Assembly: GCA_944363655.1 (NCBI GenBank)
Contig: CALVUU010000095.1
Location: 1-33,900 of the forward strand
Direction: 5' to 3'
DNA from: an uncultured Bacilli bacterium
GTDB lineage: Bacteria > Bacillota_I > Bacilli_A > RF39 > UBA660
Length of the DNA: 33,900 nucleotides
Positions 1 to 33,900 of this stretch are shown piece by piece. Every line of letters begins with the position of its first letter. Position 1 is the first letter of the stretch. The position numbers and the translations under genes were made by a program. The notes beneath the pieces were generated by a model. The model did no database searches. It saw only the letters and a program-made list of their open reading frames with translations, and was not told where the DNA came from.

Positions 1-1
1 A

Positions 2-283
2 TTTTATATAAAAAGCGCTGATAGTTTAGGTCAATCAAATTTGGAAGCATATGAATTTAAAAAAATTGACATTAATAACCCCAAACAACCTGAGCAAAAT
101 ACTGGACCTAAATTTGATATAGAAAATTTAGTGAAAAAGGACCAGCTTGATAATTTGGTCACAAAAGATAAATTGGGAGAAGAATTAAAAGCAGTTAGAA
201 TTGATTTAACACAAAAAATCGACGAACTAAAGAAATCTATAAACATTAAAAAATATCTAGAAGGAGATATAAAAGATGTCTAA
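2..283 (+). CDS. C-terminal part of an unidentified coiled-coil protein (5' partial)
   Basis: The reading frame is open from the left edge of the window with no stop, so the gene begins upstream; only about the last 93 residues are seen. The visible part is charged and helical, with a KKDQLDNLVTKDKLGEEL segment and a DLTQKIDELKKSI heptad-like run that suggest a coiled coil. A TTG at 41 is not preceded by a ribosome binding site, so I read through it. The gene overlaps the next start by 8 bases, so it belongs to the same virion-type operon. Function not recognised. Confidence 0.7.
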   Translation, partial: FYIKSADSLGQSNLEAYEFKKIDINNPKQPEQNTGPKFDIENLVKKDQLDNLVTKDKLGEELKAVRIDLTQKIDELKKSINIKKYLEGDIKDV

Positions 284-548
284 TCCATTAATGGGTAATA
301 ATACCCCTTCACAAGATATAAATACTTCTGCTAATGAATTATTACAGTTCTTAAATAATGGAGGTAATCCTGAGCAATTAGCTAAACAAATTATGAATAA
401 AAATCCACAAATCTCTAAGGGAATACAACAAATAAAGAACATGGCTGGTAATAGAAGTCCTAGAGAATTCGCAATTCAGTTCGCTAAACAGCGAGGAATG
501 GACCCTAACCTTATTATGCAGGTTCTTAATAAAATGGGTCTTAAATAA
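276..548 (+). CDS. Small phage protein of unknown function, virion block
   Basis: A 90-residue soluble protein with a good AAGGAG ribosome binding site just upstream, inside the end of the previous gene. The N-terminal half is Asn/Gln-rich (ELLQFLNNGGNPEQLAKQI). The C-terminal half ends in a basic helical motif, RSPREFAIQFAKQRGMDPNLIMQVLNKMG cut here into its key parts RSPREFA, KQRGMDP and MGLK. Proteins with this general build occur next to structural genes of Bacillota phages, which is from memory and not tested here. No enzymatic motif is visible. Confidence 0.7.
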   Translation: MSNPLMGNNTPSQDINTSANELLQFLNNGGNPEQLAKQIMNKNPQISKGIQQIKNMAGNRSPREFAIQFAKQRGMDPNLIMQVLNKMGLK

Positions 549-628
549 TTTAGGTATCTTCAACTATATTTTAATCCCGGGCAGAATAGAGTTGTTGATA
601 TAAATAAATTTTAAAAGGAGAAATTAAT

Positions 629-1426
629 ATGTATCAAGACGATAATAGTTTCGCAACTGGATACGCAGTTGGTCGTGATTCTAATAATAACGGCTATGGA
701 AACGGAATGTTCGGCGGAGACTGGGCTTGGATTTTAATCTTTGCTCTATTATTCGGCTGGGGTCGTGGTGGCTTTGGCGGAGGCTTCGGTGGATTTGGTG
801 AAAACGGATTCATTAGTGGTTATGATTTAGGAAAAGTTGCTACTACAAATGACGTTGCAGTTGGCTTTAATAACAGCGCTGTACTTTCAAGTTTGAATGA
901 CCTTAAACTTGGTCAAGCAGGAATTCAACAAACTCTTTGTCAAGGATTTAGTGGGATAAATTCTGCAATCAATACTAATGGTTATGAAACTAGACTTACT
1001 GTTAATGGTCTTTCTGCTCAATTAGCAGATTGTTGCTGCGGTATTCAAAGAAGCATTGATGGCGTAAATTATAATATGGCAAAAAATACTTGTGATATAA
1101 CAAACGCTATTCATAACTCTTCCCGTGATATAATCGACAATCAAAATGCTAACTATCGTGCAATCCACGATGAATTAGTTGCAAATAAGATTGAAGCTAA
1201 GAATGATAGAATTGCTGAATTACAACAACAAGTAACAGCATTACAATTCTCTGCTTCACAACAAGCTCAGAATGCGTTTATTACGGCTAATCAAGAAGCA
1301 CAAACTGCTGAACTTATCCGTAGACTTGGTAGAGACTGCCCAGTTCCAGCATTCGTAGTACCAAACCCAAATTGTTGCTATCCAACAAATTATAATTCTT
1401 GTGGTTGCAACTCTTGTGGCTATTAA
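629..1426 (+). CDS. Glycine/cysteine-rich virion-type protein
   Basis: A 265-residue protein preceded by AAGGAG. Residues about 31-45 form a hydrophobic, Trp-rich stretch (DWAWILIFALLFGWG) followed by a Gly/Phe repeat region (GGFGGGFGGFG). The middle (residues about 75-225) is Asn/Gln/Ala-rich and helical, with a CCCG motif and a DIIDNQNANYRAIHDEL helix. The tail is strikingly Cys-rich (NCCYP, CGCNSCGY). Such Gly-rich plus Cys-rich architecture suggests a structural or surface protein, but the specific role is unknown. The base composition is richer in G and C than the replication genes, mostly because of the glycine codons. Confidence 0.75.
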   Translation: MYQDDNSFATGYAVGRDSNNNGYGNGMFGGDWAWILIFALLFGWGRGGFGGGFGGFGENGFISGYDLGKVATTNDVAVGFNNSAVLSSLNDLKLGQAGIQQTLCQGFSGINSAINTNGYETRLTVNGLSAQLADCCCGIQRSIDGVNYNMAKNTCDITNAIHNSSRDIIDNQNANYRAIHDELVANKIEAKNDRIAELQQQVTALQFSASQQAQNAFITANQEAQTAELIRRLGRDCPVPAFVVPNPNCCYPTNYNSCGCNSCGY

Positions 1427-1470
1427 TTCCTACAATAAAATGTAGTTGAGAGAATTTAATACTTTCGTAA

Positions 1471-1499
1471 GGGTATAGATTTTCTCTATATCCTTATTT
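1471..1499 (+). terminator. Weak hairpin before the next gene
   Basis: GGGTATAGA (1471-1479) can pair with TCTATATCC (1485-1493), with one G-U pair and a 5-base loop. It is followed by TTATTT rather than a clean T-run. It could attenuate transcription or only tune messenger stability. Confidence 0.3.
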
Positions 1500-1518
1500 G
1501 ATTTCTAGGAGGATAATA

Positions 1519-1710
1519 GTGATTTATTATGATGATTTTAACGGTGGTAATAATGACGTTGGTAATTTACTTGACCTTATAAGTATTCTTATAGGTTATG
1601 AAAATTTAATGGAAAACCGTCAACAGTCAGCAGATAACGATGTTAATATGGCAAATCAAAAACAAGCAAAGCAAATACTTGATGATTTGCACGCACAATT
1701 TAACATTTAA
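1519..1710 (+). CDS. Small acidic protein of unknown function
   Basis: I place the start at GTG 1519 because AGGAGG (1507-1512) sits 6 bases upstream. The in-frame TTG at 1498 would put that binding site inside the gene. The product is 63 residues, begins V/M-IYYDDFNGGNNDVGN, and has a helical C-terminal half rich in Gln and Asn (QQSADNDVNMANQKQAK). No family recognised. The same frame stays open after the TAA stop for another 21 codons (see findings), so the protein may be longer in relatives. Confidence 0.6.
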   Translation: MIYYDDFNGGNNDVGNLLDLISILIGYENLMENRQQSADNDVNMANQKQAKQILDDLHAQFNI

Positions 1711-1780
1711 AATGCAATGTTAGAATATCAAAATCAACTATTAGAAGAAATTTTAAATTTATTAAAAGGAGAATAATATT

Positions 1781-2296
1781 ATGGCTTGTAGACCTGCTTG
1801 CAGATTATGCAAAAACTTAATTATTTCACAAAGTGTTACAGTAATTACAATCGATGGAACAGATACACTTGTTATTGATTTACCTTCAAGAACTTATGGT
1901 GATGGTTGTAAATATTGTATTGTGATTGCCCAAACAATTCCTACGACTGCAACAATAAATATGCCTGTTGCTTTCTCTATTGGTGGAGTAACGACGACTG
2001 TTTATCCATTTGTTAGATGCGATTGCGCTCAGGTTACTGCTTGCGCTATTAGAACTAGAACAAGATATTCAACATATGTATCAACAAATGCAACCGGTGG
2101 GGTATTCAAATCATTAGGAGGATTATGCTGCTACCCTAGCAATCAATTAGCGAGTTTACCAGCTCCTACGACTGCTACTCCTGCTTCAACTATACAAGAA
2201 GTAGAATCAGCAAATATATCTTCCACCCGTAATAACGCTAATACAAGAGTTACTAAAAATTCTTTAATAAAGAAGGAGGAAATGAAAGATGCGTAG
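1781..2296 (+). CDS. Virion-block protein with N-terminal Cys cluster
   Basis: A 171-residue protein with AAGGAG upstream. The N-terminus holds four cysteines in a short span (CRPACRLCKN). It is followed by a beta-rich, Thr/Val-rich region (SVTVITIDGTDTLVIDLPS, VAFSIGGVTTTVYPFV) that could fold as a small beta sandwich. Two more cysteine groups follow (CDCAQVTACA, CCYP). The C-terminal 40 residues are low-complexity Ala/Thr/Ser. It overlaps the next gene by 8 bases. The build fits a minor structural protein, but no family is identified. Confidence 0.7.
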   Translation: MACRPACRLCKNLIISQSVTVITIDGTDTLVIDLPSRTYGDGCKYCIVIAQTIPTTATINMPVAFSIGGVTTTVYPFVRCDCAQVTACAIRTRTRYSTYVSTNATGGVFKSLGGLCCYPSNQLASLPAPTTATPASTIQEVESANISSTRNNANTRVTKNSLIKKEEMKDA

Positions 2297-2900
2297 AAAT
2301 AGAATGATGGATATGTATATGCGAAGGGATATGATGCCTCGTAGGGATAGACGTATTATGCGTGATAATAGAATGGATGAAAATTATAATGAGGACTATA
2401 ATAGATACAATGATAGAGAATATCCAATGTACGAACGTGATAGAGCTTCTCATTATCCATTTAGGGTAGAAGGTGAATTTGGTAGATATGATGGACACCA
2501 TTATCCGATGTACCCTGATTATCCATATGGAGATATGAGAGGTAATAAAACTCCTAGATATTATGATTATGATTCAAATATGTTAGGAGAAGAAGACATT
2601 GAATATTGGTCAGAAAAATTAAAGAAAGAAGTAGAAGAAAAAGATAAACAATTTTTTACTAAAGAAAATATAAAAAAGAAAGCTATGGAAATGGGGATTA
2701 AATTTGATAAATTCTCAATGGAAGAATTTATGGTAACCGCTCTAATGATGTATACTGACTATTGTAAAACTCTAGGAACCGCTAATATGGATACCTATCT
2801 AAGGCTAGCAAAAGATTGGTTATGTGATGAAGATACAGCATTAAGATATGGCGAAAAACTTGCTAGTTATTATGATTACATTGTAGAAGGCCAAGACTAA
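2289..2900 (+). CDS. Arg/Met/Tyr-rich protein, probable virion component
   Basis: A 203-residue protein whose first half is highly unusual: Arg, Met, Asp and Tyr make up most of residues 1-100 (MMDMYMRRDMM, RRDRRIMRDNRM, YPMYPDYPYGD). The second half looks like an ordinary globular helical domain (MEEFMVTALMMYTDYCKTLG, WLCDEDTALRYGEKLASYY). An AAGGAGG ribosome binding site lies in the end of the upstream gene. The disordered basic head suggests contact with DNA or with another virion protein; that is inference only. Confidence 0.7.
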   Translation: MRRNRMMDMYMRRDMMPRRDRRIMRDNRMDENYNEDYNRYNDREYPMYERDRASHYPFRVEGEFGRYDGHHYPMYPDYPYGDMRGNKTPRYYDYDSNMLGEEDIEYWSEKLKKEVEEKDKQFFTKENIKKKAMEMGIKFDKFSMEEFMVTALMMYTDYCKTLGTANMDTYLRLAKDWLCDEDTALRYGEKLASYYDYIVEGQD

Positions 2901-2908
2901 TATAATGT

Positions 2909-3277
2909 ATGTCAAGGTTTGTCTATTATAACGCAAATCCTAGGGGTGAAAAAGAAAATGATTGTGTTACCAGAGCAATATTATTAGCGAGTGGTCTTGA
3001 TTATCAAACAGTTAGAGAAAAATTACATTATACTGCAAAGTTATTAAATTGCGATAAATTATGCGTTTGTTGTTATAGGCATTTACTAGATGATGTCCTA
3101 AAATATAAAAGAATAGAATGTGATGGCTATACTTTAGGCGAATTTGCTGACAAGTATCCATACGGAGTGTATCTCGTAAGAATGAATGGACATCTTAGTT
3201 GCCTAATAGATGGAACTGTTTATGATATTTGGGACTGCCGCAAGGAATGGCTTACCGATGCTTGGAAGGTAGATTAA
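2909..3277 (+). CDS. Putative papain-like (C/H/D) cysteine peptidase-fold protein
   Basis: A 122-residue protein. Motifs in order are NDCVTRAI with a cysteine at the start of a helix (residues about 17-24), GYTLGEFADKYP, and GHLSCLIDGTVYDIWDC with a histidine and an aspartate spaced as in papain-like enzymes. Cysteine, histidine and aspartate in this order fit a cysteine peptidase or transglutaminase fold, and related small proteins occur in Bacillota phages. A central CDKLCVCC segment adds further cysteines. The ribosome binding site is weak. The stop codon lies within the terminator hairpin, so this is the last gene of the left operon. The activity is a prediction. Confidence 0.6.
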   Translation: MSRFVYYNANPRGEKENDCVTRAILLASGLDYQTVREKLHYTAKLLNCDKLCVCCYRHLLDDVLKYKRIECDGYTLGEFADKYPYGVYLVRMNGHLSCLIDGTVYDIWDCRKEWLTDAWKVD

Positions 3278-3297
3278 TCTACCTTCTTATTTTTTTT
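3265..3297 (+). terminator. Strong intrinsic terminator closing the left operon
   Basis: A perfect 22-base inverted repeat spans 3265-3286 (GAAGGTAGA, loop TTAA, TCTACCTTC). It is followed by TTATTTTTTTT. The 9-bp stem plus U-tract is a textbook rho-independent terminator, and it overlaps the last codons and stop of the upstream gene. Confidence 0.9.
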
Positions 3298-3330
3298 GAA
3301 AAAAAAAGTTTAAAAAGATTATAAAAATAG

Positions 3331-3359
3331 TTGATTTTTAAGAATATATATAATATAAT
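3331..3359 (+). promoter_or_regulatory. Sigma-A-type promoter for the 3384 operon
   Basis: TTGATT at 3331-3336, a 17-bp spacer, TATAAT at 3354-3359. It lies between a terminator and the next ribosome binding site. The AT-rich run upstream (3300-3330) could act as an UP element. The same -35 hexamer and spacing recur at 11393 and 31527. Confidence 0.75.
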
Positions 3360-3383
3360 ATATATAATAAATAAGGAGGATAT

Positions 3384-3569
3384 ATGACAAAAGAACAAAG
3401 AAAAGCAATAAAAAGGATATGCGAAGATTATGACTTCGAAAATTTAAAGGAACTTCGCGATTGGTTTAAAGATTTCTATAGTGACCCTTTAGATTTAGAA
3501 CTTTGGGATAAAACAGAGGATGGTTTATATAGGAAATTATCTAAATTCTTAGATAAAGCATATGTTTAA
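3384..3569 (+). CDS. Small acidic protein of unknown function, first gene of an early-type operon
   Basis: A 61-residue charged protein with AAGGAGG placed 6-7 bases before ATG. It is rich in Asp, Glu, Lys and Trp (ELRDWFKDFYSDPLDLELWDK). It is the first gene after a strong sigma-A-type promoter. Small acidic proteins in that position are often host-takeover factors, but nothing in the sequence identifies a target. Confidence 0.6.
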   Translation: MTKEQRKAIKRICEDYDFENLKELRDWFKDFYSDPLDLELWDKTEDGLYRKLSKFLDKAYV

Positions 3570-3595
3570 AAAATAATAAAGGGGGGGTATAAAAT

Positions 3596-3793
3596 ATGAA
3601 GAAGAATAGAACTAGAGAAATTGTTAGATTAATTAAATTGACTTATAGTAGTAAGGGAGATATACAACAAAAAGTTGCAATTATTATTAATACAAGAAAA
3701 GTAGAAAAGAGTAATCTTATAATAGATACTTGTAATAAATATTTGGATTTATTGTATAATCAAAAATATGAATTACTTAAAAGGAATGCATAA
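3596..3793 (+). CDS. Small basic protein of unknown function
   Basis: A 65-residue Lys/Arg-rich protein preceded by a run of seven G residues, which can act as the ribosome binding site. Two predicted helices (TREIVRLIKLTYS, LIIDTCNKYLDLLYNQKYELL) flank a short beta-like KVAIIIN. Its stop TAA shares a base with the next ATG (TAATG), which implies translational coupling. Confidence 0.55.
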   Translation: MKKNRTREIVRLIKLTYSSKGDIQQKVAIIINTRKVEKSNLIIDTCNKYLDLLYNQKYELLKRNA

Positions 3794-4017
3794 TGAAAGA
3801 AATTAAAGATTGGAGAATAAAATATTATATGGATTGTATTATAACGGAGTACAATAGACATATTCTTAAAAACTATTCAAATAAAAAATTTATAGATACA
3901 AAATTTGTTAATCATCTTTATAAAAAAGAAAAACTAAAAAATAAAGGACTTGATAAATTAGATATTTTAAAGAAAATTTTAAAGGATGTAAAAGAAGGTA
4001 AATATGATAAAAATTGA
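3793..4017 (+). CDS. Small lysine-rich helical protein of unknown function
   Basis: A 74-residue protein, strongly basic (KKEKLKNKGLDKLDILKK) and probably all-helical. It is coupled upstream by a TAATG overlap and overlaps the start of the helicase gene by 14 bases, so it is co-translated with it. No family is recognised; a nucleic-acid-binding role is possible given the charge. Confidence 0.55.
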   Translation: MKEIKDWRIKYYMDCIITEYNRHILKNYSNKKFIDTKFVNHLYKKEKLKNKGLDKLDILKKILKDVKEGKYDKN

Positions 4018-5674
4018 AGAACGTCCAGCAAGGAAATTACCTGGTATTACTAATCTATTTGTAAAATTTAATTATAATTTAGATATATTGGAACTTATTC
4101 GACAATTGCCAAATAGACATTATGATAAAAATACAAAAGAGTGGGAAATACCATTAAACAAAATTGAATACTTGATAAATGAAATTGATGAAGATTTTGA
4201 GATAATTCCATATGAAGAAGAAAAATCAAATATACAATATATCCCTGATGATTATATTTTTAAAACTAATCCATATCCCCATCAACGAGAAGGAATACAA
4301 TTTGGGTTGAATAATAATTATTGGATTCTTGGGGATGAGCAAGGTTTAGGTAAAACTAAACAAATTATTGATTTAGCCTGCATTCTTAAAAAACAGGGTA
4401 AAATAAAACACTGCCTAATAATTTGTGGAGTTAATAGTTTAAAGTTAAACTGGCTTAATGAGGTATCAATACATTCAAACGAAAAGGGTTATATTCTAGG
4501 AACTCGACTTTTAAAAAATGGTAAAAAACAAATTGGGTCTTTGCAGGATAGAATTGATGACTTAAAAAACATACCTGATGATATATTATTTTTAATTACT
4601 AATATAGAAACATTTAGAGATGATAATTTTAAAGATGCTTTAAAAAAAGATACATTAATTGATATGGCGGTTATTGATGAAGCACATAAGGTTAAAAATC
4701 CTACTAGTGAACAGGGTAGAAATATATTAAAACTTACTGATTTTAAATATAAAATAGCAATGACGGGAACTCTTATAATGAATAATCCATTAGATGCTTA
4801 TACATCACTCAAATGGTTAGGAATAGAAAAGAGTAATTTTTCTACTTTTAAAAATTTTTATTGTAATTATGGTGGTTTTGGTAATCATCAAATTATTGGA
4901 TATAAAAATCTATCGGTTTTAAGAGAAATGATTTCAAAGCACATGTTACGTAGAACAAAAGAAGAGGTCTTAGATTTGCCGCCTAAAATTCATCAAACCG
5001 AATTTGTTGATATGGGAATTAAGCAAAGAAAAATATATAATGATGTTAAAAATTGTATAATGATGCAACTAGATAAAATATTAATGAATCCTAATCCTTT
5101 AACCGAATTATTAAGATTAAGACAAGCAACAGGTGCCACTAGTTTATTAAGTTCTACCGTTAATGAAAGTGCAAAACTTGATAGATTAGAAGATTTAATT
5201 GAAGAAATTGCAGCGGAAGGTAAAAAAGCGATAGTGTTTAGTAACTGGGAACAAATGACTATATTAGCAAAACAAAGATTATTAAATTATAATCCTGCTT
5301 ATATTGCAGGTGGAGAAATTAAAGATATTGATATAGATAAAGAAAAAAGAAAATTTCAGGAAGATCCTTCTTGTAAGGTTATAATTGGTACTACTAGTAA
5401 ACTTGGCACTGGGCATACTTTAACGGCTGCATCAACAGTTATATTTTTAGATAGTCCTTGGAATAGAGCAAATAAAGAGCAAGCAGAAGATAGGGCACAC
5501 AGAATAGGAACTCAGGGCACCGTTAATGTTATTACCTTAGTTTGTAAGAATACTATTGATGAAAGAATAGAAGAAATAATTAATCACAAAGGTGAAATGG
5601 CAGATATGTTAGTCGATGGCAAATTCTCGCGTCAAAATTATAAGCAGTTGGTATCGTTTTTACTGCAAGATTAA
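4004..5674 (+). CDS. SNF2-type superfamily 2 DNA helicase/translocase
   Basis: A 556-residue ATP-dependent DNA translocase. Residues about 1-70 resemble the HARP-like substrate-recognition region of SMARCAL1-type proteins (NRHYDKNTKEWEIP). The SNF2 helicase motifs follow: a Q-like PYPHQREGIQF (residues 91-100), Walker A GDEQGLGKTKQ (110-120), a DEAH box (VIDEAHKVKNP), motif III MTGT, motif V SKLGTGHTLTAAS, and motif VI QAEDRAHRIGTQG. All key residues are intact. Relatives anneal or remodel forks, and phage members may help replication restart or strand separation. It sits just upstream of replication genes. Family assignment is firm; the specific role is inferred. Confidence 0.93.
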   Translation: MIKIEERPARKLPGITNLFVKFNYNLDILELIRQLPNRHYDKNTKEWEIPLNKIEYLINEIDEDFEIIPYEEEKSNIQYIPDDYIFKTNPYPHQREGIQFGLNNNYWILGDEQGLGKTKQIIDLACILKKQGKIKHCLIICGVNSLKLNWLNEVSIHSNEKGYILGTRLLKNGKKQIGSLQDRIDDLKNIPDDILFLITNIETFRDDNFKDALKKDTLIDMAVIDEAHKVKNPTSEQGRNILKLTDFKYKIAMTGTLIMNNPLDAYTSLKWLGIEKSNFSTFKNFYCNYGGFGNHQIIGYKNLSVLREMISKHMLRRTKEEVLDLPPKIHQTEFVDMGIKQRKIYNDVKNCIMMQLDKILMNPNPLTELLRLRQATGATSLLSSTVNESAKLDRLEDLIEEIAAEGKKAIVFSNWEQMTILAKQRLLNYNPAYIAGGEIKDIDIDKEKRKFQEDPSCKVIIGTTSKLGTGHTLTAASTVIFLDSPWNRANKEQAEDRAHRIGTQGTVNVITLVCKNTIDERIEEIINHKGEMADMLVDGKFSRQNYKQLVSFLLQD

Positions 5675-5705
5675 AAAGCATTATAAAATTATTAAGGAGA
5701 GAAAA

Positions 5706-5960
5706 ATGAGAGTGTATACAATAGAAGATATTGCAAAAGAATTAAATAAGAATAAACTAACTATTCGTCATTGGATTATTTGGGATGAACAAAATATTAA
5801 TCAATTATTACCCAAACCTTTTAAAATTATTGGAAATTTTAAAAAAACAAGACTATATGATGAAGATGGTTTACAAAAATTTAAAGATTTTGATAAATAT
5901 ATAAAAGAGCACCCTGGTATTATGGCGGAGTATAATAAAAAACATTTTTGGAAAAAATAA
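5706..5960 (+). CDS. MerR-like small DNA-binding protein
   Basis: I choose ATG 5706, which has AAGGAG about 7 bases upstream; an earlier in-frame start at 5616 lies inside the helicase gene and has no such site. The 84-residue product begins with a helix-turn-helix of the MerR/excisionase kind (YTIEDIAKELNKNKLTIRHWI), followed by a beta wing (FKIIGNFKKTRLYDEDGLQKF). There is no effector domain, so it is a stand-alone binding domain that may act as a regulator or accessory DNA-binding factor. Confidence 0.7.
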   Translation: MRVYTIEDIAKELNKNKLTIRHWIIWDEQNINQLLPKPFKIIGNFKKTRLYDEDGLQKFKDFDKYIKEHPGIMAEYNKKHFWKK

Positions 5961-5968
5961 TAATTATT

Positions 5969-6002
5969 GTTTATGTTTTAATAAATATATTTATATATTA
6001 TA
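5969..6002 (+). promoter_or_regulatory. Bipartite phage promoter-like element, copy 1
   Basis: GTTTATGTTTTA (5969-5980), 9-bp spacer, TTTATATATTATA (5990-6002). This is one of six elements with the same two halves and the same spacing, each just before a gene start. Here the next ATG is at 6018 with AAGGAGG between. Confidence 0.75.
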
Positions 6003-6017
6003 GTAAGGAGGAAAATA

Positions 6018-6404
6018 ATGCAAGAAGAAAAATTTAAAGAAAAATTAAATGAAATTATACCTAAATTTTTCGAAATAAATGAAATTGCTAAATCATCTAA
6101 GAAAGAATCCGAATCATATAAAGAAGAGATTAAATCAATTTTTGATGAACTTGATATTAAATCTTACGAATATGATAATATTAAAGTTAGTATTTCTGAG
6201 ATTGAAAAAACTTCATTTATCGAGCCTTTAGTTATTAATTATTTAAAACAACATAATTTAGAACATTTAATCAGAACTAAAGAATATATTGATGAAGCAG
6301 ACATATTAATGGCTGCAAGTAAAGGTGAAATTGATGTTGTAGACTTAGAGCCATTTACTCAAACAAAAATAGAAAAAAGAATAAATATAAATAGGAGAAA
6401 ATAA
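6018..6404 (+). CDS. Helical protein of unknown function, replication operon
   Basis: A 128-residue acidic-basic helical protein, with a probable N-terminal coiled coil (residues 1-45, KFKEKLNEIIPKFFEINEI then SKKESESYKEEIK). The C-terminal half is more globular (FIEPLVINYLKQHNLEHLI). It has a good AAGGAGG site, is first after promoter element copy 1, and is coupled by TAATG to the following ssDNA-binding protein, so a replication-linked role is plausible. No family recognised. Confidence 0.6.
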   Translation: MQEEKFKEKLNEIIPKFFEINEIAKSSKKESESYKEEIKSIFDELDIKSYEYDNIKVSISEIEKTSFIEPLVINYLKQHNLEHLIRTKEYIDEADILMAASKGEIDVVDLEPFTQTKIEKRININRRK

Positions 6405-6985
6405 TGTTAAATCAAATTAAAATTACGGGTATAATTTCAAGAGAGCCTCAAATACTTTATACTAATAAGAAAGGTCAAAATAAATATCAATTTTTTATAG
6501 ATTGTAAAAGAACTTCTGGTGTTATTGATACAATACCAGTAATAACATCAGAGAATGATTTAAAAACAGGTCAAAGAGTTTGTATTGAAGGTCATTATTC
6601 TAGTTTTAATAAAATAGAAGATGATAAAAGAAGATTAAAATTAAATGTTGATGCTAAAATAATTAGTATTGAATATGATGACAAAGATATTAATGAAGTT
6701 GAATTAGAAGGATTTATTTGTAAAAATCCTCTAATAAGGACAACTCCTGCTGGAAGAATAATTGCAGATGTTTTATTAGCAATCAATAGAATAAATTCAA
6801 ATTATAGTGATTATATTCCTATTATATTTTGGGAATCAACTATAAAAATGTTGGAAAATTTAAAGATTGGTGATAAAATAAAGATTAAGGGTAGAGTTCA
6901 AAGCAGAATATATACAAAAGAAAATATTGAATATACTGCTTATGAAGTATCAGCATCTGATTTAAAAATTTTAGAAAATTTGTAA
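6404..6985 (+). CDS. Single-stranded DNA-binding protein with two OB folds
   Basis: A 193-residue protein that looks like two tandem OB folds. The first runs from MLNQIKITGIISREPQ to about residue 90 with GQRVCIEGHYSS. The second begins VELEGFICKNPLIRTTPAGR and contains LLAINR, YIPIIFWE and GDKIKIKGRVQSR, the pattern of bacterial SSB. There is no acidic SSB tail. It should coat single-stranded DNA during replication. The window also encodes a gp32-like protein (12230), so there are two unrelated ssDNA-binding proteins. Strong family match, moderate certainty on exact role. Confidence 0.8.
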   Translation: MLNQIKITGIISREPQILYTNKKGQNKYQFFIDCKRTSGVIDTIPVITSENDLKTGQRVCIEGHYSSFNKIEDDKRRLKLNVDAKIISIEYDDKDINEVELEGFICKNPLIRTTPAGRIIADVLLAINRINSNYSDYIPIIFWESTIKMLENLKIGDKIKIKGRVQSRIYTKENIEYTAYEVSASDLKILENL

Positions 6986-6991
6986 AAATAA

Positions 6992-7020
6992 TTGTATTTT
7001 TTCTAAAAATATAATATAAT
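6992..7020 (+). promoter_or_regulatory. Sigma-A-type promoter for the structured leader
   Basis: TTGTAT (6992-6997), 17-bp spacer, TATAAT (7015-7020). A start site about 7-8 bases downstream would place the 5' end right at the first hairpin of the leader RNA (7029). Confidence 0.75.
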
Positions 7021-7028
7021 ATAATAAA

Positions 7029-7157
7029 GTTCGTGAGAACATTCCTACGATATGCCCGCCCGTATATCGTACGGGTAATATCGTAGGTTATATAAATAAC
7101 CTATAAACGAAAAGGTGGGCGGACCAAAGTAGTTTATAGGTTATTTTTATTTTAACT
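7029..7157 (+). ncRNA. Structured leader RNA with pseudoknot and alternative hairpins (candidate riboswitch or attenuator)
   Basis: The leader folds extensively. A GTTC-GTGA-GAAC hairpin (7029-7040) opens it. A 10-bp stem follows (7044-7053 with 7078-7087) enclosing CCCGTA/TACGGG (7059-7064 with 7070-7075). A perfect 15-bp stem (7094-7108 with 7132-7146) comes next, then a T-rich tract. The loop of the last stem holds GGTGGGC (7114-7120), which can pair with GCCCGCC (7054-7060), one pair being G-U. ATAACCT (7096-7102) can pair with AGGTTAT at 7085-7091 or with AGGTTAT at 7138-7144, giving two exclusive folds. I could not match it to a known riboswitch or ribozyme class. It leads the replication initiator gene. 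Confidence 0.7.
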
Positions 7158-7170
7158 TTGAGGAGGTCTT

Positions 7171-8055
7171 ATGAATATTTTAAGTTTATTAGCAAGTGAT
7201 AATTATATTATAGTTAATAAAGAACTAATTAAAAGACTAGGTCTTGAAGAATCTATTATCGTAGGTGATTTAGCAAGTATGTACTTATATTTAAGTAAAG
7301 AGAATAAACTAGGCGATGATGGATTCTTTTTTTACACTATAGAAGCAATGCAAGAAAATACTTCATTAAGTGATTATCAACAACGTAAAGCATTAGAAAA
7401 TCTAAAAAATAAAGGAATTATTGAAATACAAAGACGTGAGATTCCAGCAAAGAGATTCATAAAACTTGATATTGAGAAATTGGAAGAAATATTTTTAAGA
7501 ACAAGTTCTCAAAAAACTAAAGAACTTGATATTGAGAAATTTGAAAACAAATATATAGATATATCTAACGATATATCTAATAATAATATATATAATACTT
7601 TTTCTAAAGAAAAAGACACGTCCGTTTCAAAAAAGGAATTAATTGAGATAGATAAAAAACCTAAATTAAAGAAACAGAAACCTGATAAAAATAAAATTAT
7701 AGCGGAGAATGTAAAGAAAAGTTTATATAAGTTTAATTTAAATACTAAAGAAATCGAATTACTTACTAATTGGATTGATGAATTATATGATAAGAATAAA
7801 GGTATAGGAACATCGGCGCTTGCAATAGCAATAAATCAGTTATTAAAAATTGATGAATCTAAACGAGAAAATGTTATTAAAAAAGCAACTTTAAACGGTT
7901 GGAGAGATTTTAGTTACTGTTTACAAAATGAATTAAAAGATAATTTACACATTAATGAAAATGTAATGATAGATGAATCTAAACGTGAAGAATCATTAAA
8001 AGATATTAAGGAAAAAATAAAGGATGGTGGAACTAAAAATGTAGATTATTATTAA
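7171..8055 (+). CDS. Replication initiator / replisome organiser with winged-helix N-terminus
   Basis: A 294-residue protein with GAGGAGG before ATG. Residues 1-110 fit a replication-initiator winged helix (SIIVGDLASMYLYLS, then FFFYTIEAMQENTSLSDYQQRKALENLKNKGIIE in two parts, IEVQ-like end). A low-complexity linker (about 120-185) rich in Asn, Ser and Lys follows, then a C-terminal helical domain (ELLTNWIDELYDKNKGIG, INQLLKID, KATLNGWRDFSYCLQN) like the DnaD/DnaB2 tail of phage replisome organisers, where a YxxxIL-type motif binds ssDNA. Followed by a second winged-helix protein, helicase loader and helicase, the usual order in Bacillota phages. The linker-coding DNA holds repeats that could be the origin. 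Confidence 0.75.
   Translation: MNILSLLASDNYIIVNKELIKRLGLEESIIVGDLASMYLYLSKENKLGDDGFFFYTIEAMQENTSLSDYQQRKALENLKNKGIIEIQRREIPAKRFIKLDIEKLEEIFLRTSSQKTKELDIEKFENKYIDISNDISNNNIYNTFSKEKDTSVSKKELIEIDKKPKLKKQKPDKNKIIAENVKKSLYKFNLNTKEIELLTNWIDELYDKNKGIGTSALAIAINQLLKIDESKRENVIKKATLNGWRDFSYCLQNELKDNLHINENVMIDESKREESLKDIKEKIKDGGTKNVDYY
7464..7600 (+). other. Candidate replication origin inside the initiator gene
   Basis: The linker-coding part of the initiator gene holds an 18-base direct repeat (7464-7481 and 7524-7541), two tandem copies of GATATATCTAA 12 bases apart (7558-7568, 7570-7580; GATATATC is itself palindromic), and then a purely A/T-like tract (7581-7600). Phages such as lambda place their origin as iterons inside the initiator gene. 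The repeats may instead just reflect repetitive protein sequence (KLDIEKL/ELDIEKF). Confidence 0.4.
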
Positions 8056-8061
8056 TAACCT

Positions 8062-8095
8062 GTTTATATTTTAATACTTTTCTTTATATAAAATA
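8062..8095 (+). promoter_or_regulatory. Bipartite phage promoter-like element, copy 2
   Basis: GTTTATATTTTA (8062-8073), 9-bp spacer, TTTATATAAAATA (8083-8095). The second half departs most from the other copies. The gene at 8110 follows with AGGAGG. Confidence 0.65.
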
Positions 8096-8109
8096 GTAGG
8101 AGGCACGGA

Positions 8110-8469
8110 ATGACAAAAAAACAATTTGAAAAAATTATTAAAAGTTTAACAGATGATGAGATTATTATTTATAATCTTTTAAAAGAAGGCTATGATAATC
8201 GCATATCAAAAAGTTTTATTGAAGGAATGACTGGGATTAAAGAGCGTCAATTTAAAAGAATATTAAAATCATTAAGATATAGAGGTATTCCGATTTGTTC
8301 GCAAACAACTAATGGAGGAGGATATTGGATTGAGTGGAACAAAAAACGATTTGGTAGATTTGTATATGAACAACAAACTGAATTAGAAGGATATAAAAAG
8401 AGTTTACAGAACCTAATTGATATTTATAAATCACTTAAGGGGAAAGATTCAAATGAACTATTTATATAA
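8110..8469 (+). CDS. Winged-helix DNA-binding protein
   Basis: A 119-residue protein with AGGAGG before ATG. Residues about 14-75 form a winged helix: helices TDDEIIIYNLLKEG and FIEGMTGIKERQFKRILKSLRYRG, then a wing PICSQTTNGGGYWIEW. The C-terminal helix is coiled-coil-like. The pattern is that of small phage replication-module DNA-binding proteins that partner the initiator or loader, or act as repressors. It overlaps the helicase-loader gene by 17 bases, so it is co-expressed with it. Confidence 0.7.
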   Translation: MTKKQFEKIIKSLTDDEIIIYNLLKEGYDNRISKSFIEGMTGIKERQFKRILKSLRYRGIPICSQTTNGGGYWIEWNKKRFGRFVYEQQTELEGYKKSLQNLIDIYKSLKGKDSNELFI

Positions 8470-9142
8470 ATTTGATAAGGAAAAATGTTGGTATAAAAAT
8501 GTATGTCCATTATATGGTAACAAATGTTCGAGTGGTTGTATTAGATACATGAAAATACACTTTTTAGCAAATAATGCTCTCTTAACTGAAAAACAACAAT
8601 ATCCTATCAAGTTATATATTGAAGAGATTGATAGAGAAAATTATAATAAATTAAATGAAATAAAGAAAGATATTAAAAACTTTGTTAATAATGGAAATAA
8701 TTTATTAATCTTTTCTAATATAACCGGAAATGGCAAAACTCAGTGGGCTATTAAGTTAATGATGACCTATTTTGATAAAATATGGCCAGAAGATGATTTT
8801 AGTGTAAGGGGTTTATTTATTAGTATCCCTAAATTATTTAATGGATTAAAAGAAAGTATTCATGAACGAAAAGAATATATTGAACATATTAGACAAAATA
8901 TCCTTAAAGCAGATATTGTTATTTGGGATGAACTTGCTACAAAGAGTTTAACAGATTTTGAACATAACTATTTGTTATCGTACATTAATGAAAGATTAGA
9001 AGCAGGTAAGACTAATATATTTACTTCTAACTTAAATAAAGAGCAATTATTAGAATCATTAGGCGACCGAGTATATAGTAGGGTCGTAAATTCGAGCATT
9101 GTTATTGAATTAAAAGGAAAAGATAAAAGGGGGATTAAATAA
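8453..9142 (+). CDS. dnaC: DnaC-like AAA+ replicative helicase loader
   Basis: I start at ATG 8453, preceded by AAGGGGAAAG; an upstream ATG at 8417 has no such site. The 229-residue product has an N-terminal cysteine cluster (CWYKNVCPLYGNKCSSGC) likely to bind zinc. The AAA+ ATPase core follows: Walker A ITGNGKTQ, Walker B ADIVIWDELAT, sensor I ISTSN-like FTSNL, and a C-terminal DRVYSRVVNSS containing the likely arginine finger. It should deliver the downstream DnaB-type helicase onto DNA melted by the initiator. It is joined to the helicase gene by a TAATG overlap. Confidence 0.87.
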   Translation: MNYLYKFDKEKCWYKNVCPLYGNKCSSGCIRYMKIHFLANNALLTEKQQYPIKLYIEEIDRENYNKLNEIKKDIKNFVNNGNNLLIFSNITGNGKTQWAIKLMMTYFDKIWPEDDFSVRGLFISIPKLFNGLKESIHERKEYIEHIRQNILKADIVIWDELATKSLTDFEHNYLLSYINERLEAGKTNIFTSNLNKEQLLESLGDRVYSRVVNSSIVIELKGKDKRGIK

Positions 9143-10422
9143 TGGTTGATTTGCAGATTTTAAATTTAATCCTAAATAGAAAAGATTATTCTATTATTAA
9201 TTTAAATAATTTAAATGCAGATTATTTTCCCGCATATAAAGCAGAATTTGAATTTATAAAAAATCATTATGAAAAATATAAATTGGTTCCTGATAAACAA
9301 ACATTTATTGATAGATTTCCCGATTTTAAATTTTTTGAAGTGACCGAATCAGAGAAATATCTAGTTGACGGTATTCAAGAAGAATATTTATATAATAAGA
9401 CAGTGCCTATCCTACAAAAGATGGATGAATTATTAACTGGAGAAAATGCAGATAGTAGGAAAGCGGTTGAGTATCTGATGTCAAAGATACCGACCTTAAC
9501 TAGAAAGTTAAATGTTGAGGCGACTGATTTAGTTAGCCAAGCAGATAAACGATTAAAGACTTATCAAGATAAAGTAGAAAATAAGGATAAGTCAATAATC
9601 AAGACAGGGTTAAAAGAACTTGATGAAATTATAAGTGGCTGGGATGTCCAAGAAGAGTTAGCAGTAATTACTGGTAGAACTGGTATGGGTAAATCTTGGT
9701 GGCTATTTTTCTTTTTATTAAATGCTTTAAAACAAGGAGTAACTGTTGGCCTATATAGTGGTGAGATGGGCGCCGATAAGGTTGGTTATCGTATTGATAC
9801 CTGGATGAGTAATATATCAAATTTTAAAATTAATAAAGGATTTAAAGATATTAAAGAACAATATGAAGAACATATTGAACATTTTAAAAAATTTAATTCT
9901 TCCTTCTATATAATAACACCAAAAGAATTAGGTGGGCCTGCAACGGTTGAAAAATTACGAGCGTTCGTAGAAAAATATAATATTCAACTATTAGGTATAG
10001 ACCAATTTAGTTTAATGGAGGATAGCAGGCGAGGACGAGTTACTTATGAGAGATTTGGTAACATCTCTATGGATGTTAAAACTATGCAAATGGAATTGGG
10101 AATACCAATTATTGCAGATGCTCAATTAAATAGAAATGCTGCTAGCAAGGATGTGGAAGAGCCTGGAACCGAACATTTAGGAGGTAGTGATAGAATAGCA
10201 CAAGACGCAACTACAATATTATCAATTGTTCAAAAAGAACCTGGAGTTGAAATAAGAATTATGAAATCAAGGGATAGTAAAGTTGGGGATAAATTACTAT
10301 ATCATTGGGATATTGATAAGGGTATATTAACATATATTCCTAGTTCAAATGATGCAACTAACGGTAAATATGTACAAGAAATTAAAGAGCAATACGGTAA
10401 AGAAGGAGTTGATGTATTTTGA
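9142..10422 (+). CDS. dnaB: DnaB-type replicative DNA helicase
   Basis: A 426-residue hexameric helicase. An N-terminal helical domain (residues 1-125) binds primase and loader in this family. The RecA-fold motor follows: Walker A GRTGMGKS (178-185), the DnaB H1a-type SGEMGADKVGYR (206-217), Walker B LLGIDQFSLMED, and motif H3 ADAQLNR with the Gln and Arg needed for coupling. A later GGSDRIAQDATTIL segment matches DnaB H4. It unwinds the fork 5' to 3'. It ends in TGA overlapping the TTG start of the primase gene, so the two are coupled. Confidence 0.93.
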   Translation: MVDLQILNLILNRKDYSIINLNNLNADYFPAYKAEFEFIKNHYEKYKLVPDKQTFIDRFPDFKFFEVTESEKYLVDGIQEEYLYNKTVPILQKMDELLTGENADSRKAVEYLMSKIPTLTRKLNVEATDLVSQADKRLKTYQDKVENKDKSIIKTGLKELDEIISGWDVQEELAVITGRTGMGKSWWLFFFLLNALKQGVTVGLYSGEMGADKVGYRIDTWMSNISNFKINKGFKDIKEQYEEHIEHFKKFNSSFYIITPKELGGPATVEKLRAFVEKYNIQLLGIDQFSLMEDSRRGRVTYERFGNISMDVKTMQMELGIPIIADAQLNRNAASKDVEEPGTEHLGGSDRIAQDATTILSIVQKEPGVEIRIMKSRDSKVGDKLLYHWDIDKGILTYIPSSNDATNGKYVQEIKEQYGKEGVDVF

Positions 10423-11375
10423 TTGTCATAAATAATAAGGTCATTAATGCTTCGGTTATGGATATATTAATCGAATTGCAAAATCAATTAAGATACAATG
10501 GTATTAATAAACTAAGAACAATAAAAATAGTTGGTAATAATGCACAAATACCTTGTCCTATTCATAGTCAAGGTAATGAAAAGAAACCTAGTGCAGGTGT
10601 GGTTTTAAATAGTAATGAAAAAACCGAAGCAGGCACTTGTCATTGTTTTACATGTGGATATGTCGCAGATTTATCGGAATTCGTAAGTAATTGTTTTGGA
10701 TATGATGATAAAGGAAAATTTGGTACACATTGGTTATTAGAAAATTTTTCAAATGATGATGTACGACAAAGAAAATCTTTAAATTTTAAAACGCGCCAAA
10801 AAAATAATAATATTAATAATTATATCTCCGATAAAGAATTAGATAGATATAGATACTATCATGATTACATGTATAAAAGAAAATTAACAGACGAAATAAT
10901 TCAATTATTCGATGTTGGATATGATAAAGATACTAATTGTTTAACTTTTCCAGTAAATGACGAAAATGGTAATTGTGTATTTATTGCAAGGCGAAGTATT
11001 AAAGGTAAATATTTTAACTATCCAGCAGCATCATTAAAACCGGTATATGCATTAGATAAAATACCAAAAGATATAAAAAGCGTAGTTGTATGTGAAAGTA
11101 TTATTAATGCATTAACCTGCTGGGTATATGGCGATTATGCTATTGCCCTATTAGGAACTGGTACTCAAGAACAATATGAAATTTTAAAAAGAAGTCATAT
11201 TCGAAAATTCGTATTAGGTTTTGATGGGGATAGTGCAGGTGATAGAGCGTGCATTAGATTTAAAAAAGAACTAGGAAATAGAGCAATAATTACAAAATTA
11301 TCAATACCCCGAAATAAAGATATTAATGATTTATCAAAAGAAGAATATTTATTATTAAAAGAAAATTATTTTTAA
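10419..11375 (+). CDS. dnaG: DnaG-type primase (zinc finger plus Toprim)
   Basis: A 318-residue primase starting at TTG 10419, with GGAG about 12 bases upstream; no ATG or GTG fits better. The zinc-binding CHC2 module uses C46, H49, C76 and C79 (CPIHS, CHCFTCG). The Toprim catalytic core has VCESIINAL (the catalytic Glu) and GFDGDSAGDRA (the DxD pair), with ALLGTGTQ between. It lacks the long C-terminal helicase-binding domain of bacterial DnaG, so it is short for the family, as in other phages. It makes RNA primers at the fork with the upstream helicase. Confidence 0.92.
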   Translation: MIVINNKVINASVMDILIELQNQLRYNGINKLRTIKIVGNNAQIPCPIHSQGNEKKPSAGVVLNSNEKTEAGTCHCFTCGYVADLSEFVSNCFGYDDKGKFGTHWLLENFSNDDVRQRKSLNFKTRQKNNNINNYISDKELDRYRYYHDYMYKRKLTDEIIQLFDVGYDKDTNCLTFPVNDENGNCVFIARRSIKGKYFNYPAASLKPVYALDKIPKDIKSVVVCESIINALTCWVYGDYAIALLGTGTQEQYEILKRSHIRKFVLGFDGDSAGDRACIRFKKELGNRAIITKLSIPRNKDINDLSKEEYLLLKENYF

Positions 11376-11392
11376 AATTTGGGTAATTTTAG

Positions 11393-11421
11393 TTGATTTA
11401 TAATAATATATATATTATTAT
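11393..11421 (+). promoter_or_regulatory. Sigma-A-type promoter for the hammerhead/sigma-factor transcript
   Basis: TTGATT (11393-11398), 17-bp spacer, TATTAT (11416-11421). A start site near 11428 leaves under 10 bases before the first ribozyme stem at 11437. Confidence 0.75.
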
Positions 11422-11436
11422 ATATATATAATAAAA

Positions 11437-11505
11437 TGAATGAGCGAAACGCCTTATGGCGTCTGGTAGGGTTAGTCACCTATCACTGATGAGCTTGATT
11501 GTTCA
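11437..11505 (+). ncRNA. Type II hammerhead ribozyme
   Basis: All core nucleotides are present in circular-permuted (type II) order: TGAA and GAGC (stem II 3' strand, 11437-11445), GAA (11446-11448), stem III ACGCC/GGCGT with loop TTAT (11449-11462), cleavage base C (11463), stem I TGGTAGG/CCTATCA with loop GTTAGTCA (11464-11485), catalytic CTGATGA (11486-11492), and stem II 5' strand GCTT...TTCA (11493-11505). A15.1-U16.1 pairs, and stem I has one G-U pair. Stem II has an internal loop that could contact loop I, as in natural hammerheads. Cleavage is predicted between 11463 and 11464, in the leader of the sigma-like gene. Confidence 0.88.
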
Positions 11506-11532
11506 CTGAAAAGGACTAGGGAGAATGGAAAA

Positions 11533-12159
11533 ATGATAAAAACTTACAACTTATTAAATCTTATACGTAAAACTGACTACAAAAAATTTACAAACGAGGA
11601 GCTAGCAAAATTATACCAAATAAATAATGATGAATTCATTATTGCTGAATTGTATTGCCGAAATTTTAATTATTGGTATAAATTAGGTACTTTAATTAAT
11701 TTTATACGCTCGGAAGAAAAAGCGAGTATTATTTTAGAGAATATTAATTATGCTTTAAAGAATTATAATATAAGAAGAGGAGTAAGTTTATTAACCTATA
11801 CTTCCAAGTATATATATAATGCTTTTGGTGGATTAAAAACAAAGAAAAAATTTAAAAATCGAGAAGAAGAAAATAAAATAATTAGTTTGGATATATGTGA
11901 CAGTCAACATAATAGATTAATGTCTGATATTATAGAAGATACTAATAACGATTTAGATGCATGTATTTTAAAATTAACAATTGATACTGATAATTCATTA
12001 ACTGATTTTGAAAAGAAACTTTGTCATATATTTATAGATAACCCTTATATTGAAATCAAAGAAATTGGGGAAGAGATGCATGTAACAACTCAATATATTT
12101 GGCATATTAAGAAAAGATTAGCAAAAAAATTAAAAATTAGTTTATGTTTTAGCAAATAA
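11533..12159 (+). CDS. Sigma-70-family-like transcription factor
   Basis: A 208-residue protein. Residues about 20-100 resemble sigma region 2 (NEELAKLYQINNDEFIIAEL, YCRNFNYW, ALKNYNIRRGVSLLTYTSKYI). A basic linker (LKTKKKFKNR) follows, then a region 4-like helix-turn-helix (LTDFEKKLCHIFI, IEIKEIGEEMHVTTQYIWHIKKRLAKKL). It has the two-domain size of phage and ECF-type sigma factors. Its leader has a sigma-A promoter and a hammerhead ribozyme. It lies immediately before promoter element copy 3, so it is a good candidate to read that motif; that link is inference. Confidence 0.75.
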   Translation: MIKTYNLLNLIRKTDYKKFTNEELAKLYQINNDEFIIAELYCRNFNYWYKLGTLINFIRSEEKASIILENINYALKNYNIRRGVSLLTYTSKYIYNAFGGLKTKKKFKNREEENKIISLDICDSQHNRLMSDIIEDTNNDLDACILKLTIDTDNSLTDFEKKLCHIFIDNPYIEIKEIGEEMHVTTQYIWHIKKRLAKKLKISLCFSK

Positions 12160-12173
12160 CTTTATATATTATA
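12140..12173 (+). promoter_or_regulatory. Bipartite phage promoter-like element, copy 3
   Basis: GTTTATGTTTTA (12140-12151), 9-bp spacer, TTTATATATTATA (12161-12173). The first half lies in the last codons of the sigma-like gene. The leader downstream is A-rich, with a possible weak TGAGG/CCTCA hairpin (12175-12200), before the gp32-like gene. Confidence 0.8.
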
Positions 12174-12229
12174 ATGAGGCAAGAACAAAATAAGACCTCA
12201 ATAAAAAATAATAAAAGGAGAAATGGAAA

Positions 12230-12940
12230 ATGGGAAGAGTTAACTTAAACGATGTTGACAATTACAAAAGCAACTCAGGCGCATCATTTTTTGGGCTTGA
12301 GAATGATAAAGATGTAGCAACTGTAAGGCTATGTCATAATGATGCGAGTGATATTGAAATTATTGCTTGTCATCAAATTGAAGTAGATGGAAAAAAGAGA
12401 AAGGTATCATGTTTACGAAACTATGACGACCCAATACAGGTATGTCCATTATGCTTAGCAGGTGTGCCACTACAAATCAGATATTTTGTTCATTTATTAG
12501 AATATCAAAAAACATTTGATGGTTTTGAGAAAAATCCTCAAAAGAAAATATGGGAAAGAGGTAGAACTTTCCAAAAGGAAATATTAGGATTGGCGGGTAG
12601 ATATAACCCATTATGGAAAACAGTTTTTGAAATCGAAAGACAAGGTAAAAAAGGCGACCAGACTACTAAATATGGAATATACCCTATGAATTACACTCTT
12701 GACGAATTGCCAATAGCTGATGAAGATTTGGAAAATGATTCTGTTTTAGGAACTATTATTTTAGAAAAAAATGCGGAAGAATTAGATTATTTTCTTAATA
12801 ATGGGGAGTTTCCGGTTGATAAATCAAATAAAAATAATACAAGTAATAATGATACTCCATTTAAAGAAGAGCCAGCACCTATTACTACACCTAGAAGAGA
12901 AATGCCTTCTGGTATGACTGGAAATAGGAGAAGAATTTAA
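12230..12940 (+). CDS. gp32-like single-stranded DNA-binding protein
   Basis: A 236-residue protein with AAGGAG upstream. The layout matches T4 gp32-like proteins: a short N-terminal segment, a core OB-like domain with a zinc-binding cysteine set (VSCLRNYDDPIQVCPLCLAG), and aromatic, basic segments (KNPQKKIWERGRTFQKEI). Unlike T4 gp32 the tail is Asn/Pro-rich and ends in Arg (GNRRRI), though acidic residues occur near 180-200. It should coat ssDNA for the polymerase encoded next. The long A-rich leader could allow self-regulation as in T4, which is speculation. Confidence 0.78.
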   Translation: MGRVNLNDVDNYKSNSGASFFGLENDKDVATVRLCHNDASDIEIIACHQIEVDGKKRKVSCLRNYDDPIQVCPLCLAGVPLQIRYFVHLLEYQKTFDGFEKNPQKKIWERGRTFQKEILGLAGRYNPLWKTVFEIERQGKKGDQTTKYGIYPMNYTLDELPIADEDLENDSVLGTIILEKNAEELDYFLNNGEFPVDKSNKNNTSNNDTPFKEEPAPITTPRREMPSGMTGNRRRI

Positions 12941-12956
12941 TTGATAAGGAGATAAA

Positions 12957-15221
12957 ATGAAAAAGGGTCTATTAGGCGATTTAATACCAACCCGCTCAAG
13001 TAAACAATCAGATTTAGATAAATTATCAAAAATAACTAGTAAAACTGCGACTAGTATTAAATCGGGTAAAAATAATAGTATAATAGATAAAATTAATATT
13101 ATTAATGCAGAAGTTTATAAACATTTAGGCAAATATAAAGATTATATCAAAATAATAACAAATTCTGATTCTTTAAAAGAATATATCGATTTATGTATAC
13201 AAAATGGTATAGTTTCAATAGATACCGAAACAACTTCATTAGACCCTATAACTTGTGAATTAGTAGGGGTATGTCTATATACTCCTACTTTTCCGTCGGT
13301 ATATATACCTGTAAATCATCAAAGTTATATTACCGCTTGTAGATTGGATGAGCAAATTGATATTAATGTATTAAAAACAGAATTAGCAAGATTAAAAGAT
13401 ATTAAACAAATCTATCATAATGCTAAATATGATATGCGGGTTTTACATTGGTATCTAGGATTAGATTTTGAACCTTATTGGGATACAATGATTGCTGCAA
13501 AATTATTAAATGAAAATGAATCTGCTGCTCTTAAGTATCAATATGCAAAATATATCGAGAAAACAAATAAAGAATATGATTTTGATAGTTTATTTAAGGG
13601 TATTGATTTTAGACAGGTACCTATTGAAACAGCCGCTATGTATGCTGCTACCGACGCATATATTACTTATAAATTATATCAATTTCAAAATCAATACATT
13701 GGTAATGAAAAATATAAGGGAATTACAAACGTATTCTTTAATATAGAAATGCCCCTTATTCCAGTGATTGCCGATATGGAAAATACAGGAATTTCTATTG
13801 ATACTGATTATGCAAAGCAATTAAGTATAAAATATCATAGTAAATTGGATGAATGCGAAATAAAGGTATATAAAGAGATAGAGCAGTATAAAGACAAAAT
13901 TAATGAATATAGATTAAAAAATCCAAATAAAAAATTACAAGAGCCAATCGCTATAAATAGTCCATCACAGTTGGCAATATTGCTTTATGACATTATAGGG
14001 GTTAAAGTTATTGATACAAAAAATCCGAGAGGAACTGGTGAAGAAATTTTATCAAAAATGGATTTACCTTTATGTAAATTAATTTTAGAGTATAGAGGTA
14101 TCTATAAGTTGATATCTACCTATATTGATAAGCTTCCCGAAACAATTAATTCAAAAACAGGTAGGATTCATGCAAGTTTTAATCAATATGGGGCAGCAAC
14201 GGGTAGATTTAGTTCTAGTGAACCTAATCTACAAAATATTCCTAGTCATAATATAGAAATTAGACAAATGTTTAGAGCGGGAGAAGGTAAGGTTTTAATT
14301 GGTTCCGATTTTTCTCAACAAGAACCTCGAATACTTTCTCAAATGAGTGGTGATGAAAATCGTATGAATGCTTATAAAGAAGGTAAAGATTTATATGCAT
14401 GGTCTGCATCATTAGTATTTCATAAACCTTACGAAGAATGTAAAGAATTTAGACCTGATGGCAGTAAAAACCCAGAAGGCAAAGAATTAAGAAGTAAAAT
14501 GAAAGCAATTATTCTAGGTATAATGTATAGTAAGGGCGTAAAGGCCATCGCGGAAGATTTAAAAATTCCAGTAAAAGAAGCACAAAACCTATTTGATACA
14601 TTTTTTAAACAATTTCCTAAGGTTAAAGGTTTCATGGAATACACACAACAATTTGCTAGAGAACATGGATACGTAGAAACTGTATGGGGTAGAAAAAGAC
14701 GATTACCTGATATGCAATTACCCGAATACGAATTTGAGTTAAGTTCAAATAAGCCTAGTAATTTTAATCCATTATTTGACGATTTTAATTTAGAAGATGA
14801 TAGTAGTGAAAAAATAGCTTATTATAGAAAAGCATTATTAAACGCCTATGGATTTAAACAAAAACAAGATATTAAAATGAAAGCGTATAATGACGGAATT
14901 AAAATTAAAGATAATGGAGGATTTATCGCAGAAGCAACAAGACAGTGTGTTAATAGTAGAATACAAGGTAGCGCGGCAGACATGACTAAAATAGCAATGT
15001 GCAAAATTTGGTGCGACCCTGAATTAAAAAAATTAGGTTTCAATTTATTATTAACTGTGCACGATGAAATTATAGGAGAAGCTCCTATTGAAAATGCTAA
15101 GCAGGTGGCAGAAAAATTAGTTTCTATAATGGTTAATAGTGCAAAACCTGAAATACAAGTACCTATGAAGTGTGATGCAGAAATAACAAAGAGTTGGTAT
15201 GGTGAAAAGATAGATGTATAA
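12957..15221 (+). CDS. polA: Family A DNA polymerase with 3'-5' exonuclease
   Basis: A 754-residue replicative polymerase. The exonuclease motifs are intact: DTE (89-91), YHNAKYDM with D159, and YAATDAYITY with D233. Polymerase motifs follow: TGRFSSSEPNLQNIP (415-429), motif A GSDFSQQEPRIL with D451, the O-helix RSKMKAIILGIMYSKG (512-527), and motif C TVHDE with D703. There is no 5'-3' exonuclease domain. Compared with bacterial Pol I there is an extra segment of roughly 75 residues (about 586-660) between WGRKRRLPD and the NSRIQGSAAD helix, acidic and Asn-rich. The first 60 residues are basic and low-complexity. It probably works with the phage-encoded clamp at 19598. Confidence 0.95.
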   Translation: MKKGLLGDLIPTRSSKQSDLDKLSKITSKTATSIKSGKNNSIIDKINIINAEVYKHLGKYKDYIKIITNSDSLKEYIDLCIQNGIVSIDTETTSLDPITCELVGVCLYTPTFPSVYIPVNHQSYITACRLDEQIDINVLKTELARLKDIKQIYHNAKYDMRVLHWYLGLDFEPYWDTMIAAKLLNENESAALKYQYAKYIEKTNKEYDFDSLFKGIDFRQVPIETAAMYAATDAYITYKLYQFQNQYIGNEKYKGITNVFFNIEMPLIPVIADMENTGISIDTDYAKQLSIKYHSKLDECEIKVYKEIEQYKDKINEYRLKNPNKKLQEPIAINSPSQLAILLYDIIGVKVIDTKNPRGTGEEILSKMDLPLCKLILEYRGIYKLISTYIDKLPETINSKTGRIHASFNQYGAATGRFSSSEPNLQNIPSHNIEIRQMFRAGEGKVLIGSDFSQQEPRILSQMSGDENRMNAYKEGKDLYAWSASLVFHKPYEECKEFRPDGSKNPEGKELRSKMKAIILGIMYSKGVKAIAEDLKIPVKEAQNLFDTFFKQFPKVKGFMEYTQQFAREHGYVETVWGRKRRLPDMQLPEYEFELSSNKPSNFNPLFDDFNLEDDSSEKIAYYRKALLNAYGFKQKQDIKMKAYNDGIKIKDNGGFIAEATRQCVNSRIQGSAADMTKIAMCKIWCDPELKKLGFNLLLTVHDEIIGEAPIENAKQVAEKLVSIMVNSAKPEIQVPMKCDAEITKSWYGEKIDV

Positions 15222-15235
15222 ATAAAGGAGAAAAA

Positions 15236-16153
15236 ATGATTTTATATTTTGCGGGAAGTTTAGGTAAAGAGGTTGACCAATTTATGTTTGAAAATGGATT
15301 TGACCGTCTTATTAGTCAATATAATGGTAAGAAAGCAATTCAAGATTGTATAGAAAAAAAGAAAATAAATGATAATTTTAAATTATTTATAGATAGTGGA
15401 GCATTTAGTGTTCATAGATTAGGTACTTCATTAAGCACAGATGAATATATAAATTATATTAATAGTATTACCGAATATTGTGAAATTTTTGCACAATTAG
15501 ATACTATCCCTGGGGAATGGGGTAAGCCAAAAGAATTAGAACAACTTATAGAAGCTCCAAGACTATGTTGGGAAAATTATTTATATATGGCGGGAAAACT
15601 TAAACAACCCGAAAAATTATTGCCTATTTTTCACCAAGGTGAGAGTTTTGATTGGCTTGTAAATATGCTCGAATATGTTAATGATAAAGGAGAACATATA
15701 CCATATATTGGGTTATCCTGTAATAAGGAGTTGAGCCGAAAAGATTGGATAAAGTGGTTTGATAAATGTTTTAGAATAATAAAAAATAGTTCTAATCCGA
15801 ATGTAAAAACACATGCCTTTGGAATGACAAGTTTTAAGGTATTATCTAAATTTCCATTTACTAGTTGCGATTCAACTACATGGATTATGTCTGGGGCAAA
15901 TGGCTCTATAATGACGGATTATGGAACTATCTTAGTAAGTGACAAGTCTAGAAATAAATTACAACATATTGATAATCAACTACCAGAGGTTAAAAAGAAT
16001 ATTATTGAATTAGTTAATAACTTAGGATTTAACTTCGAGCAACTTACAAAAAGTCATAAAGATAGAGCATTTTATAATTTAAAATACATGCATGAAAAAG
16101 CAAAAAATTTAATTATTAATTATAATAATAATGGAAAGAAAAGCTTAATTTAG
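15236..16153 (+). CDS. dpdA: DpdA-like DNA guanine transglycosylase
   Basis: A 305-residue TIM-barrel enzyme of the tRNA-guanine transglycosylase superfamily, phage DpdA type, with AAGGAG upstream. Visible motifs are FIDSGAFSVH with D53, AQLDTIPGE (88-94), PIFHQGES (130-137), YIGLS (157-161), KTHAFGMTSFKVL (191-203), and SCDSTTW with D212, the likely nucleophile. It begins an operon holding all four preQ0-synthesis enzymes, the context known for DpdA, which swaps guanine in DNA for a 7-deazaguanine. The exact modified base cannot be read from sequence. There is no QueF, so preQ0 or an amide or carboxy derivative is more likely than preQ1. Confidence 0.85.
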   Translation: MILYFAGSLGKEVDQFMFENGFDRLISQYNGKKAIQDCIEKKKINDNFKLFIDSGAFSVHRLGTSLSTDEYINYINSITEYCEIFAQLDTIPGEWGKPKELEQLIEAPRLCWENYLYMAGKLKQPEKLLPIFHQGESFDWLVNMLEYVNDKGEHIPYIGLSCNKELSRKDWIKWFDKCFRIIKNSSNPNVKTHAFGMTSFKVLSKFPFTSCDSTTWIMSGANGSIMTDYGTILVSDKSRNKLQHIDNQLPEVKKNIIELVNNLGFNFEQLTKSHKDRAFYNLKYMHEKAKNLIINYNNNGKKSLI

Positions 16154-16162
16154 GAGGTATAT

Positions 16163-16888
16163 ATGAAGAAAGTATTATTATATAGTGGTGGTATGGATAG
16201 TTGGTTAATTGATAAAATTTGGAAACCGGATATCAAGGTTTATGTTAATATGCATACAAGGTATTCAGAAGAAGAAATTAAAAAAATAAAAGAAAGAAAT
16301 GAAGATGTACAAATCGTTGATTTTCCACTAGGTCAATGGGAGCGCGACGATGCAATCATCCCACTAAGGAATTTATATTTAGTTATGGTAATGTGTAACA
16401 TTACAGGGTCCGAAGATGTGGATATTTGTCTTGGTGCTACGGCTGGAGATAGGGTATTAGATAAAAGTCCAGAATTCGTAAATAAAGCAAATGATTTACT
16501 TAATTATTTATATCAACCTCAGCATTGGATTCCACAAGGAAAGAAGGTTAGAATTAATATTGATTTTAAATCAAAAACAAAAACACAGCTAATTAAAGAA
16601 TTTGTTGATTCTGGTGGAAATATTGATGAAGCTTTTAAAAGGTCTTTTAGTTGTTATAACCCTCAGGGTGATAAGGAATGCTGGCAATGTAAACCTTGTT
16701 TTAGAAAATACGTATCTTTTAAGTTAAACGGGTATAAATTTGATAAGGATATTGAAGACAAAGTTATTAAATATATTACACAGGAAATCATACCTCAAAT
16801 AAAATTAGGTAAATATGGTAGAGCAGATGAAGAAAAAGAAATAATGCAAGCATATAATATGTATCTCTCAGAAAGAGGTTTATTATGA
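16163..16888 (+). CDS. queC: QueC, 7-cyano-7-deazaguanine (preQ0) synthase
   Basis: A 241-residue enzyme that converts carboxy-deazaguanine to preQ0 using ATP and ammonia. The PP-loop ATP-binding motif SGGMDS is at residues 8-13. GATAGDRVLDKSPEF (91-105) fits the substrate-binding region. The four zinc cysteines are C164, C173, C176 and C179 (SCYNP, ECWQCKPCFRK). The sequence ends in ATGA overlapping the HAD gene start. It is close to usual QueC length and has no fused glutamine amidotransferase domain. Confidence 0.9.
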   Translation: MKKVLLYSGGMDSWLIDKIWKPDIKVYVNMHTRYSEEEIKKIKERNEDVQIVDFPLGQWERDDAIIPLRNLYLVMVMCNITGSEDVDICLGATAGDRVLDKSPEFVNKANDLLNYLYQPQHWIPQGKKVRINIDFKSKTKTQLIKEFVDSGGNIDEAFKRSFSCYNPQGDKECWQCKPCFRKYVSFKLNGYKFDKDIEDKVIKYITQEIIPQIKLGKYGRADEEKEIMQAYNMYLSERGLL

Positions 16889-17175
16889 TTATTGCGGTTG
16901 ATTTCGATGGTACCTTATGTGAGTATAAAAATCCAGGAATTGGAGCACCAAGATTAGATATTATTGAAAAAGTTAAAAATTTAGCTAAAAATAATACTAT
17001 CATTCTGTGGACCTGTAGAAGAGGAAAAGCTTTAAAAGACGCCGTTAGATGGTGTAAAAATTTTGGTATAGTATTTAATGCTATTAATAAAAATGTTAAT
17101 GGTATTAAAACTTCCAGAAAGATATATGCTGATTTATATATTGATGATAAAAATGACACAAAAATACTTTATTAG
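16885..17175 (+). CDS. Small HAD-superfamily phosphatase
   Basis: A 96-residue HAD-like hydrolase with the nucleophile motif VDFDGTL near the N-terminus, motif II ILWTCRRG, a conserved lysine region SRKIYADLYIDD, and the terminal acidic DD. It lacks a cap domain and resembles the small BT0820-type HAD family. It is translated from an ATGA overlap with queC and lies inside the deazaguanine operon, so a role in dephosphorylating a pterin or nucleotide intermediate is possible. Small HAD proteins are also common in phages for other reasons. Confidence 0.75.
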   Translation: MIIAVDFDGTLCEYKNPGIGAPRLDIIEKVKNLAKNNTIILWTCRRGKALKDAVRWCKNFGIVFNAINKNVNGIKTSRKIYADLYIDDKNDTKILY

Positions 17176-17208
17176 TTTATGTTTTATATAAAAACTTTAT
17201 ATTATTTA
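17175..17208 (+). promoter_or_regulatory. Bipartite phage promoter-like element, copy 4
   Basis: GTTTATGTTTTA (17175-17186), 9-bp spacer, TTTATATTATTTA (17196-17208). It starts in the stop codon of the HAD gene and drives queD-queE-folE. An ORF reading from 17179 would include it, but AGGAGG at 17211 shows the real start is 17224. Confidence 0.75.
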
Positions 17209-17223
17209 ATAGGAGGCAATAAA

Positions 17224-17655
17224 ATGAAAGTAACAAAACAATTTGAATTCGAAATGGCGCATATGTTGGAAAATCATCCAAGTTTATGTAAAAATCTTCA
17301 TGGACATTCTTATAAATTATTCGTGACAGTTGAAGGCCCAGTAATTGATGATATGGTAGTAGATTTTAAGGACTTAAAAGAAATCGTAAAAGATTTAATT
17401 GTTGACCCATTAGACCATTGCTTTGCTTTTAATTATAACACGGAAGATGAGTTCGAAAAGGATTTAATTGAGGTAGTTAAAAAGTATGATAAAAAATATT
17501 TTGCTTTTCCTTGGAGAACTTCCTGCGAAAATATGGCAAAATGGATGTTTGGTATTTTAAACACTTTCTTTATTAGTAATTCTAAATCTTATAGAATTTC
17601 GAAGATTAGATTATATGAAACTTCAACTAGTTTTGCGGATTATGAAGGAGTATAA
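17224..17655 (+). CDS. queD: QueD, 6-carboxytetrahydropterin synthase
   Basis: A 143-residue pterin-fold enzyme. I choose ATG 17224, which has AGGAGG 7 bases before it. It converts dihydroneopterin triphosphate to carboxytetrahydropterin. The zinc ligands are H13, H26 and H28 (MAHML, LHGHSY), the catalytic cysteine is C22, and D64-H65 (LDHCF) plus the glutamate of RLYETST complete the site. The motif set is intact and the length normal. It is the second step after FolE, encoded two genes downstream. Confidence 0.92.
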   Translation: MKVTKQFEFEMAHMLENHPSLCKNLHGHSYKLFVTVEGPVIDDMVVDFKDLKEIVKDLIVDPLDHCFAFNYNTEDEFEKDLIEVVKKYDKKYFAFPWRTSCENMAKWMFGILNTFFISNSKSYRISKIRLYETSTSFADYEGV

Positions 17656-17656
17656 A

Positions 17657-18364
17657 ATGGAGCAAAAACAATTAAAAGTCATTGAGATATTTGGTTCAAT
17701 AGATGGTGAAGGCAGGAGAGCAGGGGAGCTTACTACTTTTATTAGATTAAGTGGATGTAATTTAAGATGCTCTTGGTGCGATACCGCTTATAGTCAAGAC
17801 GCTAATTGTGGTAATCTTATGACTATTGATGATATATTGGAACAAGTTTTTAATATCGGCTATAAAAATATTACGGTAACCGGGGGAGAGCCGCTTATTC
17901 ATAATAATATTTATAATTTATTATTAAAATTAGTAGATAATGGTTATGATGTTAATGTGGAAACAAATGGTAGCGTTGACCCTAATTATTTAATTAAATC
18001 TCCCGAATTTAATGATAAGGGAGGCGATTTATGGTTCACTATTGATTATAAATCAAAATCTAGTGGTATGCAATATGCAATGAATTTAAATCATTTTGTA
18101 AATCTTCGTAAGAAAGACGTTATCAAATTTGTTGTGGGAAGTAGAGAAGAGTTAGAAGATGCTTTTAATATACTTATGAAATTAGAACCCTATTTTCTTG
18201 AAGATGAAGATAACGTTCCATTGGTGTATTTTAGCCCAGTATTTGGTATGATTGAGCCAGTAGAAATAGTCGATTTTATGAAGGAGCATAAATTAACAAA
18301 AAATGTTAGGGTACAATTACAACTGCATAAAATAATTTGGGACCCAAATAAAAGAGGAGTTTAA
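17657..18364 (+). CDS. queE: QueE, 7-carboxy-7-deazaguanine synthase
   Basis: A 235-residue radical-SAM enzyme that contracts carboxytetrahydropterin to carboxy-deazaguanine. I start at ATG 17657, one base after the queD stop, with AAGGAG in the end of queD. The iron-sulfur cluster cysteines are C34, C38 and C41 ([10 protein letters not shown]). SAM-binding TGGEPL is at 75-80. The N-terminal [14 protein letters not shown] matches the substrate-binding region of QueE. Normal length, nothing missing. Confidence 0.93.
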
Positions 18365-18365
18365 T

Positions 18366-18947
18366 ATGAATAGTTATTTATTAAATAGAGAAAAATTAGA
18401 AAAGGTAGCAAGAGAATTTCTTGAAATAGTAGACCCCAATCCAGATAGAGAAGGGTTAAAAGAAACTCCAAAAAGAGTAGCAAAATATTGGTATGAGTTA
18501 TTGGAAGGTCAAATGTATACAAACGATGAGATAGCTAGCATGTATGATAAGTGTTTTGAAGATGTGAAAAATAGTGATTTAGTCTTGGAAAAAGATATAA
18601 GTATATTTAGTCATTGTGAGCATCATTTAGCATTAATGTATGATATGAAGGTATCGATAGCATACATTCCTAATGGTAGAGTAATTGGTTTATCAAAAAT
18701 GGCTAGGATTGCTGAAATGGTTGGCAAAAGATTACAATTACAAGAAAGAATAGGTACTGATATTGCAGAGATTATGATGAAAATTTTAAATACAAAAGAT
18801 GTAGCAGTTATTATTGAGGGTAAACACGGATGTATGACTGCTAGGGGAGCAAAATCAAGAGAAGCGGTTACAAGAACTGCGTGCCTTAATGGTAAATTTA
18901 AAGAACTTGATAGTTTAAGAAACGAATTATATCAATTATTAAAATAG
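18366..18947 (+). CDS. folE: FolE, GTP cyclohydrolase I
   Basis: A 193-residue enzyme making dihydroneopterin triphosphate from GTP, the first step of preQ0 synthesis. The zinc ligands are C84, H87 and C156 (HCEHH, KHGCM). [12 protein letters not shown] (104-115) and the RLQLQERIG segment (122-130) are family signatures. It starts one base after queE ends, so it is part of the same operon. Phages with DpdA often carry their own FolE to raise supply. Confidence 0.93.
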
Positions 18948-18955
18948 GAGAAAGT

Positions 18956-19411
18956 ATGAATAAATTTATGCAAATTGCAATAAAAGAAGCAAAACTTGGT
19001 ATTTCTAAAGGGCATGGAGGTCCTTTTGGTGCTGTCATAGTTAAAGACGGCGAAGTGATTAGTAAAGGACATAATCATGTAGTTATAAATAATGACCCGA
19101 CGTGTCACGGAGAAATTGATGCAATTAGAAAAGCTTGCAAAAAGTTGAAAACTTTTGATTTGAGTGGATGTGAAATATATACTACAGGTTATCCTTGTCC
19201 AATGTGTTTTTGTGCTATACTATGGGCTAATATAAGTAAAATATATTATGGCTGTAATACAACTGACACTGAAATAATTGGATTTAGAGATAAAGCATTC
19301 GAAGAAAGTATACCTGATAAAAAAATTACTATGTGTGAACAAGTTGATAGGTCAGATTGTATAGAATTATATAGAGAATATAATGCTATACAAGATAAGA
19401 CTATGTATTAA
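18956..19411 (+). CDS. guaD: Guanine deaminase (CDA-fold, GuaD-like)
   Basis: A 151-residue zinc deaminase. H51 with E53 (CHGE) and C81, C84 (PCPMC) form the active site, at nearly the same positions as in Bacillus GuaD. GPFGAVIVKDG, NNDPT and DLSGCEIYTT match that family more closely than TadA or dCMP deaminase. It converts guanine to xanthine. It follows folE by 8 bases with GGAG, so it seems part of the modification operon, where it could remove the guanine that DpdA releases. A dCMP- or tRNA-deaminase role is less likely. Confidence 0.8.
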   Translation: MNKFMQIAIKEAKLGISKGHGGPFGAVIVKDGEVISKGHNHVVINNDPTCHGEIDAIRKACKKLKTFDLSGCEIYTTGYPCPMCFCAILWANISKIYYGCNTTDTEIIGFRDKAFEESIPDKKITMCEQVDRSDCIELYREYNAIQDKTMY

Positions 19412-19422
19412 AAGGGGTAAAT

Positions 19423-19596
19423 ATGGATATTAATGAACAAATTAAAGCAGCAGAAAGTTTATTAAAACTTGCACAAGACTATATTGGAATTAAAAAATTG
19501 TTAAAAAGTGTAAAGACTGGACAAGCACAAACTCATTTAGAACATGCTGCACAAGTTTTATCAAAATCAATTAAAGAATATATGGAGGTAATATAA
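19423..19596 (+). CDS. Small helical protein of unknown function before the clamp gene
   Basis: A 57-residue ORF beginning ATG 19423 with AAAAGGGG 6-8 bases upstream, ending one base before the clamp ATG. It is helical and Ala/Lys/Gln-rich (IKAAESLLKLAQDYIGIKK, THLEHAAQVLSKSI). The close packing and a proper ribosome binding site support it as a real gene. No family recognised. Confidence 0.65.
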   Translation: MDINEQIKAAESLLKLAQDYIGIKKLLKSVKTGQAQTHLEHAAQVLSKSIKEYMEVI

Positions 19597-19597
19597 T

Positions 19598-20680
19598 ATG
19601 CAGATTACAATTGAAACAACTAAACTGCAAGACCTGACATCAAAGGCTATTAAAGGGTCAGGTAGAATGCCTATTTTAGCTATTACAATGTTTATAGGTA
19701 TAGAAGTTAAAGACGGTGATTTAATTCTTACAACAACTGATAAAATTAATACTCTAAAAGTAATTGGTAAAGGTATTGCGAAAGATAATCAAAATTTTTA
19801 TACCTGCGTTGATAGTGATTTATTTAATAAACTTGTTTCAAAAACAACAAGTTCTAATATAACTCTTGAGGTTACTGAGAATAGTTTAACTTTTAAGGGT
19901 AACGGAGTTTATTCTTTACCAATAGCTATAGATGAGAAAAATAATGTGGTAAGAATACCTGAGGTTTCATTTAATGATGAAATAGAAGGCGTAGAAGTAG
20001 AAACTTCTAAATTAAAGAATATGTTATTATTTAATAAACCTAGTGTTGCAAAAACGATGGAAGCACCTTATCTTACCGGTTATTATGTAGATGATGATAG
20101 CGTAATTTCTTTTAATTTAGTAACTGCCTGTGTAAATAATAGCAAAATTATAAAAGGTAAAGCTTTATTGTCATCTAATTTAGTTGAATTATTTAGTATT
20201 ATTACAATTGATAAAGCAATTATAAAAATAGATGATAAAAAGATATTAGTGCAAGCAGGCGATGTTGTTATTAATGGAACTCTTATGGAAAATGTCGAAC
20301 AATATCCTGCTCAACCTTTAAAAGATTTAGTTAAAGCACAATTTGATAGCGAATGTGTATTAAATAAGAATGACTTAATGAATACTTTAGATAGATTAAA
20401 TTTATTTATAAGCGATGACGATAAAAATGCACTAAGATTAACCTTTGCAGATGATTGTATTACTATTAGTTCTAAAAAGTCAAATGGTAATGAAATGTTA
20501 AAATATGTTAGCGTAAATAACCCTCATCCATTCACTCAATTATTAGATTTAGTTGATTTAAAGAATCAACTTCAAACTCAAACTGGGGATACAGTTAAAT
20601 TATTATATGGCAATGAAAAGGGATTAATGTTAAAAACTGATACTGTTAGTCAATTAATACCATTCATGGACGAGGAATAA
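19598..20680 (+). CDS. dnaN: DNA polymerase sliding clamp, DnaN (beta) like
   Basis: A 360-residue protein the size of bacterial beta clamps (about 365). The N-terminal third has the beta-type pattern ETTKLQDLTSKAIKGSG, DGDLILTTTDKINTLKV, TCVDSDLFNKLV and SNITLEVTENSLTFKGNG. The last residues, TVSQLIPFMDEE, resemble the MPMR-type clamp terminus in place but not in sequence. It ends in TAATG coupled to the nuclease gene. It would be loaded by the tau, delta prime and delta-like proteins at 26250-29083 and tether the family A polymerase. Identity is by pattern and context. Confidence 0.8.
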   Translation: MQITIETTKLQDLTSKAIKGSGRMPILAITMFIGIEVKDGDLILTTTDKINTLKVIGKGIAKDNQNFYTCVDSDLFNKLVSKTTSSNITLEVTENSLTFKGNGVYSLPIAIDEKNNVVRIPEVSFNDEIEGVEVETSKLKNMLLFNKPSVAKTMEAPYLTGYYVDDDSVISFNLVTACVNNSKIIKGKALLSSNLVELFSIITIDKAIIKIDDKKILVQAGDVVINGTLMENVEQYPAQPLKDLVKAQFDSECVLNKNDLMNTLDRLNLFISDDDKNALRLTFADDCITISSKKSNGNEMLKYVSVNNPHPFTQLLDLVDLKNQLQTQTGDTVKLLYGNEKGLMLKTDTVSQLIPFMDEE

Positions 20681-21465
20681 TGAATAATACAAAGAAAACT
20701 TTAATGTCATTAATTAAATCTAAAAAAGAAGAATTACCCATTGAGCAGTCTTTTCTTAATGATTTTAAACAAACTATAATAAGATTGAATCCTCCAAGGA
20801 AGCCGAGCAAGACTTTTAAACCGAGTTCAATGAATTGTGCAAGGAATATGTATTTTCAAATAGTTGGTGCAGAAGTAGACCCTATTGTAGCAGACCCTTC
20901 TAATGTTAGGGTTTGTGAAACAGGAACATCATCGCATGAAAAAATACAATATTATGTATCAAGAATGCAGGAGTGTGGATTTGATTGTGAGTGGTTAGAT
21001 GTAGAAAAATATCTAAATGAACAACATAATGAAGGAAATTTATTATATACTAAGGTTTTAAATAAAAAAGAATATGAAACTCATTGTTTTAATGAGCAAT
21101 ATAACATATCTTTCTTATGTGATGGTATAATTAAATATAAAGGTAAGTATTTTATTTTAGAAATAAAAACCGAAATAGATGATAAAGGTTTATATAGAAC
21201 TGAAGCAGATGAAAAACATAGAAGGCAATCAATTTGTTATTCATTGTGTTTAGGCATTGATGATATAATGTGGTACTATGAAGATAGGAATTTTTGCACC
21301 GCAAAACCTTTTATTACTCATAACACAAATGCGGATAAATATGAAATCATTGAATTGATTGATAGTGTTGAACAGGCGGTTAAAGACCAATTACCACCAC
21401 CAAAGACCGACCAAAAAAGAATTTGCGCATATTGTCCTTATAAAACGGAGTGTAAAAAGTGGTAA
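20680..21465 (+). CDS. RecB/Cas4-like PD-(D/E)XK nuclease with cysteine cluster
   Basis: A 261-residue nuclease. C50 lies in an N-terminal helix (MNCARNMYF). The catalytic motif is HEKIQYY then FLCDGIIKYKGKYFILEIKTE (D, then E-x-K). The C-terminal CAYCPYKTEC supplies three more cysteines, the arrangement of iron-sulfur Cas4/AddB nucleases. It probably processes DNA ends. It sits between clamp and RecU, beside recombination genes, so a replication-recombination role is more likely than CRISPR, of which there is no trace. Confidence 0.82.
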   Translation: MNNTKKTLMSLIKSKKEELPIEQSFLNDFKQTIIRLNPPRKPSKTFKPSSMNCARNMYFQIVGAEVDPIVADPSNVRVCETGTSSHEKIQYYVSRMQECGFDCEWLDVEKYLNEQHNEGNLLYTKVLNKKEYETHCFNEQYNISFLCDGIIKYKGKYFILEIKTEIDDKGLYRTEADEKHRRQSICYSLCLGIDDIMWYYEDRNFCTAKPFITHNTNADKYEIIELIDSVEQAVKDQLPPPKTDQKRICAYCPYKTECKKW

Positions 21466-21917
21466 ATCTAGGAAAAAAATTCGAGGAGATAATTAAGAGA
21501 GATTTTTCTAAATTAGATAATGCAAAGATTACTAGATTATATGACCCTGTTGGTGGATACGGAGGAATTAAGAATGTATGCGACTTTATTGCTTATAAAT
21601 ATCCTTATTCCTTTTATTTTGAAGCAAAAGAAACAAAAGAAAATACATTTAATTTGAAAAAATTAACTCAGTATGATGATTTATTAAAATATGATAATAT
21701 AAAGGGGTTATATCCGGGGGTATTAGTTTGGTTTTCTCTTCACAACAAAGTTGTTTGGTGTTCTATAAAGAGACTAAAATGGTTAAAAGAAAATAACTTT
21801 AAATCGATAAATATAAGGGATGATACTAATTATGATTTTGAATTAGATATTAATATTAGTATAAAATATCCTACTATCGATTTTAATAAATTTATTAATA
21901 AAATTTCAAAGGATTAG
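21459..21917 (+). CDS. recU: RecU-like Holliday junction resolvase
   Basis: A 152-residue protein starting at GTG 21459, with GGAG 8 bases upstream, overlapping the previous stop. Family features are NLGKKFEEIIKRD, RLYDPVGGYGGIKNVCDFIAY (the D of CDFI is catalytic), YFEAKETKENTFNLKKL (the E-x-K pair and Asn-Thr-Phe of RecU) and GVLVWFSLHNKVVW. It should resolve four-way junctions formed by the RecA-like recombinase. The protein is shorter than Bacillus RecU (about 200), as in phage forms. Confidence 0.82.
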   Translation: MVNLGKKFEEIIKRDFSKLDNAKITRLYDPVGGYGGIKNVCDFIAYKYPYSFYFEAKETKENTFNLKKLTQYDDLLKYDNIKGLYPGVLVWFSLHNKVVWCSIKRLKWLKENNFKSINIRDDTNYDFELDINISIKYPTIDFNKFINKISKD

Positions 21918-21951
21918 TTTATGTTTTAAGCTAATCCTTTATATATTTATA
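21911..21951 (+). promoter_or_regulatory. Bipartite phage promoter-like element, copy 5, within a hairpin
   Basis: GTTTATGTTTTA (21917-21928), 9-bp spacer, TTTATATATTTATA (21938-21951). GGATTAG (21911-21917) can pair with CTAATCC (21931-21937), so a 7-bp stem encloses the first half, and T/A-rich sequence follows. A combined weak terminator and promoter is possible. Confidence 0.7.
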
Positions 21952-21964
21952 TAGGAGAAAAATT

Positions 21965-22531
21965 ATGTCTGATAATTATAAAGCATTAAGTGAAAATATA
22001 AATAAAGAAGCAGTTGATAAAATATTAAATCGGGTTGATAATAACAGTAATATCGTTGATAAATTAACTAATGAGGTTGTTGAGAAATTTTGCAAGCCCT
22101 TAGACGATTTAATGAATAATATTAAATTAATTGTTGAAGATGACCAAAATCCACCAACTGATTTAGAGTTAGACCAGATGACTTTAAAATTACCTGCTTG
22201 TCTTTATTTTGTAGGAGAAGCACAAGAAGCGTTAGGTATTAGAGAAGATGTTGCTAAAGCAGTTAAAATGGATGTTTATAATAAAGTTAGGGATAGTGTA
22301 AGTGGTACGGTTGCAGATAAGGATACTAAAGCAGAACTTGCCAGCCAACAAGAATATATAGTTCATTGTGTTTATAGCAGAGCATATAGGAAAGTAAAAA
22401 ACCGTATGGAAGCAGGATATGAGATGCTAAATAGTGTTAAGAAGGTTATTAATAGAAGAATGACCGAAGCTCAATTAGCAGGGGTGTCAAGTGGTAGATT
22501 TAATCCAAATACTCGTATGGAGGATGATTAA
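21965..22531 (+). CDS. Helical protein of unknown function preceding the RecA-like gene
   Basis: A 188-residue acidic helical protein. It has segments VVEKFCKPLDDLMNNIKLIV, LPACLYFVGEAQEALG, and a basic C-terminal helix YRKVKNRMEAGYEMLNSVKKVINRRM. It begins the operon holding recA and is coupled to the next gene by TAATG. By position it could be a recombination mediator like T4 UvsY, but no sequence motif supports that, so I leave function open. Confidence 0.7.
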   Translation: MSDNYKALSENINKEAVDKILNRVDNNSNIVDKLTNEVVEKFCKPLDDLMNNIKLIVEDDQNPPTDLELDQMTLKLPACLYFVGEAQEALGIREDVAKAVKMDVYNKVRDSVSGTVADKDTKAELASQQEYIVHCVYSRAYRKVKNRMEAGYEMLNSVKKVINRRMTEAQLAGVSSGRFNPNTRMEDD

Positions 22532-22770
22532 TGAAAAATTATAAGTTGCGAATAATTATAAGTGGAAAAAGTGCTAAAGAATTATTTTGTATAGGTCCCA
22601 AAGATTTAATGAATTTTTTAAAAGAAAAATTTAATGTTAACAAAAAAGATATTGAAGTTTGTGAATTTGTGGAAGATTTAAATGAAGATGAGTTCTTTGA
22701 ATTTTTAACGGGACAACGACCAAGAAATATTCATAAAGATAACTATTATAAGGAGAATAAAAATGAGTGA
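22531..22770 (+). CDS. Small acidic protein of unknown function
   Basis: A 79-residue protein with a likely small alpha/beta fold (YKLRIIISGKSAKELFCIG, DLMNFLKEKFNVNKKDIEVCEFVED). It is between the helical protein at 21965 and the RecA-like gene, overlapping the latter by 8 bases. The late acidic stretch (NEDEFFEFL) is notable. No family recognised. Confidence 0.6.
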   Translation: MKNYKLRIIISGKSAKELFCIGPKDLMNFLKEKFNVNKKDIEVCEFVEDLNEDEFFEFLTGQRPRNIHKDNYYKENKNE

Positions 22771-23800
22771 ATTAGATATTTTGTTTAAGAATATTAATAA
22801 AACTTATGGTGATAATATTGCTACCATTGGAGTTCCAAAAAAAGAATATGAATTGTTAAAATTTAGTAGTCCAAGATTAAATTACTGTTTATATGGGGGT
22901 ATTCCCCAGTATAGAGTTATAGAATTTGCAGGTCCTAAGGGTAGTGGCAAAACAACTAGCGCCTGTGATTTAATTGCAAATTATCAGAAACAAAAGAATT
23001 CAAAAGAGGTAGTATATATTGACAATGAGCAAACTTTTGATGAAGAGTGGGCGCGTACATTAGGGGTTGATACTCAGAAGATAAGAATAATTCAACCTGA
23101 GGGAGCGAATGACTTACAAATCTTTCAAATGGTGCTTGATATTGTTAAAACTAATGAAGCTGGATTGGTTATAGTTGATAGTTTAGCAACATTGGTTCCA
23201 CAACAAATTGCAGATGAATCTATGGAAAAAATGCAAATGGGAGGTATTGCAAAATCATTAGCAGTTTTTTTAAATAAGATAGTACCTTTATTAAAAAAAC
23301 ATGAATGTACATTATTGTTATTAAATCAAATTAGAGATTCACTTGACCCTTTTAAATCTTTCTCTATACCTGGTGGTAGAGCGTTAGAGCATCATGCTAG
23401 TATAATTTTAGTTTTTCAACCTGGTAAATATTTTGATATTAATGGTAAACCCTTAACATCTATGGCAGCTAATCCTTATGGTAACTACGTTAATGCTCAT
23501 GTTTATAAGACAAAAACTTGCAGGCCTGATAGAAGACTTGGTTTTTATACCTTAATTTATACCAAGGGTATTGACGCGGTTAGTGATACTATTGATTGTG
23601 CTATTGAATTTGGACTAATTAATCAAAGAGGAGCCTGGTTTGATTTACTTGATAGTAATACTGCCGAAGTTATAATTGATGATAATGGGGAGTTATTAAA
23701 GTTCCAAGGTAAAGAGAAACTAATTAATTATTTCAGAGAAAATAAAGAAGCATATTCAAAACTATTTGAATTAGTATCTAAAAAAATTGAGGAGGTATAA
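22763..23800 (+). CDS. recA: RecA/UvsX-type recombinase
   Basis: A 345-residue strand-exchange ATPase. Walker A GPKGSGKTT is at 57-65. VVYIDNEQTFDEEWARTLG carries the catalytic glutamate region (about 89-107), Walker B is LVIVDSLATL (about 135-144), and LLLNQIRDS is the RecA Gln switch. PGGRALEHHASIIL follows the RecA pattern before the DNA-binding loop. The C-terminal domain is short. It should drive recombination-dependent replication and repair with the nearby nucleases and RecU. Confidence 0.93.
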   Translation: MSELDILFKNINKTYGDNIATIGVPKKEYELLKFSSPRLNYCLYGGIPQYRVIEFAGPKGSGKTTSACDLIANYQKQKNSKEVVYIDNEQTFDEEWARTLGVDTQKIRIIQPEGANDLQIFQMVLDIVKTNEAGLVIVDSLATLVPQQIADESMEKMQMGGIAKSLAVFLNKIVPLLKKHECTLLLLNQIRDSLDPFKSFSIPGGRALEHHASIILVFQPGKYFDINGKPLTSMAANPYGNYVNAHVYKTKTCRPDRRLGFYTLIYTKGIDAVSDTIDCAIEFGLINQRGAWFDLLDSNTAEVIIDDNGELLKFQGKEKLINYFRENKEAYSKLFELVSKKIEEV

Positions 23801-23801
23801 G

Positions 23802-24407
23802 ATGATTAATATTGATGCTAATAAAAAAGAATTTGTTGATATTTATAAAAAACATATAAAAAGAGAAGGTAGTGAACAATTATTGCAATGGATTGAAGGT
23901 ACTGATTTCTTTACAGCTCCTGCTAGTTCGACATATCATTTAGCAGAAGATGGAGGTTTATGTCAACATTCACTTAATGTATTTAAAAGATTGAATGAAA
24001 TACTTAAGAATGAATATGGGGATAATTATGCAGAGTTATTCAATGGTATGGAAACAATTGCCATAGTTTCGTTATTACATGATTTGTGTAAAGCAGATTA
24101 TTATGTAAAGGAAATGCGTAATACAAAAGACGATAAGGGTAATTGGATACAGGTACCTTATTATAAAGTTCAAGAAAGGTTTCATTTCGGACATGGAGCA
24201 AAATCGGTATACATTATTCAAAATTTTATGCAATTAGACTTAGACGAAGCATCCGCTATTAGATATCATATGGGAGGAATGGAAATACCGAATACTGTAG
24301 AGCCAAATGTAACTGCTGTATATAATGATTATCCATTGGCATTGTATACACATCTTGCAGATATGTATGCATCTTATGTTGATGAAAGGATAATCAGAAA
24401 TGACTAA
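23802..24407 (+). CDS. HD-domain phosphohydrolase
   Basis: A 201-residue protein; I start at ATG 23802 with GAGGAGG upstream, not the TTG 23787 in the ribosome binding site. The HD metal site is H56 (CQHS), H93-D94 (LLHDLCK), H128/H131 (FHFGHG) and a late aspartate (THLADMYASYVDE). The family includes nucleotidases and phosphodiesterases that act on dNTPs or cyclic nucleotides. Here it sits among recombination genes. Substrate unknown; trimming the nucleotide pool is one possibility. Confidence 0.85.
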   Translation: MINIDANKKEFVDIYKKHIKREGSEQLLQWIEGTDFFTAPASSTYHLAEDGGLCQHSLNVFKRLNEILKNEYGDNYAELFNGMETIAIVSLLHDLCKADYYVKEMRNTKDDKGNWIQVPYYKVQERFHFGHGAKSVYIIQNFMQLDLDEASAIRYHMGGMEIPNTVEPNVTAVYNDYPLALYTHLADMYASYVDERIIRND

Positions 24408-24969
24408 AGCATTAATGCAATACTTAAAAAATATAAAAGGAAAAAATATTAATATTAGTGAAAAATCAATAGTAAGTAGTATTGATTTAGAACCTAAAAA
24501 AAGACAGGTTATAAATATATATAAAATTAATAATAATCAAAATAAGATTGATTATACCAATAATTTAAGTATAGATAAGCAATATAAAGTTATAGTAAAA
24601 TTATATATGACAAAACCTGATTCTATGAATTTTACCTTTCATTCTACCTGGAATAATGGTAAAGCAATGCCTTTTAGAATAATGTATGGTAATATTTTAG
24701 AAAGTACAAAAAATATGATAAAGATGAAACTTCATGGTGATATTACTGAAACAAGTATATGTATGAAGTGTGGGAAAGTATTAACTAATGAAATTTCAAA
24801 GCTCTATGGATTAGGTCCAGAATGTGGTCAACATTACTATATAAATCCACTTACTAAACAAGAATTTGATAACTATAAAGAATCGATAAAGAATAAATTA
24901 AAAGCGGTAGAATGGGAAGGTTGGATACCAAAGGTATCTATAATATCAATGGAGGAAGTAAATGGATAA
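24400..24969 (+). CDS. Zinc-ribbon protein, DUF6011-like
   Basis: A 189-residue protein with a beta-rich middle (QYKVIVKLYMTKPDSMNF, GNILESTKNMIKMKLHG) and a zinc motif near residues 122-143: CMKCGKVLTN then LYGLGPECGQH, the CxxCG...GxGPxC pattern of DUF6011-type domains. It probably binds nucleic acid. It overlaps both neighbours by 8 bases. A second protein with the same zinc motif occurs at 29106. Confidence 0.7.
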   Translation: MTKALMQYLKNIKGKNINISEKSIVSSIDLEPKKRQVINIYKINNNQNKIDYTNNLSIDKQYKVIVKLYMTKPDSMNFTFHSTWNNGKAMPFRIMYGNILESTKNMIKMKLHGDITETSICMKCGKVLTNEISKLYGLGPECGQHYYINPLTKQEFDNYKESIKNKLKAVEWEGWIPKVSIISMEEVNG

Positions 24970-25237
24970 GCTGACTAAATATGACAAAGAAACTACAATT
25001 ACTTATAACAATGCAGAGCCTGATGCAGAAATATTTACCTATGATAGAAAATTAATAACCCGACTAAAAAAGAAAAATATTAAATTTGAAGAAGTAAATA
25101 ATGATGGAAGTATCGCGTGCGTTATACCAAAAAGTTGGATAAAAATATCAGGTCCTAGAAATATTAGTCAAGAATCAAGGTTAAAGTTTGCCCAAAAGGC
25201 GAGAATAATGGGTAAAAATAATGGTACAAAAACGTAG
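24962..25237 (+). CDS. Small conserved-looking phage protein of unknown function
   Basis: A 91-residue protein starting with GAGGAAG upstream and translated through overlaps on both sides. The arrangement DKETTITYNNAEPDAEIFTYD, RKLITRLKK, and a late KSWIKISGPRNISQESR followed by a basic tail is one I have seen in small Bacillota-phage proteins without a known role. No catalytic motif is visible. Confidence 0.65.
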   Translation: MDKLTKYDKETTITYNNAEPDAEIFTYDRKLITRLKKKNIKFEEVNNDGSIACVIPKSWIKISGPRNISQESRLKFAQKARIMGKNNGTKT

Positions 25238-25547
25238 TTTACTAAATCAATTATCACCGTCAATTTTAGATAGTAAGATTATTGAATTAATATCTAGGAG
25301 AAGACGTCAAATAATGGTTCATAGTGCTATTTACTATAGATTATCAACATCACTAATTACTGATAATCAGTTTGATAAATGGGCTTATGAATTAGTAGAT
25401 TTACAAAAGAAATATCCTAAGGAAAGTTGTAAGGCAGATTTATATCAAGAATTTAAAGAATGGGACGGTACTACCGGATTTAATCTTAATTTTAATAGTT
25501 TTTTAGGATTAGCAGAATATCTAATAAGAATTTGTGAGGAAAGATGA
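25221..25547 (+). CDS. Stand-alone LigA domain Ia-like protein
   Basis: A 108-residue protein. HSAIYYRLSTSLITDNQFDKWAYEL with VDLQKKYP resembles the first domain (Ia) of NAD-dependent DNA ligase, whose YY-x(n)-I-x-D-x-x-FD-x-L pattern binds the nicotinamide mononucleotide part of NAD. WDGTTGFNLNF follows. There is no adenylation, OB or BRCT domain in this or the next gene. It may bind NAD or partner a host ligase; both are inference. The start ATG 25221 has only a weak ribosome binding site and overlaps the previous gene. Confidence 0.55.
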   Translation: MVQKRSLLNQLSPSILDSKIIELISRRRRQIMVHSAIYYRLSTSLITDNQFDKWAYELVDLQKKYPKESCKADLYQEFKEWDGTTGFNLNFNSFLGLAEYLIRICEER

Positions 25548-25873
25548 ATACGAGAAAATATAGTAATTTCCAAGAAAAACAGGTTGCCAAAGTTTTAGGA
25601 GGAAGAAAAAATATTAATAGCGGAGCGACAGCTTTTATCAAAGGCGATGTTCAGCTTGATAATTGTCTTATAGAATGTAAGACAGTTACTCAAAAGAAAT
25701 CATCTATTAGTATTAAAAAAGAGTGGTTAGATAAGTTAAAAAAAGAAGCCTTTGCAATGAATAAACCTTATTCAATGCTAGCGTTTAATTTTGAACCGGG
25801 TGGAAAGAGTTTTTATGTTTTAGATGAAAACTTTATAAAATATATTATAGAATCATTAAAAGAGGAGGATTAA
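25544..25873 (+). CDS. Small PD-(D/E)XK resolvase-like nuclease
   Basis: A 109-residue protein started in an ATGA overlap. The catalytic layout is QEKQVAKVLGGRKNINSGA (an early Glu), KGDVQLDN (Asp) and LIECKTV (E-x-K), typical of Hjc/VRR-type resolvases and other PD-(D/E)XK nucleases. It is much smaller than the RecU-like protein and is the second junction-nuclease candidate in the window. The C-terminal part (MLAFNFEPGGKSFYVLDE) completes the sheet. Confidence 0.75.
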   Translation: MNTRKYSNFQEKQVAKVLGGRKNINSGATAFIKGDVQLDNCLIECKTVTQKKSSISIKKEWLDKLKKEAFAMNKPYSMLAFNFEPGGKSFYVLDENFIKYIIESLKEED

Positions 25874-26248
25874 ATGGTAATTAAAGACGAAAATGGTAAA
25901 GTAGTTATATTAATGAGTAAGAGAGATATTTTAGAATACGTTTTTGAAAAATGTGGATTTGAAGTTGGAATTGAGGTAGAAGAGGTTTTTAAAACTGCAG
26001 AAAACGCGTCCAACTATGATGAAGATGAATGTGATGGATGTAGTGCTTTAAGCGAAGCAGAGGAAAGAGCAGAAAAACTTCAATTTAGGGTAGATAGTTT
26101 AGAATTTGACTTAGAGGATTTAAATGAACAATTTGACGAACTACAAGATAAATTCGAAAATCAAAAGAAAAGTTATATTAAGTACCTAAAGAATAAACAT
26201 TATTATAGTGCAGCAAAAGCATTAGAACAAATGGATGAGGAGGATTAA
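25874..26248 (+). CDS. Coiled-coil protein of unknown function
   Basis: A 124-residue acidic protein. The first 50 residues look globular (LMSKRDILEYVFEKCGFEVGI, EVFKTAENA), with a CDGC pair near residue 55. Residues about 60-105 form a clear coiled coil (AEERAEKLQFRVDSLEFDLE and FDELQDKF). It begins one base after the upstream stop. It may be a dimerising partner of the clamp loader encoded next, but that rests on position only. Confidence 0.65.
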   Translation: MVIKDENGKVVILMSKRDILEYVFEKCGFEVGIEVEEVFKTAENASNYDEDECDGCSALSEAEERAEKLQFRVDSLEFDLEDLNEQFDELQDKFENQKKSYIKYLKNKHYYSAAKALEQMDEED

Positions 26249-26249
26249 T

Positions 26250-27347
26250 ATGAAAGCATTAGCATTAAAATATAGACCTAAGACTTTCGAAGATGTGGTG
26301 GAGCAGGGTTCCACTATAAAGATTTTACAAAAACAATTAATTACCAATAGTACAATGAATTGTTATTTATTTGTAGGACCCGCAGGGTGTGGTAAAACTA
26401 CCTGTGCCAGAATACTGGCAAGGGATATTAATAAAGGATTAGGCACCCCAATTGAAATTGATGCTGCTTCCAATAATGGTGTAGAAAATGTGCGTGATAT
26501 AATTAATGGAGCACAGATGAAATCACTTGATAGCGAATATAAAGTCTATATATTAGACGAATGTCATATGTTATCAACTGGGGCTTGGAATGCTATGCTA
26601 AAATTAATAGAAGAACCCCCAATGAAAACAATTTTTATATTTTGTACCACTGACCCTCAAAAAATACCTGCTACAATTATAAGTAGAGTGCAAAGATTTG
26701 ATTTTCAAAGAATTGGATTTAATGGTATAGTTTCAAGATTGAAATATATTATGGATACCGAAATAAAGGAATGGGTGGATGAGCAATGTAAGGAATACGA
26801 TATAACCCCAGAAAATCCTATGCTAGAAGATAATGTATACGATAACTGTCCTATGACTTATGAAAATGAAGCATTAGAGTATATTGCTAAATTAGCAGAC
26901 GGTGGTATGCGTGATGCCATAACAATGTTAGATAAATGTTTAAGTTATAGTCCTGAATTAACTCTTGATAATGTTATTAAAGCATTGGGAGCAGTTAACT
27001 ACGATGATATGTTTAATTTAACTGATTTTATTACCGATTATAAAGAAGCGGAAATGATTGAATTAATAGAATCTAAATATAGAGAAGGATGTGATTTGAA
27101 ACAATTTATAAAACAATATAGTTTATTCATACTGGATATCTGTAAATATAATACTTTTAAGAATTTTGATTACATTCAAATACCTTCAATTTATAATGAA
27201 AGATTAGATGCATATGTTAAAAGCGTAGAACCTGCATTCGTTAAGCAATTGTTAGATAAGATAATAGAAATTAATAACTTAATAAAATGGGAACATAATT
27301 GCAAAGCAGTTATTGAAATGAATTTAATATTATTGTGTAACGCATAA
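26250..27347 (+). CDS. dnaX: Clamp-loader ATPase, DnaX (tau/gamma) like
   Basis: A 365-residue AAA+ ATPase; I start at ATG 26250, which has GAGGAGG 6 bases upstream and lies just after the previous stop. It begins ALALKYRPKTFEDVV, the DnaX N-terminus. Walker A is GPAGCGKTT (43-51), Walker B ILDECHML (101-108), and the arginine finger is in ISRVQRFDF (144-152). The zinc module that DnaX carries after Walker A is absent (RDINKGLGTPIEIDAAS runs straight on). There is no long tau tail. It should power loading of the phage clamp. Confidence 0.92.
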   Translation: MKALALKYRPKTFEDVVEQGSTIKILQKQLITNSTMNCYLFVGPAGCGKTTCARILARDINKGLGTPIEIDAASNNGVENVRDIINGAQMKSLDSEYKVYILDECHMLSTGAWNAMLKLIEEPPMKTIFIFCTTDPQKIPATIISRVQRFDFQRIGFNGIVSRLKYIMDTEIKEWVDEQCKEYDITPENPMLEDNVYDNCPMTYENEALEYIAKLADGGMRDAITMLDKCLSYSPELTLDNVIKALGAVNYDDMFNLTDFITDYKEAEMIELIESKYREGCDLKQFIKQYSLFILDICKYNTFKNFDYIQIPSIYNERLDAYVKSVEPAFVKQLLDKIIEINNLIKWEHNCKAVIEMNLILLCNA

Positions 27348-27359
27348 GGAGGGTCTATA

Positions 27360-28193
27360 ATGATAGGACAAAAAAGAGTTTTACAAACAATATCTAATTT
27401 AATAAAAGAAAATCGATTTCCCAAGTTTATTTTATTAAGTGGTTCAAGAGGATGGGGCAAAAGAGAATTAACAAAGGAAATTGCTAAAATTATGAATATA
27501 GATTTGGTTACTTTTGAAAATAAAGTTGATGATTTAAGGGAATGTATAAAATTGGCATATGAGCAAACTAGTCCTATTTTATATGTTTTAACGGGAGCTG
27601 ATACAATGTCAATTGCAGCAAAAAATTCTATTTTAAAATTAATAGAAGAGCCCCCAACTAATGCTTTTATTATAATGCTCGCAGAAAATGAAGAAACAAT
27701 ACTACCTACAATTAAAAGTCGTGCTTATTTATTAAGATTAGATAGTTATAGTGAAAAGGAATTAAGAGATTATATTAATACAAAAGATAATATATTCACA
27801 GAAGAGGAGTTGGATAAGGTTATTATAATATGTGACTGCCCGGGTGATATTAATCTATTAATGCAACCCGAGAATAAAGAATTATTGAATCTAGTTGATA
27901 AAATAATTCAAAATATAGATAAGGTAACTCTTTCAAATTTATTAAAAATATCAAAAAAATTTAAGATAAATGATAATTCCGAGGGTATAGATATAAAGTT
28001 ATTTTTAAATTGTATGCAATACGTTTTATATAATAAATTTGGTGAAAAGTATCAATATCGCACAAGATGTTATTTATCATATATAGAAATAATCAATTGT
28101 AATAAATTATTAAGAGCTATAAGTGTTAATAAACAATACGTTATAGATACATTAGTTATGAGGTTGTGGGAAATATGGAATTGTGGGAATTAA
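27360..28193 (+). CDS. holB: Clamp-loader delta-prime-like subunit
   Basis: A 277-residue AAA+ protein with AAGGAGG upstream. The Walker A region is degenerate (GSRGWGKRE, 28-36, with Arg where Ser/Thr binds magnesium), and the Walker B region YVLTGADTM lacks acidic residues, so it probably does not hydrolyse ATP. The arginine-finger motif survives (TIKSRAYLLRL, S120-R121). This is the pattern of bacterial delta prime, which senses ATP in its neighbour. AAKNSILKLIEEPP is shared with DnaX. It lies between the tau-like and delta-like genes. Confidence 0.85.
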   Translation: MIGQKRVLQTISNLIKENRFPKFILLSGSRGWGKRELTKEIAKIMNIDLVTFENKVDDLRECIKLAYEQTSPILYVLTGADTMSIAAKNSILKLIEEPPTNAFIIMLAENEETILPTIKSRAYLLRLDSYSEKELRDYINTKDNIFTEEELDKVIIICDCPGDINLLMQPENKELLNLVDKIIQNIDKVTLSNLLKISKKFKINDNSEGIDIKLFLNCMQYVLYNKFGEKYQYRTRCYLSYIEIINCNKLLRAISVNKQYVIDTLVMRLWEIWNCGN

Positions 28194-29083
28194 AAGATAG
28201 AATTAGTAGTAATAATATACCAAACTTTTTAATATTTACCGGTCCTGAGGTTGGCTTGATGGATATATATATTAATCAAATAGCAAAAGTTTTACAAACT
28301 AATCCAAAACGATTAGATAGTATTACAGAGGTGATTAGTAATAGTAAAATATTAAGTTTAACTCAATCAAATAAGTATAGTATTGTTAGAGGCGATAAGT
28401 CGTTTTTAAGTAGTGAAAAATTACAAGGTAAAATTAAAACTATAAAAGATTATATAATAGTTATATATGATAATATTGATAAGCGCAGCAAATTATACAA
28501 AGAATTTGAAGATAATATAATAACTTTTAATTATATGGACGAAAAAACTCTAATAAGTTTATTATCGAGAAAAATTAAATTAAATCAGGATAATTTAAAA
28601 TGGTTAGTTGATGCCTGCGGTCACGATTATGCTAGATGTTTACTTGAAATTAATAAATTAAATTTATTTGATGATGATAAAGATATACTATTTGAAGAAT
28701 TTAAAAAAGACGGAGTTATTCATGCAGATATTGGAGACGTTATATTTCAGTTTGTTGATGCAGTTTTGACCCGTAAGAAAGCAAGTTCTTGGAAATTATA
28801 TGAATTATTAAAATTAAAAGGTGAGAGTAATATTAAAATAATATCTTTATTATATACAAACTTTAAAGCATTATTATCAGTTCAATTTTGTAAAGAACCT
28901 ACGATTGAAAATACGGGGCTGACAGCATATCAAATTAGTATTAATAAACATAGGAAAGGGATATATAAGGATAGAGAGTTGCTAGATATTATAGAATTAT
29001 TAGCAAATACTGATTATAATATTAAGAGAGGTATTATAGAAGAATCAATAAGTATTGAATATTTGCTTGTAAAAATATTATAA
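28175..29083 (+). CDS. holA: Clamp-loader delta-like subunit
   Basis: A 302-residue protein; I choose ATG 28175 over the GTG at 28166, which sits too close to GAGG. NIPNFLIFTGPEVGLMDIYINQI matches delta's N-terminal pattern, where the P-loop is lost. DYIIVIYDNIDKRSKLYKEF and LLSRKIKLNQDNLKWLVDAC correspond to the next delta segments, and C-terminal helices (KIISLLYTNFKALLSVQF) fit the collar domain. Delta opens the clamp ring. It overlaps delta prime by 19 bases. Assignment by pattern and by order; moderate to good. Confidence 0.78.
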   Translation: MELWELKDRISSNNIPNFLIFTGPEVGLMDIYINQIAKVLQTNPKRLDSITEVISNSKILSLTQSNKYSIVRGDKSFLSSEKLQGKIKTIKDYIIVIYDNIDKRSKLYKEFEDNIITFNYMDEKTLISLLSRKIKLNQDNLKWLVDACGHDYARCLLEINKLNLFDDDKDILFEEFKKDGVIHADIGDVIFQFVDAVLTRKKASSWKLYELLKLKGESNIKIISLLYTNFKALLSVQFCKEPTIENTGLTAYQISINKHRKGIYKDRELLDIIELLANTDYNIKRGIIEESISIEYLLVKIL

Positions 29084-29105
29084 ATATAGTATAATTGAGG
29101 TATAT

Positions 29106-29336
29106 ATGGAAGATATAAAAGAAATTGAAGACCCTGTAGTACTTATACAATTAGGTCGAATGAATAAAAAATCTATTGGGGTAGCAAACTATTTAAAGGA
29201 AAAGTTAGAACCTAAGGTTTTTTGTAAATTTTGTGGCAGGGAATTAAAAAATGCTAAATCGGTAAAAAATGGTTATGGTCAAGGATGTTATAAGAAGTGG
29301 GTTAAATCGAGAAGTCATAAAAGGCGGTTAATATGA
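29106..29336 (+). CDS. Small zinc-finger protein, DUF6011-like
   Basis: A 76-residue basic protein. The zinc motif FCKFCGRELKNAKSVKNGYGQGCYKKW has the CxxCGxxL...GxGxxC pattern also seen in the protein at 24400. A short helical N-terminus (VVLIQLGRMNKKSIGVANYL) precedes it, and the tail is Arg/Lys-rich. Probably binds nucleic acid. It overlaps the next gene by 4 bases (ATGA). Confidence 0.7.
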   Translation: MEDIKEIEDPVVLIQLGRMNKKSIGVANYLKEKLEPKVFCKFCGRELKNAKSVKNGYGQGCYKKWVKSRSHKRRLI

Positions 29337-29608
29337 TTGATAAAGATATATCCAGTTTAAGTAAATCGGAATTAATTGATAAATATAAGAATATGAAAGA
29401 ATTTATCATAAAGACATCATTAGCAAAAAATCTTAGTGACGAACAAATTAAACAAAGCGCTAATAAAGAGATAAATAATAGGCCATTAGAATTTGTTGTT
29501 GATGATGATAAAAGCATCATTATTAGAGCCTTAGAATATGAAGTTTATAGAAATGATAAAAATCAAATACTAATGATAACTACAAATAAGTTCGAAGTTA
29601 TATATTAG
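29333..29608 (+). CDS. Small protein of unknown function
   Basis: A 91-residue protein with an N-terminal helical half (SSLSKSELIDKYKNMKEFII, NLSDEQIKQSA) and a C-terminal beta-rich half (LEFVVDDDKSIIIRALEYEVY, ILMITTNKFEVIY). It is coupled to the zinc-finger gene and is 9 bases before the sigma-like gene. The DEQ-containing helix might be a DNA-binding helix but that is weak. No family recognised. Confidence 0.6.
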   Translation: MIDKDISSLSKSELIDKYKNMKEFIIKTSLAKNLSDEQIKQSANKEINNRPLEFVVDDDKSIIIRALEYEVYRNDKNQILMITTNKFEVIY

Positions 29609-29617
29609 GAGGCATCT

Positions 29618-30130
29618 ATGGACAGGGGTATTGAAAATTTAATATTAGATAATATTAAGTTAGTTTATTATACACTTCATAAAATGAATATAGTAGCCGA
29701 TGATGATTTAGTTAGTGAAGGTATATTAGCATTAGTTCAGGCGGCTCAAAATTTCAACCCTTCTTTTAATATTCAATTTAGTACTTATGCAGTGTCATAT
29801 ATTAAGGGAAAGATTAAGACATATTTAACGGTAAGAAAGCCTATCATAAAGCCTTCTAGAATTAATGGTGAATTTGTAAATATAGATAAAACAAATAATG
29901 AGATTGTTATTAATGCAATACCTGCTCCAAGTGATAACGTTGAAAGTAGTTTAATAGTTAGGGATTTTTTAGAAAAATTAACATATAGGGAAAGAGTAAT
30001 TGCAGAAGGATTAATGCAAGATAAGACACAACAGCAATTAGGTAAGGAATTAAATATATGCCAAGGTCAAGTATGCAGGATAATAAGAATAATAAGATAT
30101 AAGTATTTACGTTATATTAGAGAATCATAA
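29618..30130 (+). CDS. Sigma-70-family transcription factor (second)
   Basis: A 170-residue protein with AGGAGG upstream. Region 2 is clear: NLILDNIKLVYYTLHKM, DDDLVSEGILALVQAAQNFNP, FSTYAVSYIKGKIKTYL (residues about 7-70), the SigB/SigF-like pattern, so promoter -10 binding is likely. Region 4 is LTYRERVIAEGL, KTQQQLGKELNICQGQVCRII, a helix-turn-helix. Region 3 is a short linker. It precedes the terminase small subunit and could direct late genes. The first sigma-like gene (11533) is more diverged. Confidence 0.82.
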   Translation: MDRGIENLILDNIKLVYYTLHKMNIVADDDLVSEGILALVQAAQNFNPSFNIQFSTYAVSYIKGKIKTYLTVRKPIIKPSRINGEFVNIDKTNNEIVINAIPAPSDNVESSLIVRDFLEKLTYRERVIAEGLMQDKTQQQLGKELNICQGQVCRIIRIIRYKYLRYIRES

Positions 30131-30154
30131 TTTATTGAATAATTTATTATATTT

Positions 30155-30183
30155 TTGCTCAATTTATAATATAATAATATTAT
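30155..30183 (+). promoter_or_regulatory. Sigma-A-type promoter for the terminase gene
   Basis: TTGCTC (30155-30160), 17-bp spacer, TATTAT (30178-30183). The hexamers are weaker than at the other sites but spacing is the same. It starts a unit beginning at 30206. Confidence 0.6.
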
Positions 30184-30205
30184 ACAGGTTATTAAGGAGA
30201 GTTAA

Positions 30206-30799
30206 ATGGGCAAGGGTAGATTAACAGTTCAATCAATTAAATTTTGTGAGTTAATGGCAGAAGGGAAAAAGAGCAGATACGAATGTTATATAGAAGCATA
30301 TCCAAAGGCTAAAAATTGGACGAAAGCATCTGCACAAACTGCGGCATCATTATTACTTAAAAAACCCCATATACAAAAAAAGATTGAACAATTGAGAGAA
30401 AAGGTAGAAAATAAATTGGTTGAACAATATGTATGGGATAAAGATAAGAGTACAAAAACTATTATGCGTACATTAAATACAATTGAGAATAATATTGATA
30501 CTCTTATGCAATCACGTGATAAATTATTAGAAAGCAGTACTGATGCGGATAGTAAGATTAAAGCAGTTAATAAAGTATTATTTGGTATGACAAGTTGTGC
30601 AAGAGTAGTTAAAGAATTAGCAGGAGAATTAAATTCTATGTACGGGTTTAATAAATCTAATATAGAATTAAACGGCTCTATGAAACAGGTAATATTTGAA
30701 GGAGAAGATAATTTACCACCTGATGAAGAAGAAGTTGATAATAATGGTAATGAATTAGTTAAGGAGGAACTTATAGAGGATGATTTCGAAGAAGAATAA
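30206..30799 (+). CDS. terS: Terminase small subunit
   Basis: A 197-residue DNA-packaging protein. The N-terminus matches the Terminase_2-type helix-turn-helix: LTVQSIKFCELMAEGKKSRY, ECYIEAYPKAKNW, KASAQTAASLLLKKPHIQ. A central coiled-coil oligomerisation region follows (residues about 65-130), and the tail is very acidic (EEEVDNNG, EEDFEEE). It binds phage DNA to start packaging. No large subunit is in the window, so it must lie beyond the right edge or the two are separated. Confidence 0.85.
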   Translation: MGKGRLTVQSIKFCELMAEGKKSRYECYIEAYPKAKNWTKASAQTAASLLLKKPHIQKKIEQLREKVENKLVEQYVWDKDKSTKTIMRTLNTIENNIDTLMQSRDKLLESSTDADSKIKAVNKVLFGMTSCARVVKELAGELNSMYGFNKSNIELNGSMKQVIFEGEDNLPPDEEEVDNNGNELVKEELIEDDFEEE

Positions 30800-31079
30800 T
30801 AATTTAGAGGATAAAGATAAACTATCAATACTGGAAAACATTTTAAGAAAGTCTAAATTGCAAAAAGGTGCGGGTATAATAAAAGAAAGTGAAAAAGAAG
30901 ATAAATTAACGATAAATATAAAACTATATATATCAGAAGTATATCAAGCAATAAGTAATATATTCAATAATATTGCTAATTCACTACAATCATTAGCAAA
31001 TACATGTAATCAATTATCAAATACATACAAAGATGAATGTATTAAGTATTTAAAGGAAAATAAAGATAAAAAAGAATAG
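30780..31079 (+). CDS. Lysine-rich helical protein of unknown function
   Basis: A 99-residue basic helical protein starting inside the end of the terminase gene, with GAGGAAC and AGAGG upstream. The C-terminal half is Asn/Ser/Gln-rich and amphipathic (EVYQAISNIFNNIANSLQSL, LANTCNQLSNTY), which could be a coiled coil. Being translationally linked to terS, it may be a packaging accessory; no family supports this. Confidence 0.55.
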   Translation: MISKKNNNLEDKDKLSILENILRKSKLQKGAGIIKESEKEDKLTINIKLYISEVYQAISNIFNNIANSLQSLANTCNQLSNTYKDECIKYLKENKDKKE

Positions 31080-31106
31080 CACTTATTATAGAATGATATT
31101 TTTATA

Positions 31107-31126
31107 TTACATACTAAAGTATGTAA
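31107..31126 (+). repeat. Perfect inverted repeat in the gap after the terminase operon
   Basis: TTACATACT (31107-31115), AA, AGTATGTAA (31118-31126). No T-run follows on either strand that would make a good terminator. It could be an operator or a weak RNA hairpin. Confidence 0.5.
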
Positions 31127-31185
31127 GTCTCAAAATTAAATAATAAGAATTTAATAAGTTAGAAGTTGGAGGTAGTAGAAGAGAT

Positions 31186-31470
31186 ATGAAAGACAAAGTA
31201 AAACGTAGTAAAATATATTTAGTGGTATATGCTCCCGAAACTGACACAAAGTTTAAAATAGTTCCTATTGAATTTGGTAGTTTATCTTGGAAACATCCAT
31301 TAGTTAGAAAAGCAGGAGCAATATTTGCAGATGAAGAATACGCAAAACAATTTTATAATTTTGTAGTAACTAATGCTAAGAAACAGGATGATGAACGTAA
31401 ACAAGCAGTAATGGAAGAGCTAAAACAAGAGCAAGAAAGAGAATCAAAAAAGAGAATATTAGATAAATAA
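31186..31470 (+). CDS. Small protein of unknown function
   Basis: A 94-residue protein with GGAGG upstream. A beta-rich N-terminal part (KIYLVVYAPETDTKFKIV, IEFGSLSW) precedes a long charged helix (NAKKQDDERKQAVMEELKQE) ending in a basic tail. It ends directly at the terminator hairpin at 31471. No family recognised. Confidence 0.6.
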   Translation: MKDKVKRSKIYLVVYAPETDTKFKIVPIEFGSLSWKHPLVRKAGAIFADEEYAKQFYNFVVTNAKKQDDERKQAVMEELKQEQERESKKRILDK

Positions 31471-31506
31471 GGGTTATTATAATATAATAACCCTTATTTT
31501 TTTTTT
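31471..31506 (+). terminator. Intrinsic terminator ending the terminase-side unit
   Basis: GGGTTATTAT (31471-31480), loop AAT, ATAATAACCC (31484-31493), then TTATTTTTTTTTT. A 10-bp perfect stem with a long U-tract directly after a stop codon. Confidence 0.9.
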
Positions 31507-31526
31507 GAAAAAGTTTGTAAAAATAC

Positions 31527-31555
31527 TTGATTTTCTATAATATATATATTATAAT
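31527..31555 (+). promoter_or_regulatory. Sigma-A-type promoter for the last small-gene unit
   Basis: TTGATT (31527-31532), 17-bp spacer, TATAAT (31550-31555). It follows a terminator and precedes the 31599 gene. The flanking sequence (a poly-T terminator, then GAAAAAGTTT, then the promoter) is laid out much like the 3287-3359 region. Confidence 0.75.
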
Positions 31556-31598
31556 ATATATGTGGATAAAAAATAAAGAATATCTACAGGAGGAGTAT

Positions 31599-31817
31599 AT
31601 GAACAAAATATTTAAAATACTTTATAAGTATAAAGGGGCAAAACAATTAGAGCCAAGAACCGCATATATTGAAGCAGACAATATATTAGATGCGTCAGAT
31701 AGATTTATTCAATATCAACAAGATGTGGTTAGAAAGAAAGCATGTATTGAATATGTAAAAGAAATAATATATAAAGAAGGAATGGAAGTAATTAAGTATT
31801 CGGGTATAAAAAAGTAA
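31599..31817 (+). CDS. Small basic protein of unknown function
   Basis: I start at ATG 31599, preceded by AGGAGG; an ORF from 31527 would run through the promoter itself. The 72-residue product is basic with two helices (KIFKILYKYKGAKQLE, DASDRFIQYQQDVVRKKACIEYV). It is first after a strong promoter, like the 3384 gene. No family recognised. Confidence 0.6.
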   Translation: MNKIFKILYKYKGAKQLEPRTAYIEADNILDASDRFIQYQQDVVRKKACIEYVKEIIYKEGMEVIKYSGIKK

Positions 31818-31833
31818 AAAATACTTATAATTA

Positions 31834-31867
31834 GTTTATATATACAGGAATTACTTTATATATTATA
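31834..31867 (+). promoter_or_regulatory. Bipartite phage promoter-like element, copy 6
   Basis: GTTTATATATAC (31834-31845), 9-bp spacer, TTTATATATTATA (31855-31867). The first half departs most from the consensus (its last five bases), but the second half and spacing match copies 1 and 3 exactly. The gene at 31891 follows. Confidence 0.65.
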
Positions 31868-31890
31868 ATAAGAGAGAAAGGAGTAAAATT

Positions 31891-32091
31891 ATGGATATAG
31901 ATGCGTTTATTAAGAATTATATTAGTGCTTACGAAAATCATTTTAATAATGAAAATAGAAATAATGCCACATTCGAGAATATGGAATATGCAGGTTGGTT
32001 ATTAGATAGATATTTTCCCGAATTTACAAAGGATGCAACCGCATATATTACATTATATAATAAATGCAAAAGAGCAGATAGTAGAAGGTAA
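31891..32091 (+). CDS. Small protein of unknown function
   Basis: A 66-residue protein with AAAGGAG upstream. A helical, Asn-rich sequence (NYISAYENHFNNENRNNATFENMEYAGWLLD in two pieces, AGWLLDRYFP) that ends basic. It is first after promoter element copy 6. No family recognised. Confidence 0.55.
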   Translation: MDIDAFIKNYISAYENHFNNENRNNATFENMEYAGWLLDRYFPEFTKDATAYITLYNKCKRADSRR

Positions 32092-32132
32092 GTGGGAGTA
32101 TTTAAGAATATAGAGATTGAAAAGGAGAAATT

Positions 32133-32366
32133 ATGAAATTGTATACACCATTAGGCATAGCAGAATTGCCTGATAGTTATGCTGACGAATACAAAAACAA
32201 AACAGATATTGAATTGCTGGAAGAATTAGTAAGACAAGATAGTACGGAAGATGGATTTTTAGACCCAATATTAGTTTCAATTTTGATTGATAAAAAGTTA
32301 TTATTTAAAGGCGAGAAATGTAGTGATATTCAAGCAAAAATTCAAAGATTAAAGGAGCAGTTATGA
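32133..32366 (+). CDS. Small acidic protein of unknown function
   Basis: A 77-residue protein with AAAGGAG upstream. PLGIAELPDSYADEYKNK, IELLEELVRQD and a final helix IQAKIQRLKEQL suggest a small alpha/beta domain with an amphipathic helix. It stops in TGA overlapping the next ATG (ATGA). No family recognised. Confidence 0.55.
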   Translation: MKLYTPLGIAELPDSYADEYKNKTDIELLEELVRQDSTEDGFLDPILVSILIDKKLLFKGEKCSDIQAKIQRLKEQL

Positions 32367-32395
32367 AAGAAACAAAAGTGTATGAAGATGAGTAA
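32363..32395 (+). CDS. Ten-codon leader-like ORF
   Basis: ATG 32363 has AAGGAG (32351-32356) at ideal distance, yet the frame ends after ten codons (MKETKVYEDE). The stop overlaps the following ATG at 32388. It may be a coupling leader that delivers ribosomes to the 49-residue gene, or an accident. Confidence 0.3.
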   Translation: MKETKVYEDE

Positions 32396-32537
32396 AGAAT
32401 TAGAAGAAAAAATATATTCAATGTCAAATAGTTTTTTACCACTTGATGTTTTTTATAATGATATAAGAGATAACCCAATAGAAAATTTTGAAATTATGCT
32501 ACAACAAATGCAAGAACTAGAACAAAAGGAGAAATAA
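32388..32537 (+). CDS. Small acidic helical protein of unknown function
   Basis: A 49-residue ORF with start ATG 32388 overlapping the ten-codon ORF and ending one base before the next gene. Acidic helix-rich sequence (SKELEEKIYSM, FEIMLQQMQELEQKEK). It lacks its own strong ribosome binding site. Support comes from tight packing and codon use like its neighbours. Confidence 0.5.
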   Translation: MSKELEEKIYSMSNSFLPLDVFYNDIRDNPIENFEIMLQQMQELEQKEK

Positions 32538-32538
32538 T

Positions 32539-32742
32539 ATGTTTTGTCAATTATGTAAAGAATTAAAAACTAGAAATAGTTATTATTTAGTAGAAAGAGT
32601 AAAAGGTTATTCTTGTGGAATTCAAGACAACTTTATTAAAGTAGTAAAATTAGATAATAAATTTTATATTAATGCAAAAGGTCAAGGTGTTACAGCAGAA
32701 ATAAAATATTGTCCTTTATGCGGAAGTAAATTAGGAGAGTAG
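32539..32742 (+). CDS. Small zinc-ribbon protein
   Basis: A 67-residue protein with AAGGAG upstream. Two CxxC pairs bracket a beta-rich core: CQLCKE at the N-terminus and CPLCGSKLG at the C-terminus, which is a zinc-ribbon layout with an insert. It is likely a nucleic-acid- or protein-binding accessory. It ends one base before the next ATG. Confidence 0.65.
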   Translation: MFCQLCKELKTRNSYYLVERVKGYSCGIQDNFIKVVKLDNKFYINAKGQGVTAEIKYCPLCGSKLGE

Positions 32743-32743
32743 T

Positions 32744-33415
32744 ATGAGTAAAATAGATTATAATGAATTAGTAGAATTTGTGAGAACACACGATGAATAT
32801 TATGTTGCAGAATTTATGTTTGCAGATAATAAACGCATTGCCGAACTAGAACAAGAACTTGCAGAACTTAAAGAAAAGGATAATTATCATTTACGATATG
32901 AACTTGCAGGAGCGGATGAAACTATTACTAACCTTAGACAGCAACTAGAAGAAAGTTTTACAGAAAAAGATGTTGAAGGCTTGATTGAAGATAGAAATAA
33001 GACTATAAAATTTTTGCAAAAGGAACTTGCTGAAAAAACTGCAAAACTCGAATTTGCAAATAAAGAAATTGAAAAATTAAAAGCCTCAAATTGTTATATT
33101 CACGACTTACACAACAATCTTTATCGAGAATATCAAAAGAAGAACGATGAACTTTATAAAAACCAAACCCAACTCGACCAAGCGAACGAAAGGCTGAAAG
33201 GTGCGATTGTGCCACGATTTAAGAGACAAGAAATAGTATATTGTTTTTCTTATGGGAAAATACAATTGTTTAATGTTGTTGCTTATTTAGATAATCAAAT
33301 TACATTATGTGAAGACAGAGAAACAGGCAAATTAGAACTCGTTAATAATGACTATTTATGTATAAATGAACAAGAAGCACAAGCTAAATTAAAGGAGATA
33401 CAAGGGAATGAGTAA
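32744..33415 (+). CDS. Coiled-coil protein with small C-terminal domain
   Basis: A 223-residue protein with GGAG upstream. Residues about 30-150 form a long coiled coil (IAELEQELAELKEK, ITNLRQQLEESFTEKD, TIKFLQKELAEKTAKLEFAN). The last 70 residues are beta-rich (VPRFKRQEIVYCFSYGKIQL, FNVVAYLDNQITLCED), like a small SH3-type or phage-type domain. Codon use is different from the genes to the left, with more CTC, AAC and GAC. It is coupled by ATGA to the next gene. Function unknown. Confidence 0.65.
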   Translation: MSKIDYNELVEFVRTHDEYYVAEFMFADNKRIAELEQELAELKEKDNYHLRYELAGADETITNLRQQLEESFTEKDVEGLIEDRNKTIKFLQKELAEKTAKLEFANKEIEKLKASNCYIHDLHNNLYREYQKKNDELYKNQTQLDQANERLKGAIVPRFKRQEIVYCFSYGKIQLFNVVAYLDNQITLCEDRETGKLELVNNDYLCINEQEAQAKLKEIQGNE

Positions 33416-33900
33416 AGAAAATCCAAACGAATTTAAAATAATAAACAAAAATGAAAGATTGAAATATAGACAAACTATAAACGAACTCAAACAACAACTA
33501 GAAGAAAAAGAAGATGAATGTAGTTTATACAAGAAATTTGCTGACGGTGGAGCAATAGATTTAGTAATTGAGTCGGTTGGAAGATTAAGAGAAATAGACC
33601 AACTCAAACAGCAACTAGAAGAAAAAGACAAAGAGATTGAAAGACTAAAAGTTTTTGAAAGGATATATTATCAAAATCAACTACAAGCAAGCCAAGAAGA
33701 TATACAAAAATTTCAACAACTTGCTAATCAAAGTGCTGTTAATATAAATCATATAGCAATAATCGAACTTGAAAAAGTGAAAATGCAATTAAAAGATAAA
33801 ACAAAAATGATGAGTAATGAAGAACATTGTTATCAGCAAAAAGTTGTTAGTTGGATTGATATTTGCGACCAAATCAACAATCAAATCAAAGAGTTAAAAG
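33408..33900 (+). CDS. Coiled-coil protein, 3' partial at window edge
   Basis: The frame opens at ATG 33408 (GGGAATGA overlap, with AAGGAG about 14 bases upstream) and has no stop before the window ends, so at least 164 residues are visible. It is almost entirely coiled coil (LKQQLEEKEDE, then DQLKQQLEEKDKEIERLK), with a central SVGRLREI break. It repeats a 28-base DNA segment in frame at 33484 and 33601. It looks like a sibling of the upstream gene. Function unknown. Confidence 0.65.
   Translation, partial: MSKENPNEFKIINKNERLKYRQTINELKQQLEEKEDECSLYKKFADGGAIDLVIESVGRLREIDQLKQQLEEKDKEIERLKVFERIYYQNQLQASQEDIQKFQQLANQSAVNINHIAIIELEKVKMQLKDKTKMMSNEEHCYQQKVVSWIDICDQINNQIKELK
33484..33628 (+). repeat. 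In-frame direct repeat in the last coiled-coil gene
   Basis: AACTCAAACA-R-CAACTAGAA and the following GAAAAAGA recur at 33484-33511 and 33601-33628 with one mismatch (28 bases, 117 apart, so in frame). They encode the same LKQQLEEK heptads. Confidence 0.7.

Follow-up and report, generated by a model that had tools for sequence, protein, structure and literature searches.

The window (the whole stretch of 33,900 nt that was analyzed) is a phage contig of 28% GC, and nearly all of its large open reading frames lie on the plus strand. The locus of interest is the replication operon of a Dp-1-like phage, with the gene order DnaC-like loader (8417), DnaB (9142), primase, a gap of 157 nt, a 208-aa gene, single-strand DNA-binding protein (SSB) and family A DNA polymerase. 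A candidate self-cleaving RNA sits in the 157-nt gap. The features of this locus are:

10419..11375 (+), Toprim DNA primase, the upstream gene
11393..11421 (+), promoter-like match of a preliminary description of this DNA; chance level
11441..11443 (+), TGA triplet, two bases ahead of the core GAAA; follows two open codons only and ends no gene
11443..11501 (+), type II hammerhead as a whole, with its three stems, the core and the pseudoknot strand
11443..11445 (+), stem II 3' strand AGC, partner 11493-11495
11446..11448 (+), core GAA (positions 12-14)
11449..11462 (+), stem III hairpin ACGCC-UUAU-GGCGU; on cleavage would form the 3' terminus of the upstream RNA
11463..11464 (+), predicted cleavage site C11463 / U11464, from H17 of the core
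11464..11485 (+), stem I and loop I; on cleavage would form the 5' terminus of the sigma-gene RNA
11486..11492 (+), core CUGAUGA (positions 3-9)
11493..11495 (+), stem II 5' strand GCU
11497..11500 (+), pseudoknot strand GAUU, partner loop I AGUC 11474-11477; G11501-U11473 could extend it
11519..11523 (+), probable Shine-Dalgarno GGGAG, 9 nt ahead of ATG 11533, from sequence
11533..12159 (+), divergent sigma factor, 208 aa (phrog_351, 3e-5; fold matches; synteny and profile to Dp-1 gp69)
12230..12940 (+), SSB, the next gene downstream (phrog_14578, 8.3e-38)
12957..15221 (+), family A DNA polymerase, further downstream

Elsewhere in the window, a queuosine-type cluster at 15236-18947 comprises tRNA-ribosyltransferase-like, QueC, QueD, QueE and GTP cyclohydrolase genes, and three neighboring genes at 26235-29083 all match DNA polymerase clamp loader families.

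The product of the gene at 11533-12159 is a divergent sigma factor, an assignment based on phrog_351, on fold matches, and on synteny and a profile relationship with Streptococcus phage Dp-1, where gp69, annotated as RNA polymerase sigma factor, takes the place of the window's 208-aa gene. The sigma region 2 fold is present, and the fold matches are mostly sigma factors. The C-terminus consists of four helices; two-domain matches show rmsd values of 15-20 A. Taken by itself, the C-terminal domain finds matches in chains of further complexes as well (sigma54, human PIC). No Pfam family, sigma domains included, matches this gene at E<=0.001. A second, clearer sigma gene (PHROG 351, 2.5e-27) occupies 29618-30130, directly before the small terminase gene.

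Self-cleaving RNAs of the hammerhead kind are frequent in phages. The small self-cutting RNA between the primase gene and the sigma-factor-like gene is very probably a real ribozyme; it is a known kind of RNA, and the sigma gene as neighbor is the unusual context. Judged from the letters, 11443-11501 on the plus strand is a type II hammerhead with a complete structural core, and its cleavage is predicted. The invariant core is present (GAA, CUGAUGA, and C11463, not G, at H17), stems I and III are closed by loops and stem II is open, as the type II form requires, and the junction pairs 10.1-11.1 (G11493-C11445), 15.1-16.1 (A-U) and 1.1-2.1 (U11464-A11485) are all found. Stem III pairs A11449-C11453 with G11458-U11462 (5 bp, loop UUAU); stem I pairs 11464-11470 with 11479-11485 (7 bp, one of them G-U), around a loop I at 11471-11478; stem II is formed by AGC 11443-11445 and GCU 11493-11495 (3 bp). 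The preliminary description had reported a complete type II core here, with stem III ACGCC/GGCGT, a 7-bp stem I, CTGATGA at 11486-11492 and cleavage after C11463, ahead of a sigma-like gene. The core, the stems, the junction pairs and the covariance-model matches given below agree with it, H17 predicts a cut between C11463 and U11464, and the gene starts 40 nt beyond CUGAUGA. The 5'-OH end that it had assigned to the sigma mRNA would follow if the RNA cuts. A 17-codon ATG frame at 11436-11489 crosses the ribozyme and stops within CUGAUGA, with no Shine-Dalgarno seen ahead of it.

A descriptor of the core plus its stems (at least 4 pairs in stem III, 4 in stem I and 3 in stem II) has one match in the window; it has none in 60 Mb of Markov sequence of the window's composition and none in 60 Mb at 50% GC. 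The whole window gives no Rfam match at the gathering threshold. In the 1.4 kb around the site, the covariance search that had been proposed with the Rfam type II family, RF02276, does match 11443-11494, as the top of five matches (E 0.00079), at a score of 30.5 bits that falls below the gathering score of 37 bits. The gathering score is a curation cut-off rather than a structural feature, and it is not decisive here because phage loci with the core pattern also fall below it or give no match: among 16 phage loci with the core pattern, 4 of 25 RF02276 matches score under 37 bits, and 4 of the 16 loci have no match at E<=0.1.

Two sets of relatives were collected. The viral set comprises at least 138 type II hammerheads in at least 120 viral contigs, found by a pattern of the window's stem III letters plus the core, and the genome set, found by a narrower pattern, covers 36 genome stretches. 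From 177 hammerheads (138 viral and 39 genome, window excluded), 167 distinct ones were kept after contig-end cases and duplicates were dropped. A covariance model, R1, was built from 50 viral hammerheads with a 22-nt stem I region (51 examples minus one near-duplicate), again without the window. At E<=10 it finds a single site in the window, 11441-11504, at 54.6 bits (E 1.6e-14), a score that is inflated and partly circular because the search pattern used the window's own stem III letters; the Rfam match is not circular. In the R1 alignment, the structure cells are paired in 88.8% of cases vs 66.4% in shuffles, with a covariation score of 0.565 vs 0.141, and across the 50 sequences stem I is 99.3% paired, with covariation at all 6 pairs. 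Stem III is invariant in this alignment because the pattern fixed it; a descriptor that leaves stem III free picks up 184 hammerheads in the same loci and the window, and these show 30 different pairs of stem III arms. The window's stem I region of 22 nt is the commonest length (60 of 139, window included, among the matches listed). Folding energy is unremarkable (z -1.33, with 20 of 200 shuffles folding equally well), and the pseudoknot-free minimum-energy fold of 11441-11504 pairs the stem II strand elsewhere (-19.1 vs -17.4 kcal/mol).

A pseudoknot from loop I to the tail after stem II is common, though not universal, in type II hammerheads. The preliminary description had closed the structure with a stem II that contains an internal loop; the stem exists, at 3 bp, and what had been read as an internal loop, GAUUG 11497-11501, is the tail side of the customary pseudoknot with loop I. 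In the 22-nt class, the common register pairs positions 11-14 of the loop I region with positions 5-8 after CUGAUGA. It is used by 27 of 56 phage relatives, with 16 different pair combinations among those 27, vs a mean of 5.4 and a maximum of 11 when tails are swapped (300 rounds). The window pairs exactly in this register, AGUC 11474-11477 with GAUU 11497-11500, and four such pairs are expected by chance in about 2.5% of cases at its base composition. The weak points of this pseudoknot are one G-U pair and a length of just 4-5 bp. The window's loop fits 2 of 56 other tails, and its tail, permissive because of G-U pairing, fits 13 of 56 other loops; in a looser test on the window alone (at least 5 pairs, offset 0-2), 16% of shuffled tails match, which is not significant. 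A stem II lengthened by TGAA/TTCA, with an internal loop, was set aside; the bases between fit the pseudoknot register, and the two structures were not compared head to head. In another type II ribozyme, shortening or mutating this pseudoknot slows cleavage by about 20-fold to more than 100-fold (Perreault 2011, PMC3088659).

A ribozyme in control of a transcription switch gene had been called a notable arrangement; in the wider class the arrangement is not exceptional: most hammerheads of the phage set sit just before the starts of widely differing genes. The 109 downstream proteins (window included, among the matches listed) match 71 PHROG families, and the commonest of these, among the best 25 of the 71, have three members each and include anti-restriction proteins. 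Measured against random-place controls, which flatter the class in that hammerheads are mostly intergenic (34 of 138 phage hammerheads lie inside a same-strand ORF of at least 100 aa, vs 1531 of 2760 control places), a start codon follows CUGAUGA by 15-45 nt in 103 of 138 phage hammerheads (386 of 2760), 95 of those 103 have a Shine-Dalgarno (182 of 2760), and 128 of 167 distinct hammerheads have an ORF of at least 60 aa that ends no more than 20 nt ahead of the core (184 of 3340), while 64 of 167 have one of at least 100 aa (99 of 3340), all among the matches listed. The ribozyme begins 1-4 nt behind the stop codon of the upstream ORF in 90 of 167 (L081-L236, among the matches listed), which makes the stop codon border on stem II or overlap with it. 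A control within gaps leads the same way, with 74 of 113 at 4 nt or less (among the matches listed) vs 31.8 expected and a maximum of 48 in 2000 simulations. A same-strand upstream neighbor is little commoner for hammerheads (83 of 131, window included, among the matches listed) than for gene starts (608 of 1076). Hammerheads whose stem III differs in sequence show the same behavior: of 42, 32 have the upstream association, 30 the downstream one, and 21 both. No mention of the stop-codon spacing was found in a limited look at the literature; the main text of Perreault 2011 (PMC3088659) does not contain the term "stop codon".

The 32 loci with at least two descriptor hammerheads carry them all on one strand. 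Five loci (L215, L148, L177, L130, L211) hold runs of 6 to 10 hammerheads on one strand over about 3-5 kb (R1, E<=0.01), apparently at successive gene boundaries; the ten in L215 fall within one 8-kb genome stretch.

Unlike most relatives, the window's hammerhead has no abutting upstream ORF. The primase stop lies 70 nt ahead of the core GAAA, with AT-rich DNA between (a weak hairpin, -11.1 kcal/mol, is predicted for 11376-11445), and 19 of 134 distinct phage hammerheads (among the matches listed) likewise lack an abutting upstream open frame of at least 60 codons. The TGA at 11441-11443 stands where the stop codon of the upstream gene is found in many phage relatives, and 5 of the 19 other non-abutting hammerheads also have a stop triplet 2-4 nt ahead; in the window the triplet may be there by chance.

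Sigma relatives (E <1e-7) lie downstream of the primase in 11 of 80 primase-related loci, and in 6 of the 11 they start at most 240 nt from the primase end. An Rfam search of 9 of the 11 loci gave no hammerhead at E<=5, R1 over all 80 loci gave none (best 15.1 bits, E 0.58, in L026), and a 7.5-kb stretch of Dp-1 that includes the primase-sigma gap has none. An initial descriptor scan gave five weak matches at four places in 4 of the 80 loci; with stems of 4-6 bp and long loops, these were not counted as hammerheads. This absence, which covers distant relatives, means that the window's lineage acquired the ribozyme or that other lineages lost it; 17 closer sigma homologs are known as proteins only. 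The comparison with related phages that had been proposed thus found the hammerhead missing from distant relatives only, not a broken core beside a conserved gene. From the other side, a profile of the window's sigma family found no relative at E<=0.01 in 120 hammerhead loci. Close DNA-level relatives of the sigma gene were not found in viral contigs (searched with the single protein and with an 18-member alignment), genome contigs or phage records, and no close relative came from the SSB in viral contigs, from DNA 9000-14000 in phage records, or from viral contigs scanned with a pattern of loop I and the core. The second sigma gene of the window has no hammerhead either (R1 over the window, E<=10).

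The reading we prefer, at a probability of roughly 0.6, is that this RNA punctuates the operon, cutting between primase and sigma-SSB-polymerase and leaving a hairpin on both new ends. It builds on the core, the topology, the pseudoknot register, the gene order and the usual siting of such RNAs between co-directional genes, all of which are observed. As RNA polymerase passes, having read through from the primase gene, the RNA would fold and cut itself between C11463 and U11464 in the cell. Since the type II permutation puts the scissile bond between two closed hairpins, the primase RNA would then carry the stem III hairpin and a 2',3'-cyclic phosphate at its 3' end, and the sigma-SSB-polymerase RNA would open immediately with the stem I hairpin, its first nucleotide bearing a 5'-OH. 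The two messages would be separated, each capped by a hairpin, and message stability would be affected in that their decay rates could differ. Both hairpins form in the predicted cleavage products, the 5' piece folding stem III at -8.0 kcal/mol, and the primase, sigma, SSB and polymerase genes all lie on one strand. Against this reading, R1 finds just one hammerhead in the window despite its many co-directional gene boundaries; the sub-threshold Rfam score, the unremarkable folding energy, the missing contact with an upstream ORF, the weak points of the pseudoknot and the absence from distant relatives also count against it.

The main rival, close to the view taken in the preliminary description, is one we regard as rather unlikely: a promoter directly upstream would start transcription about 35 nt before the cleavage site, and the ribozyme would remove that leader, exchange a 5'-triphosphate for a 5'-OH hairpin end and so stabilize the sigma message. 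The promoter reported at 11393-11421 is a 9-of-12 match, but it proves to be at chance level, equaled in 47% of shuffles of the gap, and 23 such sites are found in 8900-13000 vs 27.1 expected in shuffles. Better matches do occur in the gaps of some distant sigma relatives, the best being TTTACA-17-TATAAT in L003 (equaled by 0.3% of shuffles), and the Dp-1 gap holds TATAAT; in the gaps of the remaining relatives the match is equaled by 11-96% of shuffles. The 1-4 nt spacing seen in about half of the class (90 of 167, among the matches listed) also speaks against leader trimming, since a gap that short cannot hold a promoter. We consider it improbable that the RNA is a regulatory switch, in which fold or cleavage would gate sigma synthesis by altering ribosome access to the sigma start, either by freeing the AUG or through pairing of loop I UUAGUC with GACUAG 11514-11519. 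This alternative pairing has 6 bp and overlaps the Shine-Dalgarno by one base, the predicted accessibility of the AUG is 0.17 in uncleaved read-through RNA vs 0.69 in cleaved RNA, and for the hammerhead variant of haloviruses HF1/HF2 salt-dependent control is conceivable according to Perreault 2011 (PMC3088659). But the AUG is already open (0.75) in a short uncleaved RNA from the putative promoter; the Shine-Dalgarno is unpaired at 0.52 in read-through, 0.48 in short uncleaved and 0.38 in cleaved RNA, with no rise on cleavage, and a Shine-Dalgarno switch of this kind was rejected as weak; and the whole site 11513-11535 barely shifts (0.55, 0.65 and 0.59, respectively). Distant sigma relatives lack the hammerhead by Rfam, R1 and the Dp-1 stretch, and so does the second sigma gene; with folding that gives no clear switch, a promoter match at chance level and an arrangement shared by much of the class, the earlier proposal that the ribozyme controls a transcription switch is not supported.

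Least probable, in our estimate, is a decayed or idle ribozyme left by lateral transfer, with no present role. Its single copy, its not being seen in distant relatives, its sub-threshold Rfam score and the AT-rich filler ahead of it, in a place where a gene ends in many other phages, would suit such a remnant; against it, all core bases and junction pairs are intact, stem I forms 7 of 7 pairs with a sequence of its own, and the contig, at 28% GC, preserves the pseudoknot register. The observation made in the preliminary description is confirmed, and its interpretation is partly supported.

Operon punctuation may, more tentatively, be the general role of phage type II hammerheads. An upstream stop codon at or in the stem II 3' strand would bring the terminating ribosome onto the ribozyme, so that cleavage could be coupled to translation termination and would yield hairpin-capped products (stem III upstream, stem I downstream). 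Here the module would have been gained between primase and sigma and would make the sigma-SSB-polymerase message independent of primase. What hammerheads do in prokaryotes is called an open question in the review of de la Pena 2017 (PMC6155905). More interesting as a lead is the spacing from stop codons in the class. It suggests a definite, testable function for type II hammerheads, and this locus offers a clean single-copy test case, with defined upstream and downstream genes in a compact replication operon.

Streptococcus phage Dp-1 (NC_015274) shares with the window the order DnaC-like loader, DnaB, primase, sigma (gp69), SSB and DNA polymerase; its primase-sigma gap is 58 nt without a hammerhead, whereas that of the window is 157 nt with one. 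The bacterial and phage type II hammerheads (RF02276; Perreault 2011, PMC3088659) resemble the window's RNA in core, permutation, 22-nt stem I region, 3-bp stem II, pseudoknot between loop I and the 3' tail, and a location just before a phage start codon. The window's RNA differs from them in its AT-rich phage, the G-U pair of its pseudoknot, a score below gathering, no contact with an upstream stop codon, and the sigma gene downstream. HHphage of haloviruses HF1/HF2 (Perreault 2011, PMC3088659) is likewise a hammerhead shortly before the start of a viral early or replication gene, but it has a variant form and lies 13 nt ahead of a helicase gene in a virus of archaea, whereas the window has the standard core 40 nt before sigma. 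The clustered prophage hammerheads of A. tumefaciens, C. scindens and A. caulinodans, described in the same paper, also lie beside phage genes in a transcript, with several per region compared with one in the window. These clustered hammerheads cleave in vitro, one set also in E. coli, and processing of the transcript into shorter messages has been proposed for them (Perreault 2011, PMC3088659).
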